Assembly (NCBI GenBank): GCA_000419465.1
Contig: ATTB01000001.1
Coordinates: 1 to 64,000 of the forward strand
Reading direction: 5' to 3'
Length of the DNA: 64,000 nt
Source: an alpha proteobacterium SCGC AAA028-C07
GTDB taxonomy: Bacteria; Pseudomonadota; Alphaproteobacteria; Pelagibacterales; Pelagibacteraceae
Shown: positions 1-64,000 of the stretch, in pieces
How positions within the stretch are numbered: the stretch's first letter is position 1
Layout: every line of letters starts with the position of its first letter
Made by a program: the position numbers and the translations under genes
The notes under the pieces: generated by a model
The model's database searches: none
The model's input: only the letters and a program-made list of their open reading frames with translations
Told to the model about the DNA's origin: nothing

Positions 1-430
1 TAAACCCAAGAAATAACTGAGGCCAAAATGTTATCCTTTTCATAAAAGGATAAGAAATAATTAACAATCCAGAAGACAGGCCTAAAATTTTAGAAAAATT
101 ATTAAACTGAAATAATATTATGAACGCAGGTATTAGTAGTAATAAAATAACAACCCAAGCAGTTTTCGTTGTTATTTTTCCTGAGGCTATTAAACGTTTT
201 TTTGTTCTTTTAACTTTGATATCAATTTTTTTGTCTACAATGTCATTATAGACGCAGCCAGCACTTCTCATGATTATTGAACCAACAAAAAATAGAATTA
301 AGTATTTAATAAATAGATAATTATTAACAACGTACCATTGGGTCATTGCTAAACTCCAAGCGCAAGGCCAGAATAGTAAAAAAATTCCTATTGGTTTATT
401 TAATCTTAATAGGCTAGCAAATTGGTACAT
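1..430 (-). CDS. ubiA: 4-hydroxybenzoate polyprenyltransferase, partial (C-terminus runs off the window)
   Basis: Reverse strand reads MYQFASLLRLNKPIGIFLLFWPCAWSLAMTQW...GSIIMRSAGCVYNDIVDKKIDIKVKRTKKRLIASGKI; UbiA NDxxDxxxD motif. Confidence 0.9.
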   Translation of the reverse strand, partial: MYQFASLLRLNKPIGIFLLFWPCAWSLAMTQWYVVNNYLFIKYLILFFVGSIIMRSAGCVYNDIVDKKIDIKVKRTKKRLIASGKITTKTAWVVILLLLIPAFIILFQFNNFSKILGLSSGLLIISYPFMKRITFWPQLFLGF

Positions 431-467
431 TTTGTAAAAATTAGATAATTTAGTTACAATAACAGTT

Positions 468-1187
468 ATGTCTTTAAAAGTAAGAATTTATTTAGATAAA
501 AAATTAAACCTAGATTTAGATTTAATTTTAGAAAAAGAAGATGCTCATTATTTAACGAATGTGATGCGTTTAAGAGAAGGGGATAATCTTTTTTTATTTA
601 ACTCTAAGGATGGAGAGTTTAAAGGAGAGATCATCGCCTTTGATAAAAAAAATATAAAGGTAAAATTAATTTCAAAAATTGAAAACATAAACAAACCTGG
701 AAAGATATCTTTGATATTTTCTTTAATTAAAAGTTCAAAATTAGATTATTTAATTCAAAAATGTACAGAAGTAGGTATTAAAAGTTTTTACCCTGTTATT
801 TCTGAAAAATCGGTTGCTAAAAATTTAAATATTCAGAGAACAGAAAAAATTATGAAAGAATCTTGCGAACAATCTAATCAGTTATATTTACCAGCTATTC
901 ATTCGGTTGAAAAGTTAGAGAAAAAACTCAAGTCTCTTGATAAAAATTCTATAGTTTTTTTTGCAGACATTAATTCCTCTAATAAAAAAATTGAAGAAGT
1001 TATTAAAAATAATAAAAATCGCGAATTTTATTTATTAATTGGTCCAGAAGGTGATTTTTCATTAAAAGAAAGAGATTTATTAAATAGTATGAGTAATTGT
1101 ATTCCTATTTCCTTAGGACAGAATATTTTAAGATCAGAAACAGCAGCCGTTGTAGGCCTTGTTATATTAAATTCTCTGATTAATTAA
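468..1187 (+). CDS. rsmE: 16S rRNA (uracil1498-N3)-methyltransferase
   Basis: ORF with LLIGPEGDFS...LGQNILRSETAA SPOUT motif. Confidence 0.9.
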   Translation: MSLKVRIYLDKKLNLDLDLILEKEDAHYLTNVMRLREGDNLFLFNSKDGEFKGEIIAFDKKNIKVKLISKIENINKPGKISLIFSLIKSSKLDYLIQKCTEVGIKSFYPVISEKSVAKNLNIQRTEKIMKESCEQSNQLYLPAIHSVEKLEKKLKSLDKNSIVFFADINSSNKKIEEVIKNNKNREFYLLIGPEGDFSLKERDLLNSMSNCIPISLGQNILRSETAAVVGLVILNSLIN

Positions 1188-2611
1188 TTTTGAGTTCCAC
1201 CAACAGTAATACCATCAATTAAAATTGTCGGTTGACCAACACCAACTGGTACCCATTGTCCATTTTTACCGCAGGTTCCAACACCAGCATCTAACTCCAT
1301 ATCATTACCAACCATTTTAACTTTTGTAAGGACATCAGGACCGTTACCAATTAGTGTTGTGCCTTTTAATGGTCTGCCAATTTTTCCATTTTTAATTTCA
1401 TAAGCTTCAGTGCAAGAGAAAACAAATTTACCGTTTGTGATATCTACTTGCCCACCGCCAAATGCAACGGCATAAATTCCCTTATCAACCGATTTAATTA
1501 TTTCGTCAGGATGATATTTTCCAGAAAGCATATAAGTGTTTGTCATACGAGGCATTGGCATGTGTTCAAAACTTTCTCTTCGACCGTTTCCTGTTGGCTG
1601 CACATTCATTAATCTTGCGTTTAATCTGTCTTGTATATAATTTTTTAATATTCCTTTTTCGATCAGAACAGTTTTATTAGTTGGGGTTCCTTCATCATCA
1701 ATAGTGATTGATCCTCTTCTATTTTCAATTGTCCCATCATCAACAACTGTTACTTGTTCGTCAGCTATTTTTTGCCCCATTAAATTTGAGAATGCTGAAG
1801 TTTTTTTTCTATTAAAATCCCCTTCAAGCCCATGCCCAATCGCTTCATGCAAAAGTATTCCAGGCCAACCAGGTCCTAGTACCACTTTCATTTCGCCAGC
1901 AGGAGCATCAACACTTTCAAGATTAATTAACGCTTGATTTAAGGCTATATCACAAACCTTTTTCCAATTTAATTCAGTGATGTATTCATCTAATATTTTT
2001 CTCCCACCCGTTCCATAGCTTCCCGTTTCTTTTCTTCCATTTTTTTCAACCATGACTGAAACATTAAATCTAACAAGGGGTCTTTTGTCTGAATAACTTT
2101 GATTGTCGGGTCTTATAATTTCTATTTGTTGGTATTCAGAAAATATTGAACTTGAAACTTGTTTAACATATGAATTTTTCGATCTTAAATATTTATCAAT
2201 TTTATTTAACAGATCTATTTTTTCAGAAAAATTTTTTGCTTCGATAGGATTAACATCTGTATATAGATATTTATTAGTTTTGTTTGGTCCTGAATTTATT
2301 TTTCCAGAGTAATTTTTATTAGCGTCCAGAATTATTTTTGCAGATTTTTTTAGAGATTCTTCTGTTAGTTCGTTGGAATGAGAATAGGTTGTAATGTCAT
2401 TATTAACTGATCTTAAACCATAACCTTTGCTAGAATCGTAACTCGTATTTTTGATTTTTCCATCATCTAATACCAGCGACTCTGAAACGGTAGATTCTAG
2501 GAATAACTCACCGTCATCACACTTAAAAAGAGTATTATTAACTATTGTTTCTGCTGACTTTTTTGAAATTGAATTTTCTTCTGAAAAAAACTCATTTAAA
2601 TTTGGGTTCAT
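1184..2611 (-). CDS. tldD: metalloprotease TldD
   Basis: HEAIGHGLEGDFNRK motif, full-length 475 aa. Confidence 0.93.
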   Translation of the reverse strand: MNPNLNEFFSEENSISKKSAETIVNNTLFKCDDGELFLESTVSESLVLDDGKIKNTSYDSSKGYGLRSVNNDITTYSHSNELTEESLKKSAKIILDANKNYSGKINSGPNKTNKYLYTDVNPIEAKNFSEKIDLLNKIDKYLRSKNSYVKQVSSSIFSEYQQIEIIRPDNQSYSDKRPLVRFNVSVMVEKNGRKETGSYGTGGRKILDEYITELNWKKVCDIALNQALINLESVDAPAGEMKVVLGPGWPGILLHEAIGHGLEGDFNRKKTSAFSNLMGQKIADEQVTVVDDGTIENRRGSITIDDEGTPTNKTVLIEKGILKNYIQDRLNARLMNVQPTGNGRRESFEHMPMPRMTNTYMLSGKYHPDEIIKSVDKGIYAVAFGGGQVDITNGKFVFSCTEAYEIKNGKIGRPLKGTTLIGNGPDVLTKVKMVGNDMELDAGVGTCGKNGQWVPVGVGQPTILIDGITVGGTQN

Positions 2612-2656
2612 TTTTAGATAAATTGTCGCAAATTTTTTGTATATATTTGTGATAAT

Positions 2657-2678
2657 AATATAGTTTAATAACTATATT
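2657..2678. promoter_or_regulatory. inverted repeat in the tldD/coxB divergent intergenic region
   Basis: AATATAGTT-TAAT-AACTATATT, perfect 9-bp arms, 22 bp before the coxB ATG. Confidence 0.4.
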
Positions 2679-2699
2679 TACAGAGTATATCTTTAATAA

Positions 2700-3530
2700 A
2701 TGACAAAAAAATTACTTAATAAATTTTATTTATCTTTAGTGCTTTTTATCTATCCAAGCATATCATTTGCAGCGAGCAATTGGCAAATGGGTTTTAATGA
2801 GTCAGTAACTTCTGTCATGGACGACATTGTTCATCTGCATGACCGTATTTTACTTCCAATTATAGTCGCAATATCTGTTTTTGTACTTTTTTTACTTTTG
2901 TATCCAGTTATACGATTTAGAGCTTCAAAAAATCCAGTACCTTCAAAAACATCACACAATACTTTTATAGAAATTTTATGGACGGTTATTCCTTGTTTGA
3001 TTTTAATAGTAATAGCGGTTCCATCATTTAGATTGCTTTATAAACAAGATGTTATTCCAAAAGCCGACGTTACTATCAAAGCCATAGGTTATCAGTGGTA
3101 CTGGGGTTATGAGTACCCAGATCAAAATATTGCATTTGATGCCAACATGGTTGAGACAAAAAATTTAAAACCAAATCAACCAAGACTTTTAGAAACTGAC
3201 AATCACGTTGTTGTTCCAGTTGGTAAAGTTGTTAAAGTTTTAATTACAGCTAATGACGTGTTGCATGCTTGGGCAGTCCCGTCTTTTGGAGTTAAAAGAG
3301 ATGCTGTTCCAGGAAGAATAAATGAAACTTGGTTTAAAGCTGAAAAAGAAGGCGTGTATTATGGACAATGTTCAGAATTATGTGGGTCTCGACATGCGTT
3401 TATGCCAATTACAGTAAGAGTAGTTTCAGAAAAACAATATAATGATTGGCTTAAGGAAGCCAAAGCTAAGTTTGCGAAATATCCAGAGAATAATGTTGTT
3501 GCAGAAAATTTAAAAAAGGAGAAAAAATAA
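2700..3530 (+). CDS. coxB: cytochrome c oxidase subunit II
   Basis: CuA motif YYGQCSELCGSRHAFMPI, IKAIGYQWYWGYEYPD. Confidence 0.95.
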   Translation: MTKKLLNKFYLSLVLFIYPSISFAASNWQMGFNESVTSVMDDIVHLHDRILLPIIVAISVFVLFLLLYPVIRFRASKNPVPSKTSHNTFIEILWTVIPCLILIVIAVPSFRLLYKQDVIPKADVTIKAIGYQWYWGYEYPDQNIAFDANMVETKNLKPNQPRLLETDNHVVVPVGKVVKVLITANDVLHAWAVPSFGVKRDAVPGRINETWFKAEKEGVYYGQCSELCGSRHAFMPITVRVVSEKQYNDWLKEAKAKFAKYPENNVVAENLKKEKK

Positions 3531-5129
<1,599 letters not shown>

Positions 5130-5138
5130 TTAAATAAA

Positions 5139-6056
5139 GTGTACAAATCCACATTTGCTAATTATCAAAAAAGTAAAAATATTTTAATTCTTAAAAATTT
5201 TTATAATTTAATGAAACCAAGAGTTATGTCTCTTGTGGTTTTTACTGCTCTTGTAGGCTTAATTATTTCAAATAAGCAGGTAGATTTTTTAACATCAGCT
5301 TCAGCATTGTTTTTTGTAGCATTAGGTGCGGGCGCGGCCGGAGCACTTAATATGTGGTACGACTCAGAAATTGATGCTGTGATGTCTCGCACATGCTTAA
5401 GACCAATTCCGCTTGGTAAAATTTCAAACACACAGGCATTATATTTTGGTGTTTTTTTAAGCTTAATCTCTATTGCAGGATTGTATTTTGTTTCAAATAT
5501 TCTGTCAGCTTCAATACTAGCTATTACTATCGGTTTTTATATTTTTATTTATACGATTTGGCTAAAAAGAAGAAGTGTTCAGAATATTGTAATAGGAGGA
5601 GCGGCCGGAGCATTTCCACCAGTTATAGGCTGGACTATTGCCAATAATAATTTGTCGATTGAACCAATAATTTTATTTTTAATTATATTTTTTTGGACTC
5701 CATCTCATTTTTGGTCATTATCTTTATATAAATCTGAGGATTATAAAAAAGCTAAAATCCCAATGCTACCAGTTGTATCAGGCGTAGATTTTACTAAGAA
5801 AAATATTTTTGCTTATGCACTTATGTTGTTTCCTATAACTATACTTCCTTTTTATTTTAATTTTGCAGGTTTAGTTTATTTAGTGCCAACTATTATTTTA
5901 GGATTATTTTATATTTTTTTAACATTTAAATTATTAAAAACTAATAACAAAAAAGAAACAGCAAAACTCTCAAAAAAAATATTTGCTTTTTCTATTTTGT
6001 ATTTGTTTTTAATTTTTACGTTATTGTTAATTGAAAGTTTTATTAAATTTTTTTAA
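5139..6056 (+). CDS. ctaB: protoheme IX farnesyltransferase (heme o synthase)
   Basis: LNMWYDSEIDAVMSRTCLRPIPLGKI motif; GTG start; in the cox operon. Confidence 0.93.
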   Translation: MYKSTFANYQKSKNILILKNFYNLMKPRVMSLVVFTALVGLIISNKQVDFLTSASALFFVALGAGAAGALNMWYDSEIDAVMSRTCLRPIPLGKISNTQALYFGVFLSLISIAGLYFVSNILSASILAITIGFYIFIYTIWLKRRSVQNIVIGGAAGAFPPVIGWTIANNNLSIEPIILFLIIFFWTPSHFWSLSLYKSEDYKKAKIPMLPVVSGVDFTKKNIFAYALMLFPITILPFYFNFAGLVYLVPTIILGLFYIFLTFKLLKTNNKKETAKLSKKIFAFSILYLFLIFTLLLIESFIKFF

Positions 6057-6163
6057 TGAAAAAAAATTATATCACAGCAATTCTATTAATATTATTAGTA
6101 ATATTCTTTTTTATATTTACAATTTTAAATATAGGAAACGGAATATTTGTTAGACCTTTATGA
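6056..6163 (+). CDS. small single-TM protein between ctaB and ctaG (CoxF-like position), absent from the ORF track
   Basis: ATG overlaps the ctaB stop (TAATG) and its TGA overlaps the ctaG ATG (ATGA); [35 protein letters not shown]. Confidence 0.65.
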   Translation: MKKNYITAILLILLVIFFFIFTILNIGNGIFVRPL

Positions 6164-6708
6164 GCTCGCAAACTAAAAATAAAATTAATCCTATCTATTT
6201 AGTTGTTATATTTTTTGTGATGCTCGGATTGTCTTATGCTTCGGTTCCACTTTATGAATTGTTTTGTAAAGTAACCGGATTTGGTGGAACAACGAAAGTT
6301 GCTAAAGAAGTTCCGAATGTTATTATAAATCATAATGTTACAACTAGATTTGATACTAACGTTGCAAAAGGTTTGTTTTGGGATTTTAAAGTAGAAAAAA
6401 TAAAATTAGATATTAACCCAGGCCAAGTCTTAACTAATAAATTTATAGTAAAAAATTTAGGAAACGAAACTTCAACAGCGGTTTCAACATTTAATGTCAC
6501 TCCTGATTCTGCTGGGAAATATTTTAACAAAATTAGCTGTTTTTGTTTTGAGCAACAAACTTTAAAAGGCAAAGAAACAATGGTGTTTGAAATGGCATAT
6601 TTTATTGACCCAAAAATAGTAGACGACTTATCTACAAAGGAAATTAAGGATATTACTTTATCTTATACTTTTTTTGATGTAGCTAATTTTAAAAAGGATA
6701 AAAATTAA
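6160..6708 (+). CDS. ctaG: cytochrome c oxidase assembly protein CtaG/Cox11
   Basis: [29 protein letters not shown] copper motif. Confidence 0.95.
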
Positions 6709-7502
6709 TGTCAGACAGTCATAAAAAAGGACATGATTATCACCTGGTAGATCCAAGTATTTGGCCGATCACCATTTCTTTTTCTGCAATGATTTTAGCA
6801 TTTGGAACTGTGTACTATATGCATGCCAAATCTTTTTGGCTTTTATTAATTGGATTAGCTTTAACACTTTATTCTATGTTTATGTGGTTTAGAGACGTTG
6901 TTATTGAAGGCGAGCATAAAGGCGATCACACTCCGGTTGTTCAAATTGGTCTTAGATATGGAATGACGCTCTTTATAATATCTGAAATTATGTTTTTTGT
7001 TGCTTGGTTTTGGGCTTACTTTGATTCAAGTCTTTTTCCAGATGCAGTTATAGGAGGTGTATGGCCACCTAAAGGCATACAGACTTTAGATCCTTGGCAT
7101 ATACCTTTAATAAATACTTTAATTCTGCTTTTATCAGGAACGACCGTGACTTGGGCGCACCACTCCATGTTAGAGAATGACCGAAAAGGATTGTTAAATG
7201 GATTGTTATTAACGGTAATTCTTGGGGTTATTTTTACTTGTTTTCAAGCTTACGAGTATATGGTTGCTGATTTTAAGATTAGCACAGGAATTTATGGAGC
7301 GACTTTTTATATGGCCACAGGTTTTCATGGTTTTCATGTGCTTGTTGGAACAATCTTCTTAGCAGTTTGCTACTTTAGAGCAAAAGCTGGGCACTATAAG
7401 CCTGATCATCATTTTGGATTTGAAGCTGCAGCGTGGTATTGGCATTTTGTTGATGTAGTTTGGCTGTTCTTATTTGCTTCAATATATATTTGGGGAAGTT
7501 AA
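6708..7502 (+). CDS. coxC: cytochrome c oxidase subunit III
   Basis: [36 protein letters not shown]. Confidence 0.96.
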
Positions 7503-7511
7503 TAGACCGTT

Positions 7512-8162
7512 TTGTTTAAAATTAAATCATTAGATATATTCTTTATATTTTTTATATTCACCGTTCTCTCTTTGGGAACGTGGCAAGTTTATAGACTGTA
7601 TTTAAAAAATAACTTAATTTCTGATTTAGAAAAAAATCTAAAAACAAGTTCAATTAATTTTAACGTAGATATAGATAAAGAATACACAAAAATTTTATTT
7701 AAAAAAAAAGATTTAAATACAAAAATATTTTTATATCATCTTAATAAAGGAGAGATAGGCTTCAAAGTTATAGTCCCTTATGAAATTAATAGTTCGTTAT
7801 TAGTTTTAGTGGATAAAGGATGGATTAGAAAAGATAAGATTAATTTAATAAAAAATACCTTATTTAATGATGATATTATTGAAGGCTATACAAGGAAAAT
7901 AAGAGAAAAAAACTTATTTACTCCGAATAATAATATTAAAGAAGATTTTTTATATTCAGTTGAGATTGATAATTTGAAGAAATCTCTAAACAAGAATATT
8001 TATCCATTATTAATTATTCAAACTTCAAAAACTAACAAAGATATTATTCCTAATGATTATGAGGTTCGTCTGCCAAATAATCATTTGCAATATGCTATAA
8101 CATGGTATGGCTTAGCAATATTTACTATAATTTTTTTTTTATATTATAGAAAGAAATTTTAA
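7512..8162 (+). CDS. SURF1 family cytochrome oxidase biogenesis protein
   Basis: LSLGTWQVYRLYLK N-terminus, VLVDKGWIRKDK, C-terminal NNHLQYAITWYGLA; TTG start. Confidence 0.88.
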   Translation: MFKIKSLDIFFIFFIFTVLSLGTWQVYRLYLKNNLISDLEKNLKTSSINFNVDIDKEYTKILFKKKDLNTKIFLYHLNKGEIGFKVIVPYEINSSLLVLVDKGWIRKDKINLIKNTLFNDDIIEGYTRKIREKNLFTPNNNIKEDFLYSVEIDNLKKSLNKNIYPLLIIQTSKTNKDIIPNDYEVRLPNNHLQYAITWYGLAIFTIIFFLYYRKKF

Positions 8163-9562
8163 TGAAATACATCAGTACTAGAAACAATAAAAAAACTTAT
8201 AATTTTATTGATACTTTTCTAAATGGGCTTGCCCACGATGGTGGTCTTTATATTCCTAAAAAGATACCGCACTTATCTAAGTTTGTATTGAAAAGATTAT
8301 CAAAATTAAATTACAATGATTTAGCTTATGAAATTATTAAGATTTACACAGGCAATGCTTTTTCAAAAAGTGAGTTAAAAAAAATTATAAAAAAGTCTTA
8401 TAAAGAATTTGATAGTAATAATGTAGTAAAATTTTCAAGAGTAAAAAATTTTAATTTAGTAGAATTATACCACGGCCCAACTTTAGCTTTCAAAGATATT
8501 GCAATGCAAGTGATAGGTAATATGTACGAAACAATTCTTTCAAAAAGCAAAAATAGAATTAATCTAGTCACAGCAACATCTGGAGATACTGGTGCCGCAG
8601 CTATCGATGCTGTAAAAAATAAAAAAAATTTAAGAATTTTTGTTTTACATCCAAAAGGAAAAGTTTCTATAACGCAGAGGAAGCTTATGACTACGGTGAA
8701 TTCAAAGAATGTGTTTAATATTGCGGTTAAGGGGTCATTTGATGATTGTCAAACATTAGTAAAATCATTGTTTAATGATAGTCACTTTAGAAGTTCTATT
8801 AACATGTCAGGAGTTAACTCAATAAATTGGGCAAGAATTGTTATTCAAATAGTTTACTATTTTTATTCACATTTTCGTTTATCTGAAAAAAATAAAAAAA
8901 GCGTTTTTTCAGTTCCAACAGGAAATTTTGGAGATATTTATGCTGGTTATATCGCTTACAAAATGGGCTTACCTATATCTAGATTAATTATTGCGACAAA
9001 TGAAAATGATCTTTTATATAAATTTTTGAAAAATGGAATTTATAGGCCGTCAAAAGTAAAATTTAGTATTTCTCCAAGTATGGACATACAAGTGGCCAGT
9101 AACTTTGAAAGATTAATTTCTTCTTACTATAACAATAATTCTAAAAAAATATCGGAGTTAATGAAGCGGCTTAATAGCAAGGGTTTTTATAAGATAGATA
9201 AGAATATTTTAAATAAAATTAAAAATATTTTTTATTCCAAGTCTGTAAATGCAGATAATACTAAAAACACTATTAAATCAGTTTATAAATATAATAATAA
9301 AATATTAGATCCGCATTCCTCGGTTGGCTTAAAGGCTTTGGAGGATTATTATTTAAATCATAGCAAAAAATCAGAGAATCTATTTTGTTTAGAAACTGCG
9401 CATCCCGCTAAATTTTCAGAAACTATTTATAAAATATTAAGAAGAAATCCAAAGATCCCCAATGAGATTAGTAAAAATCTTAAAAAGAAAGAATTTTATA
9501 ACGTGTTGCCTAATAACTTAAATAAAATTAAAAATTATATAAGAGCTAATCGTTTGCATTAG
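8162..9562 (+). CDS. thrC: threonine synthase
   Basis: HGPTLAFKDIAMQ, TATSGDTGAAAIDA. Confidence 0.95.
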   Translation: MKYISTRNNKKTYNFIDTFLNGLAHDGGLYIPKKIPHLSKFVLKRLSKLNYNDLAYEIIKIYTGNAFSKSELKKIIKKSYKEFDSNNVVKFSRVKNFNLVELYHGPTLAFKDIAMQVIGNMYETILSKSKNRINLVTATSGDTGAAAIDAVKNKKNLRIFVLHPKGKVSITQRKLMTTVNSKNVFNIAVKGSFDDCQTLVKSLFNDSHFRSSINMSGVNSINWARIVIQIVYYFYSHFRLSEKNKKSVFSVPTGNFGDIYAGYIAYKMGLPISRLIIATNENDLLYKFLKNGIYRPSKVKFSISPSMDIQVASNFERLISSYYNNNSKKISELMKRLNSKGFYKIDKNILNKIKNIFYSKSVNADNTKNTIKSVYKYNNKILDPHSSVGLKALEDYYLNHSKKSENLFCLETAHPAKFSETIYKILRRNPKIPNEISKNLKKKEFYNVLPNNLNKIKNYIRANRLH

Positions 9563-9980
9563 CAGCGTTCCTTGCAAGAATATCTACTTTGTTATTATAT
9601 TCGTTGATAGAGTGAGCTTTTACCCAGTTCCAAGTAATTTCCTTTTTGCTAATTACATTATCTAATTTTGTCCAAAGATCTTTATTTTTTACATCTTTTT
9701 TGTTGGAATTTTTCCAATTATTTAATTTCCAATTATTAATCCATTTTTCAATACCGTCTTTGACGTATTTAGAGTCTGTATAAATCTTTATTTTTTTATC
9801 TTGTTTAATTTTCAATAAAGCATTTATAGCCGCTGTTAATTCCATTCTATTGTTTGTAGATTCTTTTTCAGACCCAAATATTGTCTCTTCTTTGTTATCA
9901 TTAATAATTACAGCGGCCCAACCTCCCTTTCCAGGATTACCTAAGCAAGAACCGTCTGTATAAATTATAATCTCATTCAT
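9546..9980 (-). CDS. rnhA: ribonuclease HI
   Basis: IYTDGSCLGNPGKGGWAAVI, NNRMELTAAI. Confidence 0.95.
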   Translation of the reverse strand: MNEIIIYTDGSCLGNPGKGGWAAVIINDNKEETIFGSEKESTNNRMELTAAINALLKIKQDKKIKIYTDSKYVKDGIEKWINNWKLNNWKNSNKKDVKNKDLWTKLDNVISKKEITWNWVKAHSINEYNNKVDILARNAANAND

Positions 9981-10939
9981 TAAATAAAATATTCGTTAAA
10001 ATTTTTAATAGTTGAATGAAACTCAATTTTTTTAAAGTATTCAAAAGGATCTTTAATTTTAACATCTGCTTTATTATCGGTGTTATAAAAATCATATAGT
10101 CTTGTTAAAAAAAATCTCATAGCTGCACCCATACAGAGAATAGGTAAATATTTTTTTTCATCTTCACTTAACGCTCTTATTGATGAATATCCATCTATAA
10201 GATTTTTGGCTTTTGTCATATTGAATGTAGAATTGTTATCAAAACATATAGAGTTTAAGCAAATTCCTATTTCATAAGCAAAGAAATCGTTGCACGCGAA
10301 ATAAAAATCTATAATTCCCGAAACTTTATTCTTTGTAAAAAATATATTATCTGGAAATAAATCTGCATGAATGATGCCTTTAGGTAAATTTTTAGGCCAT
10401 TTACCTTTTAAGTAACTTAAATAATTATTAGTTTTTTTAATAATAGATTCGTCTAAATCTTTTTTTTTTTTAATAGTTTTTTCAAAAATATTTTGCCAAC
10501 TTTCAATAGATAAATTATTTTTTCTACTAATTTTAAATTTTTTTGTTATCTCGTGTAATTGAGCCGTTATTTTTCCTATTTCAAAACAGTCTTCACTAGT
10601 TATTTTATTCTTAGATTGTCCATTTAAAAAAGTTACTAAAGCAGCATTTTTATTCTTAATTTTATTAATTTTTTCATTCTTTTTATTTGCAATGGGTTTT
10701 GGGCAAGGAAATCTATTATCTGACAAACTAGACAGCAATTTTATAAAAAACGGTAAATCATTTTCATCAACTCTTTTTTCATAAATAGTAAGAATGTAAT
10801 CTTGTTCTGATGTTTTTATAAAATAATTTGTATTTTCTACTCCCTCTGTAATTCCTTTATAATCTTTAAAGTTATTAATATTGTACTGCTCTAAAAATTG
10901 CTCCACTTCTGGATGTTCTAATTTAGTATATACAGCCAT
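9980..10939 (-). CDS. thrB: homoserine kinase (ThrB type II, APH fold)
   Basis: MAVYTKLEHPEVEQFLEQY, GIIHADLFPDNIFF, IIDFYFAC. Confidence 0.92.
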   Translation of the reverse strand: MAVYTKLEHPEVEQFLEQYNINNFKDYKGITEGVENTNYFIKTSEQDYILTIYEKRVDENDLPFFIKLLSSLSDNRFPCPKPIANKKNEKINKIKNKNAALVTFLNGQSKNKITSEDCFEIGKITAQLHEITKKFKISRKNNLSIESWQNIFEKTIKKKKDLDESIIKKTNNYLSYLKGKWPKNLPKGIIHADLFPDNIFFTKNKVSGIIDFYFACNDFFAYEIGICLNSICFDNNSTFNMTKAKNLIDGYSSIRALSEDEKKYLPILCMGAAMRFFLTRLYDFYNTDNKADVKIKDPFEYFKKIEFHSTIKNFNEYFI

Positions 10940-11889
10940 TATTTAATGAGCATTGTAGGAAGTTTAAAAGAAACTTTTTCAACAGAAGTAATTACTTCTT
11001 CAAGTTTAATATTGGTAATACTTTTAATTTCTTTAATTAAATTCTCAACCAATATTTCAGGAGCTGAGGCGCCAGAACTAATACCTATATTTTTAGAATT
11101 TTTAATTTTATCAACGGGTAATGCTTGATCAGAGTGCATCAGGATACTTTCCTTGGAACCAAATCTTTTTGCAACTTCTACTAATCTTTGTGAGTTAGAA
11201 GAGCTCTTACTACCAACAATTAAAAATAAATCACATTTCCCTGCAATTTGTTTAACAGCTTCTTGGCGATTTGTAGTTGCATAACAAATGTCACTTTTAA
11301 TTGGTTCTTTTATTGAAGGATATTTTTTTTTCAATAAGGATATAATTTCTAAAGTATCATCCACTGAAAGAGTAGTTTGCGTGATATATGCAAATTTATT
11401 ATTTTTAATTTTTGGAAAATAATTATCTACATCGTCTTTATTTTCAATTAATGTAATATAATTATTATCTATTTGTCCTATAGTTCCAATTACTTCTGGG
11501 TGGTTTTTATGACCAATAAAAATAATATTAAACTCTTCTTTTGCTAACATTTCAGCCTCCTTATGAACTTTTGTCACCAAAGGGCATGTTGCGTCTATGT
11601 AAATAATGTTATTTAATTTTGCTTCATTAATTACTTTTTTAGGAACCCCGTGAGCTGAGAATATAACAGGTCTAGATTTATCTTTTATTTCAGAAAGCTC
11701 TTCAACAAATATTGCTCCAAGCGATCTTAGATTTTCAACGACAAACTGATTGTGTACTATTTCGTGTCTCACATAAACTGGAGCTCCAAATTTATTAATA
11801 GTTTTTTTTACGATTTCAACTGCTCTATCTACGCCGGCACAAAATCCTCTTGGACTTGCTAGAAATACGTTTACAATTTTTTGTTCCAT
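10939..11889 (-). CDS. ispH: 4-hydroxy-3-methylbut-2-enyl diphosphate reductase
   Basis: LASPRGFCAGVDRAV, ATCPLVTKVH; ORF extends to 11943 but the Met at 11889 (MEQKIVNVFLASPRG) is the likely start. Confidence 0.93.
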   Translation of the reverse strand: MEQKIVNVFLASPRGFCAGVDRAVEIVKKTINKFGAPVYVRHEIVHNQFVVENLRSLGAIFVEELSEIKDKSRPVIFSAHGVPKKVINEAKLNNIIYIDATCPLVTKVHKEAEMLAKEEFNIIFIGHKNHPEVIGTIGQIDNNYITLIENKDDVDNYFPKIKNNKFAYITQTTLSVDDTLEIISLLKKKYPSIKEPIKSDICYATTNRQEAVKQIAGKCDLFLIVGSKSSSNSQRLVEVAKRFGSKESILMHSDQALPVDKIKNSKNIGISSGASAPEILVENLIKEIKSITNIKLEEVITSVEKVSFKLPTMLIK

Positions 11890-12040
11890 TAAATTTTTAA
11901 ATCTTGAACTTAGTATTATATTAGGAAGCTTTATAGAGACCAAACCAATAAATATAAATAGTATCTATAAATTCACATCTAATTAAAATTAATTTTTTGT
12001 TCATTGAAATAACTTAACATACAATTTATGCTATAATAGC

Positions 12041-12280
12041 ATGCAAGAAAAATTTATTAAAAAACAAAATCCAATAAAAGTCCATTTACAAAAAGACAAA
12101 GATTATTACTGGTGTGCCTGCGGACTATCTAAAGACGGGACTTTTTGTGATGGCTCTCATAAGACTACAAATTTAGCACCTATTAAATTTAAAGTACAAG
12201 AAGACAAATCTTATTTTTTATGCGGGTGCAAAAAAACTAATAAAAAACCTTTTTGTGATGGGTCTCACTCAAAAAGTTAA
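12041..12280 (+). CDS. two-domain CDGSH iron-sulfur protein
   Basis: Two CxC...CDGSH cores (CACGLSKDGTFCDGSH and CGCKKTNKKPFCDGSH). Confidence 0.9.
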   Translation: MQEKFIKKQNPIKVHLQKDKDYYWCACGLSKDGTFCDGSHKTTNLAPIKFKVQEDKSYFLCGCKKTNKKPFCDGSHSKS

Positions 12281-12774
12281 GAAGTTTTAGAATTCTTTAA
12301 ATTAACAAAAATTTTTTCCAGGTTTTTTTGATTTACCGCTTTCATTTTTTCATCATTAGTGGAATTTGATATTATTTTTTTTACCACTTCTAGAGCAATT
12401 TTATTGGATATATTTTGTATATCTTTGATCGCCTTAATTCTCATTTGATCTAATTTTTGTTCTAATGATTTTTTTTTATTAGCAATTAATTGTTCAAATT
12501 TATTTTCCGATTCTTTAATAAAAATTTCAGTTTCTTTTTTTTCACTATTAATAATTTTACCACTTTCAGTATGGGCTTCTTCTATCTTTCTTTTGTATTT
12601 TAGTAGCAATTGTTCACTTTCGTTTTTTAAATTTTTTGCATTATCTATTTCAGATTTAATTTCATTAATTTTATTATCTAACAAATTGTTAATTACCTGA
12701 GGAATTTTTTTATAGATAATTATTAAGCAAAAAATTATAAAGGATATTGCTACCCAGAAAGTCGCATCAAACAT
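12277..12774 (-). CDS. atpF: FoF1 ATP synthase subunit b
   Basis: N-terminal TM then long charged helix; downstream of b' in the Fo operon. Confidence 0.88.
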   Translation of the reverse strand: MFDATFWVAISFIIFCLIIIYKKIPQVINNLLDNKINEIKSEIDNAKNLKNESEQLLLKYKRKIEEAHTESGKIINSEKKETEIFIKESENKFEQLIANKKKSLEQKLDQMRIKAIKDIQNISNKIALEVVKKIISNSTNDEKMKAVNQKNLEKIFVNLKNSKTS

Positions 12775-13345
12775 ATTGAGATTTTTTTTCTTTGTTAGAG
12801 ATCTCCAAAATCACCGCATTGAGATTGCTGCTGTTAGGAGCTGTGCCAGTTATTTTTTCTATTAATTCTTTAGAAAAATCTCCAGCTATATTTTCAATAT
12901 TTTCTAAAGTTTGTTTTTTAAAATTATTTATTTCCTGCTCAGCTTTTACGGTTTCTGAATTTAGTATATTTTCAAATTCTTTTCTTTTTAAAGAAATTTT
13001 GTCATTAAAATCATTTTTTAATTTTATAGATATTTTCTTTGATTGATTTTTAGCTTCAGAAATAATTAGATTATATTCATTTTCTAATTTTTGAATTTGA
13101 TTCTTGCAACTCTCAGCCTCTTCTAAAAGTGATTTAATAAAATTTGTTCTTGAGTCTATTAATGCAAACAATTTAGGACTAAAAAACTTCTGAATTAAAA
13201 AATATAGTATTACAAAAATTATAGTTAACCATAAGATTTGAGATAACCAAAACTCTGGATTGAGTTGAGGCATACCTTCTTTGGCAAATGCTATTTTATT
13301 AGAAAATAGCAAATAAATTATAATAGCTACACTTTTGTTCTTCAT
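12767..13345 (-). CDS. FoF1 ATP synthase subunit b'
   Basis: MPQLNPEFWLSQILWLTIIFVILYFLIQKFFSPKL; second b-type subunit after subunit c. Confidence 0.9.
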   Translation of the reverse strand: MKNKSVAIIIYLLFSNKIAFAKEGMPQLNPEFWLSQILWLTIIFVILYFLIQKFFSPKLFALIDSRTNFIKSLLEEAESCKNQIQKLENEYNLIISEAKNQSKKISIKLKNDFNDKISLKRKEFENILNSETVKAEQEINNFKKQTLENIENIAGDFSKELIEKITGTAPNSSNLNAVILEISNKEKKSQYV

Positions 13346-13379
13346 TACTTAAAATTATTAAATTAATTAATTTTAATAA

Positions 13380-13607
13380 TTAAAATGCAAAAAGTATTAA
13401 AAGAGCGATAACTAAAGCAAATAAACCTATAGCTTCTGTCAGAGCAAATCCTAATAATAAAGTAGGAAATTGTTTTTGAGCTGCAGAAGGATTTCTTATA
13501 GCTGCCGATAAATAGTTACCGAATATTGTTCCCATACCTACTCCAACTCCAGCCAAAGCTATTGCTGCCAATCCAGCTCCTATCATTTTTGCTGCTGCTA
13601 GTTCCAT
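13380..13607 (-). CDS. atpE: FoF1 ATP synthase subunit c
   Basis: GAGLAAIALAGVGVGMGTIFG...LGFALTEAIGLFALVIALLILF. Confidence 0.96.
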   Translation of the reverse strand: MELAAAKMIGAGLAAIALAGVGVGMGTIFGNYLSAAIRNPSAAQKQFPTLLLGFALTEAIGLFALVIALLILFAF

Positions 13608-13641
13608 TTTTTTTCTCCTTTTTTGTTAGTTGTTAATTTTT

Positions 13642-14376
13642 TTAGTGATGCATATTTAAAGCATCATTTAAATAAATACACGATAAAACTGCAAATACAT
13701 AAGCTTGTAAAAAAGCTACCAATATTTCTAGTGCTGTTAAAGCAACAGAAAAGCTTAAAGGAAGCCATCCTCCAACAATACCTAGACTTACAACAAAACC
13801 ACCAAACACTTTAAGCATTGTATGCCCGGCAAGCATATTTGCAAATAAACGAACTGACAAACTTACAGGTCTGCTTAAAAAAGATATAATTTCAATTGCA
13901 ACTATAATGGGAAATAAAAAAATAGGTACACCTGAGGGAGCAAATATTTTTAAAAATCCAATGCCGTTTTTTGCAAACCCAACTATTGTTACTCCAACAA
14001 ATATTACAACAGCAAGAAAGAATGTAATAATTATCTGACTTGTAACAGTGAAGGCATAGGGCAATAAACCAACCATATTTAGGGTTAAAATAAATAAAAA
14101 TATAGTTAAGATAAAAGGAAAATAAGGTCTGGCATTTGGACCAACGGTTTCATTAATCATTTTAGAAATAAAATTGAAGACCAACTCATTAAGTAACTGA
14201 AACTTGCCAGGAACAATATTAACTCTGCTAGTTCCTGCTATAAAAAAAATAATAATTAATATTGAACTAATCAGCATAAAAAGACTTGAGTTTGTAAAAG
14301 ATAGGTCCACTCCCTTGAAAGATAGGGAAGGTCCTATTCTGTGAACCTCAAATTGTTGCATTGGATTAGTTGCCAT
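13642..14376 (-). CDS. atpB: FoF1 ATP synthase subunit a
   Basis: SLSVRLFANMLAGHTMLKV; C-terminal LQAYVFAVLSCIYLNDALNMHH. Confidence 0.96.
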   Translation of the reverse strand: MATNPMQQFEVHRIGPSLSFKGVDLSFTNSSLFMLISSILIIIFFIAGTSRVNIVPGKFQLLNELVFNFISKMINETVGPNARPYFPFILTIFLFILTLNMVGLLPYAFTVTSQIIITFFLAVVIFVGVTIVGFAKNGIGFLKIFAPSGVPIFLFPIIVAIEIISFLSRPVSLSVRLFANMLAGHTMLKVFGGFVVSLGIVGGWLPLSFSVALTALEILVAFLQAYVFAVLSCIYLNDALNMHH

Positions 14377-14380
14377 AAAT

Positions 14381-14653
14381 TTAGCCTTTATTAATCATTT
14401 TTGCAGATCGCACAACATTAAATATTCCAGCCGCAATACCAACTATAAATAGAATTATTATAAAAATTGGCTTAGTTCCTAACCATTTATCTAGGTAGTA
14501 ACCAATAAAAGTTGCGACAAAAACTGCAGCAACAAGTTCTGTGCTAATTCTTAATGCTAAACCGAGTATATTATTATTATTTTTGGATAAATTAATCTTA
14601 TTTTTATTTTGAGTTAACTCGATCTTCTTTTTAAGATCGTCAAATTCTGACAT
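14381..14653 (-). CDS. AtpI-like ATP synthase assembly protein (AtpZ/AtpI family)
   Basis: Two TM segments (TFIGYYLDKWLGTKPIF), directly upstream of atpB. Confidence 0.85.
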   Translation of the reverse strand: MSEFDDLKKKIELTQNKNKINLSKNNNNILGLALRISTELVAAVFVATFIGYYLDKWLGTKPIFIIILFIVGIAAGIFNVVRSAKMINKG

Positions 14654-14659
14654 TGACCT

Positions 14660-17302
14660 TTATGCTACCATTTCTTCTGCTTTTTCAAGATCCACAGCGA
14701 CCAGTTGACTTACACCTCTCTCAGCCATCGTTACCCCGTACAATCTATTCATTCTAGACATTGTCAAAGCATGGTGAGTAATAACTATAAATTTTGTTTC
14801 GGTAATTTTTGTTAACTCTTCTATTAACGAACAAAATCTTGTAACGTTTGCATCGTCCAGTGGAGCATCTACCTCATCCAAAATGCAAATAGGAGCTGGG
14901 TTAATTAAGAATACTGCAAAAATTAAAGCCATAGCAGTCAAAGCCTGTTCGCCACCCGATAGCAAAGTAATTGACTGCAATTTTTTTCCAGGAGGACTTA
15001 CTAAAAGTTCTAAACCAGCTTCCAAAGGATCATCAGATTCTATAAGTTCAAGTCTAGCATTTCCTCCTCCAAATAATTTTGTATATACGTCATTAAATTT
15101 TCTTCCCACTTTATCGTAGGCATCAATTAGTTTTTCCCTTCCTTTTTGATTTAATTGGTTAATACTAGATTTTAATTTTAATATTCCAGCCAGAAGATCT
15201 TTTCTATCTTCCATCATTTTATTTATTTGGTTTTCAAGATTTTTAGTCTCATCATCTGCTCTTAAATTTACAGCGCCCATATTATCTCTTTCATCTTTAA
15301 GAGTTTTTAATGAGACCTCTGTTTTTTCAATACTTGTTTTTTCAATAGTTAATTTATCCTCTTCATTTAATAGATCGTCTATTGAACATTTAAAATCTTC
15401 CTTAACTTTATTTTCTAACTCTGCAATTTTTACCTTATGATTATCTATAAGCGTTTCAAAGCGCACTTTTTTCTCACGTCCAATCAGAACCTTTTCATTA
15501 ATATCTGTTAAAACCTTATTAATTTCCGTAATTTTATTTTCTGCAATTTCAATTTCAGAATTAATCTTTGCTCTAGCCTCTTCAGTATTTTTTATATTTT
15601 CTTGATAAAATCCTTTTTGCTCACCAATTTCACTTGGCTTAATTTGAATTTTAGTGATTTCTTTTTCTAAATTTTTTAGTCTTGATAAAAGACTTTCTGA
15701 CTTTGTTTTTGAGTTTTGTTCTAAATTACGCCAGTTATCTATTTCAGTATCAATACTCTTAACTCTTTCTTTTCTTTTAATAGAGTCGTTCTTTATCGTT
15801 TCATACTTGCTTAGAAATATTGCATATTTTTCTTGTAGTTCTTTAAGTAAAAAAGTTTTTTGAGTAAATTCGTTCTTTGCATCTTCTTTATTAAAAGGCG
15901 ATAATTGCTCATTATCTTTTTTGATTAGATTATATAAATTTTCTATATTTTTAGATGTTTCTTCGAAACTAATTAGAACATTTCTTAAATTTTCTTTAAC
16001 CTTTTGAGATCCAATGTTTTCAAAATTATTTATTGTATCATTTAATATTCTAGACTGGTTATTACTAAAATTTTTAAAATAATTTAAATAATTATTAATA
16101 GCATTTTTAGTTTCTGTATTTCCAATATTTGCAAATATTTTTTCCGACAGAGTCTCGAGCGATTTTTGTTCAATATTTAATTCTTCTGAAATTTTTTTAA
16201 AATCATTATTAGTTTTGTTTTCAATTTCATAATAAGTTTTTTCAAACTCTAATATTTCAGACTTTTCTTCCGTTAATCGCTTAATATTAGAGTTAGCATT
16301 ATTAATGTTAATATTTTCGCTCTGCAGATCATCATTAGTATTTTTTAAATCAATTCTAAGTTTTTCAGATTCTTCTTTAGTTCTTTGCTCTTGCTTGAAT
16401 AAATCTTCATATTCTAGGTTTAGTCTTTGTAGTTTGCTTGTAATTTCTGCAAAATCATTTCTTAGAGGCTTAATTCTTTTGTTTTCACTTTCTAATAGTT
16501 CGCTGCTATAATTTTTTTCAATTGTTACTGCGCTAATATCATCATCAATTTCATTTAAGCCTTCCTGACTTTCTTTGAGTTCTTTATTAATTTCTTGTAT
16601 TTTTAAATAAGATAGCAATGCTTCTTTTTTTTTAATATCATTTGATATTGTTTTATATCTCGAAGCTTCTTCCGCTTGTTTTAATAAATTTTTTAACTGA
16701 AGTTCGATTTGTTTCATTATGTCGTCTGCTTTTTTAAGATTATTTTCAGCAGCATTTAATCTTAGCTCCGCCTCATGTCTTCTAGCATGTAGTCCTCCAA
16801 TGCCAGCAGCCTCTTCTAATATTGCTCTTCTGTCCGTGGGCTTTGCAGTAATTAAAGATCCAACTTTTCCCTGACTTACCATTGAGGGAGAGTGAGCTCC
16901 GGTAGAAAGGTCTGCAAATAATATTTGCACATCTCTTGCTCGAACTTCTTTTCCATTAATGTAGTAGCTTGACCCTTTGTCTTTTTCTATTCTTCTTCTA
17001 ACTTCTATTTCTGGCGTATCTCTAAATTGAGGAATATTTTCGTTATTTTCTAGAAGAATATTAACCTCAGCAATATTTTTGGAAGGACGGTTTGATGTTC
17101 CGGAGAATATTACATCTTCCATTCCGCTACCCCTTAGGCTTTTTGCAGATGTTTCTCCCATGCACCATCTTAAAGCCTCGACAATATTTGATTTTCCACA
17201 ACCGTTTGGTCCAACAATTCCTGTAAGACCATCCTCAATTAACAAATGAGTTCTATCGGCAAAAGATTTGAAACCAACTATTTCTAGTTTTTTAAATTTC
17301 AT
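14660..17302 (-). CDS. smc: chromosome segregation protein SMC, short form (880 aa) without an identifiable hinge
   Basis: Walker A GPNGCGKSNI, signature LLSGGEQALTAMALIFA, Walker B CILDEVDAPLDDANV; Q-loop region VSQGKVGSLITAKPTDRRAILEEAAGI; continuous coiled coil between heads. Confidence 0.93.
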   Translation of the reverse strand: MKFKKLEIVGFKSFADRTHLLIEDGLTGIVGPNGCGKSNIVEALRWCMGETSAKSLRGSGMEDVIFSGTSNRPSKNIAEVNILLENNENIPQFRDTPEIEVRRRIEKDKGSSYYINGKEVRARDVQILFADLSTGAHSPSMVSQGKVGSLITAKPTDRRAILEEAAGIGGLHARRHEAELRLNAAENNLKKADDIMKQIELQLKNLLKQAEEASRYKTISNDIKKKEALLSYLKIQEINKELKESQEGLNEIDDDISAVTIEKNYSSELLESENKRIKPLRNDFAEITSKLQRLNLEYEDLFKQEQRTKEESEKLRIDLKNTNDDLQSENININNANSNIKRLTEEKSEILEFEKTYYEIENKTNNDFKKISEELNIEQKSLETLSEKIFANIGNTETKNAINNYLNYFKNFSNNQSRILNDTINNFENIGSQKVKENLRNVLISFEETSKNIENLYNLIKKDNEQLSPFNKEDAKNEFTQKTFLLKELQEKYAIFLSKYETIKNDSIKRKERVKSIDTEIDNWRNLEQNSKTKSESLLSRLKNLEKEITKIQIKPSEIGEQKGFYQENIKNTEEARAKINSEIEIAENKITEINKVLTDINEKVLIGREKKVRFETLIDNHKVKIAELENKVKEDFKCSIDDLLNEEDKLTIEKTSIEKTEVSLKTLKDERDNMGAVNLRADDETKNLENQINKMMEDRKDLLAGILKLKSSINQLNQKGREKLIDAYDKVGRKFNDVYTKLFGGGNARLELIESDDPLEAGLELLVSPPGKKLQSITLLSGGEQALTAMALIFAVFLINPAPICILDEVDAPLDDANVTRFCSLIEELTKITETKFIVITHHALTMSRMNRLYGVTMAERGVSQLVAVDLEKAEEMVA

Positions 17303-17907
17303 TTTAATATTTTTGATATTTCTTTCGATAAATTCTCAAAAGTAAGGTTTCCTTCAAATTTTTTTTCATTAATAACAATAGTAGGAGTAGAGTTAATAAA
17401 ATATTTTTTTTGACCATCAATTCTGTCATTTAATATTTTTTTTTCCAATTTTTGATCCTTTAAACATCTTGAAAGTTTTTCATCAGATAAATTAAATTTA
17501 TTGGCTATTAAAAATAACTTTTTGTTAATTTCTTGTATTTTATCACCTGCGGACCAAACATTTTGATTTTTATAAATCTCATCAATTAGCAAGATACTTG
17601 ATTCTTTTGTTGAGCATCTAACAATTTTTGCTGCATTTAATGCAGCAATATCTAATGGAAAATCAATAAAAGTAATTTTTATTAAATCTTTACTTGCATA
17701 TTCCTTTACTAGTTTTGGATAAGTATTCTTATGAAAATTAGCGCAATGTGGACATGTAAATGAACTGTAAATTTTAATTTCAACTTTTGCGTTTTTATTA
17801 CCGATAAATATTTCGTCATTATTTTGACTATAAGAAAAAGAGCTAAATAACATAAAAAAAGTAATAAATAATATTTTTTTTAAATAATTTTTTATCGCGA
17901 TCGACAT
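17299..17907 (-). CDS. DsbA-family thiol:disulfide interchange protein
   Basis: Signal-like N-terminus; FTCPHCANFH active site; STPTIVINEKKFEG. Confidence 0.88.
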   Translation of the reverse strand: MSIAIKNYLKKILFITFFMLFSSFSYSQNNDEIFIGNKNAKVEIKIYSSFTCPHCANFHKNTYPKLVKEYASKDLIKITFIDFPLDIAALNAAKIVRCSTKESSILLIDEIYKNQNVWSAGDKIQEINKKLFLIANKFNLSDEKLSRCLKDQKLEKKILNDRIDGQKKYFINSTPTIVINEKKFEGNLTFENLSKEISKILK

Positions 17908-17911
17908 AATT

Positions 17912-18358
17912 CTATTTATTAAGTTTTAGAAATATTTCTTTTAAATTTTTACTTTTAATTTCGTCTATTTTTTTTAAAATATGTTCACTTAATATAATTT
18001 TTTTCTTTTTTTTTTCAAAAGAGGGGTTTTTAGAAGTAATTTGTATTTTATTAATAGCATTAAATCCGAGATAGCTATTAATTTTTTCAATAATTTGATC
18101 TCTTGAATATTCAATCTCTATCATTATATCTTTGTTAACATTTATAGAGAGAATATTTTCATTATTAATTTTTTTGATTTTTGAAGGTGTCACATCTTTA
18201 AACATTTTTTCTCCAACTATATTTTTCCAATTCTTAATTATTTCAAAATATACAAAGCCGTCTTTTTTTAGTATTTTTTTTGCATTTTCTGGTAATAAAC
18301 TTTGCAAAGGTCTTAAACCTTGAGTAAATAATTTATTTGAAGATTTATCCATAACCAT
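17912..18358 (-). CDS. DUF721/DciA-like protein
   Basis: DUF721-type core (IIKNWKNIVGEKMFKDVTPSKI...), conserved smc-dsbA-DUF721-mutY neighbourhood. Confidence 0.75.
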   Translation of the reverse strand: MVMDKSSNKLFTQGLRPLQSLLPENAKKILKKDGFVYFEIIKNWKNIVGEKMFKDVTPSKIKKINNENILSINVNKDIMIEIEYSRDQIIEKINSYLGFNAINKIQITSKNPSFEKKKKKIILSEHILKKIDEIKSKNLKEIFLKLNK

Positions 18359-19406
18359 GAAAAATGTTTTATCAAATAAAATTCTTGCTTGGTACGATAA
18401 TCATCAAAGAGATTTGCCATGGCGAAGATATCGCGGTTTTCAGGATAGAATTTATAAAGTTTTAGTCAGCGAGTTTATGCTTCAGCAAACTCAAGTTAAA
18501 ATAGTGATTCCTTTTTTCAATAAGTTTTTAAAAACATTTCCTAATTTAAAAAAATTATCAAAAGCAAAGTTAGAAAAGGTTTATAAACTTTGGCAGGGAC
18601 TTGGATATTATTCTAGAGCAAAAAATTTACTTAATACTGCAAAAATAATTCAGTCAAAATACAAAGGAACACTGCCTGATGATTTTGAAACTTTAAAGAG
18701 CTTTCCTGGAATTGGCGATTATACTGCGTCAGCTATTATGGCCATAGCATTTAATAAAGATTTTATAGGCATAGATGGAAACGTGGAAAGATTTGTAGCT
18801 AGATTATTTGGTTATAAAAATAACAAAAAGAATTTTAAAAATTGTATTTTTTTAAAATTAAAAGAAATTAAATCAGAAAATAATTTTTCTCAATTCGCAC
18901 AAGCATTAATGGAGATGGGAGCATTAGTATGTACTCCGCAAAATCCAAAATGTAATATTTGTCCTGTAAAGCAAAATTGTATTTCTTTTAAAAAAAAAGA
19001 TTTCGATTATAAAATCTTCAATAAGAAGAAAGTTAATATTAAAAAATATTATTTATTATATGCTTCAGAAAAAAATAAAATTTTATTTTTTAATAAAAAA
19101 AATAAATTATTAAAAGATTTTGCGAATCTCCCATTAATAGATTATAAAAAAAATTTATTTGACATGAATTTTAAAAAAAATAGTTTTCTTTTCGAGGGCC
19201 AGCCAAAAATAATTGAAAAGAATTTTATTCATAATATTTCTAATATTAAAATGGTAATTAAAATTGTTCTTTTTAAAAGAATTAAAAAAATTAAGGATAA
19301 ACAATTTTACTGGATAAATTATAATAAAATGGATAACTCATTATTATCAGGTTTCTCAAAAAAATTTATAGAATTAATAAAATCAAAAAAGATTAAATAT
19401 GTTTAA
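18357..19406 (+). CDS. mutY: A/G-specific adenine glycosylase
   Basis: RDLPWRR, VSEFMLQQTQV, GIGDYTASAIMAIAF, FeS C-x6-C-x2-C-x5-C. Confidence 0.95.
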   Translation: MKNVLSNKILAWYDNHQRDLPWRRYRGFQDRIYKVLVSEFMLQQTQVKIVIPFFNKFLKTFPNLKKLSKAKLEKVYKLWQGLGYYSRAKNLLNTAKIIQSKYKGTLPDDFETLKSFPGIGDYTASAIMAIAFNKDFIGIDGNVERFVARLFGYKNNKKNFKNCIFLKLKEIKSENNFSQFAQALMEMGALVCTPQNPKCNICPVKQNCISFKKKDFDYKIFNKKKVNIKKYYLLYASEKNKILFFNKKNKLLKDFANLPLIDYKKNLFDMNFKKNSFLFEGQPKIIEKNFIHNISNIKMVIKIVLFKRIKKIKDKQFYWINYNKMDNSLLSGFSKKFIELIKSKKIKYV

Positions 19407-20598
19407 AAAAATTATTATTATTGGAGGAGGCATTGCTGGGTTAACTCTAGCTAATTTTCTAAAAAAAAATAATTTTAATAATTTTAGAATATATGAAAGA
19501 TTTGAAAGAAAGTTATCAAGGCCTACGGGAATTCAATTAACTCCAAATGCAGTAAGAATTTTAGATTTTTTAGATTCAAGATTTTTTTTGAATAATAATT
19601 TTCATAGAATTAATTATTTAAGTATTAACCCAGTACATTCTGGTGATTTTACAAGTAAGTTTGAAGTTAGGATGAATCTTCAAAATATTGTTAGTGATAA
19701 AATTCCTTATCTAACCTGCGATAGAAATATTTTAATAAAATTTCTAGAAAAAAATTTAACTCCTAAGGAAATTTTTTATAACAAACAAGTTGTACAAACC
19801 ATTAAGGATCATAATATTATTAGAGTTAAATTTAGCGATGGTTCAGAAGATTATTGCGATCTGTTAGTTTCCGCTGATGGAATGTTTTCTAAGTCAAGGT
19901 TGGATAACAATATAATTAAAAGCACAAATTTTTATGCTTACAGAGGTGTATTAAAAAACTTTTATTCAAAATATTCATTAGAGAATGATGTTGTTCGTTT
20001 ATGGTTAAGTGGAAATAAACATTTAGTAACCTATTTTATTAATAATCAGAACAATTTAAGTTTTACAGGAATTAGCAAATCTTCAGAAAAAACAACGTAC
20101 ACAGGCGATGATGTAAATTATTCAATTCCATTTCCAGCAGATCAATTTAGAAGCATATTTTTTTCAGAAAATAAAATTTTAAGAGAGACGCTAGATACGC
20201 TTCACGAGGTATATCGATGGCCAATATTTTCTTTAAAAAAGAGAGTTTTTTATAGAGACAATCAAATCTTTATTGGGGATTCTTCTCATGGCACTGTACC
20301 TTTTCAGGCGCAGGGAGCCGCATTAGCAATAGAAGATTCCTATGTTTTGTATGAACAAATTATTAAGAATGTTACTAATAACCTGGGTGTATTTTATTTT
20401 AATAAACGGAACAGTAGAGTTAGAAGAATAATTCTTAGATCACATCTAAATGTTTTTTTATTTCATTTGAAAAATCCATTTTTAATTATTTTGAGAAGCA
20501 TATTATTCAAGATAATAGAGAAGTCTTTTTTAGCTAAAAAACTTATGTTTGGGTGGATTTTTAATTATAATCCAAGAAGTTCTAGTTATTTTTTCTGA
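19399..20598 (+). CDS. FAD-dependent monooxygenase (UbiH/salicylate hydroxylase-like)
   Basis: IIGGGIAGLTLANFL, LLVSADGMFSKSR, IFIGDSSHGTVPFQAQGAALAIED. Confidence 0.85.
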   Translation: MFKKIIIIGGGIAGLTLANFLKKNNFNNFRIYERFERKLSRPTGIQLTPNAVRILDFLDSRFFLNNNFHRINYLSINPVHSGDFTSKFEVRMNLQNIVSDKIPYLTCDRNILIKFLEKNLTPKEIFYNKQVVQTIKDHNIIRVKFSDGSEDYCDLLVSADGMFSKSRLDNNIIKSTNFYAYRGVLKNFYSKYSLENDVVRLWLSGNKHLVTYFINNQNNLSFTGISKSSEKTTYTGDDVNYSIPFPADQFRSIFFSENKILRETLDTLHEVYRWPIFSLKKRVFYRDNQIFIGDSSHGTVPFQAQGAALAIEDSYVLYEQIIKNVTNNLGVFYFNKRNSRVRRIILRSHLNVFLFHLKNPFLIILRSILFKIIEKSFLAKKLMFGWIFNYNPRSSSYFF

Positions 20599-21652
20599 TT
20601 TTTTCTCTTAAGTGATCGAGCGGATATAGTTTATTTTCCATTTTAATATGCCAAAAAGACCAGCCATTGCAGCTTTCGGTCCCTTGTGCTTTAGCACCAA
20701 CGCTATGAATAGATCCTGTGATATCTTTGTATAAAATACTACCATCAGCCATTACATGTGCCTGAATTTTATTTTTGGCATCAAATAATTTTAATCCAGG
20801 CTCTATTATTCCACTTTCAATTAAATAACCAAAAGGTATCCTTTTTTCATTTCTTTTGTTCTCTATAGTTTTTAAAAAATTATCATCAACTTTTTTTATT
20901 TTTTTTATTCTTGTCTCAGCAGTTTGAAAATACTGTTTATTACTTTCTATTCCGTAATAGTATCGTCCTAGTTTTTTAGCAACAGCTCCAGTTGTGCCAG
21001 TACCAAAAAAAGGATCTAATATAAAATCACCTTTTTTAGTCGAAGATAGAATAATTCTGTACAATAAGCCCTCGGGTTTTTGTGTTGAATGAACTTTATT
21101 ACCTTCTTCATTTTTTATTCTTTCGTTTCCGGTGCAAAGAGCCAATTCCCAGTCAGATCTCATTTGTTTGTCATCATTAAAACATTTTAATGATTTATAG
21201 TTAAACGTGTATTTTGAATTTTTGCTTTTAGCAGCCCAGATTAGTGTTTCGTGAGCATTAGTAAATCTTGTTCCTTTAAAGTTAGGCATAGGATTTCTTT
21301 TATTCCATATTATGTCATTAAGAATCCAAAAATCTTTATCTTGTATTACTTTGCCTAATCTAAAAATATTATGATAAGTTCCGATTACCCATATTGTTCC
21401 ATTCGGTTTTAAAACTCTTTTGCATTCGTTGATCCACGAAATAGAAAATTCATCATATTTTTTTAAACTATCAAATTTATCCCAATCATCGTTTACGGCT
21501 TTAACTTTAGAATGATCTGGTCTCTCTAAATTACTTTGTAATTGAAGATTGTAAGGAGGATCTGCAAAAATACAGTCAAAAGTTTCATTTGGAATTTTTT
21601 TTAATTCTTTTAATGAATCCCCAAGAATGATCGTGTCCCTATTTATTGTCAT
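20582..21652 (-). CDS. ccrM: CcrM-type adenine-N6 DNA methyltransferase (predicted GANTC)
   Basis: ADPPYNLQLQ, DPFFGTGTTGAVAKKLGR, C-terminal RAMA-like domain (GIIEPGLKLFD...SCNGWSFWH). Confidence 0.93.
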   Translation of the reverse strand: MTINRDTIILGDSLKELKKIPNETFDCIFADPPYNLQLQSNLERPDHSKVKAVNDDWDKFDSLKKYDEFSISWINECKRVLKPNGTIWVIGTYHNIFRLGKVIQDKDFWILNDIIWNKRNPMPNFKGTRFTNAHETLIWAAKSKNSKYTFNYKSLKCFNDDKQMRSDWELALCTGNERIKNEEGNKVHSTQKPEGLLYRIILSSTKKGDFILDPFFGTGTTGAVAKKLGRYYYGIESNKQYFQTAETRIKKIKKVDDNFLKTIENKRNEKRIPFGYLIESGIIEPGLKLFDAKNKIQAHVMADGSILYKDITGSIHSVGAKAQGTESCNGWSFWHIKMENKLYPLDHLREKIRKNN

Positions 21653-21728
21653 ACAACTAAGGAGAGAAAATAATATTAGAAGACTCCCTCAGTCAACTTA
21701 TGTCTGCGTATTGATTGTGTCTTATTTT

Positions 21729-22319
21729 TTAATTTATCAATAGGTTGTGTATGGGGGAAAAAGTCTTCCTATGATGCTCAGTAATTCCAAATTTTTTAAT
21801 AGCTTCTAGATGTTTTTTTGTTCCATAACCGCAATTCTTTTCCCAACTATAATTTGGAAACTTTAAAGACAGTTCCTCCATAAATAAATCTCTAGAAACT
21901 TTCGCTATTATAGACGCCGCTGCTATAGAAATGCATTTTTGATCGCCTTTAATAACCGTTCTAATATTTTTATTTTTGTCAGGAGAAAAATTTCCATCAA
22001 CAAGAATAACATGATTTTTAATATTAATTTTTTCTAAGGCTCTATTCATTGCAAGCAAAGAAGACTGCAATATATTTAATTCTTCAATTTCTTTAACAGA
22101 AGAGATACCAACGCTATACTCACATTTTTTTATAAGTCCTTTAAATATTTCTAATCTTTTAGATTTGTTAAGTTTTTTAGAGTCATTAATTCCTTCGGGA
22201 AAATTGTTTTGATCTAACTTAATTGCAGCAGCAAAAACTGGTCCGGCTAAGCATCCTCTGCCAACTTCGTCTACACCAATTATATTTTTGCCAAACTTAA
22301 GATCATTTAAAATATTCAT
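21729..22319 (-). CDS. rnhB: ribonuclease HII
   Basis: GVDEVGRGCLAGPVFAAAI, NDSKKLN. Confidence 0.95.
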   Translation of the reverse strand: MNILNDLKFGKNIIGVDEVGRGCLAGPVFAAAIKLDQNNFPEGINDSKKLNKSKRLEIFKGLIKKCEYSVGISSVKEIEELNILQSSLLAMNRALEKINIKNHVILVDGNFSPDKNKNIRTVIKGDQKCISIAAASIIAKVSRDLFMEELSLKFPNYSWEKNCGYGTKKHLEAIKKFGITEHHRKTFSPIHNLLIN

Positions 22320-22981
22320 TAGTTTTTATATATTTCATTTCTAAATTTTTTAAGATCTTCCCATGATAATTTTTTATTTTCAGGCTCTCTTAATAAGATT
22401 TCTGGGTCAAAAGTTGTGAATGTTATAAATTTATTTTTATTAACAATAATTGAACCCCATTTTCCATGAATATCTAATATTTTTTTTTTAGAATCATTAA
22501 AAAAATTAGAAGCTATTTCTCCAAGTAATAAAATATATTTTGGTTTGATAATTTTTAAATGTTTAGTTAAAATATCTTTATAAAAATTACTTTTATTTCT
22601 AATGTCAATATCCTTTTCAAAATAAATATTGGATAAATAATATTTCTCTTTCTCGAGAGATATTGATGATAGCATTTTATTCAAAAGTTCACCCCTAGAT
22701 CCAGATAAGATTTCTTGATTTTTAACATCATCATCATTCGGACAATCCCCCAGTATCATAATTTGAGAATCTGGATTTCCTTTATAAAAAAAATTATTAT
22801 TATTTTTGGTATTTAGTTGATTATTAATCTCTTTAAATAGTTGCGAAACTAACTGTTCTTTATTAGCAAAGGCCTGGTGATTAGATTTAGTTATATCATT
22901 GGAAAAAATATTATTAACATTTAAAGTTGAATAGTATTCCAGTAGGTTTATAGTTTTATTACTTAAATATTTTTTGAGCAT
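22319..22981 (-). CDS. uracil-DNA glycosylase superfamily protein (family 4-like, divergent active site)
   Basis: MILGDCPNDDDV...GSRGELLNKMLSSI, KYILLLGEIA, ...DPEILLREPENKKLSWEDLKKF. Confidence 0.75.
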   Translation of the reverse strand: MLKKYLSNKTINLLEYYSTLNVNNIFSNDITKSNHQAFANKEQLVSQLFKEINNQLNTKNNNNFFYKGNPDSQIMILGDCPNDDDVKNQEILSGSRGELLNKMLSSISLEKEKYYLSNIYFEKDIDIRNKSNFYKDILTKHLKIIKPKYILLLGEIASNFFNDSKKKILDIHGKWGSIIVNKNKFITFTTFDPEILLREPENKKLSWEDLKKFRNEIYKN

Positions 22982-22985
22982 TTTT

Positions 22986-24707
22986 ATGAATAAAAAATTT
23001 TTTTACATAGTGTTTTTTTTGTTATTTATAGCAAATTATTCGTATTTAAATGCTAATATTTTAGAAAATAAAAAAAGATTAGTTAAAAATTCAAATTACT
23101 TTTCTAATTATTTATCTGGCAGTGTTTCTTTACAAAAAAATGACTCGCGGAAAGCTTATAATTTTTTCGAAAATATTGAAAATTTAGGAATTTATCATTC
23201 AGAATTTAATCTGAAGTATGTCGAAACATTAGTTAATAATGGTAAAATTGAAGAAGCTTATATATTTATAAAAAAGTTAGATAAATCTTATCAATCTTTA
23301 TATCCATTTAATCTCATATTATTTGTTCATGATTTTAAAAAAGAAAGATACTCAAAATTACAAAGCTATATTTCTTTACCCAAACAAAGCTTTAGTGACC
23401 CACTACTATTAGAATTGTATCAAAATCTTGGTTTGTGGGCAGATTTATCAAATAAGAATACTGAAGACTTAAACGAAAAGATTAACAGGTCAAATTCAAG
23501 TTTTAAAAATGTTTCTTTAACGCAAAAAATTCTAATTAATTTGTATTTAGATAATCAGAAAAATATTGATCTAAATTTTAGTGAAATTTCTAATAAAAAA
23601 GAATTAAATAGGTATAATTATTTTTATTTATCTTATTATCTAGAAAAAAATAATAAAGATAAAATTAATGATATTATCAATCGGAATTTAGAAATATCCT
23701 CTGAAAATTTATTATTTAAACAGCTCTTTTTAGACTCTCGTGAAAATAAATTTTATAAAATTGACAAATTTTACAAAAGAAAAAATATTAATCATGGTTT
23801 AGCAGAATTATTATATTTATTTGCTAACTTTTATCAAAACTATGAACAAGTTCAGATTTCAAATTTTTATTTAAACTTGAGTGAATTTTTAAATCCTAAT
23901 TTTTTGTCTAATAAAATCTTAAAAGTAGAAAATCTTATTATATTAAATAATTTAGAAGAATCAGAAAAAGAAATAAAGATCATTGAAAAACTAGGAAAGG
24001 AATTTAATTGGTATGCAAATTTAATAAGGTTAAGATTTTTACCAAACAATAACACTGATAAGCAAATTAATTTACTTGAAAACTTTTTAAAAAATAATGA
24101 ATTTTTTGCATCTGAAAAATATTTTGAATTAGCAAATTTTCTAAGAGCTAATAAAAATTACACCAAATCTATAGAATTATATGAAAAATCAATAGCATTA
24201 AAAAAGGATAAAAGAGATGATGATTGGATTTATTATTACAATCTAGCTATTAGCCAAGAGCGAGCAGGGACATGGGAAAATGCAGAAAAAAATTTTTTAC
24301 AAGCTCTTAAAATTTCACCTAAGCAGCCTGAGGTTTTAAATTATTTAGCATATAGTTGGTTAGAAAAAAAAATTAATTTAGATAAAGCAAAAGAAATGTT
24401 AGTTGAGGCTGTCAACTTAAGTAAAGGACGAGGATATATTTTAGATTCACTTGGCTGGGCATATTTTTTACTGAAAGATTTTGATAAAGCAGAAGAAATT
24501 TTGCAGACAGCTTATGAAAAAGAACCTTCAGAAGCAGTTATTTATGATCATTACGGTGATGTTCTTTGGACAAATGGAAAACAAATCCAAGCTAGATATG
24601 TTTGGCAAAATGCTATTAAGCTTAAAAATATTGAGCAAGATTTAAAAGAATCTATTAATAAAAAAATAATTTTTGGATTAGATGATGATGATAAAAAAAA
24701 GTCTTAA
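22986..24707 (+). CDS. tetratricopeptide repeat protein
   Basis: C-terminal TPRs (AEKNFLQALKISPKQPEVLNYLAYSWLEK, ILDSLGWAYFLLKDFDKAEEILQTAYEKEP); track start is 22974 (TTG), ATG at 22986 preferred. Confidence 0.87.
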   Translation: MNKKFFYIVFFLLFIANYSYLNANILENKKRLVKNSNYFSNYLSGSVSLQKNDSRKAYNFFENIENLGIYHSEFNLKYVETLVNNGKIEEAYIFIKKLDKSYQSLYPFNLILFVHDFKKERYSKLQSYISLPKQSFSDPLLLELYQNLGLWADLSNKNTEDLNEKINRSNSSFKNVSLTQKILINLYLDNQKNIDLNFSEISNKKELNRYNYFYLSYYLEKNNKDKINDIINRNLEISSENLLFKQLFLDSRENKFYKIDKFYKRKNINHGLAELLYLFANFYQNYEQVQISNFYLNLSEFLNPNFLSNKILKVENLIILNNLEESEKEIKIIEKLGKEFNWYANLIRLRFLPNNNTDKQINLLENFLKNNEFFASEKYFELANFLRANKNYTKSIELYEKSIALKKDKRDDDWIYYYNLAISQERAGTWENAEKNFLQALKISPKQPEVLNYLAYSWLEKKINLDKAKEMLVEAVNLSKGRGYILDSLGWAYFLLKDFDKAEEILQTAYEKEPSEAVIYDHYGDVLWTNGKQIQARYVWQNAIKLKNIEQDLKESINKKIIFGLDDDDKKKS

Positions 24708-25560
24708 AGCTTATGGTAAAATAAATTTATATTTAAAAGTAATCAAAAAATTAAAAAATAAATATCACGAAATAGAAAGCTTATTTTGTTTTTTTAATAT
24801 TTATGATCAGATTTTTGTATCTGCTAATAGAACATATAATCAGATCATTTTTACTGGAAAATTTTCTAAAGGAATAAGCAATACTAACAACACAGTATTA
24901 AAATTATTTAATATTTTAAAGAAATACCCAAAATTTAATAAACATAAATTTAAAATTAGAATTGTAAAAAATATACCACAAGGGTCTGGATTTGGAGGTG
25001 GTTCAGCAGATGTTTCTATATTACTTAATTTTTTTAATAAATATCTAAAACTAAATTTAAAAAAAAAAACAATTTCTTTAATATGTAATAAAATAGGGGC
25101 TGATGTTGAGCCTTCTTTAAATACTAATTTTAAAATTCTTTATGGACCTAATAATAAAATTATAGAATTTAACAAAAAACCAAAATTTAATTTATTATTA
25201 GTTTATCCAAATTGTTTTAATTCCACAAAAAATATTTATCTTTCAAACAAAATATTTTCAAAAAAAAATAATTCTGAAATTTACTTTTTAAAAAAGAATA
25301 TTCTAAATATGAATTATTTGTTCAAATTTTTAAATTATAAAGGAAATGATCTAGAACAGAGTGCTTTTAAAAAAAACAAGACCATATTAAAATTATTAAC
25401 TTTTCTTAAGAAATTAAAAGGCTGTAAGATAGCCAGAATGACAGGTAGTGGTTCAGCTTGTTTTGCTATTTTTGAAAATAACTCACATTTAGCTGAAGCT
25501 ATTCTTTCTCTAAAAAAACATTATAAAAGTTATTGGATAAGGAAAGCAAAAATAATATAA
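24682..25560 (+). CDS. ispE: 4-diphosphocytidyl-2-C-methyl-D-erythritol kinase
   Basis: AYGKINLYLKV, IPQGSGFGGGSADVS, RMTGSGSACFAIF. Confidence 0.93.
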   Translation: MMMIKKSLKAYGKINLYLKVIKKLKNKYHEIESLFCFFNIYDQIFVSANRTYNQIIFTGKFSKGISNTNNTVLKLFNILKKYPKFNKHKFKIRIVKNIPQGSGFGGGSADVSILLNFFNKYLKLNLKKKTISLICNKIGADVEPSLNTNFKILYGPNNKIIEFNKKPKFNLLLVYPNCFNSTKNIYLSNKIFSKKNNSEIYFLKKNILNMNYLFKFLNYKGNDLEQSAFKKNKTILKLLTFLKKLKGCKIARMTGSGSACFAIFENNSHLAEAILSLKKHYKSYWIRKAKII

Positions 25561-25581
25561 CCTTATTTCTAAAATTAATAT

Positions 25582-25655
25582 TGGGGCTTAGCCAAGCGGT
25601 AAGGCAGCGGGTTTTGATCCCGCCATCCCAGGTTCGAATCCTGGAGCCCCAGCCA
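25582..25655 (+). tRNA. tRNA-Gln(UUG)
   Basis: Cloverleaf TGGGGCT...AGCCCCA acceptor stem, loop TTTTGAT (anticodon TTG), GGTTCGAATCC T-arm, encoded CCA. Confidence 0.95.
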
Positions 25656-25672
25656 AGTTAAAAATAATTGCT

Positions 25673-26143
25673 GTGATTAGAGAAGAAAAAAAATCAGATA
25701 ATAAAAAAATTTTTTTACTTGAAGAAGTTGTTCTAGGTCCAGGAAGATATGCAAGACCCAGTTTTAGATTAAGAGAGAATCTCGAGCACAATATTAAATA
25801 TTCAAAAGTTTATTGCAAAGGACAGAAAATAATTGGAAGCATCAGATATTTTAATTGTAAAATAGAAAATAATAGTGGGTTAATGCTTGGACCCCTAATA
25901 GTTGATCAGAAATTCAAAGGAAGAGGGATAGGTAAAGAATTAGTTAACAAAAGCATAGATGCTATTAACGAAGAGAATATTGATTTTATTATTTTAATTG
26001 GAGAATTTGATTATTACGGACAATTTGGTTTTGAAAGAAATATCAATGTATATTTTTCATTAAATGTTAGAAAAGAAAAAATTTTATTAAAAAAATTATC
26101 AGAAAAAAATAGTACATTTTCTGGTAAAATAGAATTATATTAA
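25673..26143 (+). CDS. GNAT family N-acetyltransferase
   Basis: LGPLIVDQKFKGRGIGKELVNKSI acetyl-CoA binding motif; GTG start. Confidence 0.85.
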   Translation: MIREEKKSDNKKIFLLEEVVLGPGRYARPSFRLRENLEHNIKYSKVYCKGQKIIGSIRYFNCKIENNSGLMLGPLIVDQKFKGRGIGKELVNKSIDAINEENIDFIILIGEFDYYGQFGFERNINVYFSLNVRKEKILLKKLSEKNSTFSGKIELY

Positions 26144-26151
26144 TATTTTTA

Positions 26152-27342
26152 ATGAGAAAATCATTTTTATTTTCTAAAGAAAATAAAAAATTAATTTCAA
26201 TTTTAAATCCAATTAACTTAGAAACGCAAACACAATTTGTTGGAGGCTGTGTTAGAAAGGCAATAGAGGGAAAATTAACAACAGATATCGATTTGGCTAC
26301 CGTTTATAAGCCAGAGGAGGTTAAAAAAATATTATTAAAAAATAATTATAAAGTCTTAGATTTAGCAATTAAATATGGTTCAATTACAACCTTCTCTAAG
26401 AATTATAAATATGAAATTACATCTTTAAGAAAAGATATAAAGCCTGATGGCAGGCATACAAAGATTCAATGGACCAATAATTGGTTAGAAGATTCCTTAA
26501 GAAGAGATTTTACAATCAATGCAATTTATTGTGATAAATTTGGAAAGATTTTTGATCCAGTAAATGGAACCCGGGATTTAAAAAATAAAAAGATTATTTT
26601 TATCGGAAGTGCAGATTTAAGAATTAAAGAAGATTATTTAAGAATTCTAAGATTCATAAGATTTTCATTAGAATACAACTCTAATATTAAAGATCGCAAT
26701 ATTATAAGAATTATTAATAAAAATGTTAGATTTTTAAAATTTATCTCCCAAGAAAGATTATTTATTGAGTTAAAAAAAATTTTAGAATTAAAAAATTTTT
26801 TTAAAATTAATAATAAGAATTATTTCAAGAAGATTATTAGCCGAGTATATAAAATAAAATTCTTTGAGAGATTAAATAGAGTTAAGATTTTGAATGAAAA
26901 ATTAGGATTAAATTTAGATTATCTTCAACTACTTTCAATATTATTAGTTGGATATGATAAAAAAAATATCTATTTTGCTAGAGAATTTCGACTGTCTAAC
27001 AAGGATAAAGACTATCTTAATTTTATTTACGAACAGTTTAAGTTACTAAAAAATAAACCTTATGGTTATCAGACAATCAGACGTCAGTTATATTTTTATG
27101 ATAAAGAATTTACTTTAGATTTTTTAAATTTTATTTTTTGTGTAAAAAAGGAAGTTAATTTAAAAACTTTTATAAAGTACAGACTATTTATTAAAAAATT
27201 TAAAGTCCCAAAATTTCCTATTTCGGGAGATTTTTTAATTAAAAAAGGATTTAAACAAGGAAAGAAACTTGGAAAAAAATTAGAATTTTTAAAAGATTCT
27301 TGGATTGAAAATAATTTTAAATTAAATTTGCGTAATATTTAA
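26152..27342 (+). CDS. CCA tRNA nucleotidyltransferase / poly(A) polymerase family
   Basis: FVGGCVRKAIEGKLTTDIDLAT, DSLRRDFTINAIYCD, RILRFIRFS. Confidence 0.92.
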   Translation: MRKSFLFSKENKKLISILNPINLETQTQFVGGCVRKAIEGKLTTDIDLATVYKPEEVKKILLKNNYKVLDLAIKYGSITTFSKNYKYEITSLRKDIKPDGRHTKIQWTNNWLEDSLRRDFTINAIYCDKFGKIFDPVNGTRDLKNKKIIFIGSADLRIKEDYLRILRFIRFSLEYNSNIKDRNIIRIINKNVRFLKFISQERLFIELKKILELKNFFKINNKNYFKKIISRVYKIKFFERLNRVKILNEKLGLNLDYLQLLSILLVGYDKKNIYFAREFRLSNKDKDYLNFIYEQFKLLKNKPYGYQTIRRQLYFYDKEFTLDFLNFIFCVKKEVNLKTFIKYRLFIKKFKVPKFPISGDFLIKKGFKQGKKLGKKLEFLKDSWIENNFKLNLRNI

Positions 27343-27350
27343 TACTTAAA

Positions 27351-27827
27351 TTAAATATATTTAACTTCAATAATCTCATAATTTTTTTCTCCAGCTGGAG
27401 TTTTGACAGAGACAAAATCGCCCGTATGTTTTGAAACTAATTCTAATGCGATTGGTGATTTATAAAATAACAAACCTTCTTTTGCATTTGCTTCATCTTT
27501 ACCAACAATTTTGTATTTTTTTTTCTCATTAGTTTCCATATCTAATAAAATAATTGTTGATCCAAAAATTACTTTGTTATCATTTTTGATTTTTGCAACA
27601 TCGACAATATTTGCAGTTGCTATTGTTGTTTCAATTTCTTGAATTCTTCTTTCGTTATGACCCTGTTCTTCTTTTGCAGCATGATATTCGGCATTTTCTT
27701 TTAGATCACCATGAGCTCTCGCTTCCGAAATAGCAGTAACAATCTTTGGTCTAGTTACAGAAATTCTCTCTTTTAGTTCTTCTTTAATTTTTTCTAAACC
27801 TTGAGGCGTAATTGGTTCTTTTTCCAT
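27351..27827 (-). CDS. greA: transcription elongation factor GreA
   Basis: [36 protein letters not shown]. Confidence 0.96.
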
Positions 27828-27835
27828 TTAGATTT

Positions 27836-28678
27836 TTACCATTTTGCAAGCGGAGGAAGCGACATAAAAATAGCTTCAATATTTCCATTGGTATTTAAAC
27901 CAAATTTAGTGCCGCGATCGTATAATAAATTAAATTCCACGTATCTGCCTCTTTTTATTAATTGTTTTTCTTTATCTTTTTCATTCCATTTTAAAAACAT
28001 TTTTTCTTGTATTATCTTAGAAGATGCTCTTAAAAAAGTCATTCCAACATCTCTTGTGTAATTAAAATCTTCATTCCAGTTATTGGAAGCAAGATAATCA
28101 TAAAATATTCCACCATCTCCTCTAGGTTCTTGTCTGTGAGGTAAATAAAAATATTGATCACAATTTTTTTTATGCAGTGAATAATAATTCTTATTATGAA
28201 GATTGCACATTTTCTTTATTTCTTGATGAAAATATTTTTTTTGATTTAAATCTTTTATGCATGGAGTCATATCCATCCCTCCACCAAACCAAGATTTTGA
28301 GGTAACTATAAATCTGGTGTTAAAATGAAATGCCGGAACTTTTGGATTTTTCATATGTGCAACAACAGAGATTCCGGAGGCCCAAAAATTAGGGTTATTA
28401 ACTGCTCCTGGAATTTTTTTTCTAAATTCTTTATTAAATTTTCCAGAGACTGTCGAAATATTAACTCCAACTTTTTCAAAAACCGAGCCATTCTCAATTA
28501 ATGCAAATGTTCCTCCGCCTTTAGAACTTCCGCCAGCATTCCATTTATTTTTTTTAAATAAGATTTTTTTTTTAGACTTGAGATATTCGATCCTTTCAAA
28601 TTCACCGCAAATAGAATTTCTTAAACTTTCAAACCAATTTCTAGCAATAATTTTTTTTTCTTCTAAATTTGAATTCAT
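27836..28678 (-). CDS. hemF: oxygen-dependent coproporphyrinogen III oxidase
   Basis: SWFGGGMDMTPC, PHRQEPRGDGGIFYDYL. Confidence 0.96.
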   Translation of the reverse strand: MNSNLEEKKIIARNWFESLRNSICGEFERIEYLKSKKKILFKKNKWNAGGSSKGGGTFALIENGSVFEKVGVNISTVSGKFNKEFRKKIPGAVNNPNFWASGISVVAHMKNPKVPAFHFNTRFIVTSKSWFGGGMDMTPCIKDLNQKKYFHQEIKKMCNLHNKNYYSLHKKNCDQYFYLPHRQEPRGDGGIFYDYLASNNWNEDFNYTRDVGMTFLRASSKIIQEKMFLKWNEKDKEKQLIKRGRYVEFNLLYDRGTKFGLNTNGNIEAIFMSLPPLAKW

Positions 28679-28680
28679 TA

Positions 28681-29136
28681 TTAAAGATTATTGTAATTGT
28701 TTTGCCTAAGTGCCTCAGATAATACAATAGAAATAGAAGTTACAACATTTAAAGATCTGGTTTTTTTAGACATTGGTATTTTTAGTCTTGCATCGGCTAT
28801 CTCGTGTACAGAATCTGGTACACCAGCGCTTTCTCTTCCAAATAATATTGTATCATTTTTTTTAAAATCAAAATTATAATAATTTTTTTCTGCTTTAGTT
28901 GTTATTAGAATTATTCTTTTATCTTTTTTAGTTTTAATAAAATCATCGAAAGATTGATATCTTATAATCTTACAATTTTTATAATAATCCATGTAAATAT
29001 TTTTGAGTCTTTTTTCATCAAATTGAAACCCGCAAGGCTCAATAATTTCTAAAGTTGCATTTAAACATGCACACAATCTTATGGTTGCAGCTGTATTTTG
29101 AGGAATATCGGGCTGAAATAATGCAATTTTAATCAT
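28681..29136 (-). CDS. trmL: tRNA (cytidine/uridine-2'-O-)-methyltransferase TrmL
   Basis: LFQPDIPQNTAATIRLCAC, LFGRESAGVPD, SLNVVTSISIVLSEALRQ. Confidence 0.93.
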   Translation of the reverse strand: MIKIALFQPDIPQNTAATIRLCACLNATLEIIEPCGFQFDEKRLKNIYMDYYKNCKIIRYQSFDDFIKTKKDKRIILITTKAEKNYYNFDFKKNDTILFGRESAGVPDSVHEIADARLKIPMSKKTRSLNVVTSISIVLSEALRQNNYNNL

Positions 29137-29212
29137 ATTAGAAATTTATTATTTATGCGTCATTCTGGCTATGGAAAAGAAAATAGTTTAGAAATAATTA
29201 AATTAAATATTT

Positions 29213-29737
29213 ATGTCAGAAAACAATAATAATTCAGATAAGAAAAACAGAAGAGATTTTCTAACTGTTGCAACTACAGCCGTTGGTGCAGTAGGAGTTG
29301 GAGCTGCTGTTTGGCCGGTTATAAATCAAATGAATCCGGACTCCTCAGTAAAGGCTCTTGCATCCATTGAAGTTGATTTGTCAAAAATTAAAGAAGGACA
29401 GGAAATAACAGTTCTATGGAGAGGAAAACCTGTTTTTATCAAAAGAAGGACCAAAGAAGAAATTGCCAGCGCTGAAAAAGTTGACCTTAAAGAATTAAAA
29501 GATCCTCAACCCGATAATAAAAGAGTTAAAAAATCTGAATGGCTAGTTTTGGTCGGGGTTTGCACTCATTTAGGCTGCGTTCCGATTAGTGGCAAAGGTG
29601 ATTATGGTGGATGGTTTTGTCCTTGTCACGGTTCTCATTATGATAGTTCTGGAAGAATTAGAAAAGGTCCTGCTCCAACTAATTTGGAAGTTCCAACATA
29701 TGAATTTGTTGGAGATAATAAAATTAAATTAGGATAA
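29213..29737 (+). CDS. petA: ubiquinol-cytochrome c reductase Rieske FeS subunit
   Basis: [37 protein letters not shown]. Confidence 0.97.
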
Positions 29738-29745
29738 AAATTTTT

Positions 29746-31047
29746 ATGAGTGAAAAAGATTCTAATTTTAATCAAAATGAAATCAAACCTGTTCATACAA
29801 ATAAAGTAGGGGGATCTCCGTTCAAAGGAGTTGTTGGTTGGATAGATAATCGCCTTCCAATTATCAGAATGTTTAAATACGAATACTTAGATTTTCAAGT
29901 TCCAAAAAATTTAAGTTATCTTTGGAGTTTAGGTGGAATACTAATGATATGCCTGATATTTTTAATTGTTACAGGCTTGGCGCTTGGAATGCATTACAAG
30001 CCATCTTCATCCGAGGCTTTTACATCTGTAGAAAAAATTATGCGAGATGTAAATTATGGATGGCTTCTTAGATATGCTCACATGAATTTTGCCTCTTTCT
30101 TTTTTATAGCAGTATATATCCATATTTTTAGAGGACTTTATTATGGTTCTTATAAAGAACCACGACAACTAATGTGGCTGATCGGAATTGTTATTTTTTT
30201 CATGATGATGGCCACTGCTTTTCTTGGTTATACTTTGCCATGGGGTCAAATGAGTTACTGGGGAGCAACAGTTATAACAAATTTATTTTCAGCTGTACCA
30301 TTAGTAGGTGAGGGAATAGTTACATGGTTGTGGGGAGATTATGCAGTTGGAGATTCCACTCTAAATCGTTTTTATGTTTTACATTGGCTTTTAGCTTTTG
30401 GAATTTTAGGGATAGTTATTTTTCACGTAATAGCCTTGCATATTGTTGGCTCGAACAACCCATCTGGTATTGAGCCAGTGGATACTAGAGATACGGTAAG
30501 TTTTGCTCCTTTTACAACTAGTAAAGATTTGTTTGCAATGTTAATTTTTTTATTAGCTTTTGTTTTAATTACAATGTACGCGCCAAACTATCTCGGACAT
30601 CCAGATAATTATATTCCTGCGGATCCCTTGATAACTCCAGCTCATATCGTTCCAGAATGGTATTTTTTACCATTTTATGCAATTTTAAGAAGTATTCCTG
30701 ACAAACTTTTAGGAGTTATTGCTATGGTAAGCAGTATTGCTGTTCTGGGTTTGTTACCTTGGTTAGATTTGTCTAAAGTTCGATCTTCAGTTTTTAGACC
30801 CGTATGGAAACAATTTGTTTTTCTTTTTGTGCTTGATTTTTTCGTATTGATGTATGTAGGAGGAATGCCTGCCGAAGGTATCTATGTTTTAATTTCTAGG
30901 GTAGGTACTGTTTATTGGTTTTTATTCTTTTTAGTTATAGCTCCTTTGGTATCATTAACAGAAAAGCCTTTGCCCATGCCCAAAAGTATTCATGAGTATG
31001 AGGATTGGAAAAAACAAGGAAAAATCAAAACATTTAAAATTTTTTAA
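29746..31047 (+). CDS. petB: cytochrome b
   Basis: GYTLPWGQMSYWGATVITNL, heme His pairs, PEWYFLPFYAILRSIPDK. Confidence 0.97.
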   Translation: MSEKDSNFNQNEIKPVHTNKVGGSPFKGVVGWIDNRLPIIRMFKYEYLDFQVPKNLSYLWSLGGILMICLIFLIVTGLALGMHYKPSSSEAFTSVEKIMRDVNYGWLLRYAHMNFASFFFIAVYIHIFRGLYYGSYKEPRQLMWLIGIVIFFMMMATAFLGYTLPWGQMSYWGATVITNLFSAVPLVGEGIVTWLWGDYAVGDSTLNRFYVLHWLLAFGILGIVIFHVIALHIVGSNNPSGIEPVDTRDTVSFAPFTTSKDLFAMLIFLLAFVLITMYAPNYLGHPDNYIPADPLITPAHIVPEWYFLPFYAILRSIPDKLLGVIAMVSSIAVLGLLPWLDLSKVRSSVFRPVWKQFVFLFVLDFFVLMYVGGMPAEGIYVLISRVGTVYWFLFFLVIAPLVSLTEKPLPMPKSIHEYEDWKKQGKIKTFKIF

Positions 31048-31054
31048 AAAAATT

Positions 31055-31840
31055 ATGAGTTCTTTATTAAAATTTTCATTATTTTTTTTCCTTTTAATAT
31101 TTAATGTTTCAAATTCTTTTTCTGCAGAAAAACAAGAGAAGCTTTTAAAGCAATCTTGGTCTTTTGATGGTTTTTTTGGAAAGTTTGATAGGGCATCTCT
31201 TCAAAGAGGTTACCAGGTTTACACAGAGGTATGTGCATCATGTCATTCAATGAATCTTTTAAGTTATAGAAATTTATCAGAAGTTGGTGGGCCAAGCTTT
31301 TCAGAAGAAGAAGTTAAAGCAATAGCATCAAAAGTTGAAGTTTTAGATGGGCCAAATGATAGCGGGGAAATGTTTAAAAGACCTGGAAAGCCGTCTGATA
31401 AATTTGCAAGTCCATTTGCTAATGAAAAAGCAGCAAGGGCAGCAAATGGCGGCGCATATCCGCCCGATATGTCAGTTTTAGTAAAAGCTAGAGCAGGTGG
31501 GCCAGATTATATTTATTCTATATTGATGGGTTATACAGACAAGCCTCCAAAAGATGTAAAACTCGAAGATGGAGTTTATTACAATAAATATATGCCAGGT
31601 AATAAAATTAAAATGTCAAAACCTTTAAACCAAGATTCCGTTAAGTATTCAGATGGCACTCCAGCAACTGAAGAACAACTTTCTAAAGATGTAGTGACTT
31701 TTTTAACTTGGGCATCAGAACCTCATTTAGAGGCTAGAAAAAGAATAGGATTTAAGACAGTAGTTTATTTATTAATTCTTACAGTATTAGTTTATCTTGT
31801 TAAGAAAAAAATTTGGTTACGTGTTGAACCTAAAGTGTAA
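31055..31840 (+). CDS. petC: cytochrome c1
   Basis: CASCHSM heme motif, C-terminal TM; track ORF starts at 30992 but ATG 31055 gives a signal peptide. Confidence 0.95.
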   Translation: MSSLLKFSLFFFLLIFNVSNSFSAEKQEKLLKQSWSFDGFFGKFDRASLQRGYQVYTEVCASCHSMNLLSYRNLSEVGGPSFSEEEVKAIASKVEVLDGPNDSGEMFKRPGKPSDKFASPFANEKAARAANGGAYPPDMSVLVKARAGGPDYIYSILMGYTDKPPKDVKLEDGVYYNKYMPGNKIKMSKPLNQDSVKYSDGTPATEEQLSKDVVTFLTWASEPHLEARKRIGFKTVVYLLILTVLVYLVKKKIWLRVEPKV

Positions 31841-32896
31841 AATATCTCCATCAGCTACTTCATAGTCTTTTCCTTCAATCTTTAATTTTCCATTATCTCT
31901 AGCACCCACTTCTCCTGCATAGTGAATATAATCTACGTAAGATATAACTTCTGCTTTAATGAATCCTTTTTTAAAATCAGAGTGAATAACTTCAGCTGCA
32001 TCTGGAGCTTTGCAGTTTTTTTCAACAGTCCATGCGTGAGTTTCTTTAGGACCCACCGTAAAATAAGTGCTTAAATTTAAAATTTTATATCCAGCTTTTA
32101 TAATTTGGTCTAAACCAGATTCTTTTATTCCAATTTCTTTCATGAATTCACTAGCTTCAGAATCTTGAAGTTCAGTAATTTGTTGTTCAATTTCAGCAGA
32201 AACAATTACTACTGTATCATTTTTAAATTTCTCTTTTACTTTGCCAGAATAATTATTACCTGTGCTGACACTATTCTCATCTACATTGCAGACTAAGATT
32301 CTGGGTTTGGTGGATAGAATACCTAAATTTTTAACTAATTTTTTATCGAATTTTTCCTCTAACTTTTCTGGACGAGTTCCTTTTTTTAAAGATTCATAAA
32401 CATGCTCTAAAATCTCAAAAGTCTCTTTATTTAATTCATTATTTTTATTTTTTTTTTGAGACAATCTTTTTTCAACGGATTCTAAATCCGAAATCATCAT
32501 TTCAGTTTCTACTGTTTCCAAATCTCTTATAGGATCTACTGTTTTATTGACATTTTGTATTTCGCTTGAATCAAAACATCTTAGCATATGTATTACAGCG
32601 TCAACTTCTCTAATATTTGCAAGAAACTTATTGCCTAAGCCTTCACCCTTGGATGCTCCTGCCACTAGTCCAGCAATATCTACAAATGTTATGTATGTTG
32701 GAATAATCTTTTCTGATTTTGCAATATTTGAAAGTTTTTCTAATCTTTCATCTGGAACAGTAACAACACCAATATTTGGTTCTATTGTACAAAAAGGAAA
32801 GTTAGCTGCTTGTGCATTTTTAGATTTTGTAAGAGCATTAAATAGCGTTGATTTACCAACGTTGGGTAGGCCTACAATTCCACATTTAAAACTCAT
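31817..32896 (-). CDS. ychF: redox-regulated GTPase/ATPase YchF
   Basis: GIVGLPNVGKSTLFNALTKS, FVDIAGLVAGASKGEGLGN. Confidence 0.97.
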   Translation of the reverse strand: MSFKCGIVGLPNVGKSTLFNALTKSKNAQAANFPFCTIEPNIGVVTVPDERLEKLSNIAKSEKIIPTYITFVDIAGLVAGASKGEGLGNKFLANIREVDAVIHMLRCFDSSEIQNVNKTVDPIRDLETVETEMMISDLESVEKRLSQKKNKNNELNKETFEILEHVYESLKKGTRPEKLEEKFDKKLVKNLGILSTKPRILVCNVDENSVSTGNNYSGKVKEKFKNDTVVIVSAEIEQQITELQDSEASEFMKEIGIKESGLDQIIKAGYKILNLSTYFTVGPKETHAWTVEKNCKAPDAAEVIHSDFKKGFIKAEVISYVDYIHYAGEVGARDNGKLKIEGKDYEVADGDILHFRFNT

Positions 32897-32902
32897 ATAG
32901 AC

Positions 32903-33460
32903 TTATTGATTACTTTTAGAAGTAAAATCGTCTAGCTTTTTTTCTATAAGAAGATTTATATTTTTAAATATTTTCTTAATAACTTGATCTATTATAATTT
33001 TTTCCTCTTCGGTAAAATCATTTAGAACATGTTTATCTACTAATTCTTTGTCACCAGGGTGGCCAATACCAATTCTAATTCTGTTATAATCAGGTCCTAT
33101 AGAGTCGTCTATTGACTTAATACCATTATGACCACCGCTAGACCCTCCCATTTTAGTTTTTATTTTTCCAATTTCGATATCCATGTCATCATGAAAAACA
33201 AAAATATTATTAGTTTTAATTCTATGGTAATCAGTTATTTCTCTAATGCACATTCCAGAATTATTCATAAAGGTTAATGGCTTTACTACTATTACTTTAT
33301 TATCCTGTACTTGACCGTTAGTTAGCAGACCCTTAAATTTTGGTTTTTGTTTTGAGAGTCCAAAATTTTTATTTAAAGCATCAATAAGTTTGAAGCCTAC
33401 GTTATGTCTGTTATTTGCATGTTTTGGATCTGGATTTCCTAACCCTGCAAATAATAACAT
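32903..33460 (-). CDS. pth: peptidyl-tRNA hydrolase
   Basis: GLGNPDPKHANNRHNVGF, VFHDDMDIEIGKIKTKMGGSSGGHNGIKSI. Confidence 0.96.
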   Translation of the reverse strand: MLLFAGLGNPDPKHANNRHNVGFKLIDALNKNFGLSKQKPKFKGLLTNGQVQDNKVIVVKPLTFMNNSGMCIREITDYHRIKTNNIFVFHDDMDIEIGKIKTKMGGSSGGHNGIKSIDDSIGPDYNRIRIGIGHPGDKELVDKHVLNDFTEEEKIIIDQVIKKIFKNINLLIEKKLDDFTSKSNQ

Positions 33461-33467
33461 TTAGATG

Positions 33468-34229
33468 TTATTTCTTTTTATCCGCAGGTGCTGCAGCAGC
33501 AGCAGGTTTTTTCGCAGCATCAGGAGATTTTGCTGCTTCTCCCGGTTTAGCTTTCCCATCAGCAGCTTTAGCATCGCCCGCAGCAGCTCCACCTTCAGCT
33601 GGAGCAGCAGCATCACCTGCAGCGGCATCACCCGCAGCAGCGGTAGCTGGTTCAGGCTCTTTAACAACTGTAGGAGCAGCGATGGTTGCTATAGTAAAAT
33701 CACGATCACTAATTATAGGTTTTGCTCCATCAGGTAATTTTACAGAAGATATGTGAATACTTTCGTTCATTTCTTTATTAGCTAAATCAACTACGATTTC
33801 AGCAGGAATATTTTCAGCAGCACATCTTAATTCTATTTTTCTTCTTACAATGTTTAAAACTCCACCCATTTTCAGTCCTGGACAATTTTCGTTGTTAATA
33901 AATTTTACAGGAATATTAACAGTTACTTTTGTTCCGGACTTAATCTTTTGAAAGTCTATGTGTATCGGTTCATTATTTAGAGGATGAAAATTTATATCTT
34001 TAGTTAAAACTTTATGTTTTGATCCGCCTATACTCATTTCAATAACGGAGCTCATAAAGTTAGATGACTCTAACATTTTTTTAATTGAAATTTTTTTAAC
34101 TGATAAAGGTAAGCTTTGTTCTTTATCGCCATATAAAATACCTGGAAGAAAACCTTCTAATCTTAATTTTTTAAGATCTCCTTTGGTGTTAAGTTTTCTT
34201 TCTGATGCTTCGAGCTTTAAGTTTTCCAT
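33468..34229 (-). CDS. rplY: 50S ribosomal protein L25/Ctc with Ala/Gly/Lys-rich C-terminal tail
   Basis: L25 domain (LPGILYGDKEQSLPLSV, PIHIDFQKI) then ~55-aa low-complexity tail; adjacent to pth. Confidence 0.95.
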   Translation of the reverse strand: MENLKLEASERKLNTKGDLKKLRLEGFLPGILYGDKEQSLPLSVKKISIKKMLESSNFMSSVIEMSIGGSKHKVLTKDINFHPLNNEPIHIDFQKIKSGTKVTVNIPVKFINNENCPGLKMGGVLNIVRRKIELRCAAENIPAEIVVDLANKEMNESIHISSVKLPDGAKPIISDRDFTIATIAAPTVVKEPEPATAAAGDAAAGDAAAPAEGGAAAGDAKAADGKAKPGEAAKSPDAAKKPAAAAAPADKKK

Positions 34230-34285
34230 ATAATCAAGATCGCTTGTTTTATATTAACTTCTAAAAAAAAACAAGTTATTGTTAT

Positions 34286-35218
34286 TTATTTGAATAAGCT
34301 GGAAACTGAAGTTGATTGAGATATTCGCTTGATAGCTTCAGCAATTAATGGGGCAATACTAACCACCTCTATTTTCGAAACTCCTTTAATTTTTTTTGCA
34401 TTATCAATTGTGTCAGTGATAACAATTTTTTTCATCTTAGATTTTTTAATTTTATCTATAGACGAGCCTGTAAGAACACCGTGAACAACATAACAATAAA
34501 CTTCTTTTGCTCCTTTTTCTATAAGAGCATCAGCAGCGTTACAGATTGTTCCACCGCTATCAATTAAGTCATCAATTATAATACAAGATTTATTTTTAAC
34601 CTCACCAATAACGTTCATGACTTCAGATTGTCCTGGACGCTCTCTTCTTTTATCAATGATCGCTAAACCGGCATTCAATCTTTTGCCAATGGCCCTTGCT
34701 CTTTCCACTCCTCCAACATCAGGAGCAACACAAACAATATTTTTCGTGCCAATATTTTTTAATATATGTTTTAAAAGAACGGGAGATGCGTATAAATTAT
34801 CAACGGGAATATCAAAAAAACCCTGAATTTGATTTGCGTGAAGATCCATCGTTAGAACTCTGTTCGCTCCAGCGTTAGTAATTAAGTTTGCAACTAATTT
34901 TGCACTTATGGGAGATCTTGGCACAACTTTTCTATCTTGTCTTGCATAACCAAAGTAAGGAATGACTGCTGTTATATTTTTTGCTGAAGATCTCCTTAAA
35001 GAATCTATGCATATTAGTAATTCCATAATGTTGTCGTTAGCAGGATAAGAAGTTGATTGTATTAAATACACATCGTTGCCTCTCATATTTTCTTTAATCT
35101 CAACGTAGACTTCAGAATCAGCGAATCTTACAATTTCTCTTTGAGTTGGTTTTGTTTTTAAATATTTGCAGATTTTATCGCTTAGGGAAATACTGCTTGT
35201 TCCAGATACAATCTTCAT
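34286..35218 (-). CDS. prs: ribose-phosphate pyrophosphokinase
   Basis: RFADSEVYVEIKENMRG, YFGYARQDRK, CIIIDDLIDSGGTICNAA. Confidence 0.96.
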   Translation of the reverse strand: MKIVSGTSSISLSDKICKYLKTKPTQREIVRFADSEVYVEIKENMRGNDVYLIQSTSYPANDNIMELLICIDSLRRSSAKNITAVIPYFGYARQDRKVVPRSPISAKLVANLITNAGANRVLTMDLHANQIQGFFDIPVDNLYASPVLLKHILKNIGTKNIVCVAPDVGGVERARAIGKRLNAGLAIIDKRRERPGQSEVMNVIGEVKNKSCIIIDDLIDSGGTICNAADALIEKGAKEVYCYVVHGVLTGSSIDKIKKSKMKKIVITDTIDNAKKIKGVSKIEVVSIAPLIAEAIKRISQSTSVSSLFK

Positions 35219-35255
35219 GAGATCTTTTTATATAATTTTACAATTAGTTAATCAA

Positions 35256-36020
35256 TTAATATCTGTAAATTACAGAGATGCATCTTCCATAATCTGACTC
35301 ATTATTATGTACAGATCTTCTATAACTAAAAAAGTTTTTATAATCGCTATAAGTGTCTTTATTAATATGATCGATATTTCTATTTGGTATTCCTAGTTTT
35401 AAAAATTTGTTATTTACGAATAATCTTAGATTAAAGTAAATTTTCTTATTACTATTTTTAAAATATTTTTTATAATCATAATTCTTAAACTTAATCTTTT
35501 TTACAAAGTCTTCTTTTACCTCATAATTTTTTTGCTCTATACATGGTCCAATTGCCACAATTAAATTTGATATTTTTGATTTTTTTTGTTTAAATTTTTT
35601 TATTAGATTTTCAATAATTCCAGAATTTGCACCTTTCCATCCAGAATGAATAGCTGCTATTGTTTTATTTTCTTTATCAGCAACTAATATTGGAACGCAA
35701 TCTGCAGTTAAAATCCCAAAAGAAAAATTAGGATATGTAGTAATAATTCCGTCAGCTTTATACCTTTTTTTAACTAAAAAATTATCAAAATTAATTATTT
35801 TATTACTATGATACTGTTTTAACATAATTAGCTTATTTAATTTACAACCAGTTTTTTTTGAAACTATCGAAACATTTTTTTTAACAATTTTTTTTTTATC
35901 ATTAGATCCTAATCCGCAGTTTAGACTTTTGTAAATTCCTTTAGATAGGCCATTCTTTCTTGTGAAAAAAAAACTTTTCAAACCAGGTATTTTATTAATT
36001 TTTTTTGAATGAAAAATCAT
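35256..36020 (-). CDS. YfiH/PgeF family (peptidoglycan editing / multicopper polyphenol oxidase-like)
   Basis: ILTADCVPILVADKENKTIAAIHSGWKGA. Confidence 0.9.
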   Translation of the reverse strand: MIFHSKKINKIPGLKSFFFTRKNGLSKGIYKSLNCGLGSNDKKKIVKKNVSIVSKKTGCKLNKLIMLKQYHSNKIINFDNFLVKKRYKADGIITTYPNFSFGILTADCVPILVADKENKTIAAIHSGWKGANSGIIENLIKKFKQKKSKISNLIVAIGPCIEQKNYEVKEDFVKKIKFKNYDYKKYFKNSNKKIYFNLRLFVNNKFLKLGIPNRNIDHINKDTYSDYKNFFSYRRSVHNNESDYGRCISVIYRY

Positions 36021-37093
36021 TAAATAAATCCAAGATTAAATTTGCAGTTTTTATTAGAAAAAGCCAATGCATGAAAAGAATTCCCCATTACTTTTGGATT
36101 AATTAATTTGTTAATACTTAGAATTAAGTTTTTACTAGCTGATGCATCTTGTTTTTTGATTATTTGATCTGCTCTTTCCATAATTCCTAATTTTTGTAAA
36201 AAAAAGTTTTGAGATACAGTTCCAATATTTTGGATATTATTTCTTTTAAAAATATTCTTTAATATATTGAAATTGATATCAAATGTAATATCGCAATCAG
36301 TATATTCTTTTAACAAATCAACAATTCTATGTTTTTTTATTGCTCTAATAGTATTTTTTCCAAGAACGCTTGAATAACCGTAATCAAACATTAGAAAAAT
36401 TCCATTATTTTTTTTTATAATTTTAGATATTGAATTAAGATAAGTTTCGATATTGACTGGGTATTCTATAATTTTGCTTTTATTAATATTGTAAAATTTT
36501 GAATATTTTTTAAAAGAGTTATCATTAATTTTATTTTTGTAATAAGTAATATTTTTTTTACTACTATCCTTAAAGGCAACACATTGTTCGTACCAATTAT
36601 TATTTTCTTTATAAAATTGTTTTATAGGAAATGCGTCAAAAAATTCGTTTGCTATAATTATTGTTGGATCTTGATTAATTTTATTAATATTTTTAATCCA
36701 AATAATATTTTTAAAATCATTTAAGTTGTTTTTTTGAATTTTTATTAATTTTTCACTTTTTTCATGTAAATAAACATTAAATGTTGCATTAAAAGTTTTA
36801 ATTTTTTTAATTGAATTTATTATTTGCTTGATCATCAAGCCATTCCCAGGACCTAATTCTAATATGTTAATCTTTTTTGGTTTTTTTATATAAATCCAAT
36901 AAGAAACAATCCACACAGTTATCATTTCTGAAAAAATGCTAGATATTAGTGGAGATGTTATAAAATCTCCATCTCGGCCAAATATTTTATTATTTTGATA
37001 GTAGCCTAATTTTTTGTCGTATAATGCGATATTAATAAATTGATTTAACGGAATAAATTTTTTTTTACTAATTAATTTTTCTATACGATTCAT
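36020..37093 (-). CDS. SAM-dependent methyltransferase, MidA/NDUFAF7 family
   Basis: GDFITSPLISSIFSEM, ILELGPGNGLM, IIIANEFFDAFPIKQF. Confidence 0.9.
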   Translation of the reverse strand: MNRIEKLISKKKFIPLNQFINIALYDKKLGYYQNNKIFGRDGDFITSPLISSIFSEMITVWIVSYWIYIKKPKKINILELGPGNGLMIKQIINSIKKIKTFNATFNVYLHEKSEKLIKIQKNNLNDFKNIIWIKNINKINQDPTIIIANEFFDAFPIKQFYKENNNWYEQCVAFKDSSKKNITYYKNKINDNSFKKYSKFYNINKSKIIEYPVNIETYLNSISKIIKKNNGIFLMFDYGYSSVLGKNTIRAIKKHRIVDLLKEYTDCDITFDINFNILKNIFKRNNIQNIGTVSQNFFLQKLGIMERADQIIKKQDASASKNLILSINKLINPKVMGNSFHALAFSNKNCKFNLGFI

Positions 37094-37868
37094 CTTTAAT
37101 TATTTTATATGCAATTATTCCAAAGATTAAAAAACATAGACTTATACACGTGCCTAAAGATAAATTAAAAATTATATAGCCTATATGCTTATCTGGCTCC
37201 CTAAACATTTCTGATATAATTCTAAATACAGAATAAAAAATTAAAAAATAACAAGATAATTCGCCGTTAAATAATTTTTTTTTATATTTTAAAATAATAT
37301 TTAACAATAAAAATAATATTAAACCTTCAAGAATAGCTTGGTATAGTTGCGACGGATGTCTTGGTTCCATGTCAACTTTTGGAAATATTACCCCATAATT
37401 TGAAAAAGTTTTTTTTCCATATAATTCTCCATTTATAAAATTAGCAATTCTTCCTAGAAATATACCGATCGAAGCAACACAGACAATTATATCTGTCAGA
37501 ACAAGTATTCTAATTTTATTTTTTTTTGCAAAAATTATTGAAGCTATAAAAACGCCGATAGCACCTCCATGAAAAGACATTCCACCTTGCCACAAAAATA
37601 AGATTTCAATTGGATTGTGTAAGTAATAATTAAAATTATAGAATAAAATATATCCAATTCTCCCCCCAAAAATAATTCCCAAAATTAGATAAATCAAAAA
37701 ATTATCAAGATTTTGAATATTGATTTTTTCTTTATCCCAGTGCTTTTTAATTAAATGTTTTGCATAGTAAAAACCAAAGAATATGCCAGCAATGTAAGCC
37801 AAGGAGTACCAGCGAATTTCTAGAAAACCAAAATTGATAATGACCGGATTTAGATTGTGAATAAACAT
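37068..37868 (-). CDS. lgt: prolipoprotein diacylglyceryl transferase
   Basis: GGRIGYILFYN, GGMSFHGGAIG, RIANFINGELYG. Confidence 0.96.
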   Translation of the reverse strand: MFIHNLNPVIINFGFLEIRWYSLAYIAGIFFGFYYAKHLIKKHWDKEKINIQNLDNFLIYLILGIIFGGRIGYILFYNFNYYLHNPIEILFLWQGGMSFHGGAIGVFIASIIFAKKNKIRILVLTDIIVCVASIGIFLGRIANFINGELYGKKTFSNYGVIFPKVDMEPRHPSQLYQAILEGLILFLLLNIILKYKKKLFNGELSCYFLIFYSVFRIISEMFREPDKHIGYIIFNLSLGTCISLCFLIFGIIAYKIIKDESYRKIN

Positions 37869-37915
37869 TTAAATAATCTTAGAATTATTTATAACTATAT
37901 CATCAAGAAGAATAT

Positions 37916-38146
37916 ATGAATAATTATAAAAAAGTTATAAATGATTTTGTAAATTTATTTCAATTAGGGATTTTAACCGCAAAAGACATCAAGCAAGAAA
38001 TAAGTAATATTATTCAGTTTAAAAAAGAAAAGATCATGCATCATTTTAACAATTCTTCTCAGGAAGATCTGAGGCAAATGAAAAGTAAAATAAACAAACT
38101 CAACTTAGAAATAGAAAGTTTAAAAAAACTAGTTAGGAAAAGATAA
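37916..38146 (+). CDS. UbiK/BMFP-family accessory protein
   Basis: Small protein with amphipathic N-terminus and C-terminal coiled coil (SSQEDLRQMKSKINKLNLEIESLKK). Confidence 0.7.
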   Translation: MNNYKKVINDFVNLFQLGILTAKDIKQEISNIIQFKKEKIMHHFNNSSQEDLRQMKSKINKLNLEIESLKKLVRKR

Positions 38147-39439
38147 GGAAACTCTTAGTCCTTTGCCTTTTGGATTGTTTAATAGTTTTACAGTCCCACC
38201 ATGAGAATTAACAATATCTTCTACAATTGAAAGACCTAATCCTACATTACTATCTTTAAGAGATCTTGATTTGTCCACTCTATAAAATGGTCTAAATACC
38301 TTTTCTTTGTGCTCATCCGCAATTCCAGGGCCATCATCATCAATATTAATTAGAATGGTTTTTTTTATTTTTTTACACGTAATTGAAATATTTTCTGCAT
38401 ATTTTTGAGAATTGTTTATGATATTAGCAATACATCTTCTAATTAGATTTTTTCTGCCAGAGAATATTAAACTTTTAGGACTCTTTATTTTAATATTTTT
38501 TTTAAAACTTTTATCAATTAAATTTTGAATTAATTGGACAATATTAAATTTTTCTACAGGCTGGGAATATTGATTGCTTGCAAAATCAAGATATTCATTA
38601 ATCATTTTCTCCATTTCGTTAATTTCTTCTTTTAGTGAATTTAATTTTTGATTTTTGTTTAAAAGCTCGATTTGTAATTTTAATCTGGTTAGAGGTGTTT
38701 TCAGATCGTGACTAATACCAGATAACATAGCTGTTCTTTGACTAATATGTTTCAGAATTCTTCTTTTCATTCTTTCAAATTCATAAGAAGCCTGTCTAAT
38801 TTCAAGAGCTCCCGATACTTTAAAATCACTATCAAATTGCCCTTTACCAAATCTTTCTGCTGCTTGAGAAAGAAGAACGATAGGTCTTATTTGATTACGT
38901 AGAAAAATTATTGAAATAAAAAGAAATATTAATGAAGGGACAGTAATCCAAAGCGCAAATATTCTTCCTGATGTAGATCTTATTTTTGATTTAGGCACTA
39001 AAAATTCAATAACTTCGTTTTTATTTAAGAGCACCAATACTTGAACATATGAACTATTAAATCTGACATTATGCCAGTATGGATTTTTTATTTTTTCTGA
39101 AAATTCTTCTAAGACAATTTTGTCATATAAACTGTACCACTTTACTGTTTCCGCAGATGGAAGTTGCTGAGTTTCCTTTTTGATTGAGATTATTATGCCG
39201 CTTTTATCTTTATAAATATTAACTAACTCATTACTTTTGTTTTTTTGTTTGAACTCAGGGTAGAGAGCTAAAAATGTGTTTATTTCGTTTGCCGCAGATC
39301 TAACTAAACCCCTGTTTGTTTTGTACCAAATGCTATCAAAAAAAACTCCTCCAACGACAATTTGAATAAGTATTATTGGAGCTATTACAATTAGTAATGA
39401 TCTAAAAAGTAAAGTTCTGGGAAATATTTTTCTTAGCAT
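38129..39439 (-). CDS. EnvZ-like sensor histidine kinase
   Basis: HAMP region, GISHDLKTPLTRLKLQIELL H-box, IINNSQKYAE N-box, GLGLSIVEDIVNSHGG. Confidence 0.93.
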   Translation of the reverse strand: MLRKIFPRTLLFRSLLIVIAPIILIQIVVGGVFFDSIWYKTNRGLVRSAANEINTFLALYPEFKQKNKSNELVNIYKDKSGIIISIKKETQQLPSAETVKWYSLYDKIVLEEFSEKIKNPYWHNVRFNSSYVQVLVLLNKNEVIEFLVPKSKIRSTSGRIFALWITVPSLIFLFISIIFLRNQIRPIVLLSQAAERFGKGQFDSDFKVSGALEIRQASYEFERMKRRILKHISQRTAMLSGISHDLKTPLTRLKLQIELLNKNQKLNSLKEEINEMEKMINEYLDFASNQYSQPVEKFNIVQLIQNLIDKSFKKNIKIKSPKSLIFSGRKNLIRRCIANIINNSQKYAENISITCKKIKKTILINIDDDGPGIADEHKEKVFRPFYRVDKSRSLKDSNVGLGLSIVEDIVNSHGGTVKLLNNPKGKGLRVSLSFPN

Positions 39440-39440
39440 T

Positions 39441-40121
39441 TCAATCTAACCACAACACATATCCGGTACCACGGACTGTTTGTAAGTACTTAGGATTTTT
39501 TGGATCTGGTTCGATTTTTTGTCTTAGTCTTGTAACCAGGACATCTATGCTTCTTTCTTGTGTTAAGTTAGTAATCTTTGATATTTCTTCTCTAGAAAAT
39601 ATTTTTCCCGCAGAACTAATCATGTTTTCTAATAGAATTTTTTCACTAGCATTAATTTTTATTATTTTTTTATCTTTTTGAATTTCCATTTTTTTAATAT
39701 TAATATTAGCTTTTCCTATCTTAATCGCAGTTATTATATGTTTATCTTTTTTAATTCTTTTAATTACATTTTTAATTCTTAACAAAAGCTCTTTTGGCTC
39801 AAAAGGTTTTGGCAAGTAATCTTCTGCTCCCAATTCTAATCCTCTCACTCTATCCTCGGCCTCGCCTTTAGCTGTAAGAAGAATAATTGGTAAATCAATT
39901 TTTTCTCTAATTTCCTTTGTAAGTTGCAAACCGTCTTTGCCGGGCATCATTATATCAATAATTGCTAGATCAAATTTAACAATTTTTAATTTTTCTTCAG
40001 CATCAGATGCGTTGATTGCCGTAGATACAAAAAAATTATTATTTTTTAAATACTGTTTTAATAAATCTCTTATTTTGTCATCATCATCAACAATCAAAAT
40101 ATGTATTTTTGAATTATCCAT
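39441..40121 (-). CDS. OmpR-family response regulator (PetR-like)
   Basis: Receiver domain (ILIVDDDDKIRDLL, DLAIIDIMMPGKDGLQL) plus winged helix (SIDVLVTRLRQKIEPDPKNPKYLQTVRGTGYVL). Confidence 0.93.
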   Translation of the reverse strand: MDNSKIHILIVDDDDKIRDLLKQYLKNNNFFVSTAINASDAEEKLKIVKFDLAIIDIMMPGKDGLQLTKEIREKIDLPIILLTAKGEAEDRVRGLELGAEDYLPKPFEPKELLLRIKNVIKRIKKDKHIITAIKIGKANINIKKMEIQKDKKIIKINASEKILLENMISSAGKIFSREEISKITNLTQERSIDVLVTRLRQKIEPDPKNPKYLQTVRGTGYVLWLD

Positions 40122-40551
40122 TAATTATTTTTTTCATTATTGATTTAAAGTTTGAAACTTCATCCGAACTTGAATTTTTAAGTGCATTAATTATTCTTTT
40201 TTTTTGTTTATTAAATATTTCATCACATAGTTTTATGCCTTTTTCAGTCAGAACCAACTCTCTCTGTCTGCCGTCTTTTGTTCCTTTTTTTTGCGATATG
40301 ATGTTTTTTTTTATTAGATCTTGTAGAACTCTACTTAAACTTTGTTTAGTAATTTTTAATTTTCTTAATATATCAGCAATGCTGATGTTGGGATTTCCTT
40401 CTATGATGCAAAGAAGCCTATGATGCGCTCTACCAAAAGAATTTTTTTTTAGTACTTCATGTGGATCTGAATATGAATCTATGTATACTTGAAAAATAAG
40501 TTCTATAATTTCTTTTAAACTTTTTTCTCTTAAATATAAAAGGTCTTTCAT
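40114..40551 (-). CDS. MarR-family transcriptional regulator (PetP-like)
   Basis: wHTH: ISIADILRKLKITKQSLSRVLQDLIKKNIISQKKGTKDGRQRELVLTEKG. Confidence 0.9.
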   Translation of the reverse strand: MKDLLYLREKSLKEIIELIFQVYIDSYSDPHEVLKKNSFGRAHHRLLCIIEGNPNISIADILRKLKITKQSLSRVLQDLIKKNIISQKKGTKDGRQRELVLTEKGIKLCDEIFNKQKKRIINALKNSSSDEVSNFKSIMKKIING

Positions 40552-40566
40552 TTTAAAATTATATTG

Positions 40567-40587
40567 TATGTCAGTTTTATTGACATA
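40567..40587. promoter_or_regulatory. perfect inverted repeat / candidate operator in the marR-ilvE intergenic region
   Basis: TATGTCA-GTTTTAT-TGACATA; right arm contains TTGACA (40580-40585) oriented toward ilvE. Confidence 0.55.
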
Positions 40588-40641
40588 TCTACTTTACTTA
40601 TTTACCAATACAATTTTAATTATTTACTACTTTAAACTTTA

Positions 40642-41523
40642 ATGGATCCAATCCCTTTTGATAAAAGATCAGGAAAAATTTGGTACAATGGTAAACTTGT
40701 AGACTGGAAAGAAGCTAATTTACATATTCTTAGTCACGGACTTCACTATGCTAGCTGCGTCTTTGAAGGTGAACGTGTTTATAATGGAGAAATTTTTAAA
40801 TTAAGAGAACATACAAATAGATTAATTCATTCGGCCGACAGAATGGGTATGAAGATTCCTTATTCTGCAGAAGAAATAGACAATGCATGTAAAGAAATTA
40901 TTTCTGTACAAAATATTAAGAGCGGCTATGTGAGACCAGTTGTGTGGAGAGGAAGCGAGATGATGGCAATATCTGCACAAAAAAGTCAGATTCATTTGGC
41001 TATAGCAACATGGGAGTGGGGCTCTTATTTTGATCCGCAAATTAAAATAAAAGGAATTAGACTGGGAATCTCTAAATGGAAGAAACCAGCACCAGATTCC
41101 ATTCCTTGGGACTCAAAAGCTTCGGGTTTGTATATGATTTCAACTTTGTCCAAGCATGAAGCCGAGAAAAATGGTTATCATGATGCTTTAATGATGGATT
41201 ATCAGGGAAACATTGCAGAAGCCACTGGAGCAAATATTTTTTTTATTAATACAAAGAATAATGAAATTCACACTCCGATAGCAGATTCTTTTTTAGACGG
41301 AATTACCAGAAGATCAATTATAGGAATTGCAAAACAACTTCAGATTAAAGTTTTAGAGAGAAAAATAAAACTTGATGAACTCAATAAATTTGATGGTTGT
41401 TTTTTAACAGGTACCGCAGCCGAAGTGACTCCTGTATCTCAAATTGGAGATGTTAAGTTTGCTGTGGTTGATATGATTAAAAAGTTAGATGACGATTATT
41501 CAAAATTAGTTAATAAAAATTAA
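40642..41523 (+). CDS. ilvE: branched-chain amino acid aminotransferase
   Basis: HGLHYASCVFEGERVYNG, DALMMDYQGNIAEATGANIFF, TGTAAEVTPV. Confidence 0.93.
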   Translation: MDPIPFDKRSGKIWYNGKLVDWKEANLHILSHGLHYASCVFEGERVYNGEIFKLREHTNRLIHSADRMGMKIPYSAEEIDNACKEIISVQNIKSGYVRPVVWRGSEMMAISAQKSQIHLAIATWEWGSYFDPQIKIKGIRLGISKWKKPAPDSIPWDSKASGLYMISTLSKHEAEKNGYHDALMMDYQGNIAEATGANIFFINTKNNEIHTPIADSFLDGITRRSIIGIAKQLQIKVLERKIKLDELNKFDGCFLTGTAAEVTPVSQIGDVKFAVVDMIKKLDDDYSKLVNKN

Positions 41524-41532
41524 TAAGAATAA

Positions 41533-42084
41533 TTAGTCAATAAGATCTATTCCTTTTCTTAAGTAAGCGTATCCGGTCCAAAGTGTTAATGCTGCAGACA
41601 TCCAAAGCAAATATATTCCTAATTGGATTCCATAATTAAATAAAAATTTATCGCCACTGCTTCCAGCTAATAAAATAGAGATAGCAATCATTTGTATCAC
41701 GGTTTTTCCTTTAGATAAATTTGTTACAGGAATATAAATTTGTGCTTTTGCTAAAAACTCTCTTAGTCCTGAAATTAAAATTTCTCTTGTTATTATTATA
41801 ATTGCTGCCACTACATGGGGTCCTTTGATGGTTTGACTCATTATTAAGAGTGCTAGTGCTGTAGCAACTAGAACTTTATCTGCAATTGGATCTAGCAGTT
41901 CACCAAATTTTGATTGTTGTTTATATAATCTAGCAAAAAATCCATCGAGATAATCTGTAAAAGCAGCTATGACAAATATTGCACAAGATAACCAATCACT
42001 TAATTCTCCAGGAAAGTAAAAAACAATTACTAATATCGGAGCAATAAGAATTCTTCCGATAGTTAAAATGTTGGGAATTTTCAT
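41533..42084 (-). CDS. pgsA: CDP-diacylglycerol-glycerol-3-phosphate 3-phosphatidyltransferase
   Basis: TDYLDGFFARLYKQQSKFGELLDPIADKVL CDP-alcohol phosphatidyltransferase motif. Confidence 0.95.
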   Translation of the reverse strand: MKIPNILTIGRILIAPILVIVFYFPGELSDWLSCAIFVIAAFTDYLDGFFARLYKQQSKFGELLDPIADKVLVATALALLIMSQTIKGPHVVAAIIIITREILISGLREFLAKAQIYIPVTNLSKGKTVIQMIAISILLAGSSGDKFLFNYGIQLGIYLLWMSAALTLWTGYAYLRKGIDLID

Positions 42085-43937
42085 TTTTTAGATATTAAAC
42101 TATTTCTATTGAAAAAATTATAGATTTTATTTGCAACTAAATCGCTTATTCCATCTATTTTTTTTATATCTTCGATGCTTGCGTACTCAATTAATTTTAC
42201 AGAACCAAAGTGATTTAATAGCAATTTCTTTCTTCCTTTTCCTATTCCCTCAATTTTATCAAGTGCAGATTGAGCAAAAGTATTCTTTCTATTAATTCTA
42301 TGTGAAAAGACTGCAAATCTGTGCGCTTCGTCTCGTAATCTTTGTAAGAAAAATAACAATACATTATTATTAATTTTGATCTTTTTATTATTATAATAAA
42401 AAGTTTCATCGCCTTGATTTCTTCTCTCACCTTTTGCAATTGCTATCATATTAAGACTAAAATGCCCCAGTTCGTCCAAAACTTTTCTAGCTACATTGTA
42501 ATGACCTTTTCCTCCATCAATTACAATTAAGTCTGGAGATTCAATCTCATTATTTGATTTAATTTTTGCAAATCTTCTAGAAAGGACTTCTTTTAACATT
42601 CCATAATCATCTCCAGGATTAATATTTGTTTTTGATATATTAAATTTTCTATATTTTTTTTTAATAAATCCATTTTTTCCAAATACAACAAAGGCGCCAA
42701 CCGCATTAAGCCCTTGAACATGACTATTGTCGTAAACTTCAATTAGGCTTGGGTTAAAACCTAAATTAAATTCCTTATTAATTAATGATAAAAAATGCTC
42801 ATTGTTATCATTCTCCAATAGTTTTTTATCTAGAGCTAATTGTGCATTCTTAATGGCTAATTTTATGGAAAGCTCCTCATTATTATTTTTTGCAGTTTTT
42901 ATATTAACCTTTTTATTATATTTTTTTTCTAAAGCGGATTTGATTAGATCTAAATCTTTAATACTTTTACTTAAAATAATTTCTTCCGGTGGGATTTTAT
43001 TTTCATAAAACTGAATTAGGAAAGAATAAATAATATCGTCTATAGTATCTTCTTTGTCATGTTTTGGAAAAAAAGCTTGATTTCCCCAGTTTTGTTTTGA
43101 TCTATAAAAAAATACTTCAATGCAAGTAATATTATTTTTTTGAAATGCAGCAATTAAATCTGCATTATTAAAATTATTTTTATTAATTCGTTGAGATGAT
43201 TGAATTTGAGTTAATGCTTTTATTCTATCTCTAATTATTGCTGCTTTTTCATAGTTAAATTTTTTACTTTCAATTTCCATTTCTTTAGAAAGTTTTTTTT
43301 GTATAAGGGCAGATTTGCCATTTAAAAAATTAACGCTGTCTACAACAAGTTTATTATAATCAACTTCATTGATTTCATTTGTACATGGAGCTGAGCATCT
43401 TTTAATTTGATGTAAAATGCATGGTCTCTTTCTATTATTAAAAATTGAATCATCGCACACTCTTAATAAGAATACTTTTTGCAATGTTTTAATTGTCCAG
43501 CTTGCCGAACTAGGAGATGCAAAAGGACCAAAAAAAATGTCACTTTTATTTTGTTTGCCTCTAAATTTAGTTAGCTGAGGAAATTTATGTGATTTTGTTA
43601 GCTGAATATAAGGGAAAGATTTGTCGTCTTTTAGTAATATATTATATCGAGGTTGATTTTTTTTTATTAGATTAGCTTCAAGTAATAATGCTTCAGCTTC
43701 ATTTTGCGTTGAAATGAATTCTAAGTTCTTTGTGCTAGAAATCATCCTTTCTGTTCTGATTGGCAAATAAGACGACGAAATGTAACTGTTTATTCTATTA
43801 GGCAAATTCTTTGCTTTTCCTACGTAAATAATAGTGTTTTTATCATCTAGCATTTTATAAACGCCAGGACCATTAGGTAAAAATTGAATTATGTTTTTTA
43901 TGATTTTTTTGCCTTGATCAAAGTTTTTCATAGTCAT
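42081..43937 (-). CDS. uvrC: excinuclease ABC subunit C
   Basis: GPGVYKMLDDKNTIIYVGKAKNL (GIY-YIG), UVR motif, VYDNSHVQGLNAVGAFVVF, C-terminal HhH. Confidence 0.96.
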   Translation of the reverse strand: MTMKNFDQGKKIIKNIIQFLPNGPGVYKMLDDKNTIIYVGKAKNLPNRINSYISSSYLPIRTERMISSTKNLEFISTQNEAEALLLEANLIKKNQPRYNILLKDDKSFPYIQLTKSHKFPQLTKFRGKQNKSDIFFGPFASPSSASWTIKTLQKVFLLRVCDDSIFNNRKRPCILHQIKRCSAPCTNEINEVDYNKLVVDSVNFLNGKSALIQKKLSKEMEIESKKFNYEKAAIIRDRIKALTQIQSSQRINKNNFNNADLIAAFQKNNITCIEVFFYRSKQNWGNQAFFPKHDKEDTIDDIIYSFLIQFYENKIPPEEIILSKSIKDLDLIKSALEKKYNKKVNIKTAKNNNEELSIKLAIKNAQLALDKKLLENDNNEHFLSLINKEFNLGFNPSLIEVYDNSHVQGLNAVGAFVVFGKNGFIKKKYRKFNISKTNINPGDDYGMLKEVLSRRFAKIKSNNEIESPDLIVIDGGKGHYNVARKVLDELGHFSLNMIAIAKGERRNQGDETFYYNNKKIKINNNVLLFFLQRLRDEAHRFAVFSHRINRKNTFAQSALDKIEGIGKGRKKLLLNHFGSVKLIEYASIEDIKKIDGISDLVANKIYNFFNRNSLISKK

Positions 43938-44334
43938 TTCTTGTTTTAAAGAATTCTATTCCAACAGATTCCGTATTTTTAATTATGTTTAGTTTTTCAA
44001 TCTTTATTTTAATATTTAAAACATTTTGATTTTTAAAAATTTCATAAATAAAATCATTTGCAAAAGATTCTAAAAAATTATATTTTTTTTTTAAAAAAAA
44101 ATTTATTTTGTTAATAATTTCTTCATAATTGAGCACTGAATTAATATTTCCATCAATTACTCTTTTTTGTTTGCTTAAAATTTCAACATTAAATCTTAAT
44201 TTTTGAGGTTTGATTTTCTCAAAGGCATGATAGCCAATAATTGCTTTGCACGTATAATTTTTAATAAAAATTATTTCTTTAGATTTTAATTTTTTTTTAT
44301 CTTCGAAAAGTTTTATAATATTAGTCTTATTCAT
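43918..44334 (-). CDS. dihydroneopterin aldolase-like (FolB family)
   Basis: CKAIIGYHAFEKIKPQKLRFNVEI, ANDFIYEIF; start set at Met 44334 (MNKTNIIKLF); track start is 44379. Confidence 0.78.
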   Translation of the reverse strand: MNKTNIIKLFEDKKKLKSKEIIFIKNYTCKAIIGYHAFEKIKPQKLRFNVEILSKQKRVIDGNINSVLNYEEIINKINFFLKKKYNFLESFANDFIYEIFKNQNVLNIKIKIEKLNIIKNTESVGIEFFKTRNDYEKL

Positions 44335-45082
44335 TAGTTCCAATGATATCTGGAGTTTTCCAATTAAGACTTTGTCCACTATCTACGGCAATGACTTGAC
44401 CAGTAATTGTTTCGCTATTTGCCAATAGATATGCAGTTTTGCATATGTCTTCAATTTTAACAGCCTTACCAAGCAAGGTATTTTTTGATTGTTTGCTAAA
44501 ATGTTTTTGAGTTTGCCTTTTGTTTTTAAGGACGGGGCCGGGAGCAATCGCATTAACTCTAATTGCTGGTGCTAATTTCATGGCTGCAGTTTTTGTTATT
44601 GTATGCAAACCCGTTTTGCTAATGGTGTACGAAAAGAAATATGGTGTTAGTTTAAATATTCTTTGATCTAGAATATTTATAATAGATTTATTTTCAGATA
44701 GATTTTTAATTTTAGAAAATTCTTTAATAAAGATAGCGGGTGCCAAAAGATTAATTTTTATATGATCGTTCCAACTTTTTTCGTTAAAATTTAAAATATC
44801 ATCATTATTAAAAATAGAAGCATTATTTATTATGCAATTAATATTTCCTAATTTTTTATTTGCAGTCGCGATTATTTTTTTTATTGTTTTTACATTCAAA
44901 AGATTGCCTTGAATACAAATGCATTTTACTCCGTATCTTTCTATTTCCCTTTTAAGAATATTGGCTTGTTTTTTTGATTTATTAAAATGAATCGCAATAT
45001 TCCAACCCATTTTTGCGAAATATAAAGATAGTTCTTTACCAATTCTTTGAGAGGATCCTGTAATTAAAATACTTTTATTCAT
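44327..45082 (-). CDS. short-chain dehydrogenase/reductase, possible FolM-type pteridine reductase
   Basis: ITGSSQRIG (TGxxxRxG), CIINNASIF, SYTISKTGL, RVNAIAPGPVL; Met at 45082 preferred to track start 45103. Confidence 0.8.
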   Translation of the reverse strand: MNKSILITGSSQRIGKELSLYFAKMGWNIAIHFNKSKKQANILKREIERYGVKCICIQGNLLNVKTIKKIIATANKKLGNINCIINNASIFNNDDILNFNEKSWNDHIKINLLAPAIFIKEFSKIKNLSENKSIINILDQRIFKLTPYFFSYTISKTGLHTITKTAAMKLAPAIRVNAIAPGPVLKNKRQTQKHFSKQSKNTLLGKAVKIEDICKTAYLLANSETITGQVIAVDSGQSLNWKTPDIIGTNE

Positions 45083-45083
45083 T

Positions 45084-47234
45084 TTACCTGTTTTTTTTCG
45101 CAATCATTCCAGCCTTGCCCTGTGTTGATCTTCCTATTAATTCTTTTTTTACATCATCGTTATAAACTTTAATTTTGCTACTCATATTAATTTCTAATTC
45201 TCTTTCTTGTAGTTTTCTTATTTCATCTCTTATTTTTGCCGCTTGTTCAAATTCTAAGTTGTCAGCAGCTTTTTTCATTTCTTTTTCTAGCATTTTTAAA
45301 TGTTTTTTAAGATTATCACCAATAGGAATGTCATTATCAAAAGTGACATAATCTTTTTCAAAAACCCCTTCCAAAATGTCATTAATTTTTGATTTGATGG
45401 ACTGAGCGGTTATTTTATTTTTTTTGTTATAATCAATTTGTTTAGTTCTTCTTCTGTTAGTTTCATTGATAGCTTTTTTAATACTTTCTGTTTCATTATC
45501 TGCGTACAAAATAACTTTACCGTCAACATTTCTAGCTGCTCTGCCTATAGTTTGTATTAAGGATCTTTCAGATCTTAAGAAGCCTTCTTTATCGGCATCT
45601 AAAATTGCAACAAGAGCACACTCCGGTATGTCCAATCCTTCTCTTAAAAGATTGATACCAATCAAAACATCAAATACACCAAGTCTTAAGTCTCTTATAA
45701 TTTCTATTCTTTCAAGAGTATCAATATCAGAATGCATATAACGGACCTTAATTCCGTTCTCATCGAGATACTCAGTCAAATCTTCAGCCATTTTTTTTGT
45801 AAGCGTAGTAACAAGTATTCTTTGATTATTTTTAGTGACGGTAATGCATTCATTCAGTAAATCATCCACTTGATTTTTGGCTGGTCTGATAAAAATTGGA
45901 GGATCTATTAGTCCAGTTGGTCTTATAATTTGTTCCGCAAAAACTCCTTTGCTTTGATTTAATTCCCATTCACTTGGCGTTGCAGAAACAAAAATTGTTT
46001 GAGGTCTCATCATATCCCATTCTTCAAATTTTAATGGTCTATTATCCATACAAGAAGGAAGTCTAAAGCCATAATCGGATAAAGTTTTTTTTCTAGTATA
46101 GTCTCCTTTGTACATTCCGTTTAACTGAGGAATAGTGACATGGCTTTCATCAACAAATACTAAACAATTGTCAGGAAGATATTCGAATAATGTTGGAGGT
46201 GGTTCACCAGGATTTCTTCCAGATAAAAATCTGGAATAATTTTCTATTCCAGCGCAACTCCCTGTGGCTTCAATCATTTCAAGATCATATCTAGTCCTTT
46301 CCTCTAATCTTTGTGCTTCTAAAAGTTTCTTTTCATTTCTAAATTTTTCTAAAGTAAGAATTAATTCTTTTTTTATTTCTTTAATTGCTTTTTCTACTGT
46401 TGGTCTAGGTGTGATATAGTGACTATTTCCATATAATTTTATTAAATTAATTTCTTTATTGTCAGCTCCAGTCAGTGGATCAAAGGACTTTATCTGAGTT
46501 ATTTTATTATCTTCAATTGTAATTCTCCATGCCTCATCTTCATAATGAGATGGAAAAACTTCTATATTCTCTCCTCTAACCCTAAAAGTTCCTCTATGAA
46601 AATTTTGATCATTTCTTTTGTATTGAAGCTCAACAAGCCCTTTAATAATTTTATCTCTTTCATAGCTTTCATTTTTTTTAAAAATCAAAGTCATTTTACT
46701 GTAAGAGTCCACAGATCCTAATCCGTAAATACAAGACACGCTTGAAACAATAATGACATCATCTCTTTCTAAGAGAGATCTGGTAGCAGAATGTCTCATT
46801 CTATCTATCTGTTCATTAATAGAAGCTTCTTTTTCTATATAAGTATCCGATCTTGGAACGTAAGCTTCTGGAGTATAGTAGTCATAATAAGAAACGAAAT
46901 ATTCAACGGCGTTATTAGGGAAAAAATTTTTCATTTCACCATATAATTGGGCAGCCAAAGTTTTATTTGGTGCAAGAATTAAAGCCGGACGATTTAATTC
47001 TTCGATGATTTTGGCCATTGTAAAAGTTTTTCCAGAACCAGTCACGCCAAGCAAAACTTGATTTTTTTTGTTGTTTAATATTTCTGTTTTTAAAAAAGAA
47101 ATAGCCTTTGGCTGGTCACCTGCAGGAGTGTATTCAGTTATTAGTTGAAATTTTTTTCCACCTTCTAATTTTTTTGAAGAAAGCTCTTTCGTATTTGATT
47201 TTTCTAATATATTAGTTTCAGAAAGATTTTGCAT
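45084..47234 (-). CDS. uvrB: excinuclease ABC subunit B
   Basis: [44 protein letters not shown]-terminal UVR motif. Confidence 0.97.
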
Positions 47235-47257
47235 ATTCCAAAATATAATTAATTTAA

Positions 47258-48478
47258 ATGTCTATACTATCAACTTCTTTATCGAGAATAAAAGAATCTC
47301 CTACAATTGCAATTACTCAGAAAGCTAGACTGTTAAAAGAAAGCGGAAAAGAAGTAATAGCTTTAGCTTCGGGAGAACCAGATTTTGACACTCCAGACAA
47401 TATAAAAGCTGCTGCAATTAAAGCTATTAAAGAAGGCCAAACAAAATATACGGCCGTTGATGGGACTCCAGAGTTAAAGAAAGCAATTGTTAATAAATTT
47501 AAAAGAGAGAATAATTTAAGTTTCGATGTAGAAAATATTACAGTTGGAACAGGCGGTAAGCAGGTAATTTATAACTGCATTCTTGCAACTATTAATCCAG
47601 GAGATGAAGTTATTATTCCAGCGCCATATTGGGTTTCATATCCTGATATAGTTTTATTAGCTGGAGGAACTCCAAAGTTTGTAGAGTGCGATGAACAAAG
47701 TGATTTTAAGATTTCTGCAGAACAACTTGAACAATTAATAACAAACAAGACAAAGTGGTTTATTTTAAATTCTCCAGCTAATCCTACTGGAATGTGTTAC
47801 TCAAGATCAGAGTTAACTGAATTAGTTAAGGTTTTAAAAAAACATAAACACGTTAACATTTTAACAGACGATATCTATGAGCATATTATTTATCAAGATG
47901 TCAAAAGCGCTAATGATCCAAAATTTGTAAACATTTTAGAAATTGATAGCGCTCTAAAAGATAGAACTATAGTTATAAATGGAGTGAGTAAAGCTTATGC
48001 AATGACAGGCTGGAGAATTGGATATGCTGCTGGTCCAAAAGAATTAATAAAAGGAATACAGAAAATTCAATCTCAATCAACGACCAATCCATCTTCTATA
48101 AGTCAAGCCGCTGCAGTCGAAGCTCTTAATGGAGATCAAAGTTTTATTAACACTAGAGCTTTAGAGTTTAAAAAAAGAAGAGATTTTGTTGTCCATGCCC
48201 TAAATAATATTAATGGATTAACCTGCGTAAATCCTCAGGGTGCATTTTATGTTTTTCCTAATTGTAAAAAGACAATGAATAAAAAAACATCTAGTGGAAA
48301 AATTATTAAAAACGATACAGATTTTGCAACTTACTTATTAGAAGAGACGGGCGTTGCAATTGTTCAAGGGTCAGCATTTGGATTAGAAGGTTATTTTAGA
48401 ATTTCTTATGCAACTTCTATGCAAATTTTAGAAAAAGCCGTAATAAAGATTAAAAGTTTTTGCGAAAGTCTAAAATAG
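47258..48478 (+). CDS. aspartate/aromatic aminotransferase (class I)
   Basis: [35 protein letters not shown]. Confidence 0.93.
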
Positions 48479-48480
48479 TC

Positions 48481-49422
48481 TTAGTGGTTAGATAAATGTC
48501 TTTCAGCCTCAAGAGCAGCCATGCATCCCATTCCAGCCGCTGTAACAGCTTGTCTATATAGTTTATCTTTTACATCTCCTGCAGCAAATACTCCTGGCAC
48601 ATTAGTCTTTGTAGAGTCGGGCTGAGTTATTATATAGCCGTTACTATCCATATTGATTTGTCCTTTAAACAAAGCTGTTGCCGGGTCATGTCCGATTGCA
48701 ACAAAAAGTCCATGTGTTTGAATTTCTGTGATGGTATTTGTTTTGATATTTTTTAATTTAACAGCAGTTACTCCTTTAGGGTTTTCTGTTCCGACAATTT
48801 CTGAAACAACACTATCCCAAATCACATTGATTTTTGGATGCGAAAACAATTTTTTTTGTAATAATTTTTCTGCCTTTAGTTCACCTTTTCTGTGAACAAG
48901 TGTTATTTTTTTTGCAAAATTTGTAAGAAATAGAGATTCTTCAACTGCAGAATTTCCTCCTCCCACAACAACAACATCTTTGTTTTTATAAAAGAAACCG
49001 TCACAAGTTGCGCAAGCAGAAACGCCAAATCCTTTATACTTTTCCTCTGAATCTAAATTTAACCATCTCGCCTGTGCGCCAGTTGAAATAATAATGCTTT
49101 CTGCAAAGTAATGAGTTCCGGAGTCTCCAATTATTTCAAAAGGTTTTTTATTAAAATTAACTGTAGAGATATGATCTTCAATGAATTTTGTTCCAACTTT
49201 TAGCGCCTGTTCTTTCATTTGTTCCATTAACCAAGGACCTTGAATTACATCTGCAAATCCTGGGAAATTTTCAACATCAGTAGTGATCGTTAACTGACCG
49301 CCTGGTTGTGAACCAGCAATTAAAACTGGTTCAAGCATTGCCCTTGCGGCATAAATTGCGGCTGTATATCCGGCGGGACCAGACCCAATAATAATTACTT
49401 TATTTATTTTATCGACATTCAT
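48481..49422 (-). CDS. trxB: thioredoxin reductase
   Basis: IGSGPAGYTAAIYAARA, SACATCDGFFYKN (CATC), GVFAAGDVKDKLYRQAVTAAGMGCMAA; start MNVDKINKV at 49422. Confidence 0.96.
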   Translation of the reverse strand: MNVDKINKVIIIGSGPAGYTAAIYAARAMLEPVLIAGSQPGGQLTITTDVENFPGFADVIQGPWLMEQMKEQALKVGTKFIEDHISTVNFNKKPFEIIGDSGTHYFAESIIISTGAQARWLNLDSEEKYKGFGVSACATCDGFFYKNKDVVVVGGGNSAVEESLFLTNFAKKITLVHRKGELKAEKLLQKKLFSHPKINVIWDSVVSEIVGTENPKGVTAVKLKNIKTNTITEIQTHGLFVAIGHDPATALFKGQINMDSNGYIITQPDSTKTNVPGVFAAGDVKDKLYRQAVTAAGMGCMAALEAERHLSNH

Positions 49423-49469
49423 TGTAGATTTTAATTTATAATACTTATAATTAATTATCATTTTAAACA

Positions 49470-50414
49470 ATGAGATATTTTAAAGCATTATTATTAACAG
49501 AAGGCGCTCATGGCATGGTGAGCCAAGTAGAAGGTTTAGCAAAAGCTTTAAAATTGGATTTTAATCATTGTTTTGTAAATTTAAAAAAACCATGGAGATA
49601 CTTTCCTATAAATTTAGTGCCCGTTAGCAAATCTGTTATTGATGGAAAAATTCCAGATCAAATAGAGAATCAAATTCTGATTTCATGCGGAAAAAATAGT
49701 ATTATTTCTTCTTTGTTTTTAAAAAGAAATAATAAGAATTTATTCAATATTCATATTCAGAACCCTAAAGTCAATTTTTCAAATTTTGATTTAATTGTTG
49801 CTCCCGAGCATGATCAAATAAAAGGAAGCAACGTATTAAGCACGTTTGGCGCCCTTCATTATATTACTAAACAAGAAATCGATAATAGTAGTAATTTTTT
49901 CTCAAAATATAATTTATCTGAAAAAGACAAGATTGTTTCTTTAATCCTAGGAGGCCCCAATAGGTATTATGATTTTAACGAGATTGATCTTGGAAATATT
50001 TTTTTATCAATAAGAGATCATTTTTTAAACAAAGGTTTTAAATTAATTCTTGTTAGATCAAGAAGAACACCAGACAATATTATTGATTTTGCTAAAAAGT
50101 TTTTTTTAAATTCAGCGGTTATTATTGATTTTGTCAGTAAAGAATTTTATTTATCAGCTCTTAAATTATCCAAAACAATTATTGTAACTTGCGATTCTAC
50201 TTCAATGGTTTCTGAGTGTGCGGTCACACAAAAGCCAATATTTGTGGCTAAAATGAAGGCAAAGAGAAGAAATAATAGGTTTGAGTATTTTCTTAATAGT
50301 TTTAGAGAGAAGGGGATTATTAAATTTTTGGGAGAAAATACTGATAATTGGAGTTATCCGGAATTAGATGAGACAAAACGTATTGCGAGAATAATAAAAG
50401 AAAGGTTAAATTAG
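49470..50414 (+). CDS. ELM1/GtrOC1-like (DUF1022) putative nucleoside-diphosphate-sugar epimerase family
   Basis: LLTEGAHGMVSQVEGLAKAL, LILGGPNRYYDF, VTCDSTSMVSECAVTQKPIFVAKM. Confidence 0.8.
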   Translation: MRYFKALLLTEGAHGMVSQVEGLAKALKLDFNHCFVNLKKPWRYFPINLVPVSKSVIDGKIPDQIENQILISCGKNSIISSLFLKRNNKNLFNIHIQNPKVNFSNFDLIVAPEHDQIKGSNVLSTFGALHYITKQEIDNSSNFFSKYNLSEKDKIVSLILGGPNRYYDFNEIDLGNIFLSIRDHFLNKGFKLILVRSRRTPDNIIDFAKKFFLNSAVIIDFVSKEFYLSALKLSKTIIVTCDSTSMVSECAVTQKPIFVAKMKAKRRNNRFEYFLNSFREKGIIKFLGENTDNWSYPELDETKRIARIIKERLN

Positions 50415-50419
50415 TATTA

Positions 50420-51076
50420 ATGAGTTTTTTAAAATCATTTCAAAATAAATCAGCTTATTCAAACTATCCATTTGATCACTGGGAGTTAACAGAACCATTG
50501 ACTGATGGGCAAATAAAAGAAATTTGTGAAGCAAAGGTTCCGGAAATTAAAATTGATTTTGATGGTACTAGAGCAGTAGACGGCGGTGCAGGGACATATA
50601 GATCTGGAGATCCAACTGGTGGAAAAGCAGGAAAGATAAGAGAGTTTGTTACAAAGGTTAATTATAAAGACTATCCGCATTTAAAAAAATTTATCGATGA
50701 ATTATGTAAGATGGAAACAGCTAAATATGTTGGTTCAAAAATTAAAAAAGATTTAAGCAAAGCTTATGTGCGAGTTGAAATCATAGCTGACAGAGTTGGT
50801 TTTTGGCTAAAACCCCATTGTGACATTAAAGAAAAATTAATGTCCTGCCTGTTATTTGCAAATCCAGATAATTATGAATCTGAAGAGTTAGGCACTGATT
50901 TCTATGATAAGAATTTAAAGTTAGTAAAAACTGTCCCTTATAAAAATAATTATGGATATGTTTTTACAAGCGGTCCTGACACTTGGCATGGATTAGAGAA
51001 AAAAGAGATCAAAAGAGACAGAAGATGTCTTCAAGTAAATTATGTAACTTTCGAAACTGACTGGAAAGTTAATTAA
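50420..51076 (+). CDS. putative 2OG-Fe(II) oxygenase-like protein
   Basis: Candidate HxD...H...[16 protein letters not shown] and [22 protein letters not shown]. Confidence 0.65.
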
Positions 51077-54000
51077 TTTATATCCTGCAAAGCAAGAACT
51101 TCAAATTTAGAATTTTTTAAAGACTTAATAGCCTCAGTAATTGCATTGGCCCCAGCAATAGTTGTGTAGTAAGGAGTACCACTTGTAAGAGCTGCTCTTC
51201 TAAGAGAAAAAGAGTCCTTTATAGATTGTTTTCCTTGTGACGTATTTATAACTAAAGAAATTTTCTTTTCATTAAGCGACTCTTCAATATGAGGTTTTCC
51301 TTCCATAACTTTATTAATTTTTTTACATTCAACTCCTGATGAATTTAAAAAATCAGAAGTTCCAGATGTCCCAAGGATATCAAATCCTAATTTTTTAAGT
51401 TCTTGTGCAATTTTCAAAATATGTTTTCTGTCATCTTTTTTTACCGACAGGAAAGCTATGCCAGATTTTGGAATTTTGTTGCCAGTTGCAAATTGACTTT
51501 TAGCAAAAGCAAGACCAAATGTTTTATCAATTCCCATAACCTCCCCAGTTGATTTCATCTCAGGTCCCAACAAAGTGTCCACATTTGGAAATTTGTTAAA
51601 AGGAAATACAGCTTCTTTAACAGAATATAATTTATGATTTTTCTTATTTAAATTTAGATCTTTTAATTTTAAACCCGTCATTACTTTTGTTGCAATTTTT
51701 GCAACAGGAACTCCAATAGATTTTGCTACAAAAGGTACAGTTCTGCTAGCTCTTGGATTTACTTCTAAGACATAAACTCGATCATCTTTTACAGCAAATT
51801 GAATATTTAAAAGTCCTAATACCCTTAAACCAAAAGCAATTTTCTTTGTTTGTTTTGATATTTCATCAATAACATTTTGTTTTAATGAATATGGAGGAAT
51901 ACAACATGCAGAATCTCCAGAATGAATTCCCGCCTCTTCAATATGTTCCATTATCCCTGCAATAAAAACATCTTTGCCATCACAAATAGCATCCACATCA
52001 ACTTCAATTGCATCGTTAATAAATTTATCTATTAGAACAGGTTCTTTTCCTGAAACTTTAACCGCTTCTTTTATATATTTTTTAAGATGATCTTCATCGT
52101 ATACAATTTCCATAGCTCTACCGCCTAAAACATAAGAAGGTCTTATTACTATTGGGAAATTTATTTTTTTTGCAATTTCAAGTGCTTCAGCCTCAGATCT
52201 TGCAAGTCCACTTTCTGCTTGAAGTAATTCTTCTTTGATTACAAAATTTTTAAATTTCTCTCTATCTTCAGCAAGATCAATAGATTCAAGTTGAGTACCT
52301 AAGATTGGAATATTGTTTTCATGAATAAATTTTGCAAGTTTTAATGGTGTTTGTCCTCCAAACTGAACTATAACACCAAAAAGAGAGCCGTTACTTTTTT
52401 CTTTATTAATAATTTCAATTACATGCTCCTCAGTCAAAGGCTCAAAATATAACCTATCACTTGTATCATAATCAGTTGAGACTGTTTCTGGATTACAGTT
52501 AATCATGATGGTTTCATAATTAACCTCTTTTAATGCGTAACTTGCCTGACAACAGCAGTAATCAAATTCTACTCCTTGTCCTATTCTGTTTGGTCCGCTA
52601 CCTAGAATAATAACCTTTTTTTTATTTGTTGGCTCAGACTCACAAGCATTTAGATCGCTACTTCCATAAGTAGAATACATATAAGGAGTTTTAGATTCAA
52701 ACTCTCCTGCGCATGTATCAATTTTTTTATATATAGGGTGAATTTTAAATTTATTCCTAGCTGATCTTACATCGTTACTTTTTATTTTTAAAATCTTTGC
52801 AATTTTTCTATCTGAAAAACCTATTGATTTAATATATTGGAGTTTTTCTTTATTATTTAAAACATCTTCATCTTTAATTTGAGTTTCTACAGTAACCAGT
52901 TCTTGTATTTGTTCTAAAAACCATTTATCTATTTTTGTCATTTCATAGATCTCATTTAGTTTTAGATCTCTTCTAAAAGCCTCAGCTACATAAAGTATTT
53001 TTTGAGGAGTTCTTTCTATGAGTTTTTTCTTTAAATCTTGCATATTTATTTCTTCGTTTTGATCAAAGCCATCAAGTCCAATTTCTAATGAACCTAATGC
53101 TTTTTGAACGGACTCTTTAAAGTTTCCTCCGATAGACATTACTTCACCAACAGACTTCATTGCTGTTCCAAGTATTGCATCAGTATTTTTGAATTTTTCA
53201 AATGCAAATCTTGGAATTTTAGTTACCACATAATCTATAGTTGGTTCGAATGAGGCAGGGGTTGTTCCCGTGATTTCATTCTTTAATTCATCCAAAGTGT
53301 AACCAACAGCAAGTTTTGCGGCTACCTTTGCTATTGGAAACCCAGTTGCTTTTGAAGCTAGCGCAGAAGATCTAGAAACCCTTGGATTCATCTCAATAAT
53401 AATCATTCTTCCATTTTTTGGATTGATTGCGAATTGAACGTTAGAACCTCCCGTTTCAACTCCAATTTTTCTAATACATTTAAAAGAAGCATCTCTCATG
53501 ATCTGATATTCTTTGTCAGTCAAAGTTAATGCGGGAGCGACAGTAATAGAATCTCCTGTATGAATTCCCATTGGATCAACATTTTCGATGGAGCAAATAA
53601 TTATACAGTTATCGTTTTTGTCCCTAACTACTTCCATTTCAAATTCTTTCCAACCTAACAAAGATTCTTCTATTAAAACTTCTTTTGTTGGAGAAAGATC
53701 GAGACCATTTGCTATAATTTTTAAGTACTCTTCTTCAGTGTAAGCAATTCCACCGCCAGATCCACCAAGAGTAAAAGAAGGCCTGATAATTGCTGGCAGG
53801 CCAATTGATTTTAAACTTTTTTTTGCATCTTCAATTGATCTACAAATTATAGATTTTGCACACTCAAGACCAATGTCGGTCATATTTTTTTTAAATTTTT
53901 CTCTATCCTCAGCATTTTCTATTGCTTCAGAATTGGCGCCTATTAATTCAATATTATATTTTTTTAATATTCCTTCCTTCTTAAGTGCCATAGCAGCATT

Positions 54001-54288
54001 AAGTGCAGTTTGACCTCCCATAGTTGGCAGTATTGCATCAGGCTTTTCTTTTTTGATAATCTCTTCAATAATTTCAGTGGTAATAGGCTCAATATAAGTT
54101 TTATCAGCAACATCAGGGTCAGTCATAATTGTTGCTGGATTTGAGTTAATTAAAATAATTCTATAACCATCAGATCTTAGTGCTTTACATGCTTGCGTTC
54201 CTGAATAATCAAATTCGCATGCTTGACCAATAATAATAGGTCCCGCCCCAATAACTAAAATTGATTTTATATCTTTTCTTTTAGGCAT
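51073..54288 (-). CDS. carB: carbamoyl-phosphate synthase large subunit
   Basis: Duplicated ATP-grasp; [37 protein letters not shown]. Confidence 0.98.
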
Positions 54289-55480
54289 TAATTTTATTTT
54301 TTTCTATTAAATTTATAAAATCTTTAAAAAGATAGTTGCTATCATGCGGACCGGGAGATGCTTCTGGATGATATTGCACAGAAAATGCCGGTTTAATTTT
54401 TGATTTTATACCTTCAATAGATGTATCAAAAAGAGACACATGGGTTACCTCAACATCTTTAGGCAGGCTATCTTTTGTAACTTCAAAGCCATGATTTTGA
54501 CTTGTAATTTCTACTTTATTATTTGATAAATTTTTAACAGGATGGTTTGCGCCTCTGTGGCCTTGATGCATTCTTTTTGTTTTTGCACCAAGACTTAAAG
54601 CTAGTAATTGATGGCCCAAACATATTCCAAATACGGGTGTATTTGAGGATATTATTTCTTGAATTATTTTAATTGCATATTTTCCTGTAAGATCCGGATC
54701 TCCAGGTCCATTAGATAAAAAAACACCATCTGGTTTTAAAGCAAGTATATCTTTAGCAGCGGTTGTTGAGGGGACAACAGTTACTTTACATTCCAGTTCA
54801 GAGAAATTTCTTAAAATATTAGTTTTAATACCGTAATCAATTGCAACAATATTATATTTATTATTCTTTTGAACTTCATATCCTTTCGCACTCCATAATT
54901 TATTACCAATCCATTGATAAGATTTTTTGCAAGTTACCTCTCTAGTAAGATCTGAATTTTCTAAGCTAGGTAATTTTTTTGTAATCTCTAAAAGTTCTTT
55001 TACATTATGCTTTCCATCTTCTCTGAAAGCTATCGTAGCTTTTTTTGGCCCAAACTTTCTTATTTTTAAAGTAAGTTTTCTAGTATCAATCCCATAAATT
55101 GCAGTAATGTTATTTTTTTTTAACCACTGATCTAAATTTTCTAAAGCCCTAAAGTTAGACGAATGAGTTACTTCAGCGCTGAATATTGCGCCCTTAACCC
55201 AAGTTTTATCTCCTTCTAAATCTTCATTATTGGCACCCACATTACCAATATGAGGAAAAGTAAAATTTATAATTTGTCCTGAGTAAGAAGGATCCGTTAG
55301 TATTTCTTGGTAACCGGTAATTGAAGTATTAAAACATATTTCACCAGAAGAAATTCCGTAAGCACCAATTCCAAATCCATGGAACTCTTCTCCATCTTCA
55401 AGAATTAAAATAGCATTAGAATTAATAGAACTTTTTATTTTGTATTTATTTTCTAAATTAGTTTCTTTAGACAAATACAA
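54281..55480 (-). CDS. carA: carbamoyl-phosphate synthase small subunit
   Basis: [35 protein letters not shown]. Confidence 0.97.
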
Positions 55481-55603
55481 CCCATGAGTTAAGAGCTTTT
55501 AAGTTATTTAAAAGTTGGCGAACATTATGAAAAAGTTAATCGCCAGTCAAGTTGGTAATATTTTCTTTTGAGCAATTGGATTATTTAGAGTAATTTAAAA
55601 CTT

Positions 55604-56068
55604 ATGAATTTATTAGATAAGGTAAATGCTCAATTAAAAGAATCAGCACTTAAACAAGATAAAGACAAGGTTCTTACTTTAAGACTCATCGTTTCTGCAG
55701 TGAAAGATAAAGAAATTGAAAAGAGAGGAGCCGGAGTAAAAGACACTTCAATTAAAGATGAAGATGTAATTGCAGTTCTTAACAAAATGTTAAAACAAAG
55801 AAGGGAATCATTAGATATCTATAAAAAAGCTTCAAGAAATGATTTGGCAGAAAAAGAAGATAAGGAAATAAATATTATTCAAGAATTTCTTCCAAAACAA
55901 CTAGATGATAGTGAAACTAAAAAAGTTTGCGAAAGCGCAATCAAGGATTCAGGGGCGACCTCAATTAAGGATATGGGAAAAGCAATGGCAATTTTAAAGT
56001 CCAAATATTCTGGCAGTATAGATTTTTCTAAAGCAGGAACATTATTAAAAGAACTATTAAGTAAATGA
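55604..56068 (+). CDS. GatB/YqeY domain protein
   Basis: LRLIVSAVKDKEIEKR, DEDVIAVLNKMLKQRRESLDIYKKASR, ADYK-type C-terminus. Confidence 0.93.
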   Translation: MNLLDKVNAQLKESALKQDKDKVLTLRLIVSAVKDKEIEKRGAGVKDTSIKDEDVIAVLNKMLKQRRESLDIYKKASRNDLAEKEDKEINIIQEFLPKQLDDSETKKVCESAIKDSGATSIKDMGKAMAILKSKYSGSIDFSKAGTLLKELLSK

Positions 56069-57825
56069 AATTTCCAAAAGAGTATTTAGAAGAGATAAAA
56101 CAAAGAATAAAAGTTTCCGACATAGTAGGAGCTACAGTTCAATTAAAAAGAAGAGGCAGAGAATTTGTAGGCTTATCTCCATTTTCTAAAGAAAAATCGC
56201 CATCATTCACTATTAATGATGAAAAGGGATTTTATCATTGTTTTAGCTCAGGGGAGCATGGAAATATTTTCGATTTTTTAGTTAAGGTTGAAAAATTAAA
56301 TTTTGGCGATGCAGTTAGAAAGTTAGCGGCTAAAGCTGGTATGCCAGTATTTAAATTTACGAAAGAAAGTATTGAAGTAGAAAATAAAAGAAAAAAATAT
56401 GACGAAATATTAACAATTGCTTTGCAGAATTATCAAAAAAACTTTTCCGAGAATGAGAGTGTTAAAAAATATGCTCTTGGTAGAGGTTTGACGCAGGAAA
56501 TATTGTCCACATTTAAAGTAGGATATTCAGGAGAATATGGTTTGAATGTTTCATTATTTAGTAATTTTAATCAAAAAGAACTTATTGAGAGTGGAGTATT
56601 TTTTCATGATGAAAAAAATAATAAACTTATTGATCGGTTTAAAAATAGATTAATTTTTCCAATTTTTGACTATAACAATAATGTTATTGGATTTGGTGGA
56701 AGAGCCCTAAGTCAGAATTACCTAGCAAAATATATTAACTCTCCAGAAACTGAATTTTTTAAAAAAGGTTATAATTTATATAATTTAAACAACGCTAAAA
56801 CCGAAAATAAACAAAGTGGAATTGTTTTTGTTGTTGAGGGGTACATGGATGCGATTAGTCTCTATCAGGCTGGTTTTAAAAATGTAGTTGCAACACTTGG
56901 TACAGCAATGACTGAGTCCCATTTAAATTTAATATGGCGCTATTTTAATGATCCCGTTGTTTGTTTTGATGGTGATAGAAGTGGACAAAATGCTGCTCAT
57001 AAAATTTCCGAAAAGTTAATTGCTCATATGAAGCCAAATTATTCATTATCATTTTTGATTTTACCAAGCGGTTTTGACCCAGATTCTTTTGTAAGAAAGA
57101 ATGGAAGAAATAATTTTGAGACTTTAATAGATCAAAAAATTGATATTGGTAACTTTATTTTTGAAAATAATTTACAAGATTTGCAATCAGAGCAACCAGA
57201 AGAAAGAGCTGGCTTTGAAAAAAAATTAATGGACTTGTGTTTATTAATTCAAGATTCGACTGTAAAAAAACATTATATAAGTTTTTTTAAAAATAAAATT
57301 TTCGAGCAATTTTCAAATAGAAAAGCTAAAAGTCTTAAACCCTTAAATAAGACTAAAGAACTTACAAGAAAAATTACAAGGTATTCATCTTTTGAATTAA
57401 AAGAATTTTCTTTGATGTATCTTTTTTTAAATAATGTTCAGATTTTAAAAAATCAATCTGCAAAACTTTCAATAATTAATTTTCATAATAAAAATTTAGA
57501 AGAATTAAAGAAAGTTTTGATAAATATTTTAGAAAAGATAGAAACATTTAAAGAATTTAATTTATTAAAGCATTTAGGAGAAAATAATTTTGGTCAAATT
57601 ATTGAAGATATAAATGAATTTTCATCTATAAAAGGAATTTCAGAAAATTTAAATGAAGAAAAGTTCGATAACTTTTTACAAGATTTGATTGAACAAGTTA
57701 ATAATTTGAAACTTGAGAGTAAATTAAAAGATGCAGAAGAATCATTATCTAAAAATATGAACGAGGCTCAGTATAACGAACTTTTATCCTTAAAAGACCA
57801 GATTGTAGCATCAAAAAAAGTCTAG
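56065..57825 (+). CDS. dnaG: DNA primase
   Basis: GLSPFSKEKSPSFTINDEKGFYHCFSSGEHGNIFDF, VVEGYMDAISLYQAG, CFDGDRSGQNAA. Confidence 0.97.
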   Translation: MKFPKEYLEEIKQRIKVSDIVGATVQLKRRGREFVGLSPFSKEKSPSFTINDEKGFYHCFSSGEHGNIFDFLVKVEKLNFGDAVRKLAAKAGMPVFKFTKESIEVENKRKKYDEILTIALQNYQKNFSENESVKKYALGRGLTQEILSTFKVGYSGEYGLNVSLFSNFNQKELIESGVFFHDEKNNKLIDRFKNRLIFPIFDYNNNVIGFGGRALSQNYLAKYINSPETEFFKKGYNLYNLNNAKTENKQSGIVFVVEGYMDAISLYQAGFKNVVATLGTAMTESHLNLIWRYFNDPVVCFDGDRSGQNAAHKISEKLIAHMKPNYSLSFLILPSGFDPDSFVRKNGRNNFETLIDQKIDIGNFIFENNLQDLQSEQPEERAGFEKKLMDLCLLIQDSTVKKHYISFFKNKIFEQFSNRKAKSLKPLNKTKELTRKITRYSSFELKEFSLMYLFLNNVQILKNQSAKLSIINFHNKNLEELKKVLINILEKIETFKEFNLLKHLGENNFGQIIEDINEFSSIKGISENLNEEKFDNFLQDLIEQVNNLKLESKLKDAEESLSKNMNEAQYNELLSLKDQIVASKKV

Positions 57826-57877
57826 TAATTTTCTATCCTAGTAAATATATATACTGCTCCAATAAACAGATATTAAA

Positions 57878-59749
57878 GTGAAAGCAGATAAGCTTATTTC
57901 AAAATCATTTGAGAAATTGCTTGAGCGTGGAAAGGCTCGAGGATTTATTACTCATGAAGAATTAAAAAAATCTTTAGGAAAAAGAAACAGCACTCCAGAA
58001 AGTTTAGAAAAGGCTGTTTTAAATATTTTTGACAATCTTATTACCTTAGTAAAACAAAAGTCTGACTTTAAAGTTAAGACAAAAGAAGAAGCACCAAAAG
58101 CTGAGAAGACTTCCGATAGAAGCGATGATCCAATTAGAATGTATCTTAGAGAGATGGGAGGCGTTGAGCTTCTATCTAGAGAGGGTGAAATTGCAATCGC
58201 AAAGAGAATAGAATCTGGAAAATATGTAATGGTTTCTGCATTGGCAGAGAGTCCATTGATGGCAAAAAAAATATTTGAATGGAAAGATAAATTAAATGCC
58301 AACGAGATGTTGGTTAGAGATATTATTGATCTTGATAGTAATTATTTAGAAGATGAGAATTTTACAAAAGCTTTAGCTGCAAAAAGTGTTGAAAAAGTAG
58401 TTAAAGAACCCAAATCAAAGAAAGATAAAGAAGCAGATCCAGACAATAAGAGTGTTGAAGCCATTGAAGAAGAGAATGATGAGTATAATATTTCTTTAGC
58501 TGCGCTTGAAATTGAGCTTAAGCCAAAAATTTTAAAAACTTTTGAAAAATTATCAAAAAATTATAAAAAACTTATTTCTTATCAGAAAGAAAAGTTAGAA
58601 ACTGTACTTGCTAGATCTAAGTTTAGTCCAAGCAAAGAAAAAAATTATCAGTCAATTAAAGAGGAAATTAGCCAAGATATTTTGCAATTACAGCTAAACC
58701 CAGCAACGCAGGAAGAGTTAGTTCAACTAAATTACGTTGAGAATAAAAAATTAATAAATTTTGATGGAGAGCTTTTAAGACTTTCTTCTAAACATGGAAT
58801 TCCTAGAGAGGAATTTATAAAATTTTATGTAGGAAATGAAATTAATCCAAATTTTGAAAGTTTTTTAGGAGAGAATAAAAAATGGCATAATTTCTTTACT
58901 AAAGAAAAAAAAGAATATGAAAATATTAAAAGCAAACTAATTCAAATTAGTAAAGATATAGGATTACCAGTTTCAGATTTTAAAATCTTAGTTAACAAAA
59001 TCAAAAAAGGCGAAAGAGAATCTAGAATTGCCAAGAAGGAAATGATTGAAGCTAATTTAAGATTAGTTATTTCGATTGCTAAAAAATATACAAACAGAGG
59101 ATTGCAGTTTTTAGATTTAATTCAAGAAGGTAACATTGGTCTTATGAAGGCCGTTGATAAATTTGAATATAGAAGAGGTTATAAATTTTCAACTTACGCA
59201 ACATGGTGGATTAGACAAGCAATCACAAGATCCATAGCTGATCAAGCAAGAACCATTAGAATACCAGTGCACATGATCGAAACAATTAACAAGATTGTTA
59301 GAACATCAAGACAAATGCTTAGTGAATTTGGAAGAGAGCCAACACCAGAAGAGCTAGCTAAAAAATTAGCTATGCCTTTAGATAAAGTTAGAAAAGTATT
59401 AAAAATTGCTAAAGAACCAGTGTCTCTTGAAACTCCAGTTGGAGATGAAGAGGATAGTAATCTGGGAGACTTTATAGAAGATAAAAATGCATTAATACCT
59501 GTTGATGCGGCAATTCAAAGTGGACTTAGAAATACAACTACAAAAATTTTAGCCACATTAACCCCAAGAGAAGAGAGAGTTTTAAGAATGCGTTTCGGAA
59601 TTGGAATGAATACAGATCATACTTTAGAAGAAGTTGGTCAACAGTTTTCAGTTACGCGTGAAAGGATAAGACAAATTGAAGCTAAGGCTTTAAGAAAATT
59701 AAAACATCCTAGCAGATCTAGACAATTAAAAAGTTTCTTTGATAGTTAG
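57878..59749 (+). CDS. rpoD: RNA polymerase sigma-70 factor RpoD
   Basis: [42 protein letters not shown]; region 4 [18 protein letters not shown] start. Confidence 0.98.
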
Positions 59750-59795
59750 AATTTAGTTAATAAACTATATTTTTAATGTTATATCCGTTCGAAAC

Positions 59796-59872
59796 GGGCC
59801 TGTAGCTCAGCTGGTTAGAGCCCCCCGCTCATAACGGGGTTGTCCGGGGTTCAAATCCCTGCGGGCCCACCA
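59796..59872 (+). tRNA. tRNA with CAU anticodon, probably tRNA-Ile2 (lysidine-modified) rather than Met
   Basis: GGGCCTG/CGGGCCC acceptor stem, loop CTCATAA, CCA encoded; C4-G69 and C5-G68 match TilS identity pairs. Confidence 0.85.
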
Positions 59873-59884
59873 ATTCAATTTAAA

Positions 59885-60484
59885 CTAATTAGATTTATTA
59901 AAATTTTCTAGAGCACTAATTACGCCAACAAAACCTTTGCTCGCTATTATCGATGCAAATTCTTCCTTTTGTGTTCTTGCTAAACTTAATCCTTCAACAA
60001 CCAGGTCTCTTGCAAGAAGTTTTGAGTCTTTTGTAAAAATTCTCCATTCAACAGCAATCTCTTGAGCATCTTTTTTTGAAAAGATTTTAGTACTTACAAT
60101 AATATTATTTTCATTAATTTTTTTTGAATCTATTACTTTAAGATCTTGATCGGCAAAATCGTTTAATTTTGAAGACATATTTTTTATAAAATATTCTCTA
60201 AACAATTTATTAAAATTTTCTCTTTCAGAATTTGTAGCCTTTTCTCTATAATCGCCAAGCGTATAACCAGCAAGAGCATCCAAATCTAAATATTTTGAAG
60301 AAAGCTCATTGAGTTTTTTTAGTCTTGAATCTTTATTAAGCGATTTGTCGTTAAATATAATTTTCGCTTCATCCGTTAACTTAAGAACGAAAGCTTCGGC
60401 ATTGCTTTCCGCTGAATTAGAATTTGAAGATACTAATAAGATAATGCTTATAAAAAAAAATATTTTTTTAATGAAAGTATTCAT
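59885..60484 (-). CDS. MlaC/Ttg2D-family phospholipid-binding protein
   Basis: Signal peptide, LDLDALAGYTLGDYREKATNSERENFNKLFREYFIKN, ARDLVVEGLSLARTQKEEFASII. Confidence 0.9.
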   Translation of the reverse strand: MNTFIKKIFFFISIILLVSSNSNSAESNAEAFVLKLTDEAKIIFNDKSLNKDSRLKKLNELSSKYLDLDALAGYTLGDYREKATNSERENFNKLFREYFIKNMSSKLNDFADQDLKVIDSKKINENNIIVSTKIFSKKDAQEIAVEWRIFTKDSKLLARDLVVEGLSLARTQKEEFASIIASKGFVGVISALENFNKSN

Positions 60485-60507
60485 TCTTTAATTATTAAGT
60501 AGAAATA

Positions 60508-61266
60508 TTATTTAATTTTTTTCCACTCGTCGTCACCAGCTCCGTACTGACTTTCTGATCTTTTAATGTTTTTAACTAAGTTCTCTCTTCTTTGTAAATA
60601 TAAACTTTTATAAGCAGAATAAAGATCTAAAGAATTTTTTTCTAAATTTTCTGAGCTTTTAATATTTTGTGATCTAAAATTAGTTATTTCAGTTCCTTTA
60701 GTTGACCAGTAAACTGTGTCGCCAAGATTTTCTCCTAAAGCCGTTCTATCTCCAGCCGAAACCATATAGAAGTAGTCACCGTAAACTCCAAGAATTCTTC
60801 CAACAGCATCTCTAGGACTTGCTGGCCCAAGGAAAGGAACTACTGCATAACAACCGTGATCAAAACCCCAAACCGCAAGAGTTTGACCAAAATCTTCTCT
60901 GTTTGTTTTTTCAATACCAAGAGCTGTTGCTGGATCGAATAAGCCAAGAATTCCAACCGTAGAATTTATAGCAAATCGCGAAACAGATATTGCCGCTTCA
61001 CTAAAGTTTCCTTGTAAAATTTGGTTTGGAACCGAAAGGGAAGAATCTATATTCAACAAAGCATTATTTATTCCGCTTCTAATTTCAACTGGAAGAACAT
61101 TATAAACTTGCGCAATTGGTTTAAAAAAATATTTATCAACTGTCATGTTAAAGCTAAATACAGCTCTATTGATACCTTCGTTGCAATCAGGAAGATCTGC
61201 TGCAGCGTAAATAGTTTTGGAATTGAATACTGTTAAAAAAGCTATAACTAGAAATATTTTTTTCAT
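60508..61266 (-). CDS. mlaA: MlaA/VacJ-family lipoprotein
   Basis: NRAVFSFNMTVDKYFFKPIAQVYNVLP, NREDFGQTLAVWGFDHGCYAVVPFLGPASPRDAVG. Confidence 0.92.
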   Translation of the reverse strand: MKKIFLVIAFLTVFNSKTIYAAADLPDCNEGINRAVFSFNMTVDKYFFKPIAQVYNVLPVEIRSGINNALLNIDSSLSVPNQILQGNFSEAAISVSRFAINSTVGILGLFDPATALGIEKTNREDFGQTLAVWGFDHGCYAVVPFLGPASPRDAVGRILGVYGDYFYMVSAGDRTALGENLGDTVYWSTKGTEITNFRSQNIKSSENLEKNSLDLYSAYKSLYLQRRENLVKNIKRSESQYGAGDDEWKKIK

Positions 61267-61363
61267 AATCTTAAAGTTCTCTATATATACATATTTTCTA
61301 TAATTACATATTAAAAACACCCAAGAAATTTAACGCTTTTTAGTGTAATTTTAGAATTTAATA

Positions 61364-62089
61364 ATGAAAATTAAACACTTAAAATCACCTAATTATATCC
61401 ATTGTAATAAAAGACGTAATATTCAGTCAGTAATTATCCATTATACAGGAATGAGATCTTTGCAATCAGCAGTAGAAAGACTTCTTTCAAAAAAATATGA
61501 GGTAAGCAGCCATTATCTTATAAGCAGAACTGGAAAAATTATTCAATTAGTTAAAGATAATAATATTGCTTGGCACGCAGGTATATCAAATTGGTTTAAG
61601 TTTAAAAATTTAAATAAGAATTCTATTGGTATTGAACTTGAAAATAAAGGTCATCAATATGGTTATCAAGCTTTTCCAAGCAAACAAATTGTTCAACTTA
61701 TTAAGATCTTAAAAATATTAAAAAGAAAATTTAAGATTAAAAATGTTAACATAATTGGTCACTCTGATATTGCCCCAAATAGAAAAATAGATCCTGGAGA
61801 AAAATTTCCATGGAAAAAACTGTATAATAATGATTTAGCGATTTGGCATTCGCTAGATGAGCAATTTATTAAAAATTTCAGATTAAAAAAATTAATAAAT
61901 ATTAACAAAAAAAATATGTTAAGGATAATAAAAAAGCTAGGATATACAAGGGTTTTCACAGCAGATAGCTTAGATAAAGATTTTATAAAAGCTTTTCAAA
62001 GAAGATATAGACAGGATTTGATCAATGGTATTTTTGATCAAGAATGTTATTTAGTTTTAAATAATTTGCAAAATTCATTTAATAGTTGA
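61364..62089 (+). CDS. N-acetylmuramoyl-L-alanine amidase (AmiD/AmpD family)
   Basis: VIIHYTGMRSLQSAVERLLS, SSHYLISRTGKIIQLV, GHSDIAPNRKIDPGEKFPWKKL. Confidence 0.93.
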   Translation: MKIKHLKSPNYIHCNKRRNIQSVIIHYTGMRSLQSAVERLLSKKYEVSSHYLISRTGKIIQLVKDNNIAWHAGISNWFKFKNLNKNSIGIELENKGHQYGYQAFPSKQIVQLIKILKILKRKFKIKNVNIIGHSDIAPNRKIDPGEKFPWKKLYNNDLAIWHSLDEQFIKNFRLKKLININKKNMLRIIKKLGYTRVFTADSLDKDFIKAFQRRYRQDLINGIFDQECYLVLNNLQNSFNS

Positions 62090-62114
62090 ATTTTAATTTT
62101 GCCCAATATATAAT
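62086..62114 (+). promoter_or_regulatory. predicted sigma-70 promoter of rnpB
   Basis: TTGAAT (62086-62091), 17-bp spacer, TATAAT (62109-62114), 6 nt before the RNase P P1 stem. Confidence 0.65.
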
Positions 62115-62120
62115 TATAAC

Positions 62121-62484
62121 TGCCAGTTAGTTGAATGGTAGCTTTGATATTTTCAAAGAGGAAAGTCTGGGCTCCACAAGATAACAGTGCCAGCTAATAG
62201 CTGGCGAGGGTGACCTCAGGGATAGTGCCACAGAAAATAAACCGCCTTATCAAGGCAAGGGTGAAAAGGTGTGGTAAGAGCACACCGGGTTTTTGGTAAC
62301 AAAAACCGCATGGAAAACCCCACTGGGAGCAAGACCAAATAGAAGCAACATGATTTAAATTTATTTAAATCTAGCCTAATCTTGGGTGAGTTGTTTGGGT
62401 TGGTTGCTCGAGTCTATTGGCGACAATAGACCTAGATAAATTACCGTTTTCAATGACAGAACCCAGCTTACAGACTAACTGGCA
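62121..62484 (+). ncRNA. rnpB: RNase P RNA (type A)
   Basis: GAGGAAAGTCTGGGCTCCAC core and CTTACAGACTAACTGGCA 3' end; perfect P1 TGCCAGTTAG/CTAACTGGCA. Confidence 0.97.
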
Positions 62485-62618
62485 ATTAAATAATCTTTCT
62501 TAAATTTTTATCTAATTATTTTAATTGATATTTACTAATTTTTTTTAGAACAAAATAAGAACAAAAATATTAAATTAATTATACTTTAAAAGCACTTCTC
62601 CATTGACTTACTATTATA

Positions 62619-62643
62619 TACCATGTTATCCCATGATAACCCA
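62619..62643. promoter_or_regulatory. candidate MraZ boxes upstream of mraZ-ftsZ
   Basis: TACCA-N5-TCCCA-N5-ACCCA (reverse complement TGGGT-N5-TGGGA-N5-TGGTA), exact 10-bp phase. Confidence 0.65.
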
Positions 62644-62704
62644 TAAATGATAAATATTAACTATATTAGTAATAAATTTATTGGAAATTTTTTTTTAAAA
62701 AAAA

Positions 62705-63145
62705 ATGTTTATATCAACGTTCGAAAACAAGTTAGACAAGAAAGGCAGAGTGTCAGTGCCAGCTAGCTTTAGATCTCATTTGTCATCATTAGGATACAAT
62801 AGCGTTGTTTGTTACCCTTCATTTACAAATTCATCAATTGAATTTTGCCCTCAAAGTAGAATTGAAAAATTAAGCGATAGCATAGACAGTCTTAGTCCCT
62901 TTGAAGAAAATAGAGACACATTTGCAACATCGATACTTGCAGACAGCTTTCAATTAAATTTTGACTCTGATGGAAGAGTAGTTCTTCCAAAAAAACTTTT
63001 AGATCATTCTGGAATTAAAGAAACAGTAGTTTTTGTAGGACAAGGAAAAACATTTCAAATGTGGGAACCTCAAAAGTTCTCAAAATTTAGAGAAGAAGCA
63101 AGAAAAAAAGCTAAGACATTAAGATCATATTTAAAATGGTCTTAA
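62705..63145 (+). CDS. mraZ: transcriptional regulator MraZ
   Basis: MFISTFENKLDKKGRVSVPASFRSHL, FDSDGRVVLPKKLLDHSGI; two AbrB/SpoVT halves. Confidence 0.96.
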   Translation: MFISTFENKLDKKGRVSVPASFRSHLSSLGYNSVVCYPSFTNSSIEFCPQSRIEKLSDSIDSLSPFEENRDTFATSILADSFQLNFDSDGRVVLPKKLLDHSGIKETVVFVGQGKTFQMWEPQKFSKFREEARKKAKTLRSYLKWS

Positions 63146-63179
63146 TGAATATTAATAAATAACAATAAAGGGAAAACAA

Positions 63180-64000
63180 ATGACAATAAAAATAAACGTA
63201 CCAGAATTAAGAGAATTAAAACCTAGAATAGTTGTTCTAGGAGTAGGAGGAGCAGGCGGTAACGCTATTAACAACATGATAGACTGTGGAGTTCAGGGTG
63301 TTGAATTCGTTGCAGCAAATACTGACGCGCAAGCTTTAAAGCACAATAAAGCTTCATGCAAAATGCAACTTGGAACTAATTTAACTAGAGGACTTGGAGC
63401 TGGAGCAAAATCCGATATCGGACAAGCAGCAGCAGAAGAATCGTTAAATGAATTAATAAATCTTTTGCAAGGTGCCAACATGGTTTTCATTACTGCTGGG
63501 ATGGGCGGTGGAACAGGAACAGGCGCTGCACCAGTAATTGCTAGAGCAGCTAAAGATTTAAATTTATTAACAGTAGCAGTGGTAACAAAGCCTTTTATTT
63601 TTGAAGGTCCCGGAAGATTAAAAGCCGCTGAAAGAGGTTTGGAAGAATTAAAAAAATATGTTGATACTAGCATTATAATTCCTAATCAAAATTTATTTAA
63701 AGTTGCTAACGAAAAAACTACTTTCCCTCAGGCATTTAAAATGGCCGATAATGTTTTAATGCAAGGCGTTAGAGGAATAACAGATTTAATTGTTAAGCCA
63801 GGTCTTATAAATCTAGATTTTGCTGATATTGAAACAGTAATGAAGGGTATGGGCAAAGCTATGATGGGAACTGGAGAGGCAGAGGGAGATAAGAGAGCAG
63901 TAATGTCTGCAGAAGCAGCTTTAGCCAACCCTTTAATTGATGATTATTCATTAAAAGGAGCGAGAGGTCTTCTTATTAATATTACTGGTGGTAACGATAT
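63180..64000 (+). CDS. ftsZ: cell division protein FtsZ, partial (3' end outside window)
   Basis: Reads [34 protein letters not shown]...[21 protein letters not shown]; open to window end, so missing from the ORF track. Confidence 0.97.

Follow-up and report, generated by a model that had tools for sequence, protein, structure and literature searches.

The 64-kb window (the whole stretch of DNA that was analyzed, 64,000 nt) closes with mraZ and the beginning of ftsZ, preceded by an AmpD-like amidase gene and the RNase P RNA gene; the same mraZ neighborhood has been recorded in Pelagibacter ubique (PMC2704228). Three short repeats, referred to below as boxes 1 to 3, lie in the mraZ promoter region, and the features at the locus are the following:

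62123 to 62486, plus strand: RNase P RNA gene (RF00010, 305.8 bits)
62603 to 62608, plus strand: putative -35 element of the mraZ promoter, TTGACT (61 of the 63 family loci have TTGAC 17 to 19 nt ahead of box 1)
62620 to 62623, minus strand: box 1, ACCA on the plus strand and TGGT on the minus strand, a conserved degenerate form
62624 to 62629, plus strand: candidate -10 element, TGTTAT, between boxes 1 and 2, predicted at a spacing of 15 nt
62630 to 62633, minus strand: box 2, CCCA on the plus strand and TGGG on the minus strand, invariant in 63 of 63 family loci
62640 to 62643, minus strand: box 3, CCCA on the plus strand and TGGG on the minus strand, invariant in 63 of 63 family loci
62705 to 63145, plus strand: mraZ, the presumed regulator binding the array (PF02381, E = 7e-21)
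63180 to 64000, continuing past the window, plus strand: ftsZ (PF00091/PF12327), 34 bp behind mraZ

These domain matches confirmed the identities that an earlier, sequence-only reading of the window had given to mraZ and ftsZ. PF02381 is matched in two stretches of MraZ, and the D-x-x-x-R loops of the two domains, D11-x-K-G-R15 and D87-x-x-G-R91, are invariant. The structural model, which is of moderate confidence (pLDDT 62), has the MraZ fold (E values down to 5.8e-10, TM score of 0.72), and its best structural matches are the Mycoplasma MraZ alone and promoter bound (9r4j and 9sz7). The protein is an ordinary MraZ. It differs from MraZ proteins outside the Alphaproteobacteria at many sites, some of them beside the loops, and class-specific residues include K9 versus N/S and E/D89 versus A/Q. 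Its nearest MraZ matches (97 to 99% identity) belong for the most part to Fonsibacter assemblies and to SAR11-like single cells; on this basis, the genome is that of Candidatus Fonsibacter or a very near relative, a freshwater SAR11.

The plus strand reads ccATTGACTTACTATTATATACCATGTTATCCCATGATAACCCATAAATG from 62600 to 62649, and the repeat stretch that follows the TTGACT at 62603 reads TACCATGTTATCCCATGATAACCCA (62619 to 62643). The sequence-only reading had placed TACCA at 62619 to 62623, TCCCA at 62629 to 62633, and ACCCA at 62639 to 62643, 62 to 86 bp upstream of the mraZ ATG and just past a TTGACT at 62603; the repeats match the sequence exactly, the hexamer is present as described, and the distance is correct, with the ATG at 62705. 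The ACCA/CCCA/CCCA cores (62620 to 62643) are in exact 10-bp phase and begin 17 bp past the start of TTGACT. Taken as at least three direct repeats with a TGGG-type core at 10-bp spacing, they agree at 11 of 12 bases. Since the 10-bp units are short and one box of the three is imperfect, a chance run of repeats in AT-rich DNA could be suspected. However, TGGG-N6-TGGG-N6-TGG has a single match in the 64-kb window, and 100 shuffles gave none; the best three-box score in the 217-bp intergenic stretch is 11/12, and not one of 20,000 dinucleotide shuffles of this stretch, scored on both strands, reaches it (the maximum, 10, was attained 6 times). The array is the sole copy in the 846-kb draft genome; the sites that come closest to it there are scattered and reach 10/12 (two mismatches). 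On the basis of the shuffles and the genome scan, a chance origin was rejected, and with the full conservation in 63 relatives described below, its probability is negligible.

The array pattern also occurs exactly once in each of 16 near-complete Pelagibacteraceae genomes, and where the coordinates of these single copies were compared, they lie just upstream of mraZ. For example, the array is at 789411 to 789434 in G005, with mraZ at 788909 to 789346 on the minus strand, and at 499093 to 499116 in G009, with mraZ at 499144. No second genomic target of the array type was found in the draft genome or in the 16 near-complete relatives.

Conservation of the 10-bp phased CCCA repeats upstream of mraZ in related genomes, which had been suggested as a check, was borne out in all 63 Pelagibacteraceae mraZ loci examined. 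The phase is the same throughout, the distance from array to start codon is 42 to 88 bp, and 11 of the 12 core bases (CCA/CCCA/CCCA) are invariant; the first base of box 1 alone varies (C, 60%; A, 40%). Box 1 had been described as degenerate. The ACCA form is real, but it does not reflect decay: it recurs in 25 of the 63 loci, and because only its first base varies, it is a stable variant. In the sister family within the Pelagibacterales (L188 to L201), four or five CCCA boxes in 10-bp phase precede mraZ, versus three here. The pattern of conservation also bears on the idea that the repeats act as RNA, for instance through a GTTATC-CCAT-GATAAC hairpin (62625 to 62640) in the leader transcript. 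A 6-bp inverted repeat does span box 2 in the window, and long mraZ leaders are known in some Alphaproteobacteria (PMC5089854), but in relatives the spacers vary freely, which destroys the inverted repeat and leaves the CCCA boxes unchanged; furthermore, the array is located at the -10 element and is probably largely upstream of the transcript. The hairpin was set aside because of the variable spacers, and a role as RNA is highly improbable.

Between boxes 1 and 2, Pelagibacteraceae relatives have a TANNAT-like hexamer at 15 to 17 nt from TTGACN, so that the -10 element is likely to sit inside the array. An alternative hexamer in the window, TTATCC (62626 to 62631), would give a spacing of 17 nt. 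A generic promoter scan did not report the mraZ promoter, which was missed because its -10 element is poor; in this genus, the -10 is weak and the spacing is short (15 nt). The distance from the end of the RNase P RNA gene to box 1 is 134 bp, and transcription of this gene may read through into mraZ.

The sequence-only reading had likened the array to the TGGGN-N5 direct repeats of the gammaproteobacterial MraZ operator. The likeness holds for the 10-bp TGGG direct repeats but not for the layout, which departs from the canonical E. coli/Burkholderia arrangement in that the array is on the reversed strand, has A instead of G before TGGG, and lies over the -10 element. Orientation was surveyed in two separate samples of alphaproteobacterial mraZ promoters outside the Pelagibacteraceae, one of high-scoring (n = 28) and one of low-scoring (n = 20) MraZ matches. 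CCCA on the coding strand gave the better array in 26/28 and 20/20 of these (46/48 combined), whereas TGGG on the coding strand gave the better array in 28/30 and 19/20 of other Pseudomonadota (one tie; 47/50 combined). E. coli K-12 (L032, NC_000913) likewise has TGGG on the coding strand, with the promoter sequence TGGGAAATTGTGGGGCAAAGTGGG. Two of the 28 alphaproteobacterial loci sampled, L111 and L125, have no clear array. The contrast (Fisher P of ∼1e-11 in the first sample, uncorrected for shared ancestry) may stem from one ancestral event. On the TGGG strand, A precedes TGGG in 83% of the alphaproteobacterial boxes, whereas 90% of the others have G there. GTG is the MraZ core described for E. 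coli, Bacillus, Burkholderia, and mycoplasmas, whereas the base at -1 here is A. The distance from TTGAC, where found, to the first box of the best triple is mostly 16 to 17 nt in the Alphaproteobacteria versus 28 to 29 or 37 to 39 nt in the others. The array hence appears to be a variant layout, reversed, with ATGGGAT in place of GTGGG and shifted over the -10 element, that is the standard form in the Alphaproteobacteria. It had been feared that boxes on the strand opposite to mraZ might be incompatible with binding; this objection fails because nearly all sampled Alphaproteobacteria have the reversed array, and the reversed orientation as an argument against MraZ was rejected. Some loci outside the Alphaproteobacteria carry a second array in the CCCA orientation, ∼210 to 270 bp upstream of mraZ in L144, L149, L155, and L157 and likewise present in L223, L224, L235, and L239, possibly the MraZ operator of a divergent gene.

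The presence of the array follows that of mraZ. Alphaproteobacterial genomes with mraZ have an array scoring at least 11/12 in 22/28 and 18/20 cases (the two samples), and among 30 alphaproteobacterial genomes lacking a Pfam MraZ match, only L163 and L171 have one at this threshold within 900 bp before rsmH. L163 contains a MraZ-like reading frame missed by Pfam. L171, a small genome in which mraZ was not detected, has a perfect 12/12 array before rsmH; its mraZ may have been lost or be too diverged. TTTCCC-type repeats precede rsmH in three genomes of the alphaproteobacterial family f11 without a Pfam MraZ match (L177, L182, and L186) and may represent another variant, paired with a diverged MraZ. 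The array could instead serve another regulator of division genes, given that CenR is enriched at the Rhodobacter mraZ promoter (PMC9275681) and that our literature search found neither a footprint nor other binding data for any alphaproteobacterial MraZ. Such a regulator is nonetheless very unlikely: the CenR enrichment occurs without a CenR motif (PMC9275681), each genome has one array, near mraZ, the array is mostly absent where mraZ is absent, and the 10-bp TGGG architecture is common to known MraZ sites.

Downstream, the gene order is mraZ-ftsZ-rsmH-ftsI-murE-murF-mraY-murD-ftsW-murG-murC-murB-ddl-ftsQ-ftsA-lpxC, with several of the mur, ftsW, ftsA, and lpxC names resting on sequence inspection and position. 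The ftsZ gene is not at its usual place between ftsA and lpxC but second, after mraZ, and one ftsZ was detected in the genome (a draft, 76% complete). It is next after mraZ in 62/63 Pelagibacteraceae loci, the remaining locus ending at a contig edge, and in 13/14 loci of the sister family, where one contig ends too early; in 23 other alphaproteobacterial loci, rsmH is next after mraZ where callable. The shift of ftsZ from ftsA/lpxC to mraZ/rsmH is seen in this genome and throughout the Pelagibacterales loci examined.

Judged from their sequence, the three repeats are almost certainly a docking site for MraZ, and three findings speak strongly for the earlier proposal of an MraZ operator ahead of mraZ-ftsZ: the conservation of the array (63/63 loci in the family, 46/48 in the class), its single copy per genome, and its loss together with mraZ. 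We infer that the array is the MraZ operator in its alphaproteobacterial, reversed form, at which MraZ binds the putative promoter and represses its own operon, a reading that we hold to be very probably correct. The MraZ ring would grip the three TGGG-type boxes, which are one helical turn apart on the same face of the DNA. The operator would be reversed relative to the gene, composed of ATGGGAT boxes, and cut to three boxes in the Pelagibacteraceae. With boxes on either side of the putative -10 element and the presumed start site, MraZ on the DNA would be expected to obstruct RNA polymerase, and the reversal is compatible with such a block because DNA-binding proteins bind sites either way round. 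Repression would extend over mraZ, then ftsZ, then the rsmH-ftsI-mur genes. By analogy with mycoplasmas and E. coli, the ring would cover the -10 and the start, and ftsZ would be the first gene after mraZ to be repressed; its place directly behind mraZ should bring the only ftsZ detected under early control by MraZ autorepression.

MraZ might also bind the array and activate the promoter, as claimed for Mycoplasma gallisepticum. An activator role in mycoplasmas is cited in PMC7761207, and contacts with RNA polymerase might in principle be altered by the reversal and by the shift in position. Yet the boxes overlap the likely -10 and start, the usual place of a repressor, the E. coli protein reportedly represses its own promoter (cited in PMC7761207), and in Mycoplasma genitalium deletion of mraZ derepresses ftsZ, raising its level (PMC8475190). 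Activation is therefore improbable, and repression of the operon by MraZ remains the preferred reading. As to its history, it seems somewhat more probable than otherwise that in the Alphaproteobacteria the whole operator was flipped relative to its gene, its box went from GTGGG to ATGGGAT, and its position shifted ∼20 bp upstream onto the -10 element, in step with a distinct alphaproteobacterial MraZ subfamily, and that ftsZ later came to lie directly behind mraZ in the Pelagibacterales, which would close a compact feedback loop between MraZ and FtsZ.

Few bacterial transcription factors are as widespread as MraZ, and SAR11 cells, which are poor in regulators, are among the most abundant in water. 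To our knowledge, MraZ sites are little described outside E. coli, Burkholderia, Corynebacterium, and mycoplasmas. The class-wide reversal, with matching changes in box and promoter position, amounts to a natural experiment on DNA reading and repression by the MraZ ring, and in SAR11 the findings suggest a circuit in which one regulator would act through one operator on the sole ftsZ detected. Our search of the literature on MraZ with SAR11 returned a synteny note only; the MraZ boxes were reportedly defined in a study of E. coli MraZ, and prior notice of the reversal is possible.

The MraZ operator of the E. coli mra promoter is likewise built of three TGGG boxes, phased at 10 bp and placed in the promoter of mraZ. 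Its boxes have TGGG on the mraZ coding strand, mostly preceded by G, and follow the -10, whereas the array here has CCCA on the coding strand, has A before TGGG (on the TGGG strand), and spans the -10. Published work describes an MraZ octamer bound to three 10-bp repeats, as well as repression by MraZ of the dcw cluster, ftsZ included (PMC5282649, PMC8475190, PMC7761207). In the Mollicutes, the site bound by the mycoplasma MraZ octamer, (AAAGTGKN3)3, likewise offers three or four 10-bp repeats to an octameric ring before a short division cluster ending in ftsZ (PMC5282649); its core is GTG versus ATGGGAT here, and the MraZ proteins share only ∼20 to 25% identity (structures 9r4j and 9sz7). Burkholderia cenocepacia likewise has 10-bp repeats at the mraZ promoter, on a fragment bound by MraZ in EMSA, with the dcw operon downstream (PMC7761207). 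There, however, the repeats are four GTG units downstream of the -10, as in E. coli, and ftsZ is the 15th gene (PMC7761207), whereas here it is the second.
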